DNA of 64,000 nt from Burkholderia pyrrocinia (GTDB taxonomy: Bacteria; Pseudomonadota; Gammaproteobacteria; Burkholderiales; Burkholderiaceae): NCBI RefSeq assembly GCF_022809715.1, contig NZ_CP094460.1:992001-1056000 (forward strand), in the 5' to 3' direction. The position numbers and the translations under genes were made by a program. Below are positions 1-64,000 of the stretch, piece by piece. Below the pieces are notes generated by a model. It had not been told where the DNA came from. It made no database searches and saw nothing but the letters and a program-made list of their open reading frames with translations. The first letter of the stretch is position 1, and each line of letters opens with the position of its first letter.

Positions 1-745
1 CCGTTGCCGGGCCGAACGTGTAGTTGACGCCGCCGCCGAAGATGCGCAGGCGATCGGCGACGAAGTTCGCGTCGTCGGCCGCGATCGCGCCCGCGCTGCC
101 GATGCCCGGGTTGTTCGCCTGCAGGTATGCGGCCGCGACCTGCAGCCCGGCCAGCGAATACTGCGCACCGATGCTGTACTGGCGGTTGTTCGAGAAACCG
201 GTGCTGTTGCTGAAGCTGTACGTGCCGCCCAACGTCAGGCCGTTCCAGTCGGGGCTCGCGTACTTGACCGTGTTGTTGACGCGGAACGAGTTGTCCGTGT
301 TGTCGTTGTCGAACGGGTGCGAGAACAGCGTGCCGCCCCAGTTGCCGTTCGCGGTCAGCGGCGCGAGATAGTCGACGACGGAATCGTACTGGCGGCCGAA
401 GGTCAGCGTGCCGAAGCGCGACTCGCTCAGCCCGACGAACGCCTGGCGGCCGAACATGCGGCCGCCCTGGTTGAGCCGGCCGTTGTTCACGTCGAAACCG
501 TTTTCCAGCGTGAAGATCGCCTTGAGCCCGCCGCCGAGATCCTCGCTGCCCTTCAGGCCCCAGCGGCTGCCTTGCGCGAAACCGCTCGCGAGCTGGTAAT
601 TCGTCTTTCCGACCCCATTGACGTTCACGTTGTTCGTGTAATTGAAGCCTTCGTCGATCAGGCCGTACAGCGTCACGCTGTTCTGGGCAAAGGCCGGCGC
701 GGCGAAGGCAGCGAGCGCGGCTGCAAAAATGACGTGCTTCTTCAT
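1..745 (-). CDS. Gram-negative porin (OmpC family), C-terminal part cut off by window edge
   Basis: This is a general outer-membrane diffusion porin. Reading the minus strand from the ATG at 745 gives a lysine-started signal peptide (MKKHVIFAAALAAFAAPAFA) and then the typical mature start QNSVTLYGLIDEGFNY. Family-typical strands follow, such as SRWGLKGSEDLGGGLKAIF and FGTLTFGRQYD. About 248 codons lie inside the window. The gene runs off the left edge, so the last strands and the terminal aromatic residue cannot be checked. A GGAG ribosome site sits 7 nt before the ATG. The family forms trimeric beta-barrels for small hydrophilic solutes, and no specificity can be assigned. Confidence 0.93.
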   Translation of the reverse strand, partial: MKKHVIFAAALAAFAAPAFAQNSVTLYGLIDEGFNYTNNVNVNGVGKTNYQLASGFAQGSRWGLKGSEDLGGGLKAIFTLENGFDVNNGRLNQGGRMFGRQAFVGLSESRFGTLTFGRQYDSVVDYLAPLTANGNWGGTLFSHPFDNDNTDNSFRVNNTVKYASPDWNGLTLGGTYSFSNSTGFSNNRQYSIGAQYSLAGLQVAAAYLQANNPGIGSAGAIAADDANFVADRLRIFGGGVNYTFGPAT

Positions 746-1127
746 GACGGATCTCCGGAGCCGAGGGCCGGGCGGGCCGAGCGCCCGGCGAATTGTTTCG
801 TCTGTTTTGTGTATGGCCCGCAGGGCGGACGACGCGGTGTGCGGCCGCGTGAGGACAAAATGGTGTCACGTCGCAAATCGTCCGTCCATCGGGGTAAGGA
901 AACCGCGCGCAAAGCGTTGCGCTCTCCCAACTGCCCCGTTGCGCAGACAGCCTGACCGGGCTTGTCGGCAGCGGCAGTCCGGCCCGCCATCCGCGTAAAC
1001 CCGACAAGCGTCGCATCGGTGGCACAATGCGCATCCGTTCGCCATTTCTTCACGAAGTCATGCTTCACCCCGATTCATGCGCGGCATGTGCCGGCCGCGC
1101 ACGCGACCCGCGCCGGGCGGCGGTCCG
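746..1127. other. Intergenic region between divergent porin and OpgC-like gene
   Basis: This stretch of about 380 bp carries the porin leader and presumably the promoters of both divergent genes. A GC-rich inverted repeat (around 766-784, CCGGGCGGGCC / GCGCCCGG type) could fold in the porin mRNA leader. I see no convincing coding frame, and no promoter pair good enough to name. Confidence 0.4.
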
Positions 1128-2225
1128 ATGACCGCGCCTGCCCGGGCCGGCCGCTACGCCGAGCTCGATTTCTTCCGCGGCCTCGTGCTGCTCGTCATCG
1201 TCGTCGACCATATCGGCGGCAGCATCCTGTCGCGCGTGACGCTGCACGCGTACGCGCTGTGCGACGCGGCCGAGGTATTCGTGTTCCTCGGCGGCTTCGC
1301 GACCGCGATCGCGTACAACTCGCTCGCCGAACGGCACGACGAGGCCGCCGCGCGCCAGCGCTTCATCCTGCGCGCGTTCGAGATCTACCGCGCGTTCCTC
1401 GTGACGGCCGGCCTGATGCTGCTGATCACGGCCGCGCTGAACGCGTTCGCGATCGACGGCCCGAACATGCCGACCAACGATCTCGACGGCCTGCTCCACA
1501 AGCCGCTCGCCGCGCTGCGCGACATCCTGCTGTTCCGCCGCCAGCCGTACCTCGCGTCGGTGCTGCCGATGTACGCGTTCTTCGCGCTGCTCGTCCCGCT
1601 CGCACTGCCGCTCGCGCGCACGCAGCCGTGGCTGATGCTCGCGTTCAGCGGATCGCTGTGGTACGCGGCACCGCACGTCGCGCGCTTTTTGCCGACCGTC
1701 GAAGGCGCGCCGTGGGACTTCAACCCGTTCGCGTGGCAGTTCCTGTTCGTGCTCGGCGTGATCGCGCGCTGCCAGCCCGTCTACCAGACGCTCGCGCCCA
1801 GGCCGCAGGGCTGGCTGCTCACGGCCGTGTCGCTCGCGATCGTCGCCGCCGGCGCGTACTACCGGCTGCGCATCGAACCGTTCCCGACCGATCCGTCGAT
1901 CAAGCAGAATCTCGGCGCACTGCGGCTCGTGAACTTCCTCGCGATCGCGTGGCTCGCGGCCAAGCTCGTGCACCTCGGCTGGATGAAGAAGGTCGCGCAC
2001 GCGATGCCGTGGATCGGCACGATCGGCCGGCAGGGGCTGCTGTGCTTCGTCGCGGGCACCGGCATCTCGCTCGCGGTCGATTCGCTGCTTTACCAGGCGA
2101 CCGAAGGCTATCTCGACGTGCCGCTCGGCCTGACCGCCGATGCGGTCGCGATGGGCCTGCTGTATCTCGTCGCCAAACTCTACGGGCCGCTCGTCGCGCG
2201 GCTGCCGTTCCGTTCGCGGCAATGA
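1128..2225 (+). CDS. OpgC-family integral membrane protein (putative acyltransferase)
   Basis: A 365-residue multi-pass membrane protein of the OpgC/acyltransferase-3-like superfamily. The N-terminal signature RYAELDFFRGLVLLVIVVDH, followed by an AEVFVFLGGFATAIAY segment, is diagnostic. About ten hydrophobic segments follow. OpgC transfers succinyl groups to periplasmic glucans in enterobacteria; the substrate here is unknown because no glucan synthesis genes are adjacent. I chose the ATG at 1128 because homology begins at once. An upstream in-frame ATG at 1077 only adds an Arg/Pro-rich stretch. The neighbours are unrelated, so it is probably its own transcription unit. Confidence 0.85.
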   Translation: MTAPARAGRYAELDFFRGLVLLVIVVDHIGGSILSRVTLHAYALCDAAEVFVFLGGFATAIAYNSLAERHDEAAARQRFILRAFEIYRAFLVTAGLMLLITAALNAFAIDGPNMPTNDLDGLLHKPLAALRDILLFRRQPYLASVLPMYAFFALLVPLALPLARTQPWLMLAFSGSLWYAAPHVARFLPTVEGAPWDFNPFAWQFLFVLGVIARCQPVYQTLAPRPQGWLLTAVSLAIVAAGAYYRLRIEPFPTDPSIKQNLGALRLVNFLAIAWLAAKLVHLGWMKKVAHAMPWIGTIGRQGLLCFVAGTGISLAVDSLLYQATEGYLDVPLGLTADAVAMGLLYLVAKLYGPLVARLPFRSRQ

Positions 2226-2286
2226 CGCGCCGCGCCGTCATGCGCCGCTGCTACGATAGCCGGCGCCTCTCCTGAAACGATTCGCC

Positions 2287-3228
2287 ATGCGCCGACTCGC
2301 CCTTCCGTTCGCCGTCGCCCTGATCGCCGGCTCCATCGCCACCGCCCGCGCCACGCCGGCCGCGCCAACGGTATCGCCCGCGCCGCCGTCGGCCACGCAA
2401 GCCACCCAGGCCGCGCCGGTCACGCCGGCCGCCCAGGAGCCGCCGGTCAATCCGGGCAGCAGCGTCGCGCTGCGCACGTTTCGGTCGGCATCGCTGAAGC
2501 GCGACTGGTCGTACACGGTCTACCTGCCGCCCGGCTATAACCCGGAAGGCGCGCGCTATCCGGTGATGTACCTGCTGCACGGCAATGCCGGCAACGCGAA
2601 CGACTGGATCACGCAGGGCCGGCTGCAGGCCACCGCCGACACGCTGATCGAGCGCCGCGAGATTCCCCCCGTCGTGATCGTGATGCCGCAGGGCGGCACC
2701 GACTGGTACGTCGACCGCAAGGAGAAGATGCAGAGCGCGTTCCTCAACGACCTGCTGCCCGAAGTCGAAGCGCACTTCGCGGTGTCGAACCAGCGCGCGG
2801 GCCGCGCGATCGGCGGCGTGTCGATGGGCGGTTTCGGCGCGCTGCGCTTCTCGCTGCTCGAACCCGGCCTGTTCTGCGGCGCGATGCTGCTGAGCCCCGC
2901 GATCTATGCGAACGAGCCGCCGCTCAATTCCGCCGCGCGCTATGTCGGCGTGTTCGGCGACCGGCAGTTCGACTCGCGCGTGTGGCACGAACTCAACTAC
3001 CCGGCGCTGATGCGCGGCTATTTCGCGCGCAGCTGGCGCGTGCCGATGTTCATCGCCGCCGGCGACGACGACCTGACGATCCAGGCCGAATCGAGCGTGC
3101 TGTACACGCAGCTGCGCCGTGCGCAGAACCCGGCCGAGTTGCGCATCGTCGACGGCGGGCATACGTGGGACGTGTGGCGCGGGCTGCTCGGGCAGGGGTT
3201 GAAGTACGCGCTCGAGTGCGTGAAGTGA
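2287..3228 (+). CDS. Secreted esterase, esterase D/FrmB-like alpha/beta hydrolase
   Basis: A 313-residue putative esterase of the PF00756 family. Residues 1-22 form a signal peptide ending in an ARA-type cleavage site, followed by a Pro/Ala-rich linker to about residue 60. The hydrolase fold shows an oxyanion motif (HGNAGNANDW), the nucleophile elbow GVSMGGFG with Ser about 179, an Asp in AAGDDDLT and the catalytic His in DGGHTWDVW. Close relatives include antigen-85-like and S-formylglutathione hydrolase-like enzymes. The signal peptide makes a periplasmic or secreted carboxylesterase more likely than formaldehyde metabolism. A strong GC hairpin follows the stop. Confidence 0.87.
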   Translation: MRRLALPFAVALIAGSIATARATPAAPTVSPAPPSATQATQAAPVTPAAQEPPVNPGSSVALRTFRSASLKRDWSYTVYLPPGYNPEGARYPVMYLLHGNAGNANDWITQGRLQATADTLIERREIPPVVIVMPQGGTDWYVDRKEKMQSAFLNDLLPEVEAHFAVSNQRAGRAIGGVSMGGFGALRFSLLEPGLFCGAMLLSPAIYANEPPLNSAARYVGVFGDRQFDSRVWHELNYPALMRGYFARSWRVPMFIAAGDDDLTIQAESSVLYTQLRRAQNPAELRIVDGGHTWDVWRGLLGQGLKYALECVK

Positions 3229-3232
3229 CGGC

Positions 3233-3257
3233 GGGCGGGCGTTGCCCCGCCCGTTTT
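3233..3257 (+). terminator. Rho-independent terminator of the esterase gene
   Basis: GGGCGGG pairs with CCCGCCC around a 6-nt loop and is followed directly by GTTTT. It starts 5 bases after the esterase stop codon. Confidence 0.65.
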
Positions 3258-3339
3258 CGTCAAGGCGGCCGATGCCCGGCCCATCTTCCGTCGACTGGCG
3301 CGATGCACTGTGCGCGCGGCTCGGGCCCGCGCTCCGGGC

Positions 3340-4554
3340 TCAAAGCCACGTGCCGCCCTGCCGCTCGCTCGGCGCCTCGGCGAGCGCATCGAAATCGTGA
3401 ATCCAGTCCAGGTGATGCAGCACGCTGTCGCGTTCGGCCAGACGCGCGTTGCGCGCCTGCGCGGCCGGCCCGTCGGGCAGGTGCAGCACGTCGGCCGCGG
3501 AAATCGACGCGTACTGCACCTTGCGCGTACGGCCGCGACGCAGGCGCTCGTACGCTTCCTGCGCTTCGCGCCAGTTGCCCGGGCGGGCCTTCGCCAGTTG
3601 CGCCGCCAACACCACCGCATCCTCGATCGATTGATTCGCGCCCTGCCCGTGATGCGGCACCAGCGCGTGCGCGGCGTCGCCGATCAGCGTCACGCGCCCG
3701 CGGCTCCAGCGGCCGAGCGGCGGCCGATGGAACAGCCCCCAGCGCTGGCTGATCGGCACGGCGGTGATCATCTGCACCACCGCCGGATGCCAGCCCCTGA
3801 ACACGCGCAGTTGCTCGCCCTCTTCCGCCGGCATGACCCAGTCGCGCGACGGCCACGGTGACGGATGACGCTCGACCAGCAGGAAATTCTGGTCGCCGTT
3901 GTCGCCGATCGGGTAGTGCAGCAGATGCCCATGCGGCCCGACCCAGAACTGGATCGTGTCGGGATCGGGCAGCAGGTCCATGCGCGCGGCCGGTACCACA
4001 CCGCGAAAGCCCGAGCAGCCCGAATACAGTACATCGTCATAACCGAGCATCCAGCGCCGCGTGATCGAGCGCGCGCCGTCCGCGCCGATCACGAGATCGG
4101 CTTCGACGCGCTCGCCGTTGTCGAACGCGAGCGTGACGCGATCGGCATCCTGCGCGAGATCGACCAGCCGATGGCCGAGATGGATGCAGTCGAGACCGAC
4201 CGCCTTCGACAGCACGGCCTGCAGATCGGCGCGATGCACGCCCCAGTACGCGCCGCCGAATTGCCGGCGATAGTCGGGTTCGCCGCGATGATGGCCGATC
4301 ACCGCGCCGCTGTGCCCGTCGCGATAGACGAGGTCCGGGATGTCCGCGCACACCGCGTCGAAGGCCGCGCGCAAGCCCATGCGTTCGTAGAAGCGCGTCG
4401 CGTTGGCCGACAGCGCGACGGCCGCGCCGACTTCGCGCAATGCGTCGGTCTGCTCGTAGAGCTGCGCGTCGATGCCGTGCTCGCGCAGCGCGAGTGCGAG
4501 CGTCAGGCCGCCGATGCCGGCGCCGACGATCGCAATCTTCGGGTTCGTCTGCAT
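3340..4554 (-). CDS. FAD-dependent aromatic-ring monooxygenase (salicylate hydroxylase-like)
   Basis: A 404-residue class A flavoprotein monooxygenase. It shows the Rossmann motif IVGAGIGGLTLA at residues 8-19, the DG-type motif LVIGADGARS near residue 158 and the FAD-ribityl motif VTLIGDAAHALVPHHGQGANQ near residue 285. The family hydroxylates single aromatic rings with NAD(P)H and O2. The sequence resembles salicylate, 3-hydroxybenzoate and 6-hydroxynicotinate hydroxylases, and I cannot choose among them. It is divergent from a LysR regulator with an intervening LysR-type box, the classic layout of a substrate-induced catabolic gene. Confidence 0.85.
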   Translation of the reverse strand: MQTNPKIAIVGAGIGGLTLALALREHGIDAQLYEQTDALREVGAAVALSANATRFYERMGLRAAFDAVCADIPDLVYRDGHSGAVIGHHRGEPDYRRQFGGAYWGVHRADLQAVLSKAVGLDCIHLGHRLVDLAQDADRVTLAFDNGERVEADLVIGADGARSITRRWMLGYDDVLYSGCSGFRGVVPAARMDLLPDPDTIQFWVGPHGHLLHYPIGDNGDQNFLLVERHPSPWPSRDWVMPAEEGEQLRVFRGWHPAVVQMITAVPISQRWGLFHRPPLGRWSRGRVTLIGDAAHALVPHHGQGANQSIEDAVVLAAQLAKARPGNWREAQEAYERLRRGRTRKVQYASISAADVLHLPDGPAAQARNARLAERDSVLHHLDWIHDFDALAEAPSERQGGTWL

Positions 4555-4649
4555 GATGAAGGTGTCTCCGATATTCAGATGTGGGGTCTGCGGGCTGCGC
4601 AGCGGTCATGTCGAATGCATGCGCCGTATCGGTAGTTTCAGGAGTGGAC

Positions 4650-4686
4650 ATTCATCCCGCAATAAAATGAAATGAATCTGCTTCAT
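4650..4686. promoter_or_regulatory. LysR-type operator between monooxygenase and regulator
   Basis: TTCAT (4651-4655) and ATGAA (4667-4671) form a perfect dyad separated by 11 bp, the T-N11-A geometry of LysR-family binding sites. A second pair, ATGAA (4672-4676) and TTCAT (4682-4686), lies immediately next to it. The site sits about 35-70 bp before the regulator start and about 100 bp from the divergent monooxygenase, as expected for autoregulation plus activation. Confidence 0.6.
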
Positions 4687-4720
4687 CACCGAATGCAATG
4701 AGCCGGGCAATGCGAGAACC

Positions 4721-5665
4721 ATGGAACTGAGCGAGATCGACCTGAACCTGCTGCTGCTATTTCAGCGGCTGATGCAGGAGCGGCGCGTGTCGAGCGTCGC
4801 CGAGCAGATGAACATGAGCCAGCCGGGCGTCAGCAACGCGCTCGCGAAGCTGCGCCGCCGGCTCGGCGATCCGCTGTTCGTGCGCGGGCCGGGCGGCGTG
4901 GTGCCGACGCCGTTCGCGCTGCGTCTGGCGGAGCCCGTGTCGCACGCGCTCGCGACGCTGCATGCCGCGCTCAATCCCGAGACCGGTTTCGATCCGCTGC
5001 GCGCCGCGCGCACGCTGACGATCGGCATGACCGATATCGGTGAAGTCGTGTTCCTCCCCGCGCTGCTCGAACACCTGTCGCAAGCGGCGCCGGGCATCGC
5101 GCTCAATACCGTGCGCGACACGAGCGTCAACCTGAGCGACGAGATGGCCGACGGCCGCGTCGATCTCGCGATCGGCCTGCTGCCGCAACTCAAGGGCGGG
5201 TTCTATCAGCGCCGGCTGTTCGATCAACGTTATGTGTGCCTGTTTCGGCACGGGCATCCGCTCGAGGATGCGCCGCTGACGGTCGAGGCATGGCGCGACG
5301 CCGAGCATCTGGTCGTGGTGTCGGCCGACACCGGCCACGGGCAGGTGGACGAATGGCTGAAGCGGCGCCGCGTGAAGCGCCGGGTGCGGCTGACGGTGCC
5401 GCATTTCATGAGCGTGGGCTACATCCTGCAGCGCACCGACCTGATCGCGACCGTGCCGGAGCATCTCGCGCTGCAGCTCGCCGCGCCGTTTTCGCTGGGT
5501 TGGCGCGCGTTGCCCGTCACGCTGCCCGGTGCGCCGATTCATATGCTGTGGCATACGCGGGTCAATCAGGACGAAGGGAACCGATGGCTGCGCGGCGTGG
5601 TGGTCGATCTGTTCGCGGAGACGGGTGTGCGGGCGCGGAAGGCTGGGCCCGGGCGGAAGAAATGA
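4721..5665 (+). CDS. LysR-family transcriptional regulator (NahR/NodD-like subgroup)
   Basis: A 314-residue LysR regulator. The N-terminal winged helix (LSEIDLNLLLLFQRLMQERR, then SSVAEQMNMSQPGVSNALAK) matches the subgroup containing NahR, LinR and NodD, which often respond to aromatic inducers. The C-terminal two-lobed effector domain runs from about residue 95 to the end. It faces the flavin monooxygenase across a T-N11-A box, so I infer that it controls that gene in response to its aromatic substrate. Confidence 0.87.
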   Translation: MELSEIDLNLLLLFQRLMQERRVSSVAEQMNMSQPGVSNALAKLRRRLGDPLFVRGPGGVVPTPFALRLAEPVSHALATLHAALNPETGFDPLRAARTLTIGMTDIGEVVFLPALLEHLSQAAPGIALNTVRDTSVNLSDEMADGRVDLAIGLLPQLKGGFYQRRLFDQRYVCLFRHGHPLEDAPLTVEAWRDAEHLVVVSADTGHGQVDEWLKRRRVKRRVRLTVPHFMSVGYILQRTDLIATVPEHLALQLAAPFSLGWRALPVTLPGAPIHMLWHTRVNQDEGNRWLRGVVVDLFAETGVRARKAGPGRKK

Positions 5666-5805
5666 TCGCCGTCACCGCGTGGTCGGACGCGATTGTCGAT
5701 ATCGCTCGAATCCGTGCGCCGCGCATTTCGACTACATTGCCGAAGGGCTGACGACATCGAACCTCGGTCGCCTCGTTCCTTACTCAACCCGCAGGAAATC
5801 AAGCC

Positions 5806-6564
5806 ATGTCTGTCTCGAAGAAATTCGCCGCCGTCACGGGCGCCGGCTCCGGCATCGGTCGGGCAGCAGCAATCGCACTCGCCCAGGCCGGCTTCACCGT
5901 CGCGCTGCTCGGACGCACGGAGGCGTCGTTACGCGAAACGCAGGACACCATCCGCGCCGCCGGCGGCGACGCGCAGGTGTTTCCCGCCGACGTCACCGAC
6001 GAGGCGTCGGTCGACCGCGCGTTCGAGCAGATCGCGCAGCAGTTCGGCCGGCTGGACGTGCTGTTCAACAATGCCGGACGCAACGCCCCGCCCGTTTCAC
6101 TCGGCGAATACGAATTCGACGTGTGGAACAGCGTCGTCGCGACGAACCTGACCGGCGTCTTTCTGTGCGCGCGGGCCGCGTGGCGCCTGATGAAAGCGCA
6201 AACGCCGCAGGGCGGCAGGATCATCAACAACGGCTCGATCTCGGCGCACGCGCCGCGCCCCGATACGATCGCGTACACGGCCACCAAGCATGCGGTGACC
6301 GGGATCACGAAATCGCTGGCGCTGGACGGCCGCCGGTACAACATCGCATGCGGCCAGATCGACATCGGCAACGCGGCGACCTCGCTCACGGACCGGATGA
6401 CGCAAGGCGTCCCGCAAGCGGACGGCAGCCTCGCGCCTGAGGCGCGCATGGACGTCGCGCATGTCGCGAACGCAGTCGTCCAGATGGCGAACCTGCCGCT
6501 CGACACGAACATCCTGAACATGACGATCATGGCGACCGCGATGCCTTTCGTGGGGCGCGGATAG
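5806..6564 (+). CDS. Short-chain dehydrogenase/reductase
   Basis: A 252-residue classical SDR. It has the cofactor motif TGAGSGIG (residues 12-19), NNAG near residue 88, a Ser in the NNGSIS strand and the catalytic pair in YTATKHA near residue 157. The cofactor is NAD(H) or NADP(H); the substrate cannot be deduced. It follows the LysR gene after 140 bp in the same direction, but with its own leader, so co-transcription is uncertain. Confidence 0.87.
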
Positions 6565-6622
6565 CGCGCTGCGGGCGAAAGCGCGTTGCGCTCGCCGCAC
6601 CGGCCGATTCTTCAGAGCCCGA

Positions 6623-7054
6623 TCACTGAGTCGCCCTGCAGTATCGCTCCAGGCGCTTCGCGACTTCGTCGATCACCTTGACGGGGGCGACTTCCAGCTG
6701 CAAATCATGCGTTGTCAGCACCCTGGCGAAAAGATGGAATGCGTCGCCATCGAAATGGAAATGCCCTTGGCGGCCGGAGGAAAACGCGTGGTTTGCGATC
6801 TTTTCCAGGTCCTTGTACGAAGCGTCCTCGACATCCCCGTACCCGTATTCGCACAGGATGCCCGTGGCGATCACGGTCCTCATCAGGACCTGAAGCGCGA
6901 CAAGCGACCCCACACCGGCATGCAGCGCTTCGAGCTGAAGGTGATACTCCAGTGACAAGGCATCGCGTATCGGCCTCGCCAAGGGCAGCAGTTCCGTTTT
7001 CGCCTCACGTTGCGTGCGGCTGGACTGACTGAGACGATGAGCCCATTTGTTCAC
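6623..7054 (-). CDS. Unknown 143-residue protein at the end of the tldD operon
   Basis: I do not recognise a family. The protein is mostly helical by eye, has no signal peptide or membrane segment, and is rich in His and charged residues (for example GRQGHFHFDGDAFHLFARVL). It starts 40 bp after the tldD stop on the same strand, so it is probably the last gene of the receptor-to-tldD operon. Some related Burkholderia proteins may be annotated as Fis-family regulators, but I see no clear helix-turn-helix here and do not adopt that name. Confidence 0.7.
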   Translation of the reverse strand: MNKWAHRLSQSSRTQREAKTELLPLARPIRDALSLEYHLQLEALHAGVGSLVALQVLMRTVIATGILCEYGYGDVEDASYKDLEKIANHAFSSGRQGHFHFDGDAFHLFARVLTTHDLQLEVAPVKVIDEVAKRLERYCRATQ

Positions 7055-7094
7055 GTTCTATTCCACCGGCAATGCGCCGCCTCGACGGCCATGA

Positions 7095-8579
7095 CTACGC
7101 GGTGCCTCCGACGGTCATTTCATCCACCCTCACGGTCGGTTGGCCCACGCCCACCGGGATCGACTGCCCCGCCTTGCTGCACGTCGCCCTGCCGGGATCG
7201 CAGGCAAGATCGTTGCCGACCAGGCTGATGTTCCGTATGGTGTCCGGGCCGTGGCCCGTGATCGTCGCGCCCTTGACCGGCTCGGTAATCCTGCCGTTTT
7301 CGATCAGGTAGGCCTCGGATGCCTCGAAAACGAACTGACCGCTCGTGATGTCGACCTGGCCGCCCTCGAGGCCCGACACGTAGATACCGTTGCGCACCGA
7401 CTCGATGATTTCCTGCGGCTCGTGGTCCCCGTTCAGCATGAACGTGTTCGTCATGCGCGGCATGGGCGGCGAGGCGTAACCCTCGCGGCGGCCGTTTCCG
7501 GTCGGCTCCATTCCCATCAACCTCGCGCTCAGCGCATCCTGCATGTACGCGCGCAGCACGCCGTTCTCGATCAAGGTCGTGCGCCGCGTCGCACACCCTT
7601 CGTCGTCGATATTCAAGGAACCGCGGCCCCCCTGGAGCGTTCCGTCGTCGACGATGGTCACATTCCCGGATGCCACCTTTTCGCCGAGGCGTCCCGCGAA
7701 GGCGGACGTCCCGCGGCGCACGCCATCGGCTTCCAGTCCATGGCCGACCGCTTCGTGCAACAAGACGCCATTCCAGCCCGGGCCGACCACCACCGTCATT
7801 TTTCCGGCCGGCGCCGGCCGCGCCTGCAGCTTCGTGAGGGCGGCCGTCACACGTTCCCGCACGAATGTGCGAAGTTCGTCGTCATCCCACGTCTGGATGC
7901 CATAGCGCCCGCCGATCCCCCCGCTAGCGCCCTCCACGCGCGCGCCGGACCTGACGCGCACGTTGATCCACAAGGACAGTTGCGGACGCACATCGCCGCA
8001 ACTCAGGCCGTCGCATCGCGCGATCCAGATCGTTTCGTGCACGGCGCTCAGCACGGCATGCACTTCGATCACGCGCGGGTCGGCGGCCCGGGCGATCTCG
8101 TCGAGCGTCTTCAGAAGCGCGATCTTGTCCGCTCCATCCATCGTCCGCAGTGGATGAGCCGGGTCGTAGAACGATCGTGCCGATGCGGCCGGCCTGCGCT
8201 GCATCGCTGCCGAGCCGTCACGCGAAATGCCGCTTCCGGTTTCGCACAGCCGCGACGCAACATGCCGGAGCGCCATCGCGTCGATGCGTTGCGAACTCGC
8301 CAGCGTCGCCTGTTCTCCCTTCAACACGCGCAGTCCGAAGCCGCTATCGCAACGATACGAACTCGCGCGCACGGCCCCCCCTTCCAGCGACCATGATTCC
8401 GCGGTCGTTTCCTTGAGAAAGATATCCGCAAAATCCCATCGCTGGCCGAGCGCGACGCCCATCGCGGAAAAAAGCGCCGTCTCGTCGACGCCATGCCGGT
8501 CCAGCAGCGCGTGCCGCGCCAGCGTGCGGATCTCCTCGCGGGCAGGCCGTAATACCTGCCGCTGCTTCATGTCACTCAT
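7095..8579 (-). CDS. tldD: TldD-family metalloprotease subunit
   Basis: A 494-residue member of the TldD/PmbA peptidase family U62. The zinc site is intact: HEAVGHGLE at about residues 275-283 supplies the two His and the catalytic Glu, and the C-terminal CSKAGQSIPVGVGQP matches the family's metal-binding Cys region. In E. coli TldD pairs with TldE to form a protease that degrades unstructured peptides and removes the microcin B17 leader. The partner lies immediately upstream with a 3-bp gap. Burkholderia normally carries housekeeping tldD and pmbA at separate loci, so this linked pair is probably a specialised second copy tied to the adjacent transport genes (inference). Length fits the family (about 480). 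Confidence 0.9.
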   Translation of the reverse strand: MSDMKQRQVLRPAREEIRTLARHALLDRHGVDETALFSAMGVALGQRWDFADIFLKETTAESWSLEGGAVRASSYRCDSGFGLRVLKGEQATLASSQRIDAMALRHVASRLCETGSGISRDGSAAMQRRPAASARSFYDPAHPLRTMDGADKIALLKTLDEIARAADPRVIEVHAVLSAVHETIWIARCDGLSCGDVRPQLSLWINVRVRSGARVEGASGGIGGRYGIQTWDDDELRTFVRERVTAALTKLQARPAPAGKMTVVVGPGWNGVLLHEAVGHGLEADGVRRGTSAFAGRLGEKVASGNVTIVDDGTLQGGRGSLNIDDEGCATRRTTLIENGVLRAYMQDALSARLMGMEPTGNGRREGYASPPMPRMTNTFMLNGDHEPQEIIESVRNGIYVSGLEGGQVDITSGQFVFEASEAYLIENGRITEPVKGATITGHGPDTIRNISLVGNDLACDPGRATCSKAGQSIPVGVGQPTVRVDEMTVGGTA

Positions 8580-8582
8580 GTT

Positions 8583-9941
8583 TCAAGCTCCCCCGATCTT
8601 CATTGCATCGATCAGCCACGATCCGGAGGTCGCCCATCCCCTCGTCAACGCGTCGCTGCCGATCGCCTGTAGTCCGCCGAACATCCGGCGGAGATTCGAC
8701 GCTATCGTGATACCGCTCACCGGGAACCGGATCTCGCCGTCTTCCACCCAGAACCCCTTGGCGCCGCGGGAGAAATCCCCCGTCAAGCGGTTCACGCCGC
8801 CGCCAACCATCTCCGTGACCAGAAGTCCGCGATGCAGCTTCCTCAGCATCGCGGCGAAGTCGTCGCCGGGCCGGGTCCGTGTACTGCGCATCTCGAGGTT
8901 GTGGGGCCCATAGCCGTTGCCGGTGGGCGTCAGGTTCAAGCGGCGCGCCGCATAAAGCCCGAGAAACAGCCCGCGCAGGCGGCCGTCCTCCACCACCTTG
9001 CGGCGCCCGCCCGGAATGCCGTCTCTGTCGAAGCAGCGGCTGGCCATCCCGCGCTTGACGAACGGATCCTCGTCAAGCTGGACATGCGGCGGAAACAAGG
9101 ACGAATCGATGTCATCCTTCAAGAACGATCCGCTCCGGTAGAGCGCATCCCCCGATGCCGAGGACACCAGTTCGGCCAGCAGCCCCAGCGACGCCGACGG
9201 CTCGAACAGAACCGGGCATTGCTGCGTGGGGACTTGCGTCGCGCCGAGCGCGTCGATGGCTCGCCTGGCGGCCAGCGCCCCGACCTCCTCCGGTTTCGCG
9301 AGATCGTCGAATGCGCGACTTGCATGGCCCCAGAAACCGATCTGCTTTTCGCCGGCGCCGAACGCGACGGGCGCACATGCGATCGAATGGACGGACCACG
9401 GCGCTGTCGCATGGAACCCCGCCGACGTGGCCAGCAACGACGTGCCCGACATCGTTCTCACCGTTACGCCCTTCGACGCCTTGATCGACGGGTCATGTGC
9501 GAGCGCCGCATCCTCGGCGCGTTGCGCATGGGCACCGATGTCGTCGAGCGACCAATTCAGCGGGTGATGGAGATCGAGATCGGGAAAGTCCCTGGCCAAC
9601 TGGCTCGAATCGGCGAATCCGGCCGCGGGATCGGGCTCGGTTGCGGCGGTGCTCTCGATCGCCGCGCGAACGATCTTTCTCAGCCCGTCGTCCGACAGGT
9701 CCGACGATTTCGCGAAAGCACGTTTTCCGTCGCGAAACACCGTCACCGTCATCTCCAGGGTGCCGCAAAAACTGCGTTCCGTCTGCACCCGGTTCGTCAC
9801 GGTCACGGCGCTCGATTCGGCGGCCTCGATCTCCACGCGCGTCCCCTCCGCGCCCGCCTGCCGCGCGAACGCGATCACTCGCTCCGCCGAACTCGCCAGC
9901 TCAGCAGCGACGGTTTGCAACTGCGTACTGCTCGATTGCAT
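8583..9941 (-). CDS. TldE/PmbA-family partner of TldD
   Basis: A 452-residue PmbA/TldE homologue. It carries the family C-terminal block (RGAKGFWVEDGEIRFPVSGI) and the STRTRPGDDF region, but lacks the HExxxH metal motif, as expected for the non-catalytic subunit that forms the cage with TldD. It starts 42 bp after the thioredoxin-fusion stop and ends 3 bp before tldD, so the two are almost certainly co-translated. Its place in a TonB/ABC-transporter operon is the unusual point. Confidence 0.88.
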   Translation of the reverse strand: MQSSSTQLQTVAAELASSAERVIAFARQAGAEGTRVEIEAAESSAVTVTNRVQTERSFCGTLEMTVTVFRDGKRAFAKSSDLSDDGLRKIVRAAIESTAATEPDPAAGFADSSQLARDFPDLDLHHPLNWSLDDIGAHAQRAEDAALAHDPSIKASKGVTVRTMSGTSLLATSAGFHATAPWSVHSIACAPVAFGAGEKQIGFWGHASRAFDDLAKPEEVGALAARRAIDALGATQVPTQQCPVLFEPSASLGLLAELVSSASGDALYRSGSFLKDDIDSSLFPPHVQLDEDPFVKRGMASRCFDRDGIPGGRRKVVEDGRLRGLFLGLYAARRLNLTPTGNGYGPHNLEMRSTRTRPGDDFAAMLRKLHRGLLVTEMVGGGVNRLTGDFSRGAKGFWVEDGEIRFPVSGITIASNLRRMFGGLQAIGSDALTRGWATSGSWLIDAMKIGGA

Positions 9942-9983
9942 CAGCCTGCTCCTCCGCCATGCGGCATCGTGTCGTTGAATGCC

Positions 9984-11207
9984 TCAGGCGGTCTGCCCGG
10001 TGAGCTGAATCAGCATGTCGCCGATCGCGCTGCCCCGCTCGGCCGCGGCGAGATGGCCGTCCTCGTAATAAGACAGGAAACGCCCCACGAGTTGAGGATC
10101 GACCTCCGCCACACGCTCCATCAGCGCGCTGCCCCTCGGCGGCTCGACGCCGGCGTCGATTGCCTGCTTGAAGACCCCTTCCGCCAATTGATTCAAGCGC
10201 GCATCGTCCTGCGCGCCCCAGTTGCATTTGACCTGCAGCCATTTCCGCATGGAGCCGCAAAGTGAAAAGACGAACTCCTTCAACATGTCCGGATTCCGGG
10301 CCAACGAGGACGAAGCGACCTCCAGCACCTCGGCGGCCACGGCAGCACTCCCGTCGCCGAGTTCGGCCGCCGCGTCCCTGGATGCCTGCCTGACGTCCGC
10401 CCAGTTCGCGTCCGCCACCGGGGAGCCGTCCAATTCCGCCGCGTGCAGCGAAACCAGCTCGTCACGAATCGCCAGCAACCTCGATTCCCCCTCCAGCGTG
10501 TCCGAGACGATCCGGCTCGACAGGATCGACATCAGCAGCCGGCCGGGCAGCGTCGAGAGGTTCGCGCCGACCGGTACGCTTTCCAGCCAGTCCGCCACGA
10601 ACAGCGCCGCCTTGAAATGGGTGCCTCGATAGCTCGACAGGACCGTCACCGCGTCGACCACATCGGTCGGCATGCCCAACACGGACGCGCACTCGTCCGG
10701 ATCACGCGAGTCGGCAACGAATTCCAGTGCGCCGCTGATCTTTTCCGGCCACATGGGGGTGCCCAGCGCGGCTTGCTTGTGCTCCAGATAATCGAGCAAC
10801 CGTGCGATGCGAGCCGCTTTCACCTGCGGATCGCCGCCGAACGCGCGAAGCGTCACTTCGGGCTTGGCCAGCTGCGTGACGGTTCCCAGGTGCGCATCGA
10901 GATAACTCGCCAACTGCGTGGCCGACCGCGGTCCCACGATGCGGCCCGCCTCATGGCCGCCGTTCATGAGCACCAGGGCGGGAATACCGCGCACACCGAA
11001 ACGCTCGCGCAAGGACGGATGCTCGTCGACGTTGACCTTGACGATGTCGACCTTGCCGTCGAAGTTCCGCGCCACCTTCTCGAGCGTCGGCGCCAGCGCC
11101 TTGCACGGCCCGCACCATTCGGCCCAGAAGTCGACCAGCACCGGACGGCTGTTCATCATCACGTCGGCCTCGAAGCTCGCGGCGGTCACACTTTTCAAAT
11201 CGCTCAT
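9984..11207 (-). CDS. Thioredoxin domain fused to a long C-terminal domain of unknown function
   Basis: A 407-residue protein. Residues 1-110 are a canonical thioredoxin: VLVDFWAEWCGPCK gives the redox pair Cys32/Cys35, and the cis-proline motif GVRGIPALVLM follows. There is no signal peptide, so it is cytoplasmic. Residues 115-407 look all-helical and match nothing I know; they do not read as the TPR tail of CnoX/YbbN, which in E. coli also lacks the CxxC. I chose the ATG at 11207 because AGGAA precedes it and the thioredoxin fold starts immediately. An upstream in-frame ATG at 11282 adds unrelated residues. It lies between the ABC transporter and tldE, which suggests it reduces or holds an imported substrate before proteolysis (inference). 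Confidence 0.85.
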   Translation of the reverse strand: MSDLKSVTAASFEADVMMNSRPVLVDFWAEWCGPCKALAPTLEKVARNFDGKVDIVKVNVDEHPSLRERFGVRGIPALVLMNGGHEAGRIVGPRSATQLASYLDAHLGTVTQLAKPEVTLRAFGGDPQVKAARIARLLDYLEHKQAALGTPMWPEKISGALEFVADSRDPDECASVLGMPTDVVDAVTVLSSYRGTHFKAALFVADWLESVPVGANLSTLPGRLLMSILSSRIVSDTLEGESRLLAIRDELVSLHAAELDGSPVADANWADVRQASRDAAAELGDGSAAVAAEVLEVASSSLARNPDMLKEFVFSLCGSMRKWLQVKCNWGAQDDARLNQLAEGVFKQAIDAGVEPPRGSALMERVAEVDPQLVGRFLSYYEDGHLAAAERGSAIGDMLIQLTGQTA

Positions 11208-11286
11208 TTCACGTTCCTGTCCATAAGTTCGGTTTCGTCGGACCTTGCCCCCGGTGAGGTGCAAGCGTCTTGACGGGATCACGGTG

Positions 11287-13068
11287 TCATGCCGGGCAAG
11301 CAGACGAAGCCGTGCCGGTCAGGCCGGCCGCGACCGCGGATGCCCATTCCGGTGAAAAGTCGAGGGTCTGCTGATGAAAGGCCAGCAACTCCTTTCGATG
11401 CGCGACGCTGAGGATCGTGGCCTGAGGTAGCCGGTCGATCAGCAGTTGGTAGAGCGTTCGCTCGCTCTCGGTGTCGAGCGCCGACGTGCATTCATCGAGA
11501 AATATCGTGGTCGGGCTGGCCAGCAACACGCGTGCGAACGCCACCCGCTGCTGCTCTCCGCCGGAAAGCCGGTCGCTCCAGCGATCGGCGTCCAGCATCG
11601 ATGCAACGTGCGCATCGAGGCCGCATGCGCGCAGGACGTCCGCGCATTGGCCGTCGGTGTACGTCGATTCCTCGTGCGGATACGCGATCGCCGCCTTCAA
11701 CGTGCCGACGGGAATGTAGCTGCGCTGCGGAACGAACATCGTTCCTTCGGCACCGCAGGTGACGATGCCCTCGCCGTAGGGCCAGAGGCCCGCGAGCGCT
11801 CTGAGCAGCGTGCTTTTCCCGCTTCCGGAGCGCCCGCGGATCAGACAGCGCGAACCGGGTGCGAGCGAGAAGTCGGGCACGCGAGCAATCTCCGCGCCGG
11901 CTGCGTCGCGCAGAACCAACCCGTGGGCGCCTACGGCTCCGCGCTCGCCGGCGGTCAACACGACGTTTCCCCGCGAATCCAGCGCGTTCACGTAGAGAAA
12001 TTCCCGAAGCCGGTTCGCTTCGGCGCGCCACGCGGTGAATCCCAGATAAGCCTGGGGAAAGAATGCCAGGGAACTGGACACGGAACTGAATGCTGCGTTC
12101 GATTGCATCAGCCCGCCCAGCGTCAGCCCCCCCGTTATCAGTTGCGGCAATACCAGCAACGTGGGCACCACGGGCACCACCGAGCTGAATTGCCCGACGA
12201 TGTTGGTAAACAGCGAGACCCGCGTGTTGACCCAAAGCAGCGCATAAAGATTCGAAACGACCTGGCGAAAAGCCCCGTTCAATCGCTTGCCTTCCGCGCC
12301 GCTTCCATCGAAGAAGGCGATCTGCTCGGCGAATTCGCGCACCCGCACCATCAGCACGCGGAAGTCGCCCTCCACGCGGTTCTGCTTGGCATTGAGGGTG
12401 ATCAAGCGTCGGCCGAGCAGGTGCGTGGCCCAGAAAAACAGGCCTTGATAGAGAAAGACGGCATAGACCAGGTATCCGTGGATGCTGTACGTGTGTCCAC
12501 CGATATCGAGATCCAGGGAATGGCCGATCGACCACAGGATCACGCTGAAGCTCACGATGCTCACCGGCACCTGAAGCACGCCCATCGACAGCTGCAAGGT
12601 GTCCTTGACGAACTGCTTCGCATCCTCCGCGATACGCTGATCGATGTTCTCGAGCGCGCGGTCGCGCTCGATGCGGTAGTAGGTATGGCGGGCCAGCCAC
12701 TGATCGGCCAGCCAGGTCGTCAGCCATCGCCGCCAGCGAATCTCGACGATCGATTGCATCACCACCGTGGACACCGTCAGCGCGGCGGCGGCCATGGACA
12801 CCAGCAGGAACTGCAACAGCAGGTTCGGCAGCGCCTGAAACCTCCCGGATCCCACGGCGTCGTAGAACGTGCCGGTCCATCGGTTGAGCCACACGGCGAT
12901 ATAGGTGTGGCTCCAGCCCGCCCCAAGCACGTAGGCGAGCATCAATGCCGACAGCATGCCCTCCCTGGTGGTCCAGTACGGCGTGATCAACTTCCAGACG
13001 GAAGGAAAGTGACGCCTGGCATCCCGATCCTCGGCCCGGTCCGTCGGGAATGCCCGATTCCCGATCAT
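11287..13068 (-). CDS. SbmA/YddA-like ABC transporter, permease fused to ATPase
   Basis: A 593-residue fused transporter of the SbmA/BacA-like ABC family. The N-terminal two-thirds (to about residue 340) contains six membrane segments with family-typical stretches (TYIAVWLNRWTGTFYDA near residue 55, RWRRWLTTWLADQWL, YYRIERDRALENIDQRIAED). The ATPase domain shows Walker A IRGRSGSGKSTLL near residue 420, the signature LSGGEQQRVAFARVL and Walker B TTIFLDECTSALD. SbmA and BacA move peptides, including microcin B17, across the inner membrane; fused versions (YddA, Rv1819c) also handle cobalamin and hydrophilic solutes. The ATG overlaps the exbD stop (ATGA), so it is translationally coupled to the energy module. 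Direction and substrate are inferred. Confidence 0.88.
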   Translation of the reverse strand: MIGNRAFPTDRAEDRDARRHFPSVWKLITPYWTTREGMLSALMLAYVLGAGWSHTYIAVWLNRWTGTFYDAVGSGRFQALPNLLLQFLLVSMAAAALTVSTVVMQSIVEIRWRRWLTTWLADQWLARHTYYRIERDRALENIDQRIAEDAKQFVKDTLQLSMGVLQVPVSIVSFSVILWSIGHSLDLDIGGHTYSIHGYLVYAVFLYQGLFFWATHLLGRRLITLNAKQNRVEGDFRVLMVRVREFAEQIAFFDGSGAEGKRLNGAFRQVVSNLYALLWVNTRVSLFTNIVGQFSSVVPVVPTLLVLPQLITGGLTLGGLMQSNAAFSSVSSSLAFFPQAYLGFTAWRAEANRLREFLYVNALDSRGNVVLTAGERGAVGAHGLVLRDAAGAEIARVPDFSLAPGSRCLIRGRSGSGKSTLLRALAGLWPYGEGIVTCGAEGTMFVPQRSYIPVGTLKAAIAYPHEESTYTDGQCADVLRACGLDAHVASMLDADRWSDRLSGGEQQRVAFARVLLASPTTIFLDECTSALDTESERTLYQLLIDRLPQATILSVAHRKELLAFHQQTLDFSPEWASAVAAGLTGTASSACPA

Positions 13069-13487
13069 TGCTGGCCCTTGGTCGGTTGCATGACGAAATT
13101 GATCTTGTTCAGCCCGCCGCCCTGCAGCGCCGCGAGTATCGTGGCGACCTTCCCGTATTCGACGTGCTCGTCGGCATTGATGTTGACGGCCGGAGGATCG
13201 CCCTGCTTCGAAGCCGCCTCGACACGCAGCTTCAGCGCCGCATCGTCGACCACGTCCTTGTTCCACAGCACGGTCTTGTCAGCCGTGATCGACAGGTCGA
13301 TGTCCTGCGTTTTCGACTGGGCGGGCTGTGCCGCGGCCTTGGGCAGATCGACCTTCACCGCCTTGTTGATGACAGGCAGCGTCACGATGAAAATGATCAG
13401 CAGAACCAACATGACGTCGATCAGCGGCGTCATGTTGATGTCGTTCATCACGCCTTCGTCGTTGTTGCCATCCATGAGAATCGACAC
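13065..13487 (-). CDS. exbD: ExbD-type TonB energy-transducing protein
   Basis: A 140-residue biopolymer transport protein. It has a short cytoplasmic start, one membrane helix (MTPLIDVMLVLLIIFIVTLP) that includes the conserved proton-pathway Asp, and a periplasmic domain ending in NKINFVMQPTKG. It works with ExbB and TonB to pass proton-motive force to the outer-membrane receptor. It starts 13 bp after exbB and overlaps the ABC transporter start. Confidence 0.92.
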   Translation of the reverse strand: MSILMDGNNDEGVMNDINMTPLIDVMLVLLIIFIVTLPVINKAVKVDLPKAAAQPAQSKTQDIDLSITADKTVLWNKDVVDDAALKLRVEAASKQGDPPAVNINADEHVEYGKVATILAALQGGGLNKINFVMQPTKGQQ

Positions 13488-13500
13488 GATTGGCTCCCGA

Positions 13501-14235
13501 TCAGGCGGCGGCGTTGACGCGCTTGCTCGTCGCCGGCGCCGCGGGCACCGGGCGAACGTCGCAGCGGGCCTTGGCGCCTGTCACGAAGTACACGTGCAAC
13601 TCGTGCACGAACCGGTTCAGGCGATGGCTCACCCGCTTGTTGCCTCGATTGACGTAGTTGAATCCGAGCACGGCGGGGATCGCCACGAACAGGCCGATCG
13701 CCGTCATGATCAGCGACTCGCCGACCGGGCCCGCGACATGATCGAGGCTGGCCTGTCCCGACACGCCGATGGCCATCAGCGCGTGATAGATGCCCCACAC
13801 GGTCCCGAACAGGCCGACGAACGGCGCGGTACTGCCGATCGACCCGAGGATGGCCAGGCCGTTCTGCAGGCGGGCAACCTCGTCGTCGAAGGCGTTGCGC
13901 AGGCCGCGCGCCACCCATTCGCTGCTGCTGAGGCTTCCTTGCAGCGACGCGTCGCCACCGGCCTGCTGGTCGTTCGCCTCGCGGCCGGCAAGCGCCACGG
14001 CGCGATACGGATTGTCGGTGCCGTCGCCCAGGGCCTCGATGCCGTCATCGAGCGACGGCGTGGACCAGAAGCGCGTCTGCGCACGTTTTCCCATGGTCTC
14101 GAGGCGTCGATTCGCCAAGCCCTTGGTCACGATGACGAACCACGACACGATCGACATGCCGAGAAGAAAGACGAAGATGAACCGGGTGATGAAGTCGCCC
14201 TGCTGCCAGACGTTGGCGATGCCGTACTGTTCCAT
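13501..14235 (-). CDS. exbB: ExbB-type TonB proton-channel protein
   Basis: A 244-residue MotA/TolQ/ExbB protein. Membrane segments lie near residues 17-37, 125-150 and 165-190, with the conserved GTVWGIYHAL and IAVPAVLGFNY-like block (here VAIPAVLGFNYVNRGNK). I chose the ATG at 14235 because GGAG precedes it with good spacing; the in-frame ATG at 14265 overlaps the tonB end. It forms the proton channel with ExbD. Confidence 0.92.
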   Translation of the reverse strand: MEQYGIANVWQQGDFITRFIFVFLLGMSIVSWFVIVTKGLANRRLETMGKRAQTRFWSTPSLDDGIEALGDGTDNPYRAVALAGREANDQQAGGDASLQGSLSSSEWVARGLRNAFDDEVARLQNGLAILGSIGSTAPFVGLFGTVWGIYHALMAIGVSGQASLDHVAGPVGESLIMTAIGLFVAIPAVLGFNYVNRGNKRVSHRLNRFVHELHVYFVTGAKARCDVRPVPAAPATSKRVNAAA

Positions 14236-14257
14236 TTTTTGCTCCGTAGATTCCAGG

Positions 14258-15013
14258 TCAATCATTCAGGTTGAAGGCGATCGGCTGCTCGGCCTCTACG
14301 GCACGGGCAATACCGGCGGTCGTGTAGGGCTGGCAATGGCCGGCTTCGATCGCCGCCAGCGCGGCCGCATCCAGCAGCGGGTAGCCGCTGCTTTGCGCAA
14401 CCCGCGCCGTCTTCACCGCACCGTCCACGCCGATGTTCAGCCTCACCACCACCGTGCCTTGCTGGTCCAGCCGCCGGGCCTTCGGCGGATAGTCCGGCCG
14501 CGGGATACGGCAACCGAGCTGCTTGAGCTCCGCGCTGCTAATCTGCTTCGGGCTATCGAGCAGTTGGGGACCCGGCGCGGGTGCAGGCGGTGTCGCAGCG
14601 GAGGGCGCGACCGCGCTGGGCACCGGTACCGGCGGCGCCGGCGGCGCCGGCTCGACCGGTTTGACGGGCTCGGTCTTGGCTGGCGCGATGGTCCGGGCAG
14701 CAGGAGCCTCCGAGGAAAGCAAGGGTGCCGTCTTCCGCACCACCGGCTTTTCGACGGGCTTGGGTTCCGGCTTCCGCTGAGGCTCCTGCTTGGGCTTCGG
14801 TTCCGGCCGCGCGACGGGCTCGGGTGTCGGCGCGGCAACGAGCCTGACCTGAACCGACGCACCGGAGGCCCGGTCGGCCTCCAGCCTGATCAGGTCCACG
14901 CTGCGATGAACGATCAGATACAGCCCCAGTGCGTGCGCCAGCACGACCGCGCCCCCGATCGCCGCGCGCCGCCATCGCGCCCGCGAATGAGTGATGCGCT
15001 CAGGATTCGACAT
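14258..15013 (-). CDS. tonB: TonB energy-transducing protein
   Basis: A 251-residue TonB. An N-terminal anchor (AAIGGAVVLAHALGLYLIV, about residues 18-36) is followed by a long Pro-Glu/Pro-Lys spacer (about residues 60-155). The C-terminal domain contains the YPPKARRLDQQGTVVVRLNI motif typical of TonB family C-termini. The ATG at 15013 has GGAG upstream. An alternative ATG at 15055 overlaps the receptor stop and would add 14 residues. A private TonB next to its receptor suggests a dedicated transport system. Confidence 0.92.
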   Translation of the reverse strand: MSNPERITHSRARWRRAAIGGAVVLAHALGLYLIVHRSVDLIRLEADRASGASVQVRLVAAPTPEPVARPEPKPKQEPQRKPEPKPVEKPVVRKTAPLLSSEAPAARTIAPAKTEPVKPVEPAPPAPPVPVPSAVAPSAATPPAPAPGPQLLDSPKQISSAELKQLGCRIPRPDYPPKARRLDQQGTVVVRLNIGVDGAVKTARVAQSSGYPLLDAAALAAIEAGHCQPYTTAGIARAVEAEQPIAFNLND

Positions 15014-15044
15014 GCCGCCGCTCCACGGCCGAGTCTCGAGGGTG

Positions 15045-17435
15045 TCAGAAATCATAGGTGCCGGTGAGCATGATGGTCCGCTCCGGTCCCATCGGGATCA
15101 GGCTAGCGGTCGTGCTGCTGTAGTAGAGCTTGCGATTGAATACGTTCTTGACCGAAAGATTCAGGCCGTAACCCTTCTTCCGATAGAACACGCCGAGGTC
15201 CGTCTCCACCTGGCTGGGGATGCGGTACGCCGAGCCCGAACCGATGTACTGCCCGCTCGCGAAGAACAGCCCCGCGCCGACACCGAAACCCTGGAGCTTC
15301 TCTGAGCGGAAGTTGTAGGTCGCCCACAGGCTGGCGCTGTTCTTGGGCAGGTTCACCGCCAGCTTGCTGTTCGGCGGCTGCACGAAGTCGTTGTACGTGT
15401 AGCTGCCCACCACGTTGACACCGGGCAGCGGCTGCCCGGTAATCTCCGCTTCGAATCCGCGGCTGACGGCGCCGCCGGCAGGAAGATAGAAGCCGCGATG
15501 GGCCGGGTCGGCAACGTTGTAATTGCTGAACGAGGTGCGGTAAGCCGAGGTTGTGATGGCCAGCTTGTCGTCCAGCAGGTTGAACTTCATGCCCACTTCG
15601 ACCTGCTGGCTGGTTTGCGGGGGGAGCACACCGCCGCCGAATTTAAGCGCCGTGCCCGGCTGAAAGCCACGGTTGTAGCTGGCGTAGGCGGCAACCTCGG
15701 ACGTCAGTTCGTAGAGCAGGCCGAGGCTCGGGCTATACGCATTCTGATGGTTTCCCGGTGGTGGGTTACCGGCGTAGGTCGCATGTGTCAGATAGGTATC
15801 CCGGCGCACGGACGCGAGTGCATGGAAATTCTTGTAGGAGAACTGATCTTGTAGATACAAGCCGGTTTGGGTGAAGTAGGTAGTCCCATTCGGCATCAGG
15901 TTTCCCGTGTCGGAAGACGGAAGCGTAAATGAGCCGAAGACATTCGGAATGGAAATGAATTTCGATGTCGTGGTGTCAGACTGATGCTGGCTGTAGCGAA
16001 GAACGTCCCAGCCAGCAATCACCGTATTTTTCGCAGCGCCGACATTGAACTTGGCGCGCAGGTAGTTCTGGAAGCTCCAACTGTAGAAATCCGAAAGCGA
16101 ATCGAAATTGTGGAACAACACGCCGTTGGTCGCCGAGAGCGGCGTGGCCGTAGTCCAGGCTTGCTGCGTTTGTTGGGTCCGCGTATAGGAACCCTTGCTC
16201 ACGAAGGTCAGCGCCGAGCCGAGCTTTTGTTCGAGATGAATGAAAATATTGTCCGTTTGCGCGCCGAAATGGTCGGACGGCGTGCCAAGCGGCTTGTCGA
16301 TATAGTTTCGATAGATATCGCCGGCAGCATGGCCGAGCGTGAACTGGGGAACCGGCTCGCGGTAGACCGTGCGCTCATAGCCGACCGTCACATCCGTGGT
16401 CGAGTCCTTCCATTGCACAGTCGGCGCAAAGTAGAAATTTCTCTTGCCGTCATATCCCATCGAATTCTGGCCGACCCGTTCACCCGAGATGATGAAGCGA
16501 TACCGGAGTTTCTTGTCGGCGGTGATCGCGCCCGTGCTGTCCAGCGCGATCTGGGTGTCGCCGTACGATCCGTAGCCCACCTGGATTTCATGAAACGGAT
16601 CGGCCTGCGGCGTCTTCTTGACGAGATTGATGACGCCTCCCGGCGGACTGTTGCCATTCACGATGGCCGAGGGTCCCTTGACCACTTCCACGCTCGAGAT
16701 GGCGATCGTCGGCGTAACGTTAGGGGCCGTCCCGACAGTCGCCAATCCATCCGACGTGACGTTTTGCGCTACAAACCCGCGAATCGTGTAACTCGGCACG
16801 CCCAGCGGCCCCGGCCGCGTGACGACACCGGAAGCATTCCTCAGCACATCGGAGAGCGACTGAGCACCCTGGCTCTGGATCACCGCGGCATTGATGACGC
16901 TGACCGATTTCGGCGTCTCGCTCAGCGGCACATCCGAGCGCGCATAGGTGGAGGACGATTCCGCGACGAAGCCGGTACCGCCTGAATCCCGGCTGGCCGC
17001 CACGCTGATGAGGGGCAAGGTGGTGTCTACCTGCGCCGTGGTCGCCGCGGCTGCGGCAGCGGCCGGCGCCGACGAAACCCCCTTGGCATCCGCCTTGACG
17101 TGAGCCAGCGTGTAACCGCCGTTCGCCGTCGGAACCAGGTCGAGGCCCGTGCCCTGCAAGGCCTTGCGAATCGCGGCCTCGGCCGAATACGTGCCGTCCA
17201 CCGGCGTCGATTTGAGCGACTGCACCAATGACGCGTCATAGCTCAACGGAAGCTGCGCGACCCGGGCGATCTCCACCAACGTGCGATCCAGCGGACCGCT
17301 CGGCAGATGATAGGTGTGTTGTTCCGCCTGCTGCGCATACGCCGCGGACACCATGAAAGTCTGGGCAACCGCCATTGCGATCGCCATTGCCGCAACGTTG
17401 CGGGCCATACCCTTGCCGTCGAACTTGATCCCCAC
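15045..17435 (-). CDS. TonB-dependent receptor with N-terminal STN signalling domain (FecA-type)
   Basis: A receptor of about 796 residues. The GTG start at 17435 has AGGGAU upstream; an ATG at 17408 is possible and still leaves a full signal peptide ending AYA/QQ. Next comes an STN (secretin/TonB short N-terminal) domain (HTYHLPSGPLDRTLVEIARV... to about residue 100), which interacts with FecR-type anti-sigma factors. An Ala-rich linker and a TonB-box-like TLPLISVAAS precede the plug (PLSETPKSVSVI, VEVVKGPSAIVNG, GGVINLVKK) and a 22-strand barrel ending in LTGTYDF. Sequence style is that of siderophore-class receptors, but no siderophore genes are nearby and the downstream operon suggests a peptide-like ligand (inference). 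Confidence 0.9.
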   Translation of the reverse strand: MGIKFDGKGMARNVAAMAIAMAVAQTFMVSAAYAQQAEQHTYHLPSGPLDRTLVEIARVAQLPLSYDASLVQSLKSTPVDGTYSAEAAIRKALQGTGLDLVPTANGGYTLAHVKADAKGVSSAPAAAAAAATTAQVDTTLPLISVAASRDSGGTGFVAESSSTYARSDVPLSETPKSVSVINAAVIQSQGAQSLSDVLRNASGVVTRPGPLGVPSYTIRGFVAQNVTSDGLATVGTAPNVTPTIAISSVEVVKGPSAIVNGNSPPGGVINLVKKTPQADPFHEIQVGYGSYGDTQIALDSTGAITADKKLRYRFIISGERVGQNSMGYDGKRNFYFAPTVQWKDSTTDVTVGYERTVYREPVPQFTLGHAAGDIYRNYIDKPLGTPSDHFGAQTDNIFIHLEQKLGSALTFVSKGSYTRTQQTQQAWTTATPLSATNGVLFHNFDSLSDFYSWSFQNYLRAKFNVGAAKNTVIAGWDVLRYSQHQSDTTTSKFISIPNVFGSFTLPSSDTGNLMPNGTTYFTQTGLYLQDQFSYKNFHALASVRRDTYLTHATYAGNPPPGNHQNAYSPSLGLLYELTSEVAAYASYNRGFQPGTALKFGGGVLPPQTSQQVEVGMKFNLLDDKLAITTSAYRTSFSNYNVADPAHRGFYLPAGGAVSRGFEAEITGQPLPGVNVVGSYTYNDFVQPPNSKLAVNLPKNSASLWATYNFRSEKLQGFGVGAGLFFASGQYIGSGSAYRIPSQVETDLGVFYRKKGYGLNLSVKNVFNRKLYYSSTTASLIPMGPERTIMLTGTYDF

Positions 17436-17739
17436 GATGCACCCATCCCTAGTCGGTTGTATTTCGGCAAAACGCCTGTCTTGTCCCACACGATCGAGAA
17501 GTCGAGAAGCAGCGGTCAACCGCAACGGCATGCCTTCCCCCTTCACTCCCGGCTTCGCTCGAGGCCGCCGGCCCCGGCAGGCTTGCCGGCTCCTCATCCA
17601 CATGAAAAAGTCTAGCGATCCTGCCCGGAATACTTTTTTGAAAGAATTCGTCCTTCGCGCCATTTCCGGTTTTTTATTCCCACCGACCGCGCCGTCTTTG
17701 AAAATTCAATCCAGCAGGCGGAATCCGCAGACAAGAAAA
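17436..17739. promoter_or_regulatory. Leader and candidate ECF promoter of the receptor operon
   Basis: About 300 bp between the Lrp gene and the receptor. On the minus strand GGAAAT (17667-17662) is followed after about 16 bp by TCTTTC, which resembles the FecI-type -35/-10 pattern; this is weak evidence. An inverted repeat of GCCGGC halves (around 17568-17591) could fold in the mRNA leader. I see no Fur-box-like dyad. No coding frame is convincing. Confidence 0.3.
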
Positions 17740-18204
17740 TCAGCAAACGTAATCGAGGGGCAACCTCGTCGTATGCTTGATGGTCTCCATCGAGAAACTC
17801 GAACTCACATCGAAAATTTCCAGCTCGCTGATCAAGCGCTTGTACACGCCGTCATACCCGGCGATGTGCGGAACGACCACCTTCAGCAGGTAGTCGATGT
17901 GACCGCTCATGCGGTACACCTCGATCACCTCGGGGATGTCGGCGACCACGTCGCAGAAGCGTTTGAGCCAGGCGGCCGTATGCTGCGCAGTCCTGATTTC
18001 GACGAGCACGGTCACGCCGACATTGAGCTTGTCGGCGTCGAGCAGAGCGACTCGGCGGGCGATGACGCCGTCCTGCTCGAGCTTCTGTATGCGGCGCCAG
18101 CAAGGCGTCGTCGACAAATGCACGCGATCGGCGATTTCCGCCACTGAAAGCGTGCTGTCCTCTTGCAGGACTGTCAGGATGGCCTTGTCGATATGGTCGA
18201 TCAC
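17740..18204 (-). CDS. Lrp/AsnC-family transcriptional regulator
   Basis: A 154-residue Lrp-type regulator. The helix-turn-helix is in LSVAEIADRVHLSTTPCWRRIQ (residues 19-40), and the C-terminal RAM effector domain contains VYRMSGHIDYLLKVVV. The family binds amino acids or related small molecules. It lies between fecR and the receptor on the same strand, 132 bp after the fecR stop. That is unusual because FecI/FecR normally adjoin the receptor. It could add amino-acid or peptide-status control to the system (inference). Confidence 0.9.
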   Translation of the reverse strand: MIDHIDKAILTVLQEDSTLSVAEIADRVHLSTTPCWRRIQKLEQDGVIARRVALLDADKLNVGVTVLVEIRTAQHTAAWLKRFCDVVADIPEVIEVYRMSGHIDYLLKVVVPHIAGYDGVYKRLISELEIFDVSSSFSMETIKHTTRLPLDYVC

Positions 18205-18335
18205 AGTTCCCCCCTTCGGGACAAGGTAAGCGTCGCAGGCATTCGGACGCCTTCATTCACCTTGTGCAACGAAGCGGGAAAAGTGACACCGGGAAAGAAA
18301 AAAATTTTTGCGCCCCGGCTGAACGGGGCGCGGCG

Positions 18336-19310
18336 TCAAGCCTCTGAGGCGACGGCCAGAACCTTGCCATACACGGCAAGGGAAAGTCCCAGGCCGTTGG
18401 CGAGCTGGCGCAGCGCCGCCTCGGCGTCGTCGAGTGGGAACACGCCGCTGACCCGGCGAGCGAGCGCGGCCCGCGGAAACCGGATATAGCCGCCGTAGTA
18501 GCGGCCCAGCGTCTCGAGGATGTCGGGCAGCGGGCGATCCAGGACGACGAGCGTGCCGCGGCTCCAGGCGAAGATGTCGGCGGCCGTCTCGGGCATGCGG
18601 GCGATGCGCCCCGGCGATAGCGACCAGACCGAACCATCGCCGATGCGGACACTGCCGCCGCGCGGCGTCGCAAGGGTAGCATCCCCCCCCTGCACCGCGA
18701 CCACGGTGTGATATCGCAATGTATCGACGCTCAGGCGAGCGTGGCTCGTGATTGCCGTCCCGTCCCGCGTCCTCACGGCGAACTGCGAGCGGTTCGTCGT
18801 GGCGGGACTCGTCAGGATCTGGCCGGACGCAAGATAGACGTCGCCGCGTGCGCCGTCCCGTGTCCAATAAACACGCGCCGATGCCCCGAGGACGATCGGT
18901 GTCCCGTCTTTCAGCGCCACGGCCTGCGGCGTCCGATCGCCATTGTGATAGTCGGCGTCGAGCGAATACGCCCGGACCAGTTCTCGCGTCCCGATCGCGG
19001 CCAGCGCCAGCGCCCCCACCCCGGCGCCAGCCTTCAACATGCGGCGCCTCGCACGAGACGGCTCGTTCAGCGCGCTTCGCACCGCCGTGCCGGGCGCGTT
19101 CCGCAGGGAGGCAAACCGCGCCAGCCCTTCCTGGAGCCGTATCCACGCCGCTTCGTGCGCGGGATCGGCGCGGCGCCATGCCTCGAAGCCATCGCGATCC
19201 TGCTGCGTGGCGTCCTCGGCACGCAACCGGACCTCCCACTGAACGGCTTCCTCCGCGCACGCATCGACCGGGCCGGCGCCACGCGGGGCCTTCAACTGAT
19301 CAGAAAGCAT
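18336..19310 (-). CDS. FecR-family anti-sigma/sensor protein
   Basis: A 324-residue FecR homologue. Residues 15-60 form the cytoplasmic DUF4880 anti-sigma segment (EEAVQWEVRLRAEDATQQDR, EAWRRADPAHEAAW). An arginine-rich stretch precedes a single membrane helix near residues 93-110 (KAGAGVGALALAAIG). The periplasmic FecR domain follows (about 120-215), then a C-terminal STN-like domain that contacts the receptor. It overlaps the sigma gene by 19 bp, so the two are translationally coupled. Confidence 0.9.
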   Translation of the reverse strand: MLSDQLKAPRGAGPVDACAEEAVQWEVRLRAEDATQQDRDGFEAWRRADPAHEAAWIRLQEGLARFASLRNAPGTAVRSALNEPSRARRRMLKAGAGVGALALAAIGTRELVRAYSLDADYHNGDRTPQAVALKDGTPIVLGASARVYWTRDGARGDVYLASGQILTSPATTNRSQFAVRTRDGTAITSHARLSVDTLRYHTVVAVQGGDATLATPRGGSVRIGDGSVWSLSPGRIARMPETAADIFAWSRGTLVVLDRPLPDILETLGRYYGGYIRFPRAALARRVSGVFPLDDAEAALRQLANGLGLSLAVYGKVLAVASEA

Positions 19311-19843
19311 CGGGTAAGCGCCTGGGCGATATATTTGCGAACCATGCTTGTCGAGACGCCGAGTCGAGCGGCAATCTCGGAATACGTGAGGCCGTCGATC
19401 TGGCTGTAGATAAAGGCACTTTTCGCTTTCGGAGACAATCCATCGAGCGCCTGATCGATCAGGAACAATGCCTGGGAAATCTCGACGATCGATTCGGCGG
19501 ACGGCGCGAGGGGCTCCTCGACGGTGAGGAGCGCCTCATGATAAGCGCGCTCGAGATCCCGGCGGCGCCACATCTCGAAGGTGAGACGCTGGGCGATGAC
19601 GGTCAGCCACGCTCGAGGCTCGCGAATACCCGGCGGGTCATCGACGCCGGCAAGCGCCTCGAACGACGACGACGCAAGATCCTCGGCATCGGCCGGCGAT
19701 CCGACACGACGCAGCAGCTTCGCCTTCAGCCATCCGTAGCTGGCCCGAAACTCGTTGGCAAGCCAAACCGAGCGGGAATGAGGCGACTCGTCGTCGCTCC
19801 TTTCCAGCTTGTCGAGAGGCTGTGCTGCCGGGCCAGTGCTCAT
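19292..19843 (-). CDS. FecI-type ECF RNA polymerase sigma factor
   Basis: A 183-residue ECF sigma factor. The region 2 core is SYGWLKAKLLRRVGSPADAEDLASSSF, and region 4 is LSPKAKSAFIYSQIDGLTYSEIAARLGVS followed by MVRKYIAQALTRC, all typical of the FecI group. I chose the ATG at 19843; an in-frame ATG at 19894 adds 17 atypical residues. Together with FecR and the STN receptor it forms a complete cell-surface signalling cascade that should switch on the receptor when ligand binds. Confidence 0.9.
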   Translation of the reverse strand: MSTGPAAQPLDKLERSDDESPHSRSVWLANEFRASYGWLKAKLLRRVGSPADAEDLASSSFEALAGVDDPPGIREPRAWLTVIAQRLTFEMWRRRDLERAYHEALLTVEEPLAPSAESIVEISQALFLIDQALDGLSPKAKSAFIYSQIDGLTYSEIAARLGVSTSMVRKYIAQALTRCFLIS

Positions 19844-20199
19844 GTGCCAATTTCCAAAGCGATGGCGCGATGGGCGTGCGCTGCAGGATGCCAATCATCT
19901 GCCCAAATGCAACGTCATGCCCCGCTAGATTGGTGTCGTAGTATGCCATTTCAAAATCGCCGCATACCGGCGCGATACCAATCCAAAACCCGACGTCCGG
20001 GGCGGTCATTCGCGACGCCGGGACGACCAGGACGCCCCGATCACGTCGCGGAGCCGCAGGCCGCCCCGAATCATGCTCGCTCAACTGGCTGCCAGATATC
20101 GCTGCGGCGATTCGCCCCTGATCCGTCGGAACATGACGACGATTGTGGTTGTATGACCTGCCCCATCAATAGCGCCAATGGACTTCTAGCAAAGTCCCT
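19844..20199. other. Upstream region of the sigma gene, no gene seen
   Basis: About 350 bp between the sigma-factor start and the transposase relic. I found no Fur-box-like dyad and no strong sigma-70 promoter by eye, only a weak TTGCAT with a poor -10 on the minus strand. Possible frames here have no recognisable homology. Confidence 0.3.
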
Positions 20200-20763
20200 T
20201 TAAACCAGCTCCTGGAATGCGGCAGGAGCATCCGCTGTTGCCTGATGTTTCGCCGCGAACTCCGATGGCGAGAGGTAATTCAGTGCGCTGTGCGGCCTTT
20301 GCTCGTTGTAGTCTTGACGCCATGCCGCGATGACAGCGCGAGCGTGGGCAAGCGTCGTAGACCAGTGCTCGTTAAGGCATTCATCGCGGAACTTGCCGTT
20401 GAACGATTCGATGTACGCATTCCGCGTCGGCTTGCCGGCCTGAATCAACTTCATGGTGACGCCACTTGCGTAGGCCCACTGGCCGAGCGCGCGGCTCGTG
20501 AATTCGGGCCCCTGGTCTGTTCGCACCGCTTTGGGATCGCCTCGGAAGCGGGCGCCCGTTTGTGATTGGCGTGCGTTCCTTCGCGTTCCACCAGGGCATG
20601 CAGCCGACGGTGGCCGAAGCGGCGACGCTCGTGCGCCAGCTCCACCAGACGCGCCGTCAACGCTTCATTCTCATGGTCCGGCTTCGCACTCGTAGTGCAA
20701 CATGCTGCGAGAAAGCCCGACAAGCCGGCAGGCGCGGCGCTCCGATAGCACTGGACGTCTCAT
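20200..20763 (-). pseudogene. Degenerate IS3-family transposase (OrfB), internal deletion and frameshifts
   Basis: Three minus-strand fragments in different frames add up to an IS3-type OrfB. The N-terminal piece has SERRACRLVGLSRSMLHYE, then NEALTARLVELAHERRRFGHRRLHALVERE, then a jump into the C-terminal catalytic piece RTDQGPEFTSRALGQWAY and YIESFNGKFRDECLNEHW, which holds the second Asp and the Glu of the DDE triad. The middle of the catalytic domain, including the first Asp, is missing. The C-terminal fragment alone (20200-20526) is an open frame. No OrfA and no terminal inverted repeats were recognised, so it is a dead relic. Confidence 0.85.
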
Positions 20764-20910
20764 CGAGGACGCATTGCCATCGATCGACGTGGATCGAAGT
20801 TGCCCCAGATCGCCGGCATAGCGCCTACACACTAGAAATGAAACGAATAATCGGAGAAAACTTAAACGATAATCCATTGAAAATACTGACGCTTACTCCA
20901 CGCACAATCC

Positions 20911-22005
20911 TCACACATCCGCATCCGGAATCCGCGCCGACTGAATCACGACCAGCGTGTCCCCCTTCTCGATCCGGCATGGCGGATCTTCATAAAACGA
21001 CTGGATCTTCCCGCAGCGATCGAGCCCGACCACGATCGCGCCCGGCACGACATTGGTCATGCAGCCGATCTCGTGCGGCAGCGCCTCGCGCTCGATCAGC
21101 GTCGCGCGCCCGCGCGTCGACAGCATGTCGTTCACGAACGGCACGATATAGCGGCTATGCACCGCATCCGCAAGCAGCAGCGCGCCGATCTTCGTCGACG
21201 ACACGATCACGTCCGCGCCGGCCTGCCGCAGTTGCCGCTGGTACAGGTTCTCCTGGATCCGCACGACGATCTTCGTCTCTGGCGCGATGCTGCGCACCGA
21301 CAGCGTCAGCAGGATCGCGGTCGGATCGTCGGTCACCGAGATGATCACGGCCTTCGCCGCGCGCACCTGTGCCTGCTGGAGCAGATCCTCATGCGCGGGA
21401 TCGCCGAGCAGCCCCGTCACGCCGAGCGACGTCGCGGCCTCGAGCGCCTGCTGCTGCGAATCGATCACGATGATCGTCGCGGCATCGACGCCGCTCTCGA
21501 GCAGCTCGCGCACGGCGATCGACCCCGACAGGCCGTAACCGCACACGACGATGTGATCGGACAATTGCTTTTGCAGACGTTTCATGCGGAATTCCTCGAT
21601 GACGCGCTGGATCACGAACTGATACGCCGTGCCCAGGAAAATGAACCAGATGACGATGCGGATCGGCACGATGAAGAACGCATCGATCAGGCGGGCGCGC
21701 GCGGTGACGGGCACGATGTCGCCGTAGCCGACCGTCGCGACGGTGACCATCGTGAAGTACACGAGATCGGCGACGGTCATCGGCGTGCTCTTGGTCGAAT
21801 CGCGCAGGCCGTCGCGATCGACATACAGCACGAGGAACGCGAGCACGCACAACAGCGCGACCGCACCGACACGAAACAGCAGCGTGCGCCGCGGCGACGT
21901 CGCGGGACGCGTGAACAGCATGCGCGCACGCGGCGCCTGCCACGGGTTGCGGGCGCGACGCAGGCGTGAGCGCAACGAACGGCGCTGGGCGGAAGGCGAG
22001 GCCAA
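20911..22005 (-). CDS. Potassium channel with RCK (TrkA-N/TrkA-C) domain
   Basis: A 364-residue ion channel. An Arg-rich N-terminus precedes two membrane helices (about 45-62 and 105-130) around a pore loop with the K+ selectivity filter TVGYGD. The cytoplasmic RCK part has a TrkA-N nucleotide-binding fold (HIVVCGYGLSGSIAVREL) and a TrkA-C domain ending in GDTLVVIQSARI. The start is a TTG at 22005 with AGGAG 8 nt upstream; an internal ATG at 21921 is possible. It probably mediates K+ flux gated by nucleotide or redox state. Confidence 0.88.
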   Translation of the reverse strand: MASPSAQRRSLRSRLRRARNPWQAPRARMLFTRPATSPRRTLLFRVGAVALLCVLAFLVLYVDRDGLRDSTKSTPMTVADLVYFTMVTVATVGYGDIVPVTARARLIDAFFIVPIRIVIWFIFLGTAYQFVIQRVIEEFRMKRLQKQLSDHIVVCGYGLSGSIAVRELLESGVDAATIIVIDSQQQALEAATSLGVTGLLGDPAHEDLLQQAQVRAAKAVIISVTDDPTAILLTLSVRSIAPETKIVVRIQENLYQRQLRQAGADVIVSSTKIGALLLADAVHSRYIVPFVNDMLSTRGRATLIEREALPHEIGCMTNVVPGAIVVGLDRCGKIQSFYEDPPCRIEKGDTLVVIQSARIPDADV

Positions 22006-22089
22006 CGGGGAATCTCCTGAAGGATGCGGGCTCGATTCTACGACGGGAAGGCAGCGATCCGACCCGACATCATTGCATCGATTCGTCCG

Positions 22090-23424
22090 CTACAGCATGC
22101 TGCGCGGCCGCACCATCGTCCCGTCGACGAAACGCTGCGCGCGAAACGCCGACAGGTCGAGCGACGGCGCGCCCGTGTCGATCCATTCGGCCAGCAGCCG
22201 GCCGACGATCGGCCCCATCGCGAAACCGTGACCGCAGAACCCCGTCGCGATCGCGAGCCCCGACGGCGCGCCCGGCGCATCGATCACCGGAATGCCGTCG
22301 GGCAGCACGTCGATCAGGCCGGCCCATGCCTCGACGATCTGCGCGTCCTTCAGCGCGGGGAAGATCGCCTTGAGCTTCGCAAGCGCGCGCGGCGCATGCG
22401 CGCGATTCGGCTGCGGCTGCGGATCGCGCGGCTCGATCGGCCCGGCCGCGCCGTTGATGCGCGCAAGCGCATCGCGCCACGCGGCCGAATTCACGTGCAG
22501 CCGGAATTTGTCGCGCTGCGACCAGAACTCCGGCCAGAACAGGCTCAACCCGCGCAGGTGACCGAGCGTCAGGTCGACGTCGACCTGCATGTCGTCGGCG
22601 AGATTGATCGCGCCGTTCTTGCGCTGCCGGATGCCGAGGCCGTGCCCCCACACCGTCGACGCCGATACCGGCGGCACCACGTTGGTGCGCATGCAGGTAC
22701 CGCGCACGGCCTGCTGCGGCAGCCGGATGCCGACGCCGTCGAGCAGCCGGAAGCTGGTCGCGCCGGCCGCGCAGATCACGCGCCGCGTGCGGATCGTGCC
22801 GCGCTCGGTCGCGACGCCGACGACCGCGCCGCCGGCCGTCTCGATCGCCGTCACGCCGCAGCCTTCGAAGAAGCGCGCGCCGGCCTCGGTGGCACGCGCG
22901 GCGAACGCCGCGGCCACGCGGCGCGGCTCGGCCTGCCCGTCGGTCGCGGTGTACAGCCCGCCGAGCGTGCGCGCCTGCGGCGAAAGGCCGCTGACGCGCT
23001 CGTCGATCTGCGCGCGGGTCAGCGTGCGCGTATCGAGCCCGTGCTCGCGTGCGACGGAAAGCCACGCGTTGAACGACGCCCAGTCAGTTTCGTTGTCCGC
23101 AATATAGAGACAGCCGCCCTGCCGCCATTCGAGATCGAAACCGAGGGTTTCCTCTAACCCCTCCCAGATCCGCATGCCGGCCATCATCAGCGGCACCTCG
23201 GCGGCTTCGCGCCCCTGCTGCCGCACGAAGCCCCACGCGCGCGTCGACTGCTGTCCGGCGATGCGCGACTTGTCGAGCACGACGGCCTTCAGGCCGCGCA
23301 GTCCCAGGTAATACGCGGCCGCGCAGCCCATGATGCCGGCGCCGGCGATCACGACGTCGGCTTCGGCCGGAAGCGCCGTTTCGGCGCGGGTCAAGGCATC
23401 GTGCAGCGGATAGGTTGTCGTCAT
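22090..23424 (-). CDS. DadA-like FAD-dependent amine/amino-acid oxidoreductase
   Basis: A 444-residue D-amino-acid-oxidase-superfamily flavoprotein. The dinucleotide motif is DVVIAGAGIMGCAAAYYLG (about residues 23-41), followed by STRAWGFVRQQGRE, and the C-terminal FAD block is GFCGHGFAMGPIVGRLLAEW. The family oxidises secondary amines or amino acids (glycine, sarcosine, proline, D-amino acids). The ATG at 23424 has AGGAAAC upstream. It is divergent from the BetR/receiver regulator, which probably controls it (inference). Confidence 0.85.
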   Translation of the reverse strand: MTTTYPLHDALTRAETALPAEADVVIAGAGIMGCAAAYYLGLRGLKAVVLDKSRIAGQQSTRAWGFVRQQGREAAEVPLMMAGMRIWEGLEETLGFDLEWRQGGCLYIADNETDWASFNAWLSVAREHGLDTRTLTRAQIDERVSGLSPQARTLGGLYTATDGQAEPRRVAAAFAARATEAGARFFEGCGVTAIETAGGAVVGVATERGTIRTRRVICAAGATSFRLLDGVGIRLPQQAVRGTCMRTNVVPPVSASTVWGHGLGIRQRKNGAINLADDMQVDVDLTLGHLRGLSLFWPEFWSQRDKFRLHVNSAAWRDALARINGAAGPIEPRDPQPQPNRAHAPRALAKLKAIFPALKDAQIVEAWAGLIDVLPDGIPVIDAPGAPSGLAIATGFCGHGFAMGPIVGRLLAEWIDTGAPSLDLSAFRAQRFVDGTMVRPRSML

Positions 23425-23649
23425 TGTTTCCTGTCGGGCGTTAATACGTTCGAGATATGAGCTGCTACGGTAACGTCGTGACACACCTTTCACACAAACG
23501 CACCTTTCATGACACTGAATGACGACCATTTTGCGGTAAAGTTATCTTTTCCGCGCGTGGCCGGTCGGCTCGCCACTGGACGTCATGAAGACTGTCCGTC
23601 GAGACTGCCGCAAGGCGTCGTTCTGAACGTCACGATCCGTTCCCGTAGC

Positions 23650-24504
23650 ATGACCACTGAAGCAATCACCACGGATTCCCTCGCGGTTGCCGAGCGCGTG
23701 CGCGAGCTGATGACCCGCAACGGCATCGGCAAGCGCCAGCAGACCACCGAGCTGTGCCGCATCCTCGACCTGAGTTTCTCGCAAGGCCACCGCAAACTGC
23801 GCGGCAGCAGCCCCTGGACGCTCGCGCAAATCAAGAAAGTCGCCGAAGCGTACGGCGAACCCGCCGCCCAGCTGTTCGGCGCGCAAACGCTCGACCCCGG
23901 CATGGTCGGCGCCTGTTCGCAGGAGGCCGTACTTTACGCGGGCGTCGCCGAGATTCCGTGCACCGCATGGATCGGCGCGCCGCTCGAAGCCGGCGCGCGC
24001 CCCGAGTTCGTCGCGTACGAACAGAACGGCCGCTGGCGCGTGCTGCGCCACACGGGCGTGCTGTACCAGAACGCGTACGACGTGCACAAGATCGAAATCT
24101 ATCCGCGCCGCGCAGAGAGCGACAAGCTCGTCGTCGCCGTGATCGATCCCGATCGCGTCAGCGCGACCGAGCTGTGCCGCTATCTCGAACGGCAGGGTTT
24201 CGCGACGGCCGCGTTCGACGGCCTCGCGCCGTTCGTCGACGCGCTGCAGGGCCAGGCTTTCGATGCGGTGCTGACCGAATGGCTGTTCGACGACGGCACA
24301 GCCGCGACCGCGATCAAGGCGGTGCGTACGTCCGACAACCCGGGCGCGCCGATTTTCGTGCTGACGGGCGACCTGCTCACCGGCCGTGCGAGCGAAGCCG
24401 ACATCAGCGAAGTGATCCGCACGTTCGACGTCGTCTGCTACGAAAAGCCCGCGCGCATGGCGATCCTCAGCGCCGATCTCGCGAAACGGCTCGCGCGCGG
24501 GTAA
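23650..24504 (+). CDS. BetR-domain regulator with a C-terminal pseudo-receiver domain
   Basis: A 284-residue protein. Residues 10-80 form a BetR-type helix-turn-helix (VAERVRELMTRNGIGKRQQT, then RILDLSFSQGHRKLRG). Residues about 155-280 fold like a response-regulator receiver: VVAVIDPD supplies the acidic pocket, PIFVLTG the Thr and VCYEKPA the Lys. The phosphoacceptor position reads AVLTEWLFDDG, so the usual Asp is Glu. It is divergent from the FAD oxidoreductase with 225 bp between. I chose the ATG at 23650 because homology begins there; in-frame codons up to 23509 add non-homologous sequence. Co-regulation with the neighbour is inferred. Confidence 0.82.
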   Translation: MTTEAITTDSLAVAERVRELMTRNGIGKRQQTTELCRILDLSFSQGHRKLRGSSPWTLAQIKKVAEAYGEPAAQLFGAQTLDPGMVGACSQEAVLYAGVAEIPCTAWIGAPLEAGARPEFVAYEQNGRWRVLRHTGVLYQNAYDVHKIEIYPRRAESDKLVVAVIDPDRVSATELCRYLERQGFATAAFDGLAPFVDALQGQAFDAVLTEWLFDDGTAATAIKAVRTSDNPGAPIFVLTGDLLTGRASEADISEVIRTFDVVCYEKPARMAILSADLAKRLARG

Positions 24505-24611
24505 CTTCCGCCCGCCTCCGCCCCTCTCCCGGACGGCCTGCGTCCGTGCGGCCGTGAACAGGTTCCTCAGTACAATAGCCGCACCTGTTCACGCCTACGC
24601 CGCCCGACTCC

Positions 24612-26279
24612 ATGGCCCGCCTCATTCCCGACGACTGGAAAAGCCTCGCCGCGACCGGCGCGGCCGAACGCGAGCGCGAAACGCTCGCCGCGCTCGAACA
24701 CGCGCTGCCCGACACCTACACCGTGTATCACGGCGTGCACTGGACGCGTGCCGACCAGGCCTTCTCGGTGTTCGGCGAGGCCGCGTTCGTCGTCGTGAGC
24801 CCGGCCGGCCGCGCGCTGCTGATCGAGCAGAAGGCCGGCTTCCTGCGTGAAACGCCGAAGGGGCTCGTGAAGGTCTACCTGCAGACCGAGCGCAACGTCG
24901 CGATCCAGCTCGCGCGCACGCAGGAAACACTGCACCGGCGCCTGACGGCCGCGCTCGGCGCGGGCGTCTACGGCGTCGAGGCGCTGCTGTACTGCCCCGA
25001 CTATTCGATCCGCCAGGCATCGATCGCCGGCGTCGCGGCCGACCGCATCGTCGACGCGTCGCGCAAGGCGCAGCTCGCGCAGGTGATCCTGCAGATCCTG
25101 CCCGAGGACGACGAACGTCTCCCGAACGCGCCGAAGCTCCACCATTTCCTCGCGGACGAACTCGCGCTCACGCCCGACACGAGCGCGCTCGTCGGGCAGG
25201 CCGGCACGCTCGTCACGCGGCTGTCGGGCGGCCTCGCCGCGTGGGCGCGCCAGCTCGAATTCGCGCCGTTCCGGCTGCGCGTCACCGGCACGGCCGGCTC
25301 GGGCAAGACGCAGCTCGCGGTGCAGGCGATGCGCGATGCCGTCGCGGCCGGCAAGCGCGTGCTCTACGTATGCTTCAACCGGCCGCTCGCCGACTACATC
25401 GCGCGCATCGCGCCGCCCGGCGCGAAGATCGCGAACTACCACCAGCTGTGCGACTGGGTCGCGCGCGACGGCGGCTATACGCCCGACTTCCAGGTGCCCG
25501 GCGAATTCGAGCGGCTCGAGACACGCTTCGCACAGGCGCCGATCCCCGAACGCTGGCGCTTCGACGTGCTGGTCGTCGACGAAGGGCAGGATTTCCATGC
25601 GCCGTGGGCGGCCGCACTGGAGCGTTTGCTGGCGCCGGACGGTGCGTGGTGGTGGCTCGAAGATCCGCTGCAGAACCTGTACATGCGCGAGCCCGTCGCG
25701 CTGCCCGGCTGGGTCACGCTGAAGGCACTGACGAACTACCGCAGCCCGCGCGACCTGCTCGACTTCGTGCGCGACGTCGTCGGGCGCGTCGAGCCGCTTG
25801 CGGCCGAGCTGCGCTCGGGCAGCCCGTTCGACGGGTCCGATCCGTCGGTATCGGCCTACGGGGAAGAAGGCATGCCGGGCGACGTGTTGGCGGAAGCCTG
25901 CATCGACGCGACCAAGCGCGCGATCACGCACGCGCTGTCGCTCGGCTTCCGCAAGCAGGACATCGCGGTGCTGTCGTATCGCGGCCGCGAAGGCTCGGTG
26001 CTCGCGCCGCTCGACCAGCTCGGCCCGCACCGGCTGAAGAGCTTCACCGGCAAGTACGACCTGTTCGGCAACCCCGAATATCGCGAAGGCGACGTGCTGC
26101 TCGATTCGATCTACCGCTTCAAGGGCCAGTCGGCGCCGTGCGTGATCCTCACCGAAGTCGACTTCGACACGCTCGACGCGCGTGCCGCGCGCAAGCTGTT
26201 CGTCGGCGCGACGCGCGCGACGATGAAGCTGCTGATCGTCGCGTCGTCACGCGCGGTCGCGCAGCTCGCGGAGGGTTGA
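24612..26279 (+). CDS. NERD nuclease-related domain fused to superfamily I helicase
   Basis: A 555-residue protein. The N-terminal part (about residues 15-130) is a NERD domain with the nuclease-like E-x-K in LLIEQKAGF. Then comes a UvrD/Rep-like helicase core: Walker A GTAGSGKT at about residues 226-233, Walker B VLVVDEGQDF near 319, the motif III region WWWLEDPLQNLY, and the C-terminal motifs IYRFKGQSAPCVIL and LFVGATRATMKL. It is shorter than UvrD (about 720) because the 1B/2B insertions are reduced. It probably unwinds and processes DNA. Its role is unknown, although similar fusions occur near defence and mobile loci. The start has no strong alternatives. Confidence 0.83.
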   Translation: MARLIPDDWKSLAATGAAERERETLAALEHALPDTYTVYHGVHWTRADQAFSVFGEAAFVVVSPAGRALLIEQKAGFLRETPKGLVKVYLQTERNVAIQLARTQETLHRRLTAALGAGVYGVEALLYCPDYSIRQASIAGVAADRIVDASRKAQLAQVILQILPEDDERLPNAPKLHHFLADELALTPDTSALVGQAGTLVTRLSGGLAAWARQLEFAPFRLRVTGTAGSGKTQLAVQAMRDAVAAGKRVLYVCFNRPLADYIARIAPPGAKIANYHQLCDWVARDGGYTPDFQVPGEFERLETRFAQAPIPERWRFDVLVVDEGQDFHAPWAAALERLLAPDGAWWWLEDPLQNLYMREPVALPGWVTLKALTNYRSPRDLLDFVRDVVGRVEPLAAELRSGSPFDGSDPSVSAYGEEGMPGDVLAEACIDATKRAITHALSLGFRKQDIAVLSYRGREGSVLAPLDQLGPHRLKSFTGKYDLFGNPEYREGDVLLDSIYRFKGQSAPCVILTEVDFDTLDARAARKLFVGATRATMKLLIVASSRAVAQLAEG

Positions 26280-26469
26280 CGGGGCAGCGGAGATCGTCCA
26301 ACACGGGACAATCTCCAACATGATGCTCGTCGACACAATCGGATACATTTCTTTCTGCCCGGCGCCCTGAACTACTCGCGTTTTGCGCGATTCCTGCGAT
26401 ATCCCGTGGTTTATCCGCTTGCGGCCTGCCGTTACGATGCCAGGCCATTCGTTGCAAACGGAATGTGCC

Positions 26470-27687
26470 ATGGCCGATGTGAAAAAGGTGCCCTACTACA
26501 AACCGCAAAAAGGGTTGTTCGGATCAGAGCTGAAAGAATACAAGGGAGCGCAGGGATGCATTCCTCTCGATACTCAAAACAGCGTATCAATCGACAGGCT
26601 CGCACCGGGGGCAAAGCCGCCGCCGCCGGCTCCTAAGCCGGTTGTCAAAGCGCCGAGTATTCCGAAGCAGAGAGCCGCACCTCAACCGCAGCCGAAAAAC
26701 GACCAAGCAGTAGTTAAAGAACCGCCAAAGCAACCAGAAGCCGAAGTTTGCGAAAAACCACCGGTTTTCGACCTGCAGGATGTGCCAATTGCGATGGACA
26801 ATTTGGGCTGGAAGGTTTCGGCCAAACTGGCGAGAATCTGGTTTGCGAGTCCTGCGCATACGTACAACGACGATCCAACGTCAGCTCAACCACTCTATAA
26901 CGGTGACATCACCCTTGATTGGGCACTGAGATTCGGAAGCGTCAAGAAAAAATATGACAACCTTCTTTCGAATGACATCTATAGCGCTCGATCAACCAGA
27001 ATAGCGACAGACATCGTCAAGGATTTTGTTCAAAAACTTTTCGCCGATAGAAATTCAGTCTTCAGCTTCGCAACCTCAGCATTTACCGATGATTTACATA
27101 AATTTCATACGGATTGGCAATTTCAACTATTACCAATAAGCAACTGGGACACCCTGGAAAACCTCGCACCAACGGATCTTACGGGAGCATTGGCCAATTT
27201 CAATATTTACGTTGCAATAGGAAACGTCGAGGTTTCGGTCGAAAAATATTTTAGATATGAGAATACGGGGAAATTTTATTGTCTTGACGCTACCGGAAAG
27301 ATTACACACATCTACGCCTACGTAAAAGACAATTACTCATTCAACGGCAAACAATATTTGGGACACTGGAACAAGCATGGAGTCGTTATTGCACCAGGAT
27401 CGTTGCTTACGGGATCGAGTTCACCAAAACGAGATTCCGACATCGACATCTGGGTAAAAAGCATCAACAAACCCGTAGATACCAGAAAAGGTTTGTTTGG
27501 AAAATTCAGGGAACCAGATGTTTATTTCCCGGTCTACAATGCAGATTACGATCGCTGGCGGGAAAAACACCATCGAGGCGGGGACTTCATGATATATTCA
27601 AAACCAGTCTATCTCAAGCTAAAGAAGCCAATTGACCTTAAACTTGGTGAAATATGCAGATTAGAGCCCTCAGATACATTGGCTTAG
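26470..27687 (+). CDS. DUF6402-family protein with proline-rich N-terminus
   Basis: A 405-residue protein. Residues 40-95 are Pro/Lys-rich (for example PPPPAPKPVVKAPSIPKQ). From about residue 100 the sequence matches my recollection of DUF6402: DLQDVPIAMDNLGWKVSAKL, TLDWALRFGSVKKKYDNL, then the late AYVKDNYSFNGKQYLGHWN segment. There is no signal peptide or membrane helix. DNA here is visibly more AT-rich than the flanks, which suggests acquisition. DUF6402 genes often occur in Burkholderia near type VI secretion or polymorphic-toxin genes, but none is in view, so an effector role is only a hypothesis. It overlaps the next gene by 34 bp. Confidence 0.78.
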   Translation: MADVKKVPYYKPQKGLFGSELKEYKGAQGCIPLDTQNSVSIDRLAPGAKPPPPAPKPVVKAPSIPKQRAAPQPQPKNDQAVVKEPPKQPEAEVCEKPPVFDLQDVPIAMDNLGWKVSAKLARIWFASPAHTYNDDPTSAQPLYNGDITLDWALRFGSVKKKYDNLLSNDIYSARSTRIATDIVKDFVQKLFADRNSVFSFATSAFTDDLHKFHTDWQFQLLPISNWDTLENLAPTDLTGALANFNIYVAIGNVEVSVEKYFRYENTGKFYCLDATGKITHIYAYVKDNYSFNGKQYLGHWNKHGVVIAPGSLLTGSSSPKRDSDIDIWVKSINKPVDTRKGLFGKFREPDVYFPVYNADYDRWREKHHRGGDFMIYSKPVYLKLKKPIDLKLGEICRLEPSDTLA

Positions 27688-28085
27688 CCTTTTTTGTCTA
27701 TATCGGCATTGGCTTGATCATCCACTTCAATCGACCCATCTATGGGCGATGCGATTTTTATGATCGACCAGAAACACTGGATGGCGGCACAAAACACATG
27801 AACGGAGCTTACTATCGATTCCAAATGTGCGGCACCGGCGGAAACGATCAAGATGGAGCAAACGACAAAATAGAGTTAAGAGTTTTCAACGATAGAGGGG
27901 AACTGCTTGCGAGGCGATATTTTTCCGTTAACTGGCACGCCGGAAAGAGCTTTCATCAACCTTTGAATTATGAGGGGAATTTGGTTCGGTATGTCGATTT
28001 CACTGATGAATCAAGTTACGATAAACAGCTGAGGATTCCGCCGACCAAATGGGATTGGCTTCATGCCAGGCTGCCTTTATTTTGA
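27654..28085 (+). CDS. Small membrane-anchored protein of unknown function
   Basis: A 143-residue protein with one N-terminal membrane helix (YIGLAFFVYIGIGLIIHF, about residues 8-25). A 115-residue periplasmic-looking region follows, with two cysteines (RCDFYD and FQMCGTGG) that could form a disulfide. No family is recognised. It overlaps the DUF6402 gene by 34 bp, so the two are probably translated together. The layout (larger cytoplasmic protein followed by a small membrane-anchored partner) would fit an effector/immunity pair, which remains untested. Confidence 0.75.
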   Translation: MQIRALRYIGLAFFVYIGIGLIIHFNRPIYGRCDFYDRPETLDGGTKHMNGAYYRFQMCGTGGNDQDGANDKIELRVFNDRGELLARRYFSVNWHAGKSFHQPLNYEGNLVRYVDFTDESSYDKQLRIPPTKWDWLHARLPLF

Positions 28086-28277
28086 GCTCGCCCGTGAAAT
28101 TTTAATTTTCAATAAATAGAGCGCTGCAGCCGGAGTTTGCATTCTCAATACACATTTTCCGTCTTGATCGCCACAACTTTGTGTGGCCAAACTCCACGAG
28201 ATCGGATTCTGCAAGACAGCAAAAATTCAGAAAATCGGCTACCTATACTTTCTTAAATTCGAATCGGAATTTCATCC

Positions 28278-28721
28278 ATGGGAAACGTGACTTACCAAAG
28301 CGTGATTGGGTTCGAGAACATGCCGACCTTCCATGATGCCGAACTCGTCATGATCGACCATCGTCCGACCGATCAGGAATTGCGGCTTCGGTTTCGTCGA
28401 ATCGACGGTGGAGTCGGCACCTATCGCTTCACCGGTGTCATCTCCCAGCGAGTGATCGATTTTGCGGGACAGAACGTTGTGTCACGCCTTCTGATCTCCG
28501 CTGCATACCCGTTCTCGGCGGCAGAGATAGGCCAGTGGCTGAAGTGGATGAACAGCCGAGAGGATTTCGAAGCGGCGAGCGTCGACGAGTCCCTGCTCAA
28601 TCGGTATCTGGCCGATTTCGACGCGGATCGCAAGGCGTTGTTCGTACTCGAGCCGTCGTGCGGCGCGGAAGTTGCCGTGCTGTGCGAGGCGATCTGGTTG
28701 AGCCTGGACCCCGACGTTTGA
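28278..28721 (+). CDS. Unknown 147-residue protein in the low-GC island
   Basis: No family recognised. It is acidic, soluble and has no signal peptide; it starts MGNVTYQSVIGFENMPTFHD and contains a beta-rich stretch (RLRFRRIDGGVGTYRFTGV) followed by a helical half. GC content rises back toward the genome average. About 190 bp of AT-rich DNA with no evident gene separates it from the preceding gene. Small acidic proteins in this setting are often immunity or accessory factors, which is inference only. Confidence 0.72.
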   Translation: MGNVTYQSVIGFENMPTFHDAELVMIDHRPTDQELRLRFRRIDGGVGTYRFTGVISQRVIDFAGQNVVSRLLISAAYPFSAAEIGQWLKWMNSREDFEAASVDESLLNRYLADFDADRKALFVLEPSCGAEVAVLCEAIWLSLDPDV

Positions 28722-28810
28722 ACATCCAACGGTGACGTGGAAGGCGCAACACTTGGGCGATCACACCGAGTCGCTTGCCAATATCGGACCAGGAAACAGC
28801 CATTCGGGTC

Positions 28811-29044
28811 ATGGCCGCACATCCGCTACTCGACCTGCTCGACCGGCTCGACCGGCTTGATACCGCGAAGATCCACTACACCTTGAGCCGCAATCGATCC
28901 GATAGCGTGCTGGTCTCGATCACTGTTGTCGGAATGCGCGTCGAAGCGGACACGTTTCGCGACGGGCATATCGAAGTGTGTAAGTTCACGGGATCGGAGG
29001 AGCCGTCGGATGCCGACGATCTGCTCGACCAGATCATCCGCTAG
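28811..29044 (+). CDS. Small protein (77 residues) of unknown function
   Basis: A short acidic protein: MAAHPLLDLLDRLDRLDTA, a central IHYTLSRNRSDSVLVSITV strand region and an acidic end (EEPSDADDLLDQIIR). It resembles small orphan proteins I have seen near toxin or immunity genes in Burkholderia, but no function is known. I prefer the ATG at 28811; an in-frame start at 28775 would add 12 residues. Confidence 0.62.
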   Translation: MAAHPLLDLLDRLDRLDTAKIHYTLSRNRSDSVLVSITVVGMRVEADTFRDGHIEVCKFTGSEEPSDADDLLDQIIR

Positions 29045-29112
29045 AACACGGATTGATCCGTAAGGCGGGTCGCGCCAACCGACAAACCCGCCACCATTCG
29101 CCACGCGCCCGC

Positions 29113-30672
29113 TCAAGCCACCCGGAACGCCCCCACCGCGCGACGCAACCCGTCAGCCTGCTCCTCCAGCGACGACGCCGCAGCCGCGGCCTGCTCGACG
29201 AGCGCCGCATTCTGCTGCGACACCTGGTCCATCTGCGACACCGCACGGTTCACCTGCTCGATCCCGTCGCGCTGCTCGTTCGACGCGGCCGCGATCTCGG
29301 TCATGATCCCCGTCACGCGCCCGATCGCCTGCTGGATGTCCTGCATCGTCGCGCCGGCCACGCCGACGAGCCGCGAGCCGTTCGCGACGCGCTCGACCGA
29401 TTCGCCGATCAGCGTGCGGATCTCCTTCGCCGCGGACGCCGAGCGTTGCGCGAGCGTGCGCACCTCGCCCGCGACCACCGCGAAGCCGCGGCCCTGCTCG
29501 CCCGCGCGTGCGGCTTCGACCGCCGCATTCAGCGCGAGGATGTTGGTCTGGAACGCGATCCCCTCGATCGTGCCGATGATGTCGGCGACCTTCTGCGAGC
29601 TCTGGTCGATCTCGTTCATCGTGCCGATCACCTCGCCGACCACCGTCGCGCCGCGCGTCGCGATCTCGCTCGCGCTGTCCGCGCACGCCTGCGCCTCGAG
29701 CGCATGGTCGGCGTTTTGCTTCACGGTCGCGGTCAGTTGCTCCATGCTCGCGGCCGTCTCCTGCAGCGCGGACGCCTGTTCCTCGGTGCGTTGCGACAGA
29801 TCGGTGTTGCCGGCCGCGATCTGGTGCGTCGCCGTCGAGATCGCTTCCGAACCCTGGCTGACCTGGCGCACCGTGTCCGCGAGGCTGCGCTGCATGCCCG
29901 TCACGCCATTGACCAGTTCGGCCATCTCGTCGCGCGACGACCAGCGCACTTCCGACGTCAGGTCGCCGTCCGACAGGCGGCGGAAATGCGACAGCAGCCG
30001 GTTCACCGGCTGCGTGATCGCGTAATGCAGGCCGATCGCGCAGCCGAGGCACGCGGCCAGGCCGAACGCGATGCCCGCGATCGCGCCTGCGCGCATCCAG
30101 CCGTAATAGGTCTGCGCGGTGTCGTAGACGTCCTTGCCGCGCGCCGCCTGGTACGTATCGAGCGCATCGGTCGCCTGCGTGAGCGCGACCGACAGCGGCG
30201 GCGCAACCGACATCAGCAAGCGGTCGGCCTCGTCGCGCCGGCCGTCGCGGATCGCGTCGATCAGCGGCTTCAGCGCCTGCCCGATCAGCGCCTGGCGCGC
30301 GGCGTCGAGACGGCTCGCGAGCGGGCCTTCGTCGCCGTCGTGCGGCATCGCCGCGTAGCCGCGCCACGCGGTGTCGGCCTTCGCGAGATAGCCCTCGGCC
30401 TTCTTGACGAGATCGGGCACTTCCGCCGCTTCCGGATGCAGCAGCGCGCGGTCGAGCGTCGTACGCACGATCGTCAGGTTCAGGCTCGCCGTGGACAGCG
30501 CGGTCTTCGCAGCCAGTTGCTGCGTGTAGGCCTCGTCGAGCGCGCGATTCGAGCTCTGCATGCCGGCGAGGCCGATCAGCCCCGACACGACGAGCAGCGC
30601 GGCAACGAGACCGAGCGTGGAGAAGATCCGCGTGCGGATCGAGAAACGGGAAAACAGGGCGTTCAGGTTCAT
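29113..30672 (-). CDS. Methyl-accepting chemotaxis protein (Tar/Tsr type)
   Basis: A 519-residue chemoreceptor. Membrane helices at about 14-36 and 190-212 flank a four-helix-bundle periplasmic sensor. A HAMP domain follows (about 213-265), then a long methylated coiled coil with the invariant hairpin tip (EGIAFQTNILALNAAVEAAR, then GRGFAVVAGEVRTLAQRSA). The C-terminus lacks the NWETF-type CheR tether. It stands alone without che genes, so the ligand is unknown. The ATG at 30672 begins the basic N-tail NLNALFSRFSIRTRIF. Confidence 0.93.
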   Translation of the reverse strand: MNLNALFSRFSIRTRIFSTLGLVAALLVVSGLIGLAGMQSSNRALDEAYTQQLAAKTALSTASLNLTIVRTTLDRALLHPEAAEVPDLVKKAEGYLAKADTAWRGYAAMPHDGDEGPLASRLDAARQALIGQALKPLIDAIRDGRRDEADRLLMSVAPPLSVALTQATDALDTYQAARGKDVYDTAQTYYGWMRAGAIAGIAFGLAACLGCAIGLHYAITQPVNRLLSHFRRLSDGDLTSEVRWSSRDEMAELVNGVTGMQRSLADTVRQVSQGSEAISTATHQIAAGNTDLSQRTEEQASALQETAASMEQLTATVKQNADHALEAQACADSASEIATRGATVVGEVIGTMNEIDQSSQKVADIIGTIEGIAFQTNILALNAAVEAARAGEQGRGFAVVAGEVRTLAQRSASAAKEIRTLIGESVERVANGSRLVGVAGATMQDIQQAIGRVTGIMTEIAAASNEQRDGIEQVNRAVSQMDQVSQQNAALVEQAAAAASSLEEQADGLRRAVGAFRVA

Positions 30673-30843
30673 GGCGGCACGTGAGCGATGAAAAGTGCCG
30701 CGGCAATCGGTCCGCGGCACTCTGGATTACGGTTTGCCTGCAGAAAACTTGAGTCCGGCCCCGCTTTCTGTCTGATCCCGATCAATTTTTTTCGCGCCGG
30801 CAATCTCCTGTTACGGATGCAACATATCGAGGCTGGGCAGAAA

Positions 30844-30872
30844 TTGACTAGTCAATCACCGGTCGTTATATT
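30844..30872 (+). promoter_or_regulatory. Strong sigma-70 promoter with a palindromic operator over the -35
   Basis: TTGACT (30844-30849), a 17-bp spacer and TATATT (30867-30872) make a near-consensus promoter 18 bp before the exporter start codon. The -35 hexamer is part of the perfect 12-bp palindrome TTGACTAGTCAA (30844-30855), well placed for repressor binding. Confidence 0.65.
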
Positions 30873-30890
30873 TCGAACCAATTCCCTGCC

Positions 30891-32420
30891 ATGGCAGATA
30901 TCTCGATGACAACCGACACCCTCCTTACTCCGCCGGCCGCCGAGACGGCCCGCCGCGACGCGCCGACCGGGCTGATCGTCGCCGCGCTGCTGCTTGTCAT
31001 GCTGCTGTCCGCGCTCGACCAGACGATTGTGTCGACCGCGCTGCCGACGATCGTCGGCGAGCTCGGCGGCCTCGACCAGTTGTCATGGGTCGTCACCGCG
31101 TACCTGCTGTCGTCCACCGTCGTGCTGCCGCTGTACGGCAAGCTCGGCGACCTGTACGGCCGCAAGATCGTGCTGCAGGCCGCGATCGTGCTGTTCCTCG
31201 CGGGCTCGGCGCTGTGCGGCGTTGCGCAGGACATGACGCAGCTGATCGTGCTGCGCGCGCTGCAGGGGCTCGGCGGCGGCGGCCTGATGGTCGTCACGAT
31301 GGCCGCGATCGGCGATCTGGTCCCGCCCGATCGCCGCGCGCGCTACCAGGGGATGTTCGGCGGCGTGTACGGCCTCGCGACGATCGTCGGCCCGCTGCTC
31401 GGCGGCTTCCTGGTCGAGCATCTGTCGTGGCGCTGGATCTTCACGATCAACCTGCCGCTCGGTTTTCTCGCGCTCGCGGTGATCGGCATCGCGTTCCGGC
31501 CGCACAGCGCGCACGTGAAGCACCGGATCGACTATATGGGCGCCGCGTTCCTCGCGACGGCCCTCACCTGCGTGATCCTGTTCACGAGCGAAGGCGGCTC
31601 GCTGCTGCCGTGGACGTCGCCGCAACTGTGGATGACGCTCGTGCTCGGCCTCGTCACGATCGGCGGCTTCATCTACGAAGAGCGGCTCGCGGCCGAGCCG
31701 ATCATCCCGCTCGAACTGTTCCGCCATCGCACGTTCGTGCTGGTCAGCCTGATCGGCTTCGTGGTCGGCACCGCGCTATTCGGCTCGGTCACGTTCATTC
31801 CGCTCTACCTGCAGGTCGTGAAGGGCTCGACGCCGTCGCAGGCCGGGATGCAGTTGCTGCCGATGATGGGCGGCATGCTCGCGATGTCGGTGATCAGCGG
31901 CCGGCTGATCTCGCGGCTCGGCTCGTACCGGATCTTTCCGATCGCCGGCACGCTGACCGGCGGGATCGCGCTGGCGCTGCTGTCGACGCTGTCGCTCGAT
32001 ACGCCGCTGCAGACGATGTACGCGTACATGGCGCTGCTCGGGATCGGCCTCGGGATGGTGATGCCCGTGCTCACGCTCGCGGTGCAGAACACGGTCGATT
32101 TCCGGCACATGGGCGTCGCGACATCGGGCGCGACGCTGTTCCGCTCGATCGGCAGCTCGATCGGCGTCGCGGCGTTCGGCGCGCTGTTCTCGCACGGGCT
32201 GCAGGCGCGGATGCTGCAGGCGCTGCCGGCCGGCACGGAGCTGCCGCCCGCGCTCGGCCCCGGTGCCGTGCACCAGTTGCCGAACGCGGTGCGCGACGCG
32301 TACCTGCATGCGTTCGCGGGCTCGCTGCACGTCGTGTATCTCGCTGCGGCCATCGTGGTCGCGATTGCGTTCGTGCTCGCTTGGTTCGTCGACGATGCGC
32401 CGCTGCGCACGCACAACTGA
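30891..32420 (+). CDS. DHA2-family MFS multidrug exporter (14 TMS)
   Basis: A 509-residue drug:H+ antiporter of the EmrB/QacA type. Fourteen hydrophobic segments can be counted. The motifs LSALDQTIVSTALPTIVGEL (TM1) and GKLGDLYGRKIVL (motif A after TM2) are present, as are LGGGGLMVVTMAAIGDLVPP and the motif-C region YGLATIVGPLLGGFLVEH. It presumably exports toxic compounds. Its promoter carries a palindrome over the -35, which suggests repression relieved by ligand. No regulator gene is adjacent. The first ATG is very close to the -10 and lacks a clear ribosome site, so the ATG at 30906 may also be used. Confidence 0.9.
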   Translation: MADISMTTDTLLTPPAAETARRDAPTGLIVAALLLVMLLSALDQTIVSTALPTIVGELGGLDQLSWVVTAYLLSSTVVLPLYGKLGDLYGRKIVLQAAIVLFLAGSALCGVAQDMTQLIVLRALQGLGGGGLMVVTMAAIGDLVPPDRRARYQGMFGGVYGLATIVGPLLGGFLVEHLSWRWIFTINLPLGFLALAVIGIAFRPHSAHVKHRIDYMGAAFLATALTCVILFTSEGGSLLPWTSPQLWMTLVLGLVTIGGFIYEERLAAEPIIPLELFRHRTFVLVSLIGFVVGTALFGSVTFIPLYLQVVKGSTPSQAGMQLLPMMGGMLAMSVISGRLISRLGSYRIFPIAGTLTGGIALALLSTLSLDTPLQTMYAYMALLGIGLGMVMPVLTLAVQNTVDFRHMGVATSGATLFRSIGSSIGVAAFGALFSHGLQARMLQALPAGTELPPALGPGAVHQLPNAVRDAYLHAFAGSLHVVYLAAAIVVAIAFVLAWFVDDAPLRTHN

Positions 32421-32519
32421 TCGGCATGCGAGCCGCGCCGCGACCGGCACCGGAAGCGCGCCACGCCGCGGCCTTTGGCCCGTTGCCCCGCAGCGCGCCC
32501 CATCCGCCGCGGCCCGCCG

Positions 32520-33518
32520 TTACGGCACCAGCACGACCGCGCCCGTCGTCGCGCGCGACTCCAGCAGCCGGTGCGCATCGGCCGCCTGTTCGAGCGGCAG
32601 CCGCGCGCCGATCTCGACGTGCATTCCGCCCGCGAGCCGTTCGAGCGTCGCGCGCGCGGCTTCGCGATACCCTGCGACGTCGCGTGCGATGAAGCCGAGC
32701 ACGCTCGGCCGCGCGAGCGCGATCGAGCGGGCCGGCCCCAGTTCGTCGAGATCGACCGTCTGCCGCGTGCCGATCGCGGCAACCTGCCCGATGCTCGCGA
32801 CCATCCCGAACGGACGGATCGCACCGAGCGTGCGCGTCAGCACGTCGCCGCCGATCCCGTCGATCGCATAATCGACACCCGCGCCGCCGCCGAACGCGCG
32901 TGCGGCCGCGACGAAATCCTCCTCGCGATAATCGACCACCGCGTCGGCGCCATGTGTGCGCACGAGCGCGGCTTTCGCGGCCGACCCGACCGTGCCGATC
33001 ACCCGCGCGCCGAGCGCGCGCGCCCACTGCGTCGCCAGCAGCCCGACGCCGCCGGCAGCCGCATGCACGAGCACCGTGTCGCCGGCGCCGACCTGCCGGA
33101 CGCGATGCAGCAGCATATAGACGGTGATCCCTTTCAGCAGCCCGGCGGCGACCGCGTCGTCGCTCAGGCCGTCCGGGATCGGCACCACGCGCCCGGCCGG
33201 CATCGTGCGCAGGCTCGCATAACTGCCGGTCGGCATGCCCGCATACGCGACGCGCTGGCCGGGCACGAGATCCGTCACGCCGGGCCCGACCGCGTCGATC
33301 ACGCCGGCCGCCTCGACGCCGAGCGCGTCCGGCAGCGCGGGCAATGCGTGCGCCCCCGTCCTGAAATAGATGTCGACGAAATTCACGCCGACGGCGGTCT
33401 GGCGAATCCGCACCTCGCCGGCGCCGGGCGGCGCAACGGGCGCATCGACGCGGCGCAGCACGCCGGCGTCGCCGTAGCGGTCGATCCCGATCCGGATGGC
33501 GGTAGCAGTTTGGGTCAT
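32520..33518 (-). CDS. NADPH:quinone oxidoreductase, zeta-crystallin type (MDR superfamily)
   Basis: A 332-residue zinc-free medium-chain reductase. Recognised blocks are GVNFVDIYFRTGAH (residues 41-54), LGVEAAGVIDAVGPGV, and the nucleotide-binding VLVHAAAGGVGLLATQWAR near residue 145. The Cys ligands of zinc alcohol dehydrogenases are absent. It reduces quinones with NADPH and probably protects against electrophilic or redox stress. It is divergent from a LysR gene with only 83 bp between the starts used here. Confidence 0.88.
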   Translation of the reverse strand: MTQTATAIRIGIDRYGDAGVLRRVDAPVAPPGAGEVRIRQTAVGVNFVDIYFRTGAHALPALPDALGVEAAGVIDAVGPGVTDLVPGQRVAYAGMPTGSYASLRTMPAGRVVPIPDGLSDDAVAAGLLKGITVYMLLHRVRQVGAGDTVLVHAAAGGVGLLATQWARALGARVIGTVGSAAKAALVRTHGADAVVDYREEDFVAAARAFGGGAGVDYAIDGIGGDVLTRTLGAIRPFGMVASIGQVAAIGTRQTVDLDELGPARSIALARPSVLGFIARDVAGYREAARATLERLAGGMHVEIGARLPLEQAADAHRLLESRATTGAVVLVP

Positions 33519-33601
33519 GACGTTCCTCGCAATCGAATGAAGTGACACGATCATCCCATCGTGCATAATCGATCGGAATTCCCGTTTATCGCCCACCTAC
33601 T

Positions 33602-34543
33602 GTGCAAAATTCGACCGATCCTGATTCCGTTCCCGCGTCCGCACTGCCGATGAGCTGGGACGACATCCGCACCTTCCTCGCGGTGATGCGCGGCGGCAGC
33701 CTGTCGGCCGCCGCACGCGCGCTGCAGGTCCAGCATTCGACGGTCGCACGGCGCATCGACGCGCTGGAGTCCGCGCTCGGCATCCGGCTGTTCGACCGCC
33801 TGCCGCGCGGCTGGCCGCCGACCGACGAAGGGCTACGCCTCGCCGAGCACGCCGCGCGCGTCGAAACCGATGCACACGCGTTCGCGCGCGCCGCGCAGGG
33901 TGCGGCGGCGCTCGACGGCGTCGTGCGCGTGTCGGCGTCGCCGGTGTTCGCCAGCCATTTCCTCGCGCCGCGCCTTGCCCGCGCGCAGCGCGCATGGCCG
34001 GCGCTGCGGATCGACCTGATGGGCGAGATGCATGCGGCGAACCTGTATGCGCGCGAAGCCGATCTCGCGGTGCGGCTGTCGCGGCCGAGCGAGCCGGGGC
34101 TCGCCGCGCGCCGGCTCGGCACGATGCGCTTCGCGCTGTGCGCGTCGCCGGAATGGGCGGACGCGCCGCCCGACACCTGGCCGTTCGTCGGCTACGACGA
34201 CGCGCTCGCGCAAACGCCGCAGCAGCAATGGCTCGAACGCTTCGCGGCCGGTCGCCGTTTCGCGTTCGTCGCGAACGACCTCGCGGCGCTGCATCGCGCA
34301 TGCGTCGCCGGCGCGGGGGTCGCGCTGTTGCCGCGGTTTCTCGTCGACGATTCGCTCGCCGCAGCCGGTGCGGCACCGTCGTCCGCACCCGCGCCGCTCG
34401 TCGAGCTGACTTCCGCGCCGCGCTGCGACATCGAGCGCGAGATCTGGCTCGTCGTCCATCCGGACGTGCGCCGCTCGCCGCGCGTGCAGCGCGTCGCGGA
34501 CGCGATCGCAGATGCGGTGCGCGCGGCGGACGGGCGGCTCTGA
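33602..34543 (+). CDS. LysR-family transcriptional regulator
   Basis: A 313-residue regulator. The winged helix MSWDDIRTFLAVMRGGSLSA, then AARALQVQHSTVARRIDALE, is typical; the effector domain spans about residues 105-300. The start is a GTG at 33602, giving a 16-residue N-terminal tail; the ATG at 33650 would begin exactly at the domain and is equally plausible. It is divergent from the quinone oxidoreductase and probably regulates it. Confidence 0.87.
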   Translation: MQNSTDPDSVPASALPMSWDDIRTFLAVMRGGSLSAAARALQVQHSTVARRIDALESALGIRLFDRLPRGWPPTDEGLRLAEHAARVETDAHAFARAAQGAAALDGVVRVSASPVFASHFLAPRLARAQRAWPALRIDLMGEMHAANLYAREADLAVRLSRPSEPGLAARRLGTMRFALCASPEWADAPPDTWPFVGYDDALAQTPQQQWLERFAAGRRFAFVANDLAALHRACVAGAGVALLPRFLVDDSLAAAGAAPSSAPAPLVELTSAPRCDIEREIWLVVHPDVRRSPRVQRVADAIADAVRAADGRL

Positions 34544-34618
34544 CGCCGCAGCCCCTTCGGAACCGCCGTTGCGGGCCGGCCGTGATCCCCGGCCGGTTGC
34601 GCCCTGCCGATGCGCCGC

Positions 34619-35983
34619 TCAGGACTGCCGGACAGGCGACGCCTGACGCTCGCCGGCACTGGCCGGGCGATCGCGATGCGACGCCGAGCGCCGATGATCG
34701 ATCAGGCCGACCGCGACGGCCGCCGCCAGCGCGGGCAGCCCGATCGCCATGAAGTTCTGTTCCAGCGGCAGATCGATGCCGACCAGCAGACCGATGACGA
34801 TCGGCGCCAGGATCGCGCCGCTGCGGCCCACGCCCAGCGTCCAGCCGATGCCGGTCGAGCGGATCGCCATCGGATAGAACTGCCCCGCATACGCGCAATT
34901 GACGATCTGCGTGCCGATCGTCGACGCGCCCGCGAGGCCGACCAGCACGAACAGCAGCGCGGTCGGCATCTTGTAGCCGAGCAGCGTGATCGATACCGCG
35001 GCGAGCAGATACATCGACACGAGCACCGTCTTGATCGGAAAGCGATCGGCCAGCCAGCCGCCGCCGATTGCGCCGACCATCGCGCCGGCGTTCAGCACCA
35101 GCACGAACGTCAGCGCGGAGCCGAGACTGTAGCCGGCGCTCGCCATCAGCCGGGTCAGCCACGAGCTGAGCGCATACACCATGAACAGGCACATGAAGCA
35201 CGCGATCCAGAACATGACGGTGCTGAATCCGCGGCCGTCGTCGAACAGCTGGCGAACCGGCGCGCTGCCGGCGTTGCCTTCGCGCGGGACGACATAACAG
35301 TCGCCCGGTTGATGCCGGTATGCGGGATCGAGCCGACGCGCGATGCGCGCGAGCTCGTCGGTCCTGTCGCGCCGGATCAGGAACGGCAGCGATTCCGGCA
35401 TCCATTTCACGAGCAGCGGAACGAGCAGCACCGGCGCACCCGCGGCGACGAACACGGACTGCCATCCGTACGCCTCGATCATCCCCTTGCCCATGACAGC
35501 CGCCAGCATGCCGCCGACCGAATAGCCGCTGAACATCAATGTCACCAGCGTGCTGCGCAAGCGGCGCGGCGCGTACTCGGTCATATGGGCGATCACGTTC
35601 GGCATCACGCCGCCGATGCCGATGCCCGCCAGGAAGCGGGCGGCGCCGAACAGCGCGGGCGTCGGCGCCAGCCCGGCCGCCGCAGTAAAGACGCTGAACA
35701 GCGTCAGACACGCCGCGATCGCCCAGCGGCGCCCGATCCGCTCGGCGACGGTCCCGAACACGATGTTGCCGAACATCATGCCGAACAGCGCAGAGCTGAC
35801 CATGAAGCCGGCCTGCGCCGGATTGACGCCCATCTCCTTCATGATCGCCGGGAGCGCGATGCCGGCCACCGCGAGGTCGTAGCCGTCGAACACGATGATC
35901 AGCGCGCACCAGAACAGCACGACGCCGTGCAGCGGGCCCAGCCGCGCATCGTCGGACAGCGCCTGCAGGTTGATTTGACGCAT
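34619..35983 (-). CDS. MFS aromatic acid:H+ symporter (PcaK/BenK type)
   Basis: A 454-residue AAHS-family transporter with 12 membrane segments. The family hallmark DGYDLAVAGIALPAI is at residues 33-47, and the motif A equivalent is GTVAERIGRRWAI. The family imports benzoate, 4-hydroxybenzoate, protocatechuate and similar acids. A ribosome site AAGGAACG precedes the ATG. It is divergent from an AraC/XylS-type regulator across 433 bp, consistent with inducible uptake of an aromatic acid; no catabolic enzymes are adjacent. Confidence 0.88.
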   Translation of the reverse strand: MRQINLQALSDDARLGPLHGVVLFWCALIIVFDGYDLAVAGIALPAIMKEMGVNPAQAGFMVSSALFGMMFGNIVFGTVAERIGRRWAIAACLTLFSVFTAAAGLAPTPALFGAARFLAGIGIGGVMPNVIAHMTEYAPRRLRSTLVTLMFSGYSVGGMLAAVMGKGMIEAYGWQSVFVAAGAPVLLVPLLVKWMPESLPFLIRRDRTDELARIARRLDPAYRHQPGDCYVVPREGNAGSAPVRQLFDDGRGFSTVMFWIACFMCLFMVYALSSWLTRLMASAGYSLGSALTFVLVLNAGAMVGAIGGGWLADRFPIKTVLVSMYLLAAVSITLLGYKMPTALLFVLVGLAGASTIGTQIVNCAYAGQFYPMAIRSTGIGWTLGVGRSGAILAPIVIGLLVGIDLPLEQNFMAIGLPALAAAVAVGLIDHRRSASHRDRPASAGERQASPVRQS

Positions 35984-36416
35984 GGAGCTTCGTTCCTTTT
36001 TCCAGTGGGGATCGGGCCCGGCAGTAGCCGTCGCATCACACGCGTTCGAAGTAATACGATCGCTCAGCTCATCGATTTAGTAGCTGTACGAAATTTCATC
36101 GTGAAATGCGCCGCTTTCCGTCCGGATGCCGGCGCAGTGTAGGAAGCCACAATGATTCCCACTATCCGGAATTTGCACGTGGCTCGCGAACTCAGTCCGC
36201 TTTTTCCAGTGCCGCGTACCGCGGGCCGCGCGCTATCCGGATTTTTCCCTGGCGGAAGCGGGACTATCCGATTCTTGCGATACTTTCGACAAGTCTGACG
36301 AAGATCAATATCATCCTTTCAGGATATCTCGCTCACAAGAGAAACCGATGTGGCACGACGCGCATCCGCCGCCCGCTGGATGCGCTGCACGAAAAACGCC
36401 ACACAGGAGACGCCCC
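35984..36416. other. Divergent control region between aromatic-acid importer and AraC gene
   Basis: About 430 bp without a gene. It is less GC-rich than the flanks, with an imperfect dyad ATATCATCCT / AGGATAT around 36308-36327 that could be an activator site. A ribosome site AGGAGA (36405-36410) belongs to the AraC gene. No clear promoter pair stands out. Confidence 0.35.
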
Positions 36417-37436
36417 ATGCCCCTCACCCCGAATGCGGAAGTGCTGTCCGCGCTGTATCGGAATTGCGTGTTCCGATCCGGATTGCGCGCGGACGCGCAC
36501 GAGCAGGTCTCGCTCGAACTGGCCGAGCATGCGCTGCGCTGGAAGCAGGGTGTGCCGGACGCAGCGCTGTTCAAGGGGCAACTGAATCATCTGAGCGTCT
36601 ACGCGCTGCAGTACGGCGCCGAAGTCGAGGTCGCCCCGCGCCCGTTCGACGGCTTTTCGCTCGTCCACACGTCGCTTGCGGGCGGCGCCGAAATCGAGTG
36701 CGACGGGCACGTGATGGGCGTGTCCGAAGGGCGCACCGCCGTGCTGGCGCCGACGTCGCGCGTCCGCCTTCGCTGGCGGTCCGGCACCCGGCAACTGATC
36801 GTCAAGGTGCCCGATTCGCTGATGCGCGCGGTCTGCGGCCGCCGGCCCGACGACGCGGCGCCCGGCCTCGCGCCGGGATTCCTGTTGCCGACGGCGCTTG
36901 CGTCGCAATGGGATCTGATCGCGCAGTCGCTGCTCAACGTGCTCGCCGTCGCCGACGACGGCGGCATCCGGGCCGAATGGCGCGACCACTTCGAACGAAG
37001 CCTCGCGCTGTTCCTGCTCGTGCATTGCCCGCCGTCGCCCGCCGCCGCGCATGCCGGCGCGGCGCCGCCAGCGCTCGGCGCGCCGGCGCAAGCTGGATCG
37101 CGCGGCGGCATCCGGCAGATGGATGCGCTGCACGAATTCATCCACGCGCGGCTCTGCGCGCCGATCTCGCTCGAAGATCTCGCCAGGGCGGCCGGCGTCA
37201 GCCTGCGGACGCTGAACGTGCTGTGCCGGCGCTACCACGGCGCGACCCCGATGGAGCTGCTGCGCAACATCCGGCTGGACGCCGCGCGCGTGCAGTTGCT
37301 GACCGACCCGGTGGCCAGCATCACCGATACGGCGCTGACGTTCGGTTTCGGGCACCTCGGCCGCTTTTCCGCGTACTACTTCGCCCGCTTCGACGAGTTG
37401 CCGCGCGACACTCAGAAGAAGCGAGCGCCGAACTGA
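36417..37436 (+). CDS. AraC/XylS-family transcriptional regulator
   Basis: A 339-residue regulator. Residues about 20-190 form an AraC-binding-domain-2 type sensor (as in XylS/BenR-like proteins). The C-terminal DNA-binding domain has two helix-turn-helices: ISLEDLARAAGVSLRTLNVL, and ITDTALTFGFGHLGRFSAYY. The ATG at 36417 has a good AGGAGA site. It is divergent from the aromatic acid importer, which it probably activates in response to an aromatic acid. Confidence 0.87.
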   Translation: MPLTPNAEVLSALYRNCVFRSGLRADAHEQVSLELAEHALRWKQGVPDAALFKGQLNHLSVYALQYGAEVEVAPRPFDGFSLVHTSLAGGAEIECDGHVMGVSEGRTAVLAPTSRVRLRWRSGTRQLIVKVPDSLMRAVCGRRPDDAAPGLAPGFLLPTALASQWDLIAQSLLNVLAVADDGGIRAEWRDHFERSLALFLLVHCPPSPAAAHAGAAPPALGAPAQAGSRGGIRQMDALHEFIHARLCAPISLEDLARAAGVSLRTLNVLCRRYHGATPMELLRNIRLDAARVQLLTDPVASITDTALTFGFGHLGRFSAYYFARFDELPRDTQKKRAPN

Positions 37437-37534
37437 ACGCGGCGACGCCGGGCACGCGGCCGCCGCTTTACGCGCCACGCGATCGCCCGCATAGTAGTGG
37501 TTTGCCCGCATCCCCGCCCTGTCGCCCCATCACC

Positions 37535-38098
37535 ATGTCTGATACGCCTGCCGTCTGCATCGTCCGCGATTCGACCGAAGCCGATCTCGCCGCCATCCAC
37601 GCGATCTATGCGCACCACGTCCGCCACGGCGTCGCGTCGTTCGAGGAAACGCCGCCCGACGCCGCCGAGCTGCGCGCGCGCCGCGAAGCGGTGCTGGGCC
37701 ACGGGCTGCCGTATCTCGTCGCCGAATGCGACGGCCGCGTGGCCGGCTACGCGTACGCGACGCCGTACCGCACGCGCAGCGCATACCGCTTCACGATCGA
37801 GGATTCGATCTACATCGACGATGTGCAGCGCGGGCGCGGGATCGGCCGCGCACTGCTCGCGGCGCTGATCGCGCGCTGCGAGGCCGGTCCGTGGCGGCAG
37901 ATGATCGCGGTGATCGCCGACGGCGGCACCGGCGGCTCGACGTCGCTGCATCGCGCGTTCGGCTTCGAGCCGGCCGGCACGCTGAAGGCCGTCGGCTTCA
38001 AGCACGGCCGCTGGATCGACACGGCGCTGCTGCAGCGCCCGCTCGGCGACGGCGCACGCACGCTCCCCGCCTCGCCCGAGCCTGCCGCGTCGCGCTAG
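37535..38098 (+). CDS. GNAT N-acetyltransferase, phosphinothricin acetyltransferase (Pat/Bar) family
   Basis: A 187-residue acetyltransferase. The family fingerprint IYAHHVRHGVASFEETPPD appears at residues 22-40 and the acetyl-CoA loop RGRGIGRALLAALI near residue 105. Relatives acetylate phosphinothricin, methionine sulfone or other amino-group substrates. The ATG at 37535 starts the homologous region. It lies in the same direction as the AraC gene (98 bp gap) and 9 bp before the MerR gene, so it may be co-transcribed with the latter. Confidence 0.87.
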   Translation: MSDTPAVCIVRDSTEADLAAIHAIYAHHVRHGVASFEETPPDAAELRARREAVLGHGLPYLVAECDGRVAGYAYATPYRTRSAYRFTIEDSIYIDDVQRGRGIGRALLAALIARCEAGPWRQMIAVIADGGTGGSTSLHRAFGFEPAGTLKAVGFKHGRWIDTALLQRPLGDGARTLPASPEPAASR

Positions 38099-38107
38099 AA
38101 TGGCCGC

Positions 38108-38947
38108 ATGTCAAAACAGACTCATTCCCCCCCCGACGAGGCTGCGGCGGATTCCCGCAACGAGTACACGGTCGACGAACTGGCGCGCGTGTCCGACACG
38201 ACCGTGCGCAACGTCCGCGCGTACCAGGATCGCGGTTTGCTCGCGCCGCCCGAGAAGCGCGGGCGCGTCGGCATCTACGACGACACGCACGTCGCGCGCC
38301 TGAAGCTGATCAACCACCTGCTCGCGCGCGGCTACACGCTGTCGAACATCCAGGACCTGATCAAGGCGATCGACGAAGGCCACGACCTGCGCTCGATCCT
38401 CGGCCTCGAAAACGCGATCGGCGGCCGCTGGTCGCATGAACTGCCGAAAACCTATTCGCTCGCCGCGCTCGCGCAGATGTTCGGCCCGCAGGCGACCACG
38501 CAGCTTTCGCGCGTGACCGAGCTCGGCCTGCTCGAACGGCACGGCCTGTCGTTCGTCGCGAAGAGCCCCGCGCTGCTCGAGGCGGCTGCCGCGATGACGA
38601 AGGAAGGGATCCCGCCGCGCGAACTGCTCGACGTGATCAGCCTCGCGCGGCCGCACTTCGACGCGATCGCGCGGCTGCTCGTCGATCTCGTCGTGAAGCG
38701 GCTCGACCGCTACGACGCCGACACGCTTCCGCCGGCCACCGACGTGCCCGAACTGGTCGACGCGATCTGGCGCCTGCGCCCGCTCGCGGCCGTGTTCGTC
38801 GAAGGCGAGACGAACCGCGCGCTCGAAACCGCGGCGGGCGCGTATCTCGGCGGCCGCGTCGCGACGATCCTCGACAAGAAGCTCAGCGACGAAGCCGCGC
38901 GCCAGTCCGGTACGCCCGATACGCAAGGCGACGACGACAAAGCATAG
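38108..38947 (+). CDS. MerR-family transcriptional regulator, long form
   Basis: A 279-residue regulator, about twice the length of a basic MerR. The winged helix is EYTVDELARVSDTTVRNVRA (residues 19-38) followed by YQDRGLLAPPEKRGRVGIY. The remaining 200 residues form an uncharacterised effector domain without Cys metal ligands. It begins 9 bp after the acetyltransferase stop, so they probably form an operon. Confidence 0.87.
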   Translation: MSKQTHSPPDEAAADSRNEYTVDELARVSDTTVRNVRAYQDRGLLAPPEKRGRVGIYDDTHVARLKLINHLLARGYTLSNIQDLIKAIDEGHDLRSILGLENAIGGRWSHELPKTYSLAALAQMFGPQATTQLSRVTELGLLERHGLSFVAKSPALLEAAAAMTKEGIPPRELLDVISLARPHFDAIARLLVDLVVKRLDRYDADTLPPATDVPELVDAIWRLRPLAAVFVEGETNRALETAAGAYLGGRVATILDKKLSDEAARQSGTPDTQGDDDKA

Positions 38948-39071
38948 GGCCGCCGCCGTCATATTCTTATCGGCAATGCTTCGTTTGCGGGCGCAACCGC
39001 CCATGCGACGATTCTTCCAACCGAGCGGCACCGGCCGCTCTCCCGAAGACGTTTCGCATGGAGTCCGTTCG

Positions 39072-40052
39072 ATGATTCGTTTCACCCGCTGGATCACCCG
39101 CACCGCCGCCGTCACGCTCGTCGCGCTGTCCGCCGCGTCGGCCTTCGCGCAGGGCGGCGCCGACAAGGTCGTGCGCATCGGCTATCAAAAGGCCGGCCTG
39201 CTGTCGATCATCAAGGCACAGGGCTCGCTCGAAGCGCGGCTCAAGCCGCTCGGCTACAACGTTCAGTGGTTCGAATTCCCGGCCGGCCCGCAACTGCTCG
39301 AAGCGCTGAACGCGAACAGCATCGACTTCGGCTACACGGGCGCGCCGCCGCCCGTGTTCGCGCAGGCAGCGGGCGTGCGCTTCGTGTACGTCGGCGCGGA
39401 ACCGCCGTCGCCGCACAACGAAGCCGTGTTCGTGAAGGCCGATTCGCCGATCCGCTCGCTCGCCGAGCTGCGCGGCAAGAAGGTCGCGCTGCAGAAAGGC
39501 TCGAGCGCGAACTACCTGCTGCTGGAAGCGCTGAAGAAGGCCGGCGTGCGCTACGACGAGATCCGCCCCGTGTACCTGCCGCCCGCCGACGCGCGCGCCG
39601 CGTTCGAAAGCGGCAACGTCGATGCGTGGGCCGTCTGGGATCCGTATTACGCGGCTGCGCAGAATTCGCTGAAGATCCGCACGCTGTCCGACTACACGGG
39701 CCTCACGCCCGCGAACAACTTCTACGAGGCGACGCGCGATTTCGCGGAACAGCATGCCGACGTGGTCGGCGCAATCCTGAAGCAGGCGCGCGAGACGGGC
39801 CTGTGGGTCAACGGGCATCCGGCCGAGACCGCCGCGCTGATCGCGCCGAAGGTCGGGTTGCCGCTGCCGCTCGTCGAGACGTGGATCAAGCGTGTGCCGT
39901 TCGGTGCGGTGCCGGTCGACGAGAAGATCGTCGCGGTTCAGCAGGGTGTCGCCGATGCGTTTTATGCAGCGAAGCTGATTCCGCAGAAGCTGAGCGTTGC
40001 GGACAATGCGTGGAGCGATAAACGCGTGGCGAGCGCGCTCGCGGCGAAGTAA
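39072..40052 (+). CDS. Aliphatic sulfonate-type ABC transporter substrate-binding protein (SsuA-like)
   Basis: A 326-residue periplasmic binding protein. The signal peptide covers residues 1-27 (ending AASAFAQ). The mature part shows VRIGYQKAGLLSIIKAQGSLE, FGYTGAPPPVFAQAAG and NVDAWAVWDPYYAAAQ, typical of SsuA/TauA-like proteins for alkanesulfonates. No permease or ATPase gene is adjacent, so this is an orphan or works with components elsewhere. The ATG at 39072 fits the signal peptide. A terminator follows. Confidence 0.88.
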   Translation: MIRFTRWITRTAAVTLVALSAASAFAQGGADKVVRIGYQKAGLLSIIKAQGSLEARLKPLGYNVQWFEFPAGPQLLEALNANSIDFGYTGAPPPVFAQAAGVRFVYVGAEPPSPHNEAVFVKADSPIRSLAELRGKKVALQKGSSANYLLLEALKKAGVRYDEIRPVYLPPADARAAFESGNVDAWAVWDPYYAAAQNSLKIRTLSDYTGLTPANNFYEATRDFAEQHADVVGAILKQARETGLWVNGHPAETAALIAPKVGLPLPLVETWIKRVPFGAVPVDEKIVAVQQGVADAFYAAKLIPQKLSVADNAWSDKRVASALAAK

Positions 40053-40085
40053 CGCACGGCGCGGCTCAGCGCGCACTTATACGAG

Positions 40086-40121
40086 AAAGGCCGACTGGCA
40101 CCCTGCCCGTCGGCCTTTTTT
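40086..40121 (+). terminator. Rho-independent terminator after the binding-protein gene
   Basis: AAAGGCCGAC (40086-40095) pairs with GTCGGCCTTT (40109-40118) and is followed by more T. Its 3' half, GCACCCTGCCCGTCGGCC, recurs in a second terminator at about 42940. Confidence 0.8.
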
Positions 40122-40383
40122 GGTTCTTCCCGAATTTTCGGGGAATGTCGGGCGAACTGTTGGCGTTCGGCCAGAAGAGGACAATCGTTGACGCCGCCGC
40201 CCGGACCTTCAAACGTCGGCTATGCACGCAACAAAGGACATTGGCAAGCGTAACGGTATGCGCATGAAGAGCCACGCCTGCGTTGTGGCAAGCGAGGCTT
40301 CGTTGAAGCCTCGACGGGTGAACTTGCGACAACGTTGTCGGGCATCGATGCGATGCCGACGATTTGCCTGGGCAACTTCATCC

Positions 40384-40524
40384 TCAGCGCTTTTTTTGCC
40401 CTTCCGCAGGACTAAACCGCACGCTGGGCTGGACCGATTTGGAAGGCGACAAAACGGGCGGCGGCTTCTTCGGCTGCTTCGGTTTCTTTGCTTCGCGATT
40501 GCTGCGCAACTGACCTTTTGCCAT
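40384..40524 (-). CDS. Small basic Lys/Pro-rich protein (46 residues)
   Basis: Reading the minus strand from the ATG at 40524 gives MAKGQLRSNREAKKPKQPKK followed by a Pro/Ser-rich tail ending EGQKKR and a TGA. GGAG lies about 10 nt upstream. Short, highly basic proteins with this MAKGQ(L/V)RSN-EAKKPK start recur in Burkholderia and other proteobacteria. Their function is unknown. It is isolated in a stretch with no other clear gene. Confidence 0.7.
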   Translation of the reverse strand: MAKGQLRSNREAKKPKQPKKPPPVLSPSKSVQPSVRFSPAEGQKKR

Positions 40525-41055
40525 CACACTACTCCAGTGGTATTAGTGCTCGACAGAAAGCTCGAGTACACAAGCAGTATGCGCTGATTTCAGCTCACCG
40601 TCGCGAAGCGTGTTCACCGATCTGCCGTAGCACAGCCCCGTTTTCGACTGACAAAACTATTCCGAGGCAAAAATGCTGGAGCCCGCTGAGTTTGCCGAGA
40701 AATTCCTCAACGTACGCCTATGAAACGTTGGATGAACGCGCGAAGAATGTTTTTTGTGCGCTCGAAGTTCTGATCGAGCGCGAACAGACCCGCGGTGACC
40801 GCAAGATCGGACTGGCCGAGTCTCAATTTCACTGATTCATGCTAACCGACACTACGACTACGTTGTGGACTCATCGTCTTCGAACAGTGTTGAATGCGGT
40901 CAGCTGGTTCCGGAGTGGTTACTAACCCAACCGACATCTGCTGCATTCACGAAGATGCACCAGCAGTTTTTCCAGTAACTCAGATGGACAGGTGTGGGCC
41001 AGAAGCTCTCAGTCGGCTTGGCCGCTTCGAAGCGGCCGTTCGTCTGTGCTTCCTC
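40525..41055. other. Mostly non-coding accessory stretch with a possible gene remnant
   Basis: From an ATG at 40673 (GAGG upstream) a short frame reads MLEPAEFAEKFLNVRL and stops at 40721. The adjacent frame continues YETLDERAKNVFCALEVLIE to 40835. Together they look like one small protein broken by a frameshift, of no known family. The rest shows nothing I can name. Base composition is lower in GC than the flanks. Confidence 0.3.
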
Positions 41056-41352
41056 TCAAGAGCTGCCTTGGCGAATCTCCACCTCGATGAATACCACCTC
41101 GCGGTCGGTCGCGTTGACGACGTTATGTTCCACTCCCTTCAACCCGGCGTAACTTTGCCCCGCGCGAAGTTGCGACTCCCGGTTGCCTTGCGCTGTCTCG
41201 AGGAGAAGTTCGCCGTCCGTTTGCGGCACCACGACATAGTCATGCCCGTGAACATGCCAGCCGGTCTCGGCGCCAGGTGCAAATCGCCACTCGGTGACTA
41301 TCACGCGTTCATTGAATACCTGCTGCGTTGGAACTGCCTGCGGACGATCCAT
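41056..41352 (-). CDS. Cupin-domain protein
   Basis: A 98-residue single-domain cupin. The metal-binding motif 1 is in GWHVHGHDYVVVPQTDGELLLE, and motif 2 lies near GVEHNVVNATDREVVFIEVE. I chose the ATG at 41352; the same frame is open to an ATG at 41439, which would add 29 residues. It lies downstream of the SDR gene on the same strand, so it may be part of the MerR-controlled unit. Its substrate is unknown. Confidence 0.8.
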   Translation of the reverse strand: MDRPQAVPTQQVFNERVIVTEWRFAPGAETGWHVHGHDYVVVPQTDGELLLETAQGNRESQLRAGQSYAGLKGVEHNVVNATDREVVFIEVEIRQGSS

Positions 41353-41456
41353 GAGCGTTTCCTCGGCGAAGTGGGCAACGAGGTTAGTCGGGTATCCGCC
41401 GAAGACGATCTGCGGATCGCAACGTCGAGAGACTACCATCTGGAAACGGCGCAGCC

Positions 41457-42284
41457 CTAAGCCTTCAGATCTGTTGCCGCGAAATCCGGATCTTCTCTTG
41501 GCCGAAGGATTTTTTCAACGAGCCGAGCCGACATATGACGGCTCAGTAGTCTCTGCAAGTTCGCAAGCAGTCGATTTCGCGCCCCCACAACCCGATAGCT
41601 CAGGTTGCGATCGAGCGCCCACAACGCATCCCGCACCACGTTCGCGACCGGCATCGGCACGCCGACAGCAGCCTCCTTCGCGCCAACAACGTCGAAAAAG
41701 GCCGTTTGCGTCGCGCCAGGACATAGCGCGACGACCCGGATGCCCCGATGCCGGTTCTCAGCCCAAACAGCTTCCGAAAATGACAGGAGAAAGGCCTTCG
41801 TCGCGCCGTAGACGGCCATATACGGATCGGGCTGGAATGCCGCGGTTGACGCGACGTTGATGACTGCGCCACCGGATCGCGCTTGCATCCCCGGCAGCAG
41901 AAGATGAGTCAGCTCGAGCGCGGCGACGCAGTTCACCAGAACTTCATCGCGCTGGCGCGTCAACGGAATCGTTTCAAAGCGCCCGTATGCTGCGAAGCCC
42001 GCATTGTTGATCAGCACATCGACGAACGTGCCGGTCTCCTTCAGATGACGATCGATCGTGTCGACGGCGTCGGCCGCGCTCAGGTCGACCGTCAGAAAAT
42101 CGGCGTCGCACGCATGGTCGCGCCGCAGTTCTGCGGCCAGATCGCGCAGCTTGTCGCGAGAGCGTGCGACCAGCAGGAGTCTCGCACCGCGTTCGGCCAA
42201 CGCATAGGCAAACGCGCGCCCGATACCCGACGATGCACCGGTGACGAGTGCTGTTTTTCCGCGAAAATCGAAAGATTGACTCAT
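41457..42284 (-). CDS. Short-chain dehydrogenase/reductase under MerR control
   Basis: A 275-residue SDR. The cofactor motif is TGASSGIG (residues 15-22), NNAG is near residue 92, and the active-site pair is in YGATKAF near residue 159. The extended C-terminus (RLVEKILRPRED) is like those of the YqjQ/DltE group. It is divergent from a MerR-family gene, and the promoter between them has the MerR-type 19-bp spacer, so it is the likely regulated gene. Confidence 0.87.
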   Translation of the reverse strand: MSQSFDFRGKTALVTGASSGIGRAFAYALAERGARLLLVARSRDKLRDLAAELRRDHACDADFLTVDLSAADAVDTIDRHLKETGTFVDVLINNAGFAAYGRFETIPLTRQRDEVLVNCVAALELTHLLLPGMQARSGGAVINVASTAAFQPDPYMAVYGATKAFLLSFSEAVWAENRHRGIRVVALCPGATQTAFFDVVGAKEAAVGVPMPVANVVRDALWALDRNLSYRVVGARNRLLANLQRLLSRHMSARLVEKILRPREDPDFAATDLKA

Positions 42285-42315
42285 GGCTTGCTGATGGAGT
42301 GGAACGGGAGTTGCA

Positions 42316-42346
42316 CTCTAAACCGTTGACTATAGGCAACGGTCAA
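42316..42346 (-). promoter_or_regulatory. MerR-type promoter with 19-bp spacer and dyad operator
   Basis: On the minus strand TTGACC (plus 42346-42341) and TTAGAG (plus 42321-42316) are separated by 19 bp. The spacer is covered by the perfect dyad ACCGTTG-N8-CAACGGT (42322-42343). This is the classic architecture of MerR-activated promoters, 30 bp upstream of the SDR start and 40 bp from the divergent regulator. Confidence 0.75.
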
Positions 42347-42383
42347 GCGTAAATGACGCTCCACGACATTGATTGGAGGCAGC

Positions 42384-42758
42384 ATGCGCATCGGCGAGCT
42401 ATGCAAGCGGGCAGGTGTATCGCGCGACACCGTCCGTTACTACGAGCGCATGGGTCTGCTGGACAAAGCAACACAACCGAACGCGACGAACACTTACAAG
42501 CGCTATTCCGAACTTTCGTTACAGCGGATACGGCTGATCGTCCACGCGAAGGCGTTGGGCTTCACGCTGGCGGAAATTGGCGACGTTGTCCATGTATGGG
42601 AAAGTCCGACGTTCGGCGTTGACCAAAAGGTCGCGTGCCTGCAAGCAAAACTCGCCGAACTCGACGCGAAGAGTCTCGCGTTGATCACGCTGCGAACAGG
42701 GCTGCTGAATGCATTGGACAAAGTTGGCGGCGATTGTGTCGAAGAAGAAATAGCGTGA
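42384..42758 (+). CDS. MerR-family transcriptional regulator
   Basis: A 124-residue MerR protein. The DNA-binding part is MRIGELCKRAGVSRDTVRYY (residues 1-20) followed by ERMGLLDKATQPNATNTYKRY. A dimerisation helix follows, then a short tail with Cys at VACLQAKL and GDCVEEE. The spacing of those cysteines does not clearly match CueR, ZntR or SoxR. The ATG at 42384 has GGAGG upstream. It probably binds the dyad in the divergent promoter. Confidence 0.88.
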   Translation: MRIGELCKRAGVSRDTVRYYERMGLLDKATQPNATNTYKRYSELSLQRIRLIVHAKALGFTLAEIGDVVHVWESPTFGVDQKVACLQAKLAELDAKSLALITLRTGLLNALDKVGGDCVEEEIA

Positions 42759-42924
42759 TGAGTCGCGGCTGTGCAAATGTCATGCTGCATCGAACAGGAA
42801 CGTCGATGGCCGCGTCAGGTCGGAAAGCGCCATCCACGGAAATCCGCGAAGCGCCTTTTTTGCGTGCCCCACGGCGGGCAATCAGCACACGGCCATCGAT
42901 CCGGCGAAGTCACGCGTAGCGCAT

Positions 42925-42960
42925 GAAAAAAGCCGGCGGGCACCCTGCCCGTCGGCCTTT
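42925..42960 (-). terminator. Rho-independent terminator of the agmatinase gene
   Basis: On the minus strand GCCGACGGGCA / TGCCCGCCGGC form a stem around GGG and are followed by TTTTTT. It lies 27 bp beyond the agmatinase stop. Confidence 0.75.
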
Positions 42961-42986
42961 CGCATTGCGTGTTCGTGCGCGCCGCC

Positions 42987-43955
42987 CTACTTCAACGCGC
43001 CCGCCACCTTCTTCTGCCGCCACAGACACAGCAAATCGCACGCAACGTGCGCGGCCGCGATCGCCGTGATATCCGCATGATCGTAAGCAGGCGCCACCTC
43101 GACAACATCCGCCCCAACCAGATTCACCGCCCCGAGCCCACGCACGATCGCCAGCGCCTGCGCGGACGACAGCCCGCCCGCGACCGGCGTGCCCGTGCCG
43201 GGCGCGAACGCCGGATCGAGGCAGTCGATATCGAACGTCAGGTACGCGGGCCGCGCGCCGACAATGTCGACGATCCGCTCGACCGTCGCGCGCGAACCAT
43301 GATCGTGCACCCACGCGGCATCGAGCCGCTCGATCCCGAGAAAATCGTCGTTCCACGTGCGGATGCCGACCTGCACCGACGTCGCGGGATCGATCAGCCC
43401 TTCCTTCACGGCCTTGTAGAACATCGTGCCGTGATTGAGGCTGTCCGGATCGTCGTCGGCCCACGTATCGCAGTGCGCGTCGAAATGGATCAGCGACAGC
43501 GGCTTGCCGTAGCGCTCCGCGTGCGCGACCAGCAGCGGATACGTGATGTAGTGGTCGCCGCCGAGCGTCAGCATCTTCGCGCCCGAGCGCAGGATCGTGC
43601 GCGCATGCTCGACGATCGCGGGCTTGATCGACAGCGGGTTGTGCGCATCGAACCAGCAGTCGCCGTAGTCGACGGCCGCGAGATCGTCGAACGGATCGAA
43701 GCCCCACGGATACGGATTGAGCTCCGCGAGCTGCACGCTCGCCGCGCGGATCGCGGCCGGCCCGAGCCGCGCGCCCGAGCGATAGGTCGTCGCGAGGTCG
43801 AGCGGCACGCCGGAAATCGCGACGTCGACGCCGTCGAGCACGCGCGAATAGTTGCGGCGCATGAACGACAGCACGCCCGCATAGGTGTTTTCGATCGAGG
43901 AGCCGTACGGCGTCGTGCGACGGATCGCACCGTCGCCGTGGAGAAGTTCGGTCAT
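42987..43955 (-). CDS. speB: Agmatinase / ureohydrolase
   Basis: A 322-residue arginase-superfamily enzyme. The manganese ligands are visible in GGDHYITYP, SLIHFDAHCDTW and FDIDCLDPAFAPGTGTP. Agmatinase converts agmatine to putrescine and urea; guanidinobutyrase and related activities share this motif pattern, so substrate is moderately certain. The ATG at 43955 begins MTELLHGDGAIRRTTPYGSS. Upstream in-frame codons to 44054 add no homology. Confidence 0.82.
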   Translation of the reverse strand: MTELLHGDGAIRRTTPYGSSIENTYAGVLSFMRRNYSRVLDGVDVAISGVPLDLATTYRSGARLGPAAIRAASVQLAELNPYPWGFDPFDDLAAVDYGDCWFDAHNPLSIKPAIVEHARTILRSGAKMLTLGGDHYITYPLLVAHAERYGKPLSLIHFDAHCDTWADDDPDSLNHGTMFYKAVKEGLIDPATSVQVGIRTWNDDFLGIERLDAAWVHDHGSRATVERIVDIVGARPAYLTFDIDCLDPAFAPGTGTPVAGGLSSAQALAIVRGLGAVNLVGADVVEVAPAYDHADITAIAAAHVACDLLCLWRQKKVAGALK

Positions 43956-44363
43956 GGTCGAACCTGTTTTCGTGGGGGCCGGCTCGGCCTCGCGTTGCAT
44001 GGGCGCGCGGGCCGGGCACGGCGTGGATTCATCGGGCACGCACGGCTTGCGCATCCAGTCGCGCGGCCGTGCGGGACAACGACAACGGCAATACCGCGGC
44101 GATCATAGCAAGCCGAACTGGAGCCGTTGCCCCGGTTCAGCAGGGGCAACGCGTTGAAAAAATCCGGCGGCAACGCCCGCGCATCGTCACCCGGCAGCAC
44201 CGGATCGCGGCGGCGGCGGGCACACACCTGCACGTGCCATCCCGACTGCGTCCTAGAAGGATTCGCCGGTTTTCGCCCGTCCTTTCTTCCGGATAATGGC
44301 CGCAGCCGCGCCCTCGACGGCGCGCCGTCCACCGCAGACAACAACAAACCGGAGACACCCGCC
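43956..44363. other. Divergent intergenic region with a strong hairpin
   Basis: About 400 bp between agmatinase and the YhhN gene. It contains the perfect stem CGTTGCCCC / GGGGCAACG with a 9-nt loop at 44125-44151. The hairpin is not followed by a T-run on either strand, so it is not an obvious terminator. No gene is convincing. Confidence 0.4.
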
Positions 44364-45035
44364 TTGATCGCCACGCTTCCCGCCACCTACCGCCGGCTCT
44401 GGCCGCTCGCCATCGCCGCCGCGCTGCTGTACGGGTTGTCGCTCGCCGCCGCGCCCTATCCCGGCCAGGCGGCCGCAAAAGCCGCGATGGGCATCCTGCT
44501 GCTCGCGGCGGGCAGCACCTGCGGCGCGCCGCGCGAACGCGCGTGGCTGTGCGCGGCGCTCGCGACGGCCGTGCTCGGCGACGTGCTGCTCGCGCTGCCC
44601 GATTGGCCGCTGTCGTTCGTCCTCGGCCTCGGCGCGTTCCTGCTCACGCATCTGTGCTATTGCGCGATCTTCATGCGCTGGCGCGCGCGGCCGCACGGCT
44701 GGCGCATCGTCGCGCTGGTCGGGCTGTGGATCGCCGCGCCGGCGTTCTACCTCGCCTTCCTGCCGCACCTCGGCGAGCTGCTGGCGCCGGTCGCCGTCTA
44801 CATGCTCGTGCTGTGCGCGATGGCGAGCTTCGCGCTCGCCGCCCGCACGCATGGCGCGCTGGTGGCCGTCGGCAGCCTGATCTTCGTCGGCTCCGATACG
44901 CTGATCGGCGTCGGCCGGTTCCTCGGCGGTTTTCCGGGCATCGATTACCTGATCTGGGGCCTCTACGCGCTCGCGCAGGTCACGATCGTGGCCGGGGTTT
45001 TCCATGAGACGGCCGCCGGATCGATCCGCCCCTGA
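44364..45035 (+). CDS. Lysoplasmalogenase / YhhN-family membrane protein
   Basis: A 223-residue protein with about eight membrane segments. The YhhN-family layout is visible in TAVLGDVLLALPDWPLSFVL, GLGAFLLTHLCYCAIF and SLIFVGSDTLIGV. Family members hydrolyse the vinyl-ether bond of lysoplasmalogens. I propose the TTG start at 44364, which has GGAG 8 nt upstream and gives the normal family length; the open frame extends back to 44127 without homology. Confidence 0.82.
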   Translation: MIATLPATYRRLWPLAIAAALLYGLSLAAAPYPGQAAAKAAMGILLLAAGSTCGAPRERAWLCAALATAVLGDVLLALPDWPLSFVLGLGAFLLTHLCYCAIFMRWRARPHGWRIVALVGLWIAAPAFYLAFLPHLGELLAPVAVYMLVLCAMASFALAARTHGALVAVGSLIFVGSDTLIGVGRFLGGFPGIDYLIWGLYALAQVTIVAGVFHETAAGSIRP

Positions 45036-45048
45036 TTCCGTTTCAAAC

Positions 45049-45071
45049 AGACCGCCGCACGCCGGCGGTCT
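45049..45071 (+). terminator. Hairpin after the YhhN gene, possible terminator
   Basis: AGACCGCCG pairs perfectly with CGGCGGTCT around a 5-nt loop, 13 bp after the stop. There is no T-run, so it may be a transcript-end stabiliser rather than a full intrinsic terminator. Confidence 0.4.
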
Positions 45072-45203
45072 CGTCTCCGCCCCGCTCCGCCCGTGTCGAC
45101 GAGCCTTTCCGCGTATCCCGCATTGCGGAAAGTGCGCTGTTCCAAACCCCGCTCAGCCTTTTCCCGCCTGGTTTCCGGCCCTTAGAGCGCGGCTTCTAGC
45201 CTC

Positions 45204-45250
45204 TTGCGATTTCCGGGCTCACCCTCTATCGTTACATCAACCAATGTAAC
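45204..45250 (+). promoter_or_regulatory. Monooxygenase-operon promoter with a 20-bp dyad operator
   Basis: TTGCGA (45204-45209), a 17-bp spacer and TATCGT (45227-45232) form a plausible sigma-70 promoter. The dyad GTTACAT-N6-ATGTAAC (45231-45250) begins within the -10 and covers the start site, the position of a repressor such as a TetR-family protein. No regulator gene is adjacent. Confidence 0.6.
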
Positions 45251-45282
45251 ATTAAAAAATGAGCCAAATCGGAGACACCCGG

Positions 45283-46863
45283 ATGAATGCTCGCACGTTG
45301 CCTTTCGGTCCGCCCGGCCACGACGGCCTGGACGAATCCATCGACATCGCCATCATCGGCACCGGCTTCGCCGGTCTCGGGATGGCGATCCGCCTGCGGC
45401 AAACAGGCGTGACCGACTTCGTCGTCCTCGAGAAGGCCGCGTCGGTCGGCGGCACGTGGCGCGACAATCATTACCCCGGGTGTGCATGCGACGTGCAATC
45501 GCACGTCTATTCGTTCTCGTTCGCGCCGAACCCGCGCTGGACGCGCATGTTCGCGCCGCAGCCGGAAATCCGCGCGTATCTGGAAGACTGCGTGCAGCGC
45601 TTCGGGATCGGCCCGCACCTGCGCCTGAACCACGAGCTGCAGCGCGCCGAATACGACGAGGCCGCGCAGCGCTGGCGCCTCACGTTCGCGAACGGCAAGC
45701 GGCTGTCCGCGCGCGTGCTGGTGTCGGGGATGGGTGGCCTGTCGCGCGCCGCGCTGCCGGCGATTCCCGGCGTCGAGAATTTCAAGGGCCGCGCGTTCCA
45801 TTCGCAGCAGTGGGATCACGATTACGCGCTCGAAGGCAAGCGCGTCGCGGTGATCGGCACCGGCGCGAGCGCGATCCAGTTCGTGCCGCAGATCGCGCCG
45901 CGCGTGAAGGAACTCGCGCTGTTCCAGCGCACGCCGCCGTGGATCATGCCGAAGCCCGACCGCAACCTGACCGGGTTCGAGAAATGGCTGTTCCGCACGC
46001 TGCCGTTCACGCAGAAAGTGGTGCGCAGCGGCATCTACTGGATGCTCGAATCGCGCGTGCTCGGCTTCGCGATCCATCCGTCGCTGATGAAGAACGTGCA
46101 GAAGCTCGCGCTGCGCCATATCCGCAAGCAGATTCCCGATCCGGAGCTGCGCAAGACCGTCACGCCGAACTACACGCTCGGCTGCAAGCGCGTGCTGATC
46201 TCGAACGACTACTACCCGGCGCTGTCGCGCAAGAACGTCGACGTGATCACGACCGGCATCGACCATATCGAAGCCGACGCGGTCGTGACGACCGACGGCC
46301 GCCGCCATGAAGTCGACTGCCTGATCTACGGCACCGGCTTCCAGGTCGCCGATCCGTATCCGCGCGGCGCGATCGTCGGCCGCGGCGGCCTCGACATCGT
46401 CGACGCATGGCGCGACGGCGCGCACGCGTATCTCGGCTCGACGCTGCCCGGCTACCCGAACTTCTTCATGATCGTCGGCCCGAACACGGGCCTCGGCCAC
46501 AACTCGATGGTGTTCATGATCGAGTCGCAGATCGAATACATCCTCGGCGCGCTGCAGGCGATGCGCCGCGAGCGCGCCGATGCGATCGAGGTGCGCCCGC
46601 TCGTCGAGGCGCAGTTCAACAGCGACCTGCAGGGCAAGCTGAAGAAGGCGATCTGGTCGACGGGCGGCTGCAAGAGCTGGTATCTCGATCCGCGCACGGG
46701 CAAGAACACGACGCTGTGGCCGGGCTTCACGTGGCGCTTCCGCCAGGCAACCGCGCACTTCTCGATCGCCGATTACCACGCGTATCGCGCACCGCACGAC
46801 ACGATCGCGCGGCCCGTCGCCGCGCCCGCCGCTTCCGCTTCCGCATCCGCCGAAGCGGCCTGA
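45283..46863 (+). CDS. Baeyer-Villiger-type flavin monooxygenase
   Basis: A 526-residue flavoprotein. The FAD motif is IAIIGTGFAGLGMAI near residue 23, and the Baeyer-Villiger fingerprint FKGRAFHSQQW falls at residues 167-177. The NADPH motif AVIGTGASAIQFVPQ follows near residue 189. The C-terminus is an Ala/Ser-rich tail. The closest described types are 4-hydroxyacetophenone/cyclohexanone monooxygenases and mycobacterial EthA/MymA, but substrate cannot be set. I chose the ATG at 45283 because GGAG precedes it; the ATG at 45259 lacks a ribosome site. It is the first gene of a four-gene operon. Confidence 0.85.
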   Translation: MNARTLPFGPPGHDGLDESIDIAIIGTGFAGLGMAIRLRQTGVTDFVVLEKAASVGGTWRDNHYPGCACDVQSHVYSFSFAPNPRWTRMFAPQPEIRAYLEDCVQRFGIGPHLRLNHELQRAEYDEAAQRWRLTFANGKRLSARVLVSGMGGLSRAALPAIPGVENFKGRAFHSQQWDHDYALEGKRVAVIGTGASAIQFVPQIAPRVKELALFQRTPPWIMPKPDRNLTGFEKWLFRTLPFTQKVVRSGIYWMLESRVLGFAIHPSLMKNVQKLALRHIRKQIPDPELRKTVTPNYTLGCKRVLISNDYYPALSRKNVDVITTGIDHIEADAVVTTDGRRHEVDCLIYGTGFQVADPYPRGAIVGRGGLDIVDAWRDGAHAYLGSTLPGYPNFFMIVGPNTGLGHNSMVFMIESQIEYILGALQAMRRERADAIEVRPLVEAQFNSDLQGKLKKAIWSTGGCKSWYLDPRTGKNTTLWPGFTWRFRQATAHFSIADYHAYRAPHDTIARPVAAPAASASASAEAA

Positions 46864-46884
46864 GCCAGACAAGGAACCAACGAC

Positions 46885-47820
46885 ATGAGAGATTTCGCCA
46901 ACAAGGTCGCCGCGATCACGGGTGCCGGCTCGGGCATGGGCCGCTCGCTCGCGATCCAGCTCGCGCAGGCCGGCTGCCATGTGTCGCTCGCCGACAAGAA
47001 CGGCGTCGGCCTCGCGGAAACCGAACGGATCGTCCGCGCGATCGCGCCGAACGTGCGCGTATCGACGCGCGTGCTCGACGTCGGCGAGCGCGACGCGATG
47101 TTCGCGTGGGCCGACGACACCGCGAAGGAACACGGCAAGGTCAACCTGATCTTCAACAACGCGGGCGTCGCGCTGTCGAGCACGATCGAAGGGATGGACT
47201 ACAGCGATCTCGAGTGGATCGTGAACATCAACTTCTGGGGCGTCGTGCACGGCACGAAAGCGTTCCTGCCGCACCTGAAGGCATCGGGCGACGGCCACGT
47301 GATCAACACGTCGAGCCTGTTCGGGATCTTCGCGCAACCTGGGATGAGCGGCTACAACGCAACCAAGTTCGCGGTGCGCGGCTTCACCGAATCGCTGCGC
47401 CAGGAGCTCGACATGATGAAGTGCGGCGTGTCGGCGACCTGCGTGCATCCGGGCGGCATCCGCACGAACATCGCGCAGGCCAGCCGCGTGTCGAAGAACA
47501 TGGTCGGCTTCATGGTCGCGAGCGAGCAGCAAGGCAGGGACACGTTCGAGAAGTTCTTCATCACGACCGCCGACGACGCCGCGCGCACGATCCTCGCCGG
47601 CGTGCGCCGCAACAAGCGCCGTGTGCTGATCGGCCGCGATGCGAAGGCCGGCGACTGGATGGCGCGCATCCTGCCGTCCGCGTACCAGGCGCTCGTCGTG
47701 CTCGCGACGCGCCGCGAGGCCGCGAGAGCCCGCCGCGACGCCGCCCGCGGCACGCCGGCGCCCGCACCGCTGCACGCAACCTACAACAACGCAGGTAATC
47801 AGGGAGGAGAACAATCATGA
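46885..47820 (+). CDS. Short-chain dehydrogenase/reductase
   Basis: A 311-residue SDR. The cofactor motif is TGAGSGMG (residues 12-19), FNNAGVAL is near 89, and the active site is in YNATKFAVRG near 156. The C-terminal extension of about 60 residues is longer than in a minimal SDR and ends in Ala/Arg-rich sequence. It starts 21 bp after the monooxygenase stop and overlaps the next start by 4 bp (ATGA). It probably forms or uses the ketone or alcohol handled by the monooxygenase. Confidence 0.88.
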   Translation: MRDFANKVAAITGAGSGMGRSLAIQLAQAGCHVSLADKNGVGLAETERIVRAIAPNVRVSTRVLDVGERDAMFAWADDTAKEHGKVNLIFNNAGVALSSTIEGMDYSDLEWIVNINFWGVVHGTKAFLPHLKASGDGHVINTSSLFGIFAQPGMSGYNATKFAVRGFTESLRQELDMMKCGVSATCVHPGGIRTNIAQASRVSKNMVGFMVASEQQGRDTFEKFFITTADDAARTILAGVRRNKRRVLIGRDAKAGDWMARILPSAYQALVVLATRREAARARRDAARGTPAPAPLHATYNNAGNQGGEQS

Positions 47821-48722
47821 CGACCCCGAACATGATGCCCGTGCGGCGCGACATCCGTTTCGCGCTGCCGCCCGAACGCGCGAAGGATTGGCACGTGCAG
47901 GGCGTACCGGTCACGCACTTCATGAACGCGCTGTCGCTGCTGTTCCCGGCCGGCGAACGCTTCTTCATGGATTCGGTGCGCAACTACCGCGACCGGATCG
48001 AGGATCCCGAGCTGAAGAAGCAGGTGCTCGGCTTCATCGGTCAGGAAGCGATGCACACGCGCGAGCACATCGAATACAACGACCTGCTGCAGGCGTCGGG
48101 CCTGCCCGCGCACAAGCTCGACAAGCGCCTGTGGACGATCCTCGGCTGGTTCAAGAAGGTACTGCCGCATTCGATGCAGCTCGCGATCACGATCGCGCTC
48201 GAGCACTACACGGCGATCCTCGCGAACCAGCTGCTGTCGGGACACGAGCACCGCATCGACGGCTCGGTCGAAGGCTACCAGCAGATGTGGATGTGGCATG
48301 CGATGGAGGAAACCGAGCACAAGGCTGTGTCGTACGACGTATGGACCACCGTGATGAAGCCGGGCCTCGGCAGCTACCTGCTGCGCACGGGCACGATGCT
48401 GACGACGACCGTGTTCTTCTGGACGATCGTGTTCGACTTCCACGTGCGCCTGATGCGCGCGCACCGTCGCGAACACGGCAAGTTCGGCGGCATGTGGCGC
48501 CTCGTGAAGTACCTGTACGGCCCGAAGCACGGCGTGTTCCCGAGCATCGCGCGCGAATGGCTCGACTACTTCCGCCCGGGCTTCCACCCGTGGGACCACG
48601 ACAACCACCAGTACCTGCAGGGGCTCGACACGCTGCTCGAGAACATCGACGCGACCAACGCGCGCTACGCGGCGCAGGCCGCCCCGCGCCGCGTGCCGCT
48701 GCATCCGGTTGCGCAGGCATGA
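47817..48722 (+). CDS. PF10118-type predicted metal-dependent hydrolase with diiron-like motifs
   Basis: A 301-residue protein usually annotated as a metal-dependent hydrolase. It reads as a helical bundle with paired metal-ligand motifs: QEAMHTREHIEYN near residue 79 and WHAMEETEHKAVSYD near residue 160. Each supplies E-x-x-H-like ligands, which suggests a ferritin-like diiron site and perhaps an oxygenase rather than a hydrolase (my inference). A hydrophobic helix near residue 195 may contact the membrane. AGGGAGGAG precedes the ATG, which overlaps the SDR stop. Confidence 0.82.
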   Translation: MTTPNMMPVRRDIRFALPPERAKDWHVQGVPVTHFMNALSLLFPAGERFFMDSVRNYRDRIEDPELKKQVLGFIGQEAMHTREHIEYNDLLQASGLPAHKLDKRLWTILGWFKKVLPHSMQLAITIALEHYTAILANQLLSGHEHRIDGSVEGYQQMWMWHAMEETEHKAVSYDVWTTVMKPGLGSYLLRTGTMLTTTVFFWTIVFDFHVRLMRAHRREHGKFGGMWRLVKYLYGPKHGVFPSIAREWLDYFRPGFHPWDHDNHQYLQGLDTLLENIDATNARYAAQAAPRRVPLHPVAQA

Positions 48723-48726
48723 CGCG

Positions 48727-49638
48727 ATGGCGCGCGCGCACGAGATGCTGACCGTCCAGTCCGGCGACGTGAAACTCGCCGTCTACGTAAGCGGATCGCG
48801 TCGCGCGCCGCCGCTGATCCTCGTGCACGGCTACCCCGATTCGGCGGCCGTGTGGGCGCCGATCCGCGCACGGCTTGCGAAGCGCTACCGCGTGATCGCG
48901 TACGACGTGCGCGGCGCCGGCGCGTCCGATGCGCCGCGCCGCCGTGCCGACTACACGCTCGCGCGGCTCGCCGACGACCTGAAGGCGGTGGCCGACGCGA
49001 CCTGCGGCGGCCGGCCTTTCCATCTCGTCGGCCACGACTGGGGCTCGATCCAGTGCTGGGAGGCCGTGACCGACCCCGCGTTCCGCGGCCGAATCGCGTC
49101 GTATACGTCGATCTCGGGCCCGTGCCTCGATCACGTGTTCCGCGCGAAGCTGCGGCTCAAGCAGAGCCTGAAATCGTGGTACATCGCGTTCTTCCACCTG
49201 CCGCTCGTGCCGTCGCTGGTGTGGCGGCTCGGCGGCGCGGCGCTGTGGCCGCGCTGGCTGCAGCTCACCGAACGCGTGCGCGCCGAGCGCGATCCCGTGC
49301 AACTGAAGAACGCGCTGAACGGCCTGCAGCTTTACCGTGCGAACTTCCTCGCACGGGCACGCAAGCCGCGCGAACGGTATGCGCAGGCGCCGGTGCAGAT
49401 CCTGGTGCCCGTGCGCGACCGCTACGTGACGCCCGAGATGTCGGTCGACCTCGATCGCTGGCTCGGCGACCACGTGCGCGAGGAAATCGACGGCACGCAC
49501 TGGATCGTGCTGCGTCACCCGGACATGATCGCGTCGCGGATCGACCGCTTCGCGTCCGCGCAGGAGCGGCCGGCGGTCACGAATGCCGCGGTTCAGCGCC
49601 CCGCCGGCGCCGGCAGGCGCCTAAACAGCGTCTCGTAG
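48727..49638 (+). CDS. Alpha/beta hydrolase, epoxide-hydrolase-like
   Basis: A 303-residue hydrolase. The oxyanion motif HGYPDSAAVW lies near residue 35. The nucleophile elbow is HLVGHDWGS, with Asp rather than Ser, as in epoxide hydrolases and haloalkane dehalogenases. The catalytic His is in DGTHWIVLRHPD. Possible starts are TTG 48709, ATG 48727 and ATG 48745. It is the last gene of the monooxygenase operon. Its end overlaps the convergent glycolipid-binding gene by 46 bp. Confidence 0.83.
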   Translation: MARAHEMLTVQSGDVKLAVYVSGSRRAPPLILVHGYPDSAAVWAPIRARLAKRYRVIAYDVRGAGASDAPRRRADYTLARLADDLKAVADATCGGRPFHLVGHDWGSIQCWEAVTDPAFRGRIASYTSISGPCLDHVFRAKLRLKQSLKSWYIAFFHLPLVPSLVWRLGGAALWPRWLQLTERVRAERDPVQLKNALNGLQLYRANFLARARKPRERYAQAPVQILVPVRDRYVTPEMSVDLDRWLGDHVREEIDGTHWIVLRHPDMIASRIDRFASAQERPAVTNAAVQRPAGAGRRLNSVS

Positions 49639-50153
49639 TCGACGACGAGCCCGTCGTCGTCGATGTCCATCTCGGCCGTGAAATTCCGGAAGATGCCTTC
49701 GTAGCGGTAGCGCCGGCCCGGCTCGATGCACGCGTAGGCCTGCTTGACCGGCGTGACCTTCAGGTCCGGCGTCGAGATGTACGCGACGTCGATCGGCCGC
49801 CGCTCGCCGCGCGCGAGCCCGAGGCGGCCGATCGGCAGCGAATTCGTGAACGGCGTCGCCGCGATGTCGATGTCGATGCAGCCGTCGAGCTCGTGCAGCG
49901 CTCGGCCCGCGCCGTCGTGCCAGTGGCCTGCGCCGTCGCCGCGCAGTTCGAGCGTGCCGCCGCCCATCACCTTGAGCACCGCATACGTCACGCGCCAGTG
50001 CGAATCGCACTCGACGCGATACGCGAGCCCGTATGCGCGACCGTACCGCTGGCCGACCACCGCGCTTTCGACGACGATCCCGCCGCCGCTCCGGTCGAAC
50101 GTCAGATGTTCGACCCCGTCGCCTTCGAGCGACGCCCAACGCACTTCGCGCAT
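49593..50153 (-). CDS. Putative glycolipid-binding domain protein
   Basis: A 186-residue protein matching the PF06475 pattern: it starts MREVRWASLEGDGVEHLTFD, followed by YGLAYRVECDSHWRVTYAVL and a D/E-rich end (NFTAEMDIDDDGLVVDYETL). The fold is a small beta-barrel; ligand binding is assigned only by family. The ATG at 50153 begins the homology although the frame is open further upstream. It converges on the epoxide-hydrolase-like gene with overlapping ends. Confidence 0.82.
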   Translation of the reverse strand: MREVRWASLEGDGVEHLTFDRSGGGIVVESAVVGQRYGRAYGLAYRVECDSHWRVTYAVLKVMGGGTLELRGDGAGHWHDGAGRALHELDGCIDIDIAATPFTNSLPIGRLGLARGERRPIDVAYISTPDLKVTPVKQAYACIEPGRRYRYEGIFRNFTAEMDIDDDGLVVDYETLFRRLPAPAGR

Positions 50154-50419
50154 CGTTCCGCCTCCCGGTTTACTCAATACGGGGGATCGTCGCACAAATT
50201 CCCGAACGAAGACGTCAACAAACGCGTACTTGCGCGGAAAGGCTAGCGATTGCCCAAATTCGCTACCGAAACCGACAAATCGCCCAAAAACGTTAACGCA
50301 GGCCGGCTGGCACGCCCCAATTCCGAGCATCAACCACAAATCCTGACTATCCAGGATTCCCTATTCCGGTGCATGGAATTGTGTCCTATGCTCGCGGCTC
50401 GTCCTGTCCCGCCGCCACC
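50154..50419. other. Intergenic region before the urea transporter
   Basis: About 265 bp, somewhat AT-richer, between the glycolipid-binding gene and the transporter, which are divergent. It should carry both promoters. I see no dyad or promoter clear enough to name. Confidence 0.3.
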
Positions 50420-51313
50420 ATGCCTACCGCCCGCTCCGCCTCGCCGTCGATCGACCTGCGCATCCTGCTGCGCGGCATCGGGCAGATCGTGCTGCAGGCG
50501 AATGCATTCACCGGCGCGCTGCTGCTCGCCGCGCTGGCGCTGACCGACGTGCGGCTCGCGTGCGCAGCGCTGGTCGGCTCGGCCGCCGCGAGCATGACCG
50601 CCGTGCTGACGGGCGCCGAGCGGCGCGACGTCGAACTGGGGCGGCACGGCTTCAACGGCGCGCTCGCCGCGCTGATCGCCGTGCTGTTCGCGCCCCATCC
50701 GCTCGCCGCGCTCGCGCTGGTGCCGCTGGTCGCAATCGGCTCGGCGCTCGTGCAACGCGCGATGCGCGCGCCGCTGGCCCGCTGGCGCCAGTGTCCGTAT
50801 TCGAGCCCGTGCCTCGCCGTTACCGCGCTGTGGATGTCGTTTGTTGCGCCGCCGCATGCGAGCGGCGCAACGGCTGGCGCAACACTGACGTTGTCTTCCA
50901 TCGCCGACGCGCTGCTCTCGGGTATCGCGCAGACCACCTTCGCGCAAGGCGCGTGGGCCGGCGCACTGATCGTCGCAGGCATCGCCGCCGCGTCGCGCCG
51001 CGCGGCCGCGTTCGCGCTCGGCGGCGCCATCGTGTCGGCCGCGCTGCTGCTCGCGCTCGGCGCGAACGGCATGTCGTTCGCCGACGGCCTGCTCGGCTTC
51101 AACGGCGCGCTCGCCGCGCTCGCGTTGGCGCCGCGCGGCCCGCGCGCGGCATTCGCGGCGGCCGCCCTCGCCGCACTGATCCAGTGGCTCGCGACATGCG
51201 CGGGCATCCCCGCGTTCACGGCCCCGTTCGTGCTCGCGTCGTGGGTCACGGTGGCCGTCGCGCGCCGCTTCACCCTCGGAGAACACGATGTCGTCATTCG
51301 CACACCGTCCTGA
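50420..51313 (+). CDS. Urea transporter (UT family)
   Basis: A 297-residue membrane protein with the internal two-fold repeat of urea channels. The signature GFNGALAALI appears in the first half (HGFNGALAALIAVLF) and again in the second (LLGFNGALAALALAP). About ten hydrophobic segments are visible. It should form a urea-selective channel. No urease or amidolyase genes are nearby. The ATG at 50420 follows a short leader. It overlaps the aldolase gene by 26 bp. Confidence 0.83.
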   Translation: MPTARSASPSIDLRILLRGIGQIVLQANAFTGALLLAALALTDVRLACAALVGSAAASMTAVLTGAERRDVELGRHGFNGALAALIAVLFAPHPLAALALVPLVAIGSALVQRAMRAPLARWRQCPYSSPCLAVTALWMSFVAPPHASGATAGATLTLSSIADALLSGIAQTTFAQGAWAGALIVAGIAAASRRAAAFALGGAIVSAALLLALGANGMSFADGLLGFNGALAALALAPRGPRAAFAAAALAALIQWLATCAGIPAFTAPFVLASWVTVAVARRFTLGEHDVVIRTPS

Positions 51314-52064
51314 TGCCGTGAAACCCGGCGCCCCGATCTCGGACGCCGAACGCCGGCTGCGCGTCGATCTCGCCGCCGCGTATCGGCTCGTCGCGCTGAA
51401 CGGCTGGGACGACCTGATCTACACGCACCTTTCCGCGACCGTGCCCGGCGAGCCCGGCCATTTCCTGATCAACCCGTTCGGCCTCGCGTTCGACGAGGTC
51501 CGCGCATCGAACCTCGTGAAGATCGACCTGGCCGGCAACCGGATCGGCGACAGCGAACACGCGGTCAACGTGACGGGCTTCGCGCTGCATGCGGCCGTGC
51601 ATGCCGCGCGCGCCGACGCGGTGTGCGTGATGCATCTGCACAATACGGCCGGCATTGCCGTGTCGATCCAGCGCGACGGGCTGTTGCCCGCATCGCAGCA
51701 CGCACTGCGCTTTCATGGCGACCTCGCGTACCACGACTACGAGGCGCTCGCGTTCTCGCCGGCCGAAGGCGCGCGGCTTACTTCAAGCCTCGGCGCGAAA
51801 TCCGCGATGCTGCTGCGCAATCACGGCACGCTGACGGTCGGCCGCACCGTTGGCGAAGCCTATGTGCTGATGGATACGCTGATCAAGGCGTGCGATATCC
51901 AGATCCGCGCACAGGCAGGCGGCGGGCCGCTCGTGCTGCCCGACCCGGCCGTCGCCGATCGCACCGCCGAACAACTGCGCGACGGCGGCGCGATCGAAGG
52001 CGAACTGGAATGGCCGGCGCTGCTGCGCCGGCTCGACCGGATCGATTCGTCATATCGCGACTGA
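51288..52064 (+). CDS. Class II aldolase/adducin-family protein
   Basis: A 258-residue protein. The family fold shows NGWDDLIYTHLSATVPGEPG (residues 38-57) and the metal-binding histidines in VMHLHNTAG and LLRNHGTLTVG. Members include fuculose-phosphate aldolase and many proteins of unknown substrate; this one is of the adducin-like group commonly annotated only by family. It overlaps the urea transporter end by 26 bp and is followed after 53 bp by a tautomerase. Confidence 0.85.
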   Translation: MSSFAHRPDAVKPGAPISDAERRLRVDLAAAYRLVALNGWDDLIYTHLSATVPGEPGHFLINPFGLAFDEVRASNLVKIDLAGNRIGDSEHAVNVTGFALHAAVHAARADAVCVMHLHNTAGIAVSIQRDGLLPASQHALRFHGDLAYHDYEALAFSPAEGARLTSSLGAKSAMLLRNHGTLTVGRTVGEAYVLMDTLIKACDIQIRAQAGGGPLVLPDPAVADRTAEQLRDGGAIEGELEWPALLRRLDRIDSSYRD

Positions 52065-52117
52065 CGCCGCCCCCCCTCATACCGTCGAATCGTTCAAACT
52101 CAACCGGAGCACCTGTC

Positions 52118-52306
52118 ATGCCGACTTTCAATATCCAGCTGTTCGAAGGCCGCACCGTCGACCAGAAGCGCGAATTCGTCGAAGCAATCACGCGCGTCAC
52201 ATGCGAGACGCTCGGCTGCGCGCCGGGCTCGGTCGACATCATCCTGACCGACGTGAAGAAGGAGAACTGGGCGACGGCCGGGAAGCTGTGGAGCGACGAG
52301 CGCTGA
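52118..52306 (+). CDS. 4-oxalocrotonate tautomerase family protein
   Basis: A 62-residue enzyme subunit. After Met removal Pro1 (MPTFNIQLFEGRTVDQKREF) would be the catalytic base, and the length and the DVKKENWATAGKLW end match the family. It is preceded by CCGGAGC and follows the class II aldolase, so both probably act in one pathway of small oxo-acids (inference). Confidence 0.88.
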   Translation: MPTFNIQLFEGRTVDQKREFVEAITRVTCETLGCAPGSVDIILTDVKKENWATAGKLWSDER

Positions 52307-52654
52307 CGAACGCCCCACAAAAGGCCAGCGTGCCTCCGGACCACGGAAGCGCGTTGTCTCCGTTGCTCCGCTACCGCCCCTCGCCTCCGCCTCGAAAACC
52401 TCACGTCAATCGGCTATCCCAATATATTGCCGTTGACATTCAGCCTCATTGCAACTAGCTTTCGTGAGTACGACAACACCCAGCAATCATTTCGTTCCTT
52501 TTCAAAAAAATAGATTCGCATAACGAATCAAAATATGCATATCCGCATTCGGCATAATAGCCAGCCAACCACCGTCCATCGGTGTCACCGCCAGCGATGA
52601 AATCCGGCAAGTATGTCTACGCCGACACTCAACTCATCACTTCAGGTAAACACC
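52307..52654. other. AT-rich leader region with a dyad
   Basis: About 350 bp without a gene. It contains the inverted repeat GATTCG-N5-CGAATC (52513-52529) and the palindrome ATATGCATAT (52533-52542), both upstream of the secreted-protein gene; either could be an operator. The composition is clearly lower in GC than the flanks. Confidence 0.4.
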
Positions 52655-53539
52655 ATGAAAATCAGGACGCTCAAAGGCTACTCCGCCGCTCTGCTGTTTT
52701 CGTTGATTTCCTTCGCGAATCCCGGCGTAGGCAGTCCCGTCTCCACATCGTCCGACACGACGTCGGATCAGCACGCCGCCACTCTTCACGAGACATGGGA
52801 GGCGAACGAGAATGGAACGGCTTACAAAATCATCAAGATTTCCGCCGACCGCTTTCTAGTCGTATACGGAAACAAAAAGAATATTTCCGGATACGTCATC
52901 TATGATCGGCGAGACGGATCAACCGGCACTGACTATGCCCCGTGGACTTCGACTTCGTCCAACATTACGATCGGAGTTCAGGAGACAAGCAGTCGATCAA
53001 TTGGCGTCATGCTGAGCACCAATGGCGACACCACTAGTTTCGTCGCGAAACCCTATCGATCCAACAATAAGGCTCGAGGCGCCATCCGCCCGGGAAGCTG
53101 GCAGACAACAATCTCCGATATTCCTGTCCAGCTTCGCATTGACAAAAACCTTGCGGATGCATCGATCGATATCGGCAAATGCAGACTAACCGGGAAGATA
53201 AAATCAGATGGTTCGGAAGGTGGGGCGCATCTGACGCTCTCTCCGGCAACGACAGCCTGTGCAACCAAGTTCAATCACGAGTTTGATACAGCGTTGCTCT
53301 TTTCGGAAGATCTCGCCGTCATCTATCCGACGAAACGAGAATCGATGAACTTTATTTTCGTCGCTCCTTCGGCCATCGACACCGCTCCCGGTTTGACGCC
53401 GCAGCCCCGAAACACGTCCTGCGCGCAATGGAGGGAGATGTGCCGCGCGAAGTGTTCTGCAATGACTTTGCCAACCGGCAACTTCGGATTCAAATTCTGG
53501 AACTGCGTCAACAGTTGCAACGCGTTGGCGGGATGTTAA
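52655..53539 (+). CDS. Secreted protein of unknown function with Cys-containing C-terminus
   Basis: A 294-residue protein with a signal peptide (MKIRTLKGYSAALLFSLISF, then ANPGVGS). The mature part is Ser/Thr-rich and beta-looking. The last 45 residues hold six cysteines (SCAQWREMCRAKCSA, then WNCVNSCNALAGC), suggesting a disulfide-stabilised tail. A further pair lies in GKCRLTG and ATTACATKF. No family recognised. AGGT precedes the ATG. It is followed after 12 bp by a small gene and lies in lower-GC DNA. Confidence 0.78.
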   Translation: MKIRTLKGYSAALLFSLISFANPGVGSPVSTSSDTTSDQHAATLHETWEANENGTAYKIIKISADRFLVVYGNKKNISGYVIYDRRDGSTGTDYAPWTSTSSNITIGVQETSSRSIGVMLSTNGDTTSFVAKPYRSNNKARGAIRPGSWQTTISDIPVQLRIDKNLADASIDIGKCRLTGKIKSDGSEGGAHLTLSPATTACATKFNHEFDTALLFSEDLAVIYPTKRESMNFIFVAPSAIDTAPGLTPQPRNTSCAQWREMCRAKCSAMTLPTGNFGFKFWNCVNSCNALAGC

Positions 53540-53551
53540 AAAGGAAAGCGC

Positions 53552-53773
53552 ATGATCACAGACAAGCAAATCGCAAACACCCTGAACGACATGATCTTGC
53601 AAATGGGGGCCGATCTGGATCGCTCTCTTCTGGCAGTGAAGGCAGCGTGCCCGGATTCCGAATTCGTCGCCTACCGCGAATTCGTGTCGCAAGTGCTGAC
53701 CACGATGCTGGCCGACTTCATGAATCCGCTGTACGCAAGGCATCCCGACCTGAAGCCGCCGGAACTGACCTGA
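53552..53773 (+). CDS. Small unknown protein (73 residues)
   Basis: A soluble helical protein starting MITDKQIANTLNDMILQMGA, with no recognised family. AAGGAAA precedes the ATG. It lies 12 bp after the secreted-protein gene, so they are probably co-transcribed. Confidence 0.7.
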   Translation: MITDKQIANTLNDMILQMGADLDRSLLAVKAACPDSEFVAYREFVSQVLTTMLADFMNPLYARHPDLKPPELT

Positions 53774-53916
53774 CCCGCCTCTGCAGCGCCCTGCAACGGG
53801 CGCTGCCCGCGGCCTCCTCCCGCCCCTCCCGTTGTGCGCCCGCACATCGCTTTGTCACGCAATCGGCGCATAATGCCGGACAGACGCAGCAGCCAATGGC
53901 CACCCGGGAGACCGCC

Positions 53917-56900
53917 ATGGAAGCGAAGAACGAGGAAGTCGTCGCACACCTGCTCTCCGACGTCGTCGAATTCGCGCGCGAGCGCCTGCCCGAAGCCACG
54001 TTCCGGATCGTCGAACCTTTCCTGCATCATTACTACGATTTCGTCGACGCCGACGATCTCCAGGACCGCAGCATCGCCGACCTGTACGGCGCCGCGATGG
54101 CGCACTGGCAGACCGCCCAGAAATACGTGCCCGGCAGCGAACGGCTGCGCGTATACAACCCGATCCTCGAACAGCACGGCTGGCATTCCGACCACACGGT
54201 GATCGAGATCGTCAACGACGACATGCCGTTCCTCGTCGACTCGGTGACGATGGCCGTCAACCGCCTCGGGCTCGCGCTGCATTCGGCGCTGCATCCCGTG
54301 TTCCGCCTCTGGCGCGGCGCCAACGGCGGCATCGAGCGCGTCGACGCGGGCGGCGCAACACCCGGCGACGGCCAGTCGCAACTCGCGTCGTTCATCCATT
54401 TCGAAGTCGATCGCTGCGGCGACGCCGCGCTGCTCGACACGCTGCGCGAGGACATCGCGCGCGTGCTCGGCGACGTGCGCGCATCGGTCGAGGACTGGCC
54501 GAAGATCGTCGACATCGCGCGCGCGACGATCAAGGAGATGAAGACGCGCGAATCGACCGCGGAAGACATCGAGGCACGCGCGTTCCTCGAATGGATGGCC
54601 GCCGATCACTTCACGTTCCTCGGCCACCGCGACTACGCGCTGGTGTCGGACGGCACCGGCTTCGGCCTGCGCGGCATCGAGGGCACGGGCCTCGGCATCC
54701 TGCGCGAATCGCTGCGCACGTCGGGCGCGTCAGACGTGACGCCGCTGCCGAAGGCCGCCGCCGACATCATCACCGGCTCCTGGCCGATCTTCCTGACCAA
54801 GGCGAATTCGCGCGCGACCGTGCACCGGCCCGGCTATCTCGACTACGTGGGCGTGAAGCTCGTCGGCGCCGACGGCAAGATCACCGGCGAGCGCCGCTTC
54901 ATCGGGCTCTACACGTCGACCGCTTACATGGTGTCAAGCGCCGAGATCCCGATCGTGCGCCGCAAATGCGCGAACATCGTGCGGCGCGCGGGCTTCCTGC
55001 CGAAGGGGCATCTCGGCAAGACGCTCGTGACGGTGCTCGAAACCTATCCGCGCGACGAGCTGTTCCAGGCCGACGAAGACCAGCTCTACGACATCGCGCT
55101 CGGCATCCTGCGGCTGCAGGAACATCAGCGCACGCGCCTGTTCGTGCGCCGCGACCGGTTCGACCGCTTCGTGTCGTGTCTCGTGTTCGTGCCGCGCGAC
55201 AAGTACAACACCGACCTGCGCCGGCGCATCGCGAAGCTGCTCGTCGACGCGTACAACGGCGTGAACGTCGAATTCACGCCGCTGCTGTCGGAATCGGCGA
55301 TCGCGCGCATTCATTTCGTCGTGCACGCGGAGCCGGGCACGATGCCCGACGTCGATACGCGCGAGCTCGAGACGCGGCTCGTGCAGGTGGCGCGCCGCTG
55401 GCAGGACGATCTCGCCGACGCGCTGCTCGACGCATTCGGCGAAGAGCAAGGCAACCGCCTGCTGCAACGCTATGCAGACTCGTTCCCGGCCGGCTATCGC
55501 GACGACTATCCGGCGCGCACGGCCGTGCGCGACATCGAGCTGATCGAGCGCGTGAAGGATTCGGGCCAGCTCGCGATGAACCTGTACCGGCCGATCGAGG
55601 CCGGGCCGCGCGCGTTCCGCTTCAAGGTCTATCGCACGGGCGACCCGATCGCGCTGTCGCGCAGCCTGCCGATGCTCGAGCATCTCGGCGTGCGCGTCGA
55701 CGAGGAGCGGCCGTACCGGATCCAGACGCCGGACGCCGCGCACGCATGGGTGCACGACTTCGGGCTCGAACTCGCCGACGATACCGAGTTCGACATCGAG
55801 CGCGTGAAAGGCCTGTTCGAGGATGCGTTCGACCGGATCTGGAGCGGCCGGATCGAGAACGACGATTTCAACCGCCTCGTGCTGCGCGCGCACCTGAGCG
55901 CGCGCGAAGTGACGATCCTGCGCGCGTATGCGAAATACCTGCGGCAGGTCGGCTCGACGTTCAGCGACGCGTATATCGAACGCGCGCTGACCGGCAATCC
56001 GGCGATCGCGCGCCAGTTCGTCGAGCTGTTCCTGCTGCGCTTCGACCCGCTCACCGGCGACACGCGCGACGTGCAGGCCGAACGGCTGCTGAAGGCGATC
56101 GAAGGTGCACTCGACCAGGTGCCCAACCTCGACGAGGACCGCATCCTGCGCCAGTTCCTCGGCGTGATCAACGCGACCGAGCGCACCAACTACTTCCTGC
56201 TCGACGCGAACGGCGAATCGAAACCCTACCTGTCGTTCAAGTTCAATCCGGCAAAAGTGCCGGGCCTGCCCGAACCGAAGCCGATGTTCGAGATCTGGGT
56301 GTATTCGCCGCGCGTCGAGGGCGTGCACCTGCGCGGCGGGCGCGTCGCGCGCGGTGGCCTGCGCTGGTCGGATCGCCGCGAGGATTTCCGTACCGAGGTG
56401 CTCGGGCTGATGAAGGCGCAGATGGTGAAGAACGTCGTGATCGTGCCGGTCGGCTCGAAAGGCGGCTTCGTCGTGAAGAACCCGCCGCCGCAGAGCGATC
56501 GCGAAGCGTGGATGCGCGAAGGCATCGCGTGCTACCAGACGTTCCTGCGCGGCCTGCTCGACCTGACCGACAACCTGGTCGGCAACGCGATCGTGCCACC
56601 GCCCGACGTCGTGCGCCACGACCCCGACGATCCGTATCTGGTCGTCGCCGCCGACAAGGGCACGGCCACCTTCTCCGACTACGCGAACGCGATCTCGCAC
56701 GAATACGGCTTCTGGCTCGACGATGCGTTCGCGTCCGGCGGCTCGGTCGGCTACGACCACAAGAAGATGGCGATCACCGCACGCGGCGCGTGGGAATCGG
56801 TGAAGCGGCACTTCCGCGAGATGGGCATCGATACGCAGACGACCGACTTCACGGTAGTCGGCGTCGGCGACATGTCGGGCGACGTGTTCGGCAACGGCAT

Positions 56901-58758
56901 GCTGCTGTCGCCGCATATCCGGCTCGTCGCCGCGTTCGATCACCGGCACGTATTCCTCGACCCGAACCCCGATCCGGCGGTCAGCTTCGCGGAGCGCCAG
57001 CGCATGTTCGCGCTCGAACGGTCGAGCTGGGCCGACTACGACCCGGCCGCGATTTCGGCGGGCGGCGGCGTCTATCCGCGCACCGCGAAGACGATCCCGC
57101 TGTCGCCGGCCGTGCAGGCCGCGCTCGGCATCGACGCGCACGCGCTGCCGCCGACCGAGCTGATCCGCGCGATCCTGCAGGCGCCGGTCGATCTGCTGTA
57201 CAACGGCGGCATCGGCACCTACGTGAAGGCCGCGCGCGAAACCCACCTGCAGGTCGGCGACCGCGCGAACGACGCGGTGCGCGTGAACGGCGCGGACCTG
57301 CGCTGCAAGGTGGTCGGCGAAGGCGGCAACCTCGGCTGCACGCAGTTCGGCCGCATCGAGTTCGCGCAGCGCGGCGGCCGCATCAACACCGATGCGATCG
57401 ACAACTCGGCCGGCGTCGATTGTTCGGATCACGAAGTCAACATCAAGATCCTGCTCGGGCTCGTCGTCTCCGACGGCGAGATGACCGGGAAGCAGCGCAA
57501 CGCGCTGCTCGCGGAGATGACCGACGAAGTCGGGCTGCTCGTGCTGCGCGACAACTACTACCAGACGCAGGCGCTGTCGATCGCGGGCCGCTACGGCGTC
57601 GAGCAGCTCGACGCCGAGGCGCGCCTGATGCGCTGGCTCGAACGCGCGGGCCGCCTGAACCGCGTGATCGAATTCCTGCCGACCGACGACGAAGTCGCCG
57701 AACGGCAAGCCGCGAAGCTCGGCCTCACGTCGCCGGAGCGCGCGGTGCTGCTCGCGTACAGCAAGATGTGGCTCTACGACGCGCTGCTCGAATCCGACGT
57801 GCCCGAGGACCCGCTCGTCGCCGCGATGCTCGTCGACTACTTCCCGACGCCGCTGCAGCAACGCTTCAGCGAGCCGATGCATCGCCATCCGCTGCGCCGC
57901 GAGATTCTCGCGACACACCTGACCAATGCGCTCGTCAATCGCGTCGGCTGCGCGTTCGTGCATCGGCTGATGGAGGAAACCGACGCGAAGCCCGGCGACA
58001 TCGTGCGTGCGTGCATCATGGCGCGCGACGTGTTCGACCTCGATGCGGTGTGGCGCGACATCGACGCGCTCGACAACCGCGTCGCCGACGACGTGCAGGC
58101 GCGCATGTTCGTCGACGTCGCGCGGCTGCTGGAGCGCGCGGCGCTGTGGTTCCTGCGTCATCTGCAGTCCGGCGCGGTGGCCGACGGCGGCGTTGCCGAG
58201 CTGATCGCGCGCTGCCGCGACGCGGCGCAGCGGCTCGCGCCGCAACTGCCGTCGCTGCTGCCGGCCGACGCACTCGAAGCGCTGTCCGAGCGGCAGCGCG
58301 TGCTCGTTGAAGCCGGCGTCGACAGCGCGCTCGCTGTGCGTGTCGCGAGCGGCGACATCTCGGCCGCGCTGCTCGACATCGCCGAAGTGGCCGCGACCTG
58401 CAACCGCAGCCTCGAACTCGTCGCGGGCGTCTATTTCTCGCTCGGCACGCTGCTCAATTACGGATGGATCGGCGAACGCGCGGCGACGCTGCCGACGCCG
58501 ACGCACTGGGACATGCTCGCGCGCGCGGCCGCGCTCGCGGAAGTCGCGCGGCTGAAGCGCACGCTCGCGACGAGCGCGCTCGCCGAATCGGCGGATTCGA
58601 CCACGCCGGAGACGATCGTCGGCGCGTGGCGCGAGCGCCGCGACGCCGCGCTCGCGCGCTACGAGCACCTGCTCGCGGACCTGCGCGCGTCGGGCGGCGC
58701 CAGCCTCGCGGTGCTGCTCGTGATCGTGCGGGAGATGGCCGTGCTCGAACGCGCGTAA
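53917..58758 (+). CDS. gdhB: NAD-specific glutamate dehydrogenase, large (about 180 kDa) type
   Basis: A 1613-residue enzyme converting glutamate to 2-oxoglutarate and ammonium with NAD. The length matches the large bacterial NAD-GDH class. The catalytic core lies near residues 770-1230 and shows RGGLRWSDRREDFRTEVLGL, the glycine-rich lysine region VGSKGGFVVKNPP, then GDMSGDVFGNGMLLS. Long N- and C-terminal regions are regulatory. I chose the ATG at 53917 because GGGAG precedes it. An earlier in-frame ATG at 53896 is possible, and the frame is open far upstream without homology. It ends 14 bp before the convergent methyltransferase. The gene symbol follows Pseudomonas usage. Confidence 0.93.
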   Translation: MEAKNEEVVAHLLSDVVEFARERLPEATFRIVEPFLHHYYDFVDADDLQDRSIADLYGAAMAHWQTAQKYVPGSERLRVYNPILEQHGWHSDHTVIEIVNDDMPFLVDSVTMAVNRLGLALHSALHPVFRLWRGANGGIERVDAGGATPGDGQSQLASFIHFEVDRCGDAALLDTLREDIARVLGDVRASVEDWPKIVDIARATIKEMKTRESTAEDIEARAFLEWMAADHFTFLGHRDYALVSDGTGFGLRGIEGTGLGILRESLRTSGASDVTPLPKAAADIITGSWPIFLTKANSRATVHRPGYLDYVGVKLVGADGKITGERRFIGLYTSTAYMVSSAEIPIVRRKCANIVRRAGFLPKGHLGKTLVTVLETYPRDELFQADEDQLYDIALGILRLQEHQRTRLFVRRDRFDRFVSCLVFVPRDKYNTDLRRRIAKLLVDAYNGVNVEFTPLLSESAIARIHFVVHAEPGTMPDVDTRELETRLVQVARRWQDDLADALLDAFGEEQGNRLLQRYADSFPAGYRDDYPARTAVRDIELIERVKDSGQLAMNLYRPIEAGPRAFRFKVYRTGDPIALSRSLPMLEHLGVRVDEERPYRIQTPDAAHAWVHDFGLELADDTEFDIERVKGLFEDAFDRIWSGRIENDDFNRLVLRAHLSAREVTILRAYAKYLRQVGSTFSDAYIERALTGNPAIARQFVELFLLRFDPLTGDTRDVQAERLLKAIEGALDQVPNLDEDRILRQFLGVINATERTNYFLLDANGESKPYLSFKFNPAKVPGLPEPKPMFEIWVYSPRVEGVHLRGGRVARGGLRWSDRREDFRTEVLGLMKAQMVKNVVIVPVGSKGGFVVKNPPPQSDREAWMREGIACYQTFLRGLLDLTDNLVGNAIVPPPDVVRHDPDDPYLVVAADKGTATFSDYANAISHEYGFWLDDAFASGGSVGYDHKKMAITARGAWESVKRHFREMGIDTQTTDFTVVGVGDMSGDVFGNGMLLSPHIRLVAAFDHRHVFLDPNPDPAVSFAERQRMFALERSSWADYDPAAISAGGGVYPRTAKTIPLSPAVQAALGIDAHALPPTELIRAILQAPVDLLYNGGIGTYVKAARETHLQVGDRANDAVRVNGADLRCKVVGEGGNLGCTQFGRIEFAQRGGRINTDAIDNSAGVDCSDHEVNIKILLGLVVSDGEMTGKQRNALLAEMTDEVGLLVLRDNYYQTQALSIAGRYGVEQLDAEARLMRWLERAGRLNRVIEFLPTDDEVAERQAAKLGLTSPERAVLLAYSKMWLYDALLESDVPEDPLVAAMLVDYFPTPLQQRFSEPMHRHPLRREILATHLTNALVNRVGCAFVHRLMEETDAKPGDIVRACIMARDVFDLDAVWRDIDALDNRVADDVQARMFVDVARLLERAALWFLRHLQSGAVADGGVAELIARCRDAAQRLAPQLPSLLPADALEALSERQRVLVEAGVDSALAVRVASGDISAALLDIAEVAATCNRSLELVAGVYFSLGTLLNYGWIGERAATLPTPTHWDMLARAAALAEVARLKRTLATSALAESADSTTPETIVGAWRERRDAALARYEHLLADLRASGGASLAVLLVIVREMAVLERA

Positions 58759-58772
58759 CGGTTCGGGCAGGA

Positions 58773-59639
58773 TCAGACCGTCGCGACCAGCAACTCTTCC
58801 GCGTTGTTCGGCGGCCGCAGGCCGTCCGTGCGATCGGCGAAATAACGGCGCGCCAGCTCCGCGGCCGATACGTGCGCGGCTGTCGCGAAGCCGGCCTCCA
58901 GCGCGAGCGCCTGGATCTGAGCCGGCATGAAGAAGCTGATGAACGGCGTGCCGCTCGCGCGCGCACCCTTTGCAGCCATTTCCAGCCCCGGGCGCACGTC
59001 CGAATCCGCGTTCTCCAGCGGCAGCAGGAACGTCATCGCGAGCGTCGAGCCCGGCGCGAGCGACGCGACTTCGCGCAGCGCGGCCGCGTTCGCTTCGCGC
59101 GTCAGGTACATGCTGACGCCGGTGGACACCACGACCGCCGGCTTGCCGGCATCGAAGCCCGCGCCGACGAGCGCATCGCGCCACGACTGCTTCGCCTCGA
59201 AATCGACCGGCACGAAGCGCAGCCAGTCGGGCACGCCGAAGCCGAGTTCGGTCAGGCGGCGCTGCTTCCATGCCTGCGGCGCCGGCGGGTCGACTTCGAA
59301 GACGGTCACGCGCGACGCCATCTCGGGCCGGCGCTGCACGAAACTGTCGAGGCCAGCGCCGAGAATCACGTACTGGCTCACACCGAGCGCGGCCTGCTCG
59401 GCCACGAGATCCTCGATGAAGCGCGCCCGCGCGACGATCGACGCACGAAACGGCCGCGTGAACTGCGGGTCCATGTCGCCGCGCTGCTGCCAGCCCGGCG
59501 CCGGCGCGAGCAGTCGAAGCCCGACTTCGTCGGCGAGCACGTGCGGCGGCGCGTCGAGTTCGACGTGCAGCGCGCGCCACAGCGCGACGCGCGCGGCGGT
59601 GCTGTCGGGGGCGTCTTCGCGGGGTTCGGTATCGGTCAT
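58773..59639 (-). CDS. Class I SAM-dependent O-methyltransferase (LCMT/TIGR00027-like)
   Basis: A 288-residue methyltransferase. The SAM site is VILGAGLDSFVQRRP near residue 84, followed by VFEVDPPAPQAWK, typical of the leucine carboxyl methyltransferase-like family common in actinobacteria and Burkholderia. The small-molecule substrate is unknown. The ATG at 59639 starts the homology; the frame is open to 60020 and overlaps the next gene there. It converges on gdhB. Confidence 0.82.
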   Translation of the reverse strand: MTDTEPREDAPDSTAARVALWRALHVELDAPPHVLADEVGLRLLAPAPGWQQRGDMDPQFTRPFRASIVARARFIEDLVAEQAALGVSQYVILGAGLDSFVQRRPEMASRVTVFEVDPPAPQAWKQRRLTELGFGVPDWLRFVPVDFEAKQSWRDALVGAGFDAGKPAVVVSTGVSMYLTREANAAALREVASLAPGSTLAMTFLLPLENADSDVRPGLEMAAKGARASGTPFISFFMPAQIQALALEAGFATAAHVSAAELARRYFADRTDGLRPPNNAEELLVATV

Positions 59640-59704
59640 GTCGGCGTCACTCGTGCTGGTTGCGGGTAGTCGGGTAGACGGCGTCAATTCGTCCGGATGA
59701 AATA

Positions 59705-60574
59705 TCACGCCTTCCGGGTGGACGGCCCGGCTTCCCGCGGCGATACGGCTGCGGCGCGCGCCGCCAGCCGCGCAAACAGCGCGTCGAGATCGAACCCTGC
59801 CGTATCGATGCCGATCGTGTCGCGCAGGCATGCGCCCCACGCGGCCGCGTCGTCGAACGTGACGGTGCGCCCGGCCCCCGCCGCGTCGCGCAGCGTCAGC
59901 GCGGTGTTGAGTAGCGCCGCGCGGCCGTCCGGCAGCACGCGGCACGCGATCAGGTCGTTCACGAAGATCGATTCCGGATACGTCGACGTAAACCAGTTCG
60001 CGGCGTCGTAATCGATCCACTCGGCCGGCTTCAGCGAGAAACGGTAAGTGGTCTGCCAGCCGTCGGGGATCTCGAACTGCATGTCGAATTCGCCGTCGAC
60101 CGGCGCGTCGATCACGCGAAACGCGCCATGCGGCGTCAGTTGCCGCTCGCCCGGCACGAAGCGCAGCGGCGCGGTCAGCGTCGCGCTGCCGAAGCCGATG
60201 TCCGCGAGCCAGACCGCATCGTCGAGATCGATGCGCAGCAGCATGTGCGTCTGCGCGGTGACGATCTCGGGCGGCCGCATCCAGCGCACGCGCGCGATCA
60301 GCGGCGTCACGCGAAAACCGATCGTCGTGAGCGCGGTGTAGAACAGCTTGTTGAGTTCGAAGCAGTAGCCGCCGCGGCGGCGCCCGATCACCTTGTCGAC
60401 GATCGCGGGCAGGTCGAGCGCGACGCGCGCGCCGGTCAGCGGATTGAGGTTTTCGAACGGAATCGCCTGCGGGTGCAGCAGATGCAGCCGGCGCAGCACG
60501 TCGAGCGTCGGCTCGGCCGGGCCGTCGTAGCCGATGCGGGAGAAATAGCGCGAGAGGTCGAACGAGTCAGTCAT
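59705..60574 (-). CDS. nat: Arylamine N-acetyltransferase
   Basis: A 289-residue NAT. The full catalytic triad is visible: Cys71 in RGGYCFELN, His110 in TAQTHMLL and Asp125 in VWLADIGFG. These match the usual C69/H107/D122 positions. The enzyme transfers acetyl from acetyl-CoA to arylamines and hydrazines. The ATG at 60574 begins MTDSFDLSRYFSRIGYDGPA; upstream in-frame sequence is not homologous. Confidence 0.92.
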   Translation of the reverse strand: MTDSFDLSRYFSRIGYDGPAEPTLDVLRRLHLLHPQAIPFENLNPLTGARVALDLPAIVDKVIGRRRGGYCFELNKLFYTALTTIGFRVTPLIARVRWMRPPEIVTAQTHMLLRIDLDDAVWLADIGFGSATLTAPLRFVPGERQLTPHGAFRVIDAPVDGEFDMQFEIPDGWQTTYRFSLKPAEWIDYDAANWFTSTYPESIFVNDLIACRVLPDGRAALLNTALTLRDAAGAGRTVTFDDAAAWGACLRDTIGIDTAGFDLDALFARLAARAAAVSPREAGPSTRKA

Positions 60575-60692
60575 GAACCTGCACCGATAAAAAGGACACG
60601 CCACGATAGCATCGCGCGAAATCCCCATGTTGTGCGGGGCGATTGTCCGTCATCGCGCGCGATGCCGGCACCGCACGCAGCCCCGCGCAACG

Positions 60693-61379
60693 TTACGGCA
60701 GCAGCTTCAGCGCCGACGACGCGACCGACGGCACCGAAATGCCCTGGCTCGTCGCAAACTGCACGGCCTGGCTGAGCGTCGCCGCGAGCGACTGCAACTG
60801 GCCCGGCGCGCTTTGCGCGATATACGACGCTGCCTGCATGTTCTGCGGATTCAGGCCTGACTGCAGCAGCGACGCGGCGCTCGTCGAACCGAGATTGCCG
60901 AGCCCCGACTGCAGTTGCGAGTACTGCGTGAGCCCCTGGCCGAGCGACGCGAGGCCGTTGCTGAACGCCTGCTTGTCGATCGGGCCGTGCGACGCGCCGC
61001 CGCTCGCGAAAGCCTGGCCGAGCGCCTGCGACACCGACTGCTGCGCGCCGCCCATCTGCGACAGCGCGGCCGGCGTCAGCGCATCGCCGCCTGTCAACTG
61101 GCTCGCGGCCTGCTGCGCCTGCCCGGCCGCGCCGGTCAGCCCCATCGCCGACGCGAGCGACGACTGGCCGGACAGCACTTGCTGATTCGCACCGACGTAG
61201 GCCTGCAGCAACTGCGCGAGGCCGCCTTGTGCGGGCGCAGCCTGCTGCTGGCCACCGCCGAGCAGCGACGCGCCGAGCGACTGCAGGTCGAGCTGCGCGT
61301 GCGCGGCGCCGCTCACCAGGATGCCGAATGCGATGCCTGCCGAGGCCAGATGCCTGCCCGTCGCGCGAATGTGCTTCAT
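60693..61379 (-). CDS. Low-complexity secreted protein, Gln/Gly/Ser/Ala-rich
   Basis: A 228-residue protein. Residues 1-28 are a signal peptide ending SGAAHA. The mature protein is low-complexity, rich in Gln, Gly, Ser and Ala (LLGGGQQQAAPAQGG, QQVLSGQSSLASAMGL, SQLQSGLGNLGSTSAASLLQ) and contains no Cys. No family is recognised. The amphipathic Gln/Ser pattern suggests an extended or self-associating surface protein (inference). Confidence 0.75.
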   Translation of the reverse strand: MKHIRATGRHLASAGIAFGILVSGAAHAQLDLQSLGASLLGGGQQQAAPAQGGLAQLLQAYVGANQQVLSGQSSLASAMGLTGAAGQAQQAASQLTGGDALTPAALSQMGGAQQSVSQALGQAFASGGASHGPIDKQAFSNGLASLGQGLTQYSQLQSGLGNLGSTSAASLLQSGLNPQNMQAASYIAQSAPGQLQSLAATLSQAVQFATSQGISVPSVASSALKLLP

Positions 61380-61641
61380 GTGTTTCCCTCGTGCCGGAAT
61401 GATTGAGGCCGATATTGTCGAAGCGCGTCGCGCGCCGCCGCAACGACTGAAACACATCGAAACGAAATCACGGTGTGCGGCCGCTTGCAATTCCGCGACC
61501 GACGGACACGGTCGAGTGGATTCGTCCGCGGTTGATGCGCGAAATCACGCCTGTGCCGGAATTCGTTCTCCGGTTGCATGAATGACGGCGGGTTTCGGGC
61601 TTTGCGGGTGGTACCGCAAAACGTATCGCGGCCGGGAAACG

Positions 61642-63126
61642 TTACGCAGCCATCCACGCCGGCAGCCGCCGGCCGACCCAGTCGGCCGCCTGCTCGTAGC
61701 CGCGCGCGAGCTGCAGCACCGCGAGATCGGCGCGCGGGCGCCCGATCAGCTGCATCCCCATCGGCAGCCCCGCGTCGTTGAAGCCGACCGGCACGTTGAT
61801 CACCGGGCAGCCGGCCAGCGTCCACGGCACGACCGTTTCCATCCAGCGGTGATAGGTATCCATCGCGCGGCCCGCGATTTCCTTCGGCCAGCGCTGGTCG
61901 ACATCGAACGGAAACACCTGCGCGGTCGGCGCCGCGATGAAGTCGTAGCGATCGAAGAAGCTCAGCACGGCCTGGTGCCACGCGGTGCGCTCGACGCTCG
62001 CATCGAACACGGCCGCGCCCTGCATCGCGAGCAGCCCTTCTACCTCGTAGATCGCCTCGGGCTTCAGCAGCGCGCGGCGCGCCGGATCGCGATAGTGCGC
62101 GAGCAGCCCGCCGCCGGACAGCAGGTGCCGATGCACGAGCCACAGGCGCCAGATCCGCTCGGGCGCGAATGCCGGCAGCGCGGCATCGACGTCGCAGCCG
62201 ATCTCGCGCAGCGTTGCCAGCCCCTGTTCGCACTGCGCGAGCACGCCGGCCTCGGTCGCGAGATAACCGTTCCAGTCGCCGACCCACGCGATGCGCTTGC
62301 CGCGCAGGTCCGCGTCGAGCGGCTGCGCGAACACGGCCGGATCTTCCGCGCGCGACAGCGGATCGTTGCGGTCGTAGCCGGCCTGGATCGCGAGCAGCTG
62401 CGCAACGTCGCCGACCGTGCGGCCCATCGGCCCTTCGATGCCGAGCTGCTGCACGAACACGTCGACGGCCGGCCAGCGCGGTACGCGCCCCTGCGACGGG
62501 CGGAAGCCGTAGATGTTGCAGAACGCGGCCGGATTGCGCAGCGAGCCGCCGAAATCGCTGCCGTCCGCCACCGGCAGCATCCGCGACGCGAGCGCCGCCG
62601 CCGTGCCGCCGCTGCTGCCGCCCGCACTCTTCGTCAGGTCGTACGGATTGCGCGTCGCACCATAAACCTCGTTGAACGTGTGCGAACCGAGCCCGAACTC
62701 CGGCGTATTGGTCTTGCCGATGAAGATCGCGCCGGCCGCGCGCATCCGCGCGACGCCGACGGAATCGGCCTGCGGCACGTTCTCGCGGAAGATCGGCGAG
62801 CCGTAGGTGGTCCGCAGCCCCTTCGTCATCGCCAGATCCTTCGGCGCCTGCGGCATCCCGTGCATCCAGCCCTGGTACTCGCCACGCGCCAGCGCGGCAT
62901 CCTTTTCCGCGGCTTCGGCGAGCAGCGCATCGCGCTCACGCAGCGCGACGATCGCATTGACCGCGCCGTTCACGCGCTCGACGTGGTCGAGATACGCGCG
63001 CATCGTCTCGACGCACGAGACCGCCTTGCCGCGGATCGCCGACGCGAGCTCGCCGGCCGACAGGCGCACGATCGGGTCGACGGGGATGGAGGCGGGAGCG
63101 AGAAGCTGCGGGGCGCCGTGCGGCAT
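61642..63126 (-). CDS. Amidase signature-family amidase
   Basis: A 494-residue amidase. The Ser-cisSer-Lys triad is visible: Lys96 in QAPKDLAMTKG, cis-Ser at 171/172 in KSAGGSSGGTAAALA and Ser195 in DFGGSLRNPAAF. It also carries the ESV-type C-terminal block LAGCPVINVPVGFNDAGLPM. It hydrolyses amides to acids and ammonia; GatA identity is unlikely because gatB/gatC are absent. The ATG at 63126 is the natural start. Confidence 0.9.
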   Translation of the reverse strand: MPHGAPQLLAPASIPVDPIVRLSAGELASAIRGKAVSCVETMRAYLDHVERVNGAVNAIVALRERDALLAEAAEKDAALARGEYQGWMHGMPQAPKDLAMTKGLRTTYGSPIFRENVPQADSVGVARMRAAGAIFIGKTNTPEFGLGSHTFNEVYGATRNPYDLTKSAGGSSGGTAAALASRMLPVADGSDFGGSLRNPAAFCNIYGFRPSQGRVPRWPAVDVFVQQLGIEGPMGRTVGDVAQLLAIQAGYDRNDPLSRAEDPAVFAQPLDADLRGKRIAWVGDWNGYLATEAGVLAQCEQGLATLREIGCDVDAALPAFAPERIWRLWLVHRHLLSGGGLLAHYRDPARRALLKPEAIYEVEGLLAMQGAAVFDASVERTAWHQAVLSFFDRYDFIAAPTAQVFPFDVDQRWPKEIAGRAMDTYHRWMETVVPWTLAGCPVINVPVGFNDAGLPMGMQLIGRPRADLAVLQLARGYEQAADWVGRRLPAWMAA

Positions 63127-63495
63127 GCGAGTCTCCTGAAATCGGAATGGAATGGCAGGCCGCGTGGCGGCGGCGGTCGCCCCCGAACCGGCCGGGAGGG
63201 GCCGCGCCGCGGCCGACGCTCTACTCTACGCGACGCCGATTCGGCGACCTTCGATATTTTCCGTCGCGATTCATTGCGGATCCGACTGAATCGGCGCGAC
63301 GCGTGCCGGGCCGCCCGCGCCGGCCCGATCGATGAAATCGTTTATGCGCATAAACTAAAATTTCTTATATTTCTAATAGGCGCGACACGAGACGGCGCGC
63401 GTTAACGACATTTTTACGCGACCGCCCGATCTCTTTAGATGGTTCGTTCCGGCGGCGCGCTACGCTGGAAGCATCTCGTTCCCTGGACATCGTTC
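63127..63495. promoter_or_regulatory. Divergent control region with a 16-bp perfect palindrome
   Basis: About 370 bp between amidase and stress-protein genes. At 63340-63355 lies the perfect palindrome GTTTATGCGCATAAAC, followed by an AT-rich tract (TTTCTTATATTTCTAATAGG). It is not an FNR box (TTGAT-N4-ATCAA). It may bind a regulator of either gene. Confidence 0.5.
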
Positions 63496-63930
63496 ATGCT
63501 CAAGCTGCTGGTTCCGGTCGGTCACTCGCCCCGCTCGCTGCAGGCGGTTCGCCACGCGACATTCCTGTATCGCGAGCGGTGCGCGTCGGAGATCGTGCTG
63601 ATCAACGTTCAGGCGCCGCTCGAATCGACGCGGCTCGAGGCCTATCATCCGCTGTCGCGGCTGCGCTCGATCGAGGAAAAGTTCGCGTCCGACGATCTGG
63701 CCATGGCGGAGCGGATTCTGCAGGACGCCGGCGTCAAGTACAGCGTCGTGAAGAAGGTCGGGCCAGTGGCCGATACGATCGCGGCCGTGGCAGCCGAGAC
63801 CGGATGCGACGAGATCGTGGTCGTCGCGCCGAGGCACGACCCGCTTCATGCACTGATGTCGGTGTTTCGCCGCAGCGTGATGGGCCGGCTGGTGCGGATT
63901 TCGAATGTGCCGGTGACTGCGGTGCAATGA
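63496..63930 (+). CDS. Universal stress protein (UspA family)
   Basis: A 144-residue USP. The fold starts MLKLLVPVGHSPRSLQAVRH, and the late ATP-site region reads IVVVAPRHDPLHALMSVFRR followed by SVMGRLVRISNVPVTAVQ. The usual G-x2-G-x9-G(S/T) ATP motif is degenerate: the position reads APRHDPLHALMSVFRRSVMG, with the first glycines replaced. It may therefore be a non-ATP-binding (UspA-like) type. I prefer the ATG at 63496 over upstream 63439. Confidence 0.86.
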   Translation: MLKLLVPVGHSPRSLQAVRHATFLYRERCASEIVLINVQAPLESTRLEAYHPLSRLRSIEEKFASDDLAMAERILQDAGVKYSVVKKVGPVADTIAAVAAETGCDEIVVVAPRHDPLHALMSVFRRSVMGRLVRISNVPVTAVQ

Positions 63931-64000
63931 CAGCGATGACGTGCGGCGACAGTCTCATGACAGGCCACAGGCTTGCACCGGCGACGGACCAATGAGCGGC

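Follow-up and report, generated by a model that had tools for sequence, protein, structure and literature searches.

The window analysed here is a stretch of 64,000 nt from Burkholderia pyrrocinia (GCF_022809715.1, NZ_CP094460.1 positions 992,001-1,056,000), and all the coordinates given below are window-based. It holds a minus-strand cassette of 12 genes in the order fecI-fecR-lrp-receptor-tonB-exbB-exbD-ABC-thioredoxin/CTD-tldE-tldD-orf143, whose parts were identified by Pfam and NCBIfam scans. The genes, together with two upstream elements found by aligning upstream regions, are the following:

19939..19953, minus strand: conserved element TGAAATGGCATACTA upstream of fecI (aligned upstream regions)
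19292..19843, minus strand: FecI-type ECF sigma factor, 183 aa (Sigma70_r2/r4); counterparts in cassette relatives 52-97% identical
18336..19310, minus strand: FecR anti-sigma factor/signal transducer, 324 aa (PF04773, PF16220; NF007296 102 bits, below the cut-off of 385)
18262..18289, minus strand: conserved element GTGTCACTTTTC-N6-CGTTGCACAA upstream of lrp (aligned upstream regions)
17740..18204, minus strand: Lrp/AsnC-type regulator, 154 aa (PF01037, HTH_AsnC)
15045..17408, minus strand: TonB-dependent receptor with STN signalling domain, 787 aa (PF00593, PF07715, PF07660)
14258..15013, minus strand: TonB, 251 aa (PF03544)
13501..14235, minus strand: ExbB/TolQ-type proton channel, 244 aa (PF01618)
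13065..13487, minus strand: ExbD, 140 aa (PF02472)
11287..13068, minus strand: ABC transporter, SbmA/BacA-type membrane domain fused to an ATPase, 593 aa (PF06472, PF05992, PF00005)
10881..11207, minus strand: thioredoxin domain, residues 1-109 of the thioredoxin-CTD fusion (whole fusion 9984-11207; PF00085; WCGPC)
9984..10880, minus strand: C-terminal domain (CTD) of the fusion, 298 aa, unnamed all-helical family (homologues; AlphaFold2 model)
8583..9941, minus strand: TldE, 452 aa, without HExxxH (PF01523/19290/19289)
7095..8579, minus strand: TldD metallopeptidase, 494 aa (NF008006; catalytic HEAVGH)
6623..7054, minus strand: orf143, last gene of the cassette; 49-97% identical next to tldD in 12 other beta loci

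Every part named in a preliminary description of this DNA is borne out by the scans. The spacing it gave holds as well, with an ATGA overlap between exbD and the transporter (13065-13068), a gap of 3 bp between tldE and tldD, and a gap of about 31 bp, given there as about 30 bp, between the receptor and tonB. The lrp gene lies within the run and was absent from that list, and orf143 lies inside its span and was passed over. The receptor start at 17408 was chosen by eye as the one yielding a signal peptide; the open frame extends to 17663.

Parts of the cassette

The sigma factor, FecR and the STN receptor lie near one another, as in surface signalling of the FecI-FecR-FecA type. In contrast to that system, lrp intervenes, the downstream genes are of the peptide-processing kind and no Fur-like box appears in the regions scanned: the best score over 28 upstream regions of 10 loci was 11 of 19 positions against the E. 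coli consensus, without a shuffled control, suggesting that such a box is absent from these regions. The Lrp-type regulator is 83-100% identical to the window copy in the other beta loci compared and 72% in G072. Upstream of its gene, the core of GTGTCACTTTTC-N6-CGTTGCACAA is near-invariant in all ten aligned regions, and a search of the whole genome allowing up to 3 mismatches hit this element alone, with 0 hits for the backwards control; we regard it as a possible target of the sigma factor encoded in the cassette. The element before fecI has a core, AAATGGCATACTA, that is identical in 9/9 aligned upstream regions. Besides this signalling module, TonB, ExbB and ExbD provide the cluster with a dedicated energiser.

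The ABC protein scores above the cut-off for PF05992 (75.6 bits), PF06472 (160.5 bits) and PF00005 (63.6 bits), and thus carries a BacA/SbmA-like membrane domain. The label SbmA-like from the preliminary description is sound for this domain, but the protein is not SbmA proper, which is ruled out by its own ATPase domain and by its top PDB match, 6tqe (E 1.3e-72), an entry that we take to be mycobacterial Rv1819c/BacA. It resembles the BacA/BclA/SbmA peptide transporters in the PF05992/PF06472 membrane domains and the fused ATPase, and differs from them in belonging to a cassette of TonB receptor, thioredoxin and peptidase. Part of the account in PMC10960864 describes mycobacterial BacA as taking in bleomycin and the peptide Bac7 and as transporting cobalamin in both directions, so that it can also export. 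Because BacA moves cobalamin both ways, the direction of transport is not given by the family.

The thioredoxin domain has the WCGPC active site, a PF00085 score of 105 bits and a structure model of this fold. No Pfam family matches the CTD, its AlphaFold2 model is confident and all-helical (pLDDT 94.4), and comparison of structures gave no clear PDB match. Members of this family also occur as a gene of their own and joined to an S9 peptidase. The hallmark of the system is the thioredoxin-CTD fusion, which looks cytosolic, with no signal peptide by eye.

As in known TldD/TldE proteases, both partners are present and only TldD has the catalytic motif. TldD scores 521 bits for NF008006 (cut-off 513), and TldE 331 bits for NF008268, below the cut-off of 438. 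The TldD family reportedly also includes N-deacetylases. What sets the cassette pair apart is that it is dedicated, a second pair in addition to two further TldD/E genes elsewhere in the genome. In the tree, the TldDs of the beta cassettes group in a supported clade, whereas the test of a common origin of the cassette TldD genes neither establishes nor rejects it (p-AU 0.107). At least four PF01523 (TldD/E) domains were counted in 9/9 CTD-bearing genomes versus 3/56 CTD-less genomes of the same genus (n=65; Fisher p 6.9e-9, for genomes that are not independent). The last gene, orf143, matches neither a Pfam nor an NCBIfam family and is present once in the genome.

Recurrence in related loci

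The thioredoxin-CTD protein was used to gather 43 loci, which come from alpha-, beta- and gammaproteobacteria and differ in gene order. The named parts do form one recurring set: the receptor plus an SbmA-type ABC gene occur in 34/43 loci, a linked TldD, M16, S9 or M3 peptidase also in 34, ExbB plus ExbD in 33 and tldE plus tldD in 29. Nine loci lack the combination of receptor and ABC gene and nine lack a peptidase, eight being common to both; these loci comprise remnants, short contigs, two weak matches and one record end. The full component set is found in 13 other beta loci, 12 of them with orf143. The regions round the genome's other tldD, tldE and trxA (n=3) contain none of the other cassette parts, and, among seven arbitrary 20-kb control regions, five were empty, one had an Lrp-like match and one had an Lrp-like and an ABC-like match. 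Since the full set recurs in 13 beta loci and the control regions are nearly empty, the grouping of these genes is not due to chance. The preliminary description had made its proposal depend on conserved gene order in related genomes, and the order is indeed conserved there.

The comparison of loci shows that the peptidase of the cassette is exchangeable between relatives. In one gammaproteobacterial genus, tldE/tldD occur in 13/16 loci and an M16 peptidase in 2/16; G1042, the M16 genome that was searched, has only 2 TldD/E domains in all, and three TldD/E genomes of the genus have 4 each. M16 is also present on two plasmids (4/43 loci in total), M3 in two sphingomonads and S9, fused to the CTD, in one genome. 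The order is receptor-ABC-tldE-tldD-trxA-CTD-trxB-M3-Cds1 in Sphingomonas parapaucimobilis, tldE-tldD-trxA-CTD-trxB-M3 in Novosphingobium, and receptor-ABC-trxA-CTD/S9 fusion-Cds1-TonB-ExbB-ExbD in G505. A thioredoxin reductase (TrxB) is thus added at the two sphingomonad loci, and a Cds1-like cysteine desulfhydrase at two loci, with scores of 542 and 518 bits that lie below the family cut-off of 600. According to a passage of PMC8389258, Mycobacterium Cds1 converts cysteine into H2S and pyruvate. A plasmid copy in Burkholderia glumae consists of receptor, ABC gene and thioredoxin, without tldE/tldD.

Candidate function and alternatives

The preliminary description had proposed ligand-induced uptake of a disulfide-containing or modified peptide and its destruction or activation in the cytoplasm. 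Because relatives exchange peptidases and add TrxB and a Cds1-like enzyme, we favour a route in which a cysteine-containing peptide is imported, reduced at its disulfides and proteolysed, and we think that the cassette is probably a ligand-induced system for importing and dismantling such a peptide. The cysteine argument comes from two sphingomonad loci and G505, as the TldD/E loci of beta- and gammaproteobacteria yielded no TrxB, M3 or Cds1. The proposed peptide ligand is favoured by the companion genes, whereas the siderophore-like receptor leaves room for a metal chelate or metal-peptide.

In such a system, a cysteine- or disulfide-containing peptide would bind the STN receptor, and FecR and FecI would turn the operon on, possibly by way of the element upstream of lrp, with Lrp contributing an intracellular, amino-acid-type signal; these roles are suggested by family and position. 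The dedicated TonB-ExbB-ExbD would energise passage across the outer membrane, and the BacA/SbmA-type ABC protein would deliver the peptide to the cytoplasm. There, the thioredoxin would reduce the disulfides, and the CTD may bind the peptide or the peptidase and present the opened chain to TldD/TldE. Degradation would follow by TldD/TldE, or by M16, M3 or S9 in relatives, and the Cds1-like enzyme of two relatives could remove sulfur from the freed cysteine. The likely pay-off is scavenging of sulfur and amino acids from small cysteine-containing peptides of competitors or hosts, or the disarming of these peptides.

The ligand might instead be a ferric (or copper) peptidic siderophore or metallopeptide, with thioredoxin/CTD aiding metal release and TldD/E recycling or destroying the carrier. 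The nearest PDB chains to the receptor are indeed siderophore receptors (enantio-pyochelin, FoxA/CntO and FhuA receptors), the receptor scores above the TIGR01783 cut-off, and signalling through FecI, FecR and an STN domain is the usual arrangement for ferric chelates. However, besides the low Fur-box score, the Cds1, TrxB, M3, M16 and S9 companions suit peptide catabolism better, and no siderophore synthesis gene was recognised in the 10 other window genes that the scan covered (E <= 1e-10). We think that metallophore uptake is unlikely. Importing a specific disulfide-containing bacteriocin, or an antimicrobial peptide of a host, in order to destroy it, as a defence with no nutritional purpose, would agree with the patchy, sometimes duplicated and partly plasmid-borne distribution and with the isolation of several plasmid hosts from rice, cabbage and mango; yet resisting a toxin by importing it is costly, the cysteine desulfhydrase and the M3 oligopeptidase indicate catabolism, and we find self-protection improbable. 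A role in making or maturing a ribosomal peptide, with TldD/E as processing protease, the ABC protein as exporter and the receptor for re-uptake, is very improbable, for although TldD/E cleaves the microcin B17 leader and activates a Yersinia peptide-cytidine antibiotic (in part of the account in PMC6795089) and BacA is able to export, no modification enzyme was recognised in the 12 genes (Pfam/NCBIfam; small ORFs in the gaps lay outside the scan), no intergenic gap exceeds about 330 bp to hold a precursor, and relatives replace the peptidase by M16 or S9.

Relation to known import systems

TonB systems are chiefly associated with the transport of metal chelates and vitamins, and the protein that the Fus system imports is cut in the periplasm. 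The cassette, with its probable import-and-dismantling role, is in our verdict a variant of TonB-dependent, protease-associated import. As in Fus/PAIS (FusA-B-C-D; YddB-PqqL), a TonB-dependent receptor, a TonB-like protein, a peptidase and an inner-membrane transporter are clustered, and the four M16 loci mentioned above use the family of FusC/PqqL. The window differs in having a siderophore-type receptor, TldD/TldE instead of an M16 protease, the thioredoxin-CTD fusion and FecI/FecR/Lrp. The 42 PDB matches of the window receptor at E <= 1 include no chain with the name of a ferredoxin receptor. A passage of the PAIS paper places PqqL and FusC in the periplasm, whereas in the window the TldD/E-thioredoxin part, judged by eye, seems to be cytosolic; the main text of that paper has no mention of TldD or thioredoxin.

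Lasso-peptide clusters that include an isopeptidase, a TonB receptor and FecI/FecR share with the cassette the idea that a peptide is taken back up and cut; they have other peptidases and differ also in that no lasso synthesis gene was recognised by Pfam/NCBIfam in the 12 genes of the cassette. No description of the gene combination was found in the open-licence literature that was searched, in agreement with the preliminary description, whose author was not aware of any. As a tentative proposal, to which we give not quite an even chance, the cassette may represent an undescribed class of TonB-dependent importers that plasmids and rearrangement have spread across alpha-, beta- and gammaproteobacteria. 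Its core would be receptor, BacA-type ABC protein, thioredoxin and a new helical adaptor domain that couples reduction to a plugged-in peptidase (TldD/E, M16, M3 or S9), so that small cysteine-rich proteins or peptides are unfolded and mined for sulfur and amino acids. If true, delivery of a disulfide peptide to the cytosol, where a private thioredoxin works with interchangeable peptidases, would add a new means of feeding on or disarming cysteine-rich peptides such as bacteriocins and defensins, and duplicated TldD/TldE would gain a physiological role. The CTD could then serve as a marker domain for finding the ligands.

Gene content and upstream elements of the cassette

The preliminary description listed a sigma/FecR pair, STN receptor, TonB/ExbB/ExbD, SbmA-like ABC transporter, thioredoxin fusion and TldE/TldD. 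This gene set is confirmed, and extended by relatives, and the intergene spacings given for it are correct on re-measurement. The lrp gene is a member not mentioned there, and orf143 was present without comment.

6623-19843, minus strand: twelve-gene run (ECF sigma, FecR, Lrp/AsnC, STN receptor, TonB, ExbB, ExbD, ABC, thioredoxin fusion, TldE, TldD, orf143)
6623-7054, minus strand: orf143, last gene of the run
20200-20526, minus strand: ORF just upstream, resembling by eye an IS3-type transposase end

The transposase-like ORF suggests past mobility. The ABC transporter is of the SbmA/BacA type with its own ATPase. No Pfam match was found over the ~300 residues fused to the thioredoxin (the C-terminal domain, CTD), which is possibly a new domain. 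No Pfam or NCBIfam family could be assigned to orf143, of which the genome holds a single copy. Two more single TldD/E genes lie at separate sites elsewhere on contig 1 of this genome (7.69 Mb, 3 contigs), and the cassette tldE/tldD are thus a second pair.

Before lrp, a near-invariant core, GGTGTCACTTTTC-N6-CGTTGCACAA, is present in 10/10 aligned loci, and before fecI, AAATGGCATACTA in 9/9. The lrp element, which occurs once genome-wide at up to 3 mismatches, may be a promoter for the cassette sigma factor. For an E. coli-type Fur box (no shuffled control), the best match over 28 scanned regions was 11/19 positions.

Spread among Burkholderia and betaproteobacterial relatives

The CTD was used as the marker for conservation searches. 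The whole thioredoxin-CTD query matched 243/249 family genomes, most of the listed matches spanning only the thioredoxin part; among those listed, the match extends over the CTD half for G000, G181 (two copies), G078 and G044; for G052 it takes in part of that half, up to the contig end, and G072 has the two halves as a split pair. With the CTD alone, 9/65 genomes of the genus match. Three protein searches with the CTD gave 22, 23 and 78 proteins, the last set including Sphingomonas, Novosphingobium, Caulobacter, Sphingobium and Niveispirillum members and two weak XRE-regulator matches.

By tblastn of the window genes, the identical 12-gene order is found in B. seminalis, G266, G255 (C4), G263, G256 (C3, 1.84 Mb), G078, G044 and on a Paraburkholderia caribensis plasmid; in G253, G261, a B. 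cenocepacia plasmid and a further G255 copy (C5), the order differs by a displaced fecI. In G072 the set lacks orf143 and is split into two blocks ~9 kb apart. At the P. caribensis locus (L062, ~8080-9900), ~1.8 kb separates receptor from tonB, a space for an additional gene that is absent from other aligned loci. A B. glumae plasmid (L060, NZ_CP130147.1) shows lrp-receptor-tonB-exbB-exbD-ABC-thioredoxin/CTD without tldE/tldD, close to the sulfur genes sfnG/msuE. Of 57 plasmid records matched by the CTD, 52 have their best place at 60-80% identity, and every one of the 52 top-ranked entries is from B. glumae.

Several neighbours of the thioredoxin-CTD were also observed: a gene for an aminotransferase or for a regulator of the MocR type (GntR + aminotransferase) (L045:14043-15584, L083:5611-7401, L074:12431-13603, L106:5177-6553; also G044), an M24 peptidase (G072, G505, G044) and, near the thioredoxin-CTD pair of a Pandoraea-type genome, a 2893-residue ORF with a DUF4781 domain (L045:2264-10945).

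Versions in other classes, tally and TldD/E numbers

In the gammaproteobacterial genus g83, 16/25 genomes hold the fusion, with receptor-ABC divergent from fecI-fecR-tonB-exbB-exbD-tldE-tldD-thioredoxin/CTD. tldE/tldD are present in 13/16 loci (one, L130, with interrupted matches); in 2/16 they are missing and the ABC gene is followed by an M16 peptidase gene, and the remaining locus consists of ABC and thioredoxin-CTD alone. A total of 2 TldD/E C-terminal domains was counted in the M16 genome G1042 (one of two such genomes), against 4 in each of the 3 TldD/E genomes searched. Sphingomonas parapaucimobilis shows receptor-ABC-tldE-tldD-trxA-CTD-trxB-M3 peptidase-Cds1, Novosphingobium capsulatum tldE-tldD-trxA-CTD-trxB-M3 (ABC cut by the record end) and Sphingomonas sp. 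NY01 M16-receptor-ABC-trxA-CTD. G505, from a different family of the window's order, shows receptor-ABC-trxA-CTD fused to an S9 prolyl oligopeptidase, then Cds1-TonB-ExbB-ExbD. The Cds1-like cysteine desulfhydrases score 542 and 518 bits with NF052478, under its 600 cut-off. An M16 version on a Klebsiella plasmid (L102, NZ_CP055068.1) comprises sigma, TonB/ExbD/ExbB, M16, thioredoxin-CTD, receptor, M16, two ABC genes and FecR; its sigma gene is separated from tonB by an IS1 element, and the plasmid also bears sul1, qacEdelta1 and aadA2.

One script counted the parts of 43 loci retrieved together with their surroundings, a set that takes in remnants and weak matches and leaves out the G256:C1 plasmid copy and 52/57 CTD-matched plasmid records; the loci are not independent, 16/43 being from one genus. 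Receptor and ABC occur together in 34/43, a TldD/M16/S9/M3 peptidase in 34/43, ExbB and ExbD in 33/43, FecI and FecR in 30/43, and tldE and tldD in 29/43. The nine loci without receptor plus ABC are two G256 remnants, the second G181 copy, G272 and G052 (short contigs), G451, G1025 (weak matches), Novosphingobium (record end) and G1054; the nine without a peptidase differ from these in one member, the B. glumae plasmid replacing Novosphingobium. Three control regions of the own genome, around tldD, tldE and trxA, hold no other cassette part. At the same threshold, one of seven arbitrary regions gave an Lrp-like match and another Lrp-like and ABC-like matches, so the Lrp and ABC marks are permissive.

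Within the genus (65 genomes), at least four PF01523 domains are found in 9/9 CTD genomes versus 3/56 without CTD (G257, G260, G274), with a Fisher p of 6.9e-9 that is too small because genomes share ancestry. G274 (contigs C1, C3, C4) has seven TldD/E domains and no CTD match at E <= 1e-8, and may be a case of TldD/E pairs used differently. Three genomes hold a more distant TldD/E-like pair as their third, at G078:C1:634907-636960, G044:C2:2087097-2089153 and G253:C1:3075352-3077432. In a tree of 22 TldDs, the beta cassette sequences form one clade (100/100), with gamma and alpha on separate branches; a single clade of all cassette TldDs is not rejected (p-AU 0.107).

Candidate pathway and ligand

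The proposed steps are taken from the protein families: a ligand would be sensed by FecI/FecR/STN, cross the outer membrane via TonB/ExbB/ExbD and the inner membrane via the BacA-type ABC, be reduced by thioredoxin and be cut by TldD/E. The best PDB relative of the cassette ABC is 6tqe (mycobacterial Rv1819c/BacA). Mycobacterial BacA imports bleomycin and Bac7 and can move cobalamin both ways, according to PMC10960864; PMC8389258 describes Cds1 as having cysteine desulfhydrase activity.

The interpretation in the preliminary description is partly supported. Its disulfide-peptide reading is more than a guess, because relatives additionally carry TrxB, peptidases of the M3, M16 and S9 families and a Cds1-like cysteine desulfhydrase. 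We think that the simplest common substrate would be a cysteine-containing peptide; the ligand may be either this or a metal-peptide complex.

The nearest published kind is the protease-associated import systems (PMC6793856), in which other proteases too are found beside FusA relatives; a term search of that paper's main text gave no match for TldD, thioredoxin or Burkholderia. In the open-licence literature searched, outside which most subscription papers lie, nothing was found combining TldD and TonB receptors with thioredoxin and SbmA or Sphingomonas, and where TldD, TldE and TonB-dependent occur together, the passages on TldD deal with microcins or a mutation list.

By eye, neither the thioredoxins nor TldD has an obvious signal peptide, and nor do the M16 proteins of the Klebsiella and gamma loci; one is possible in the NY01 M16.
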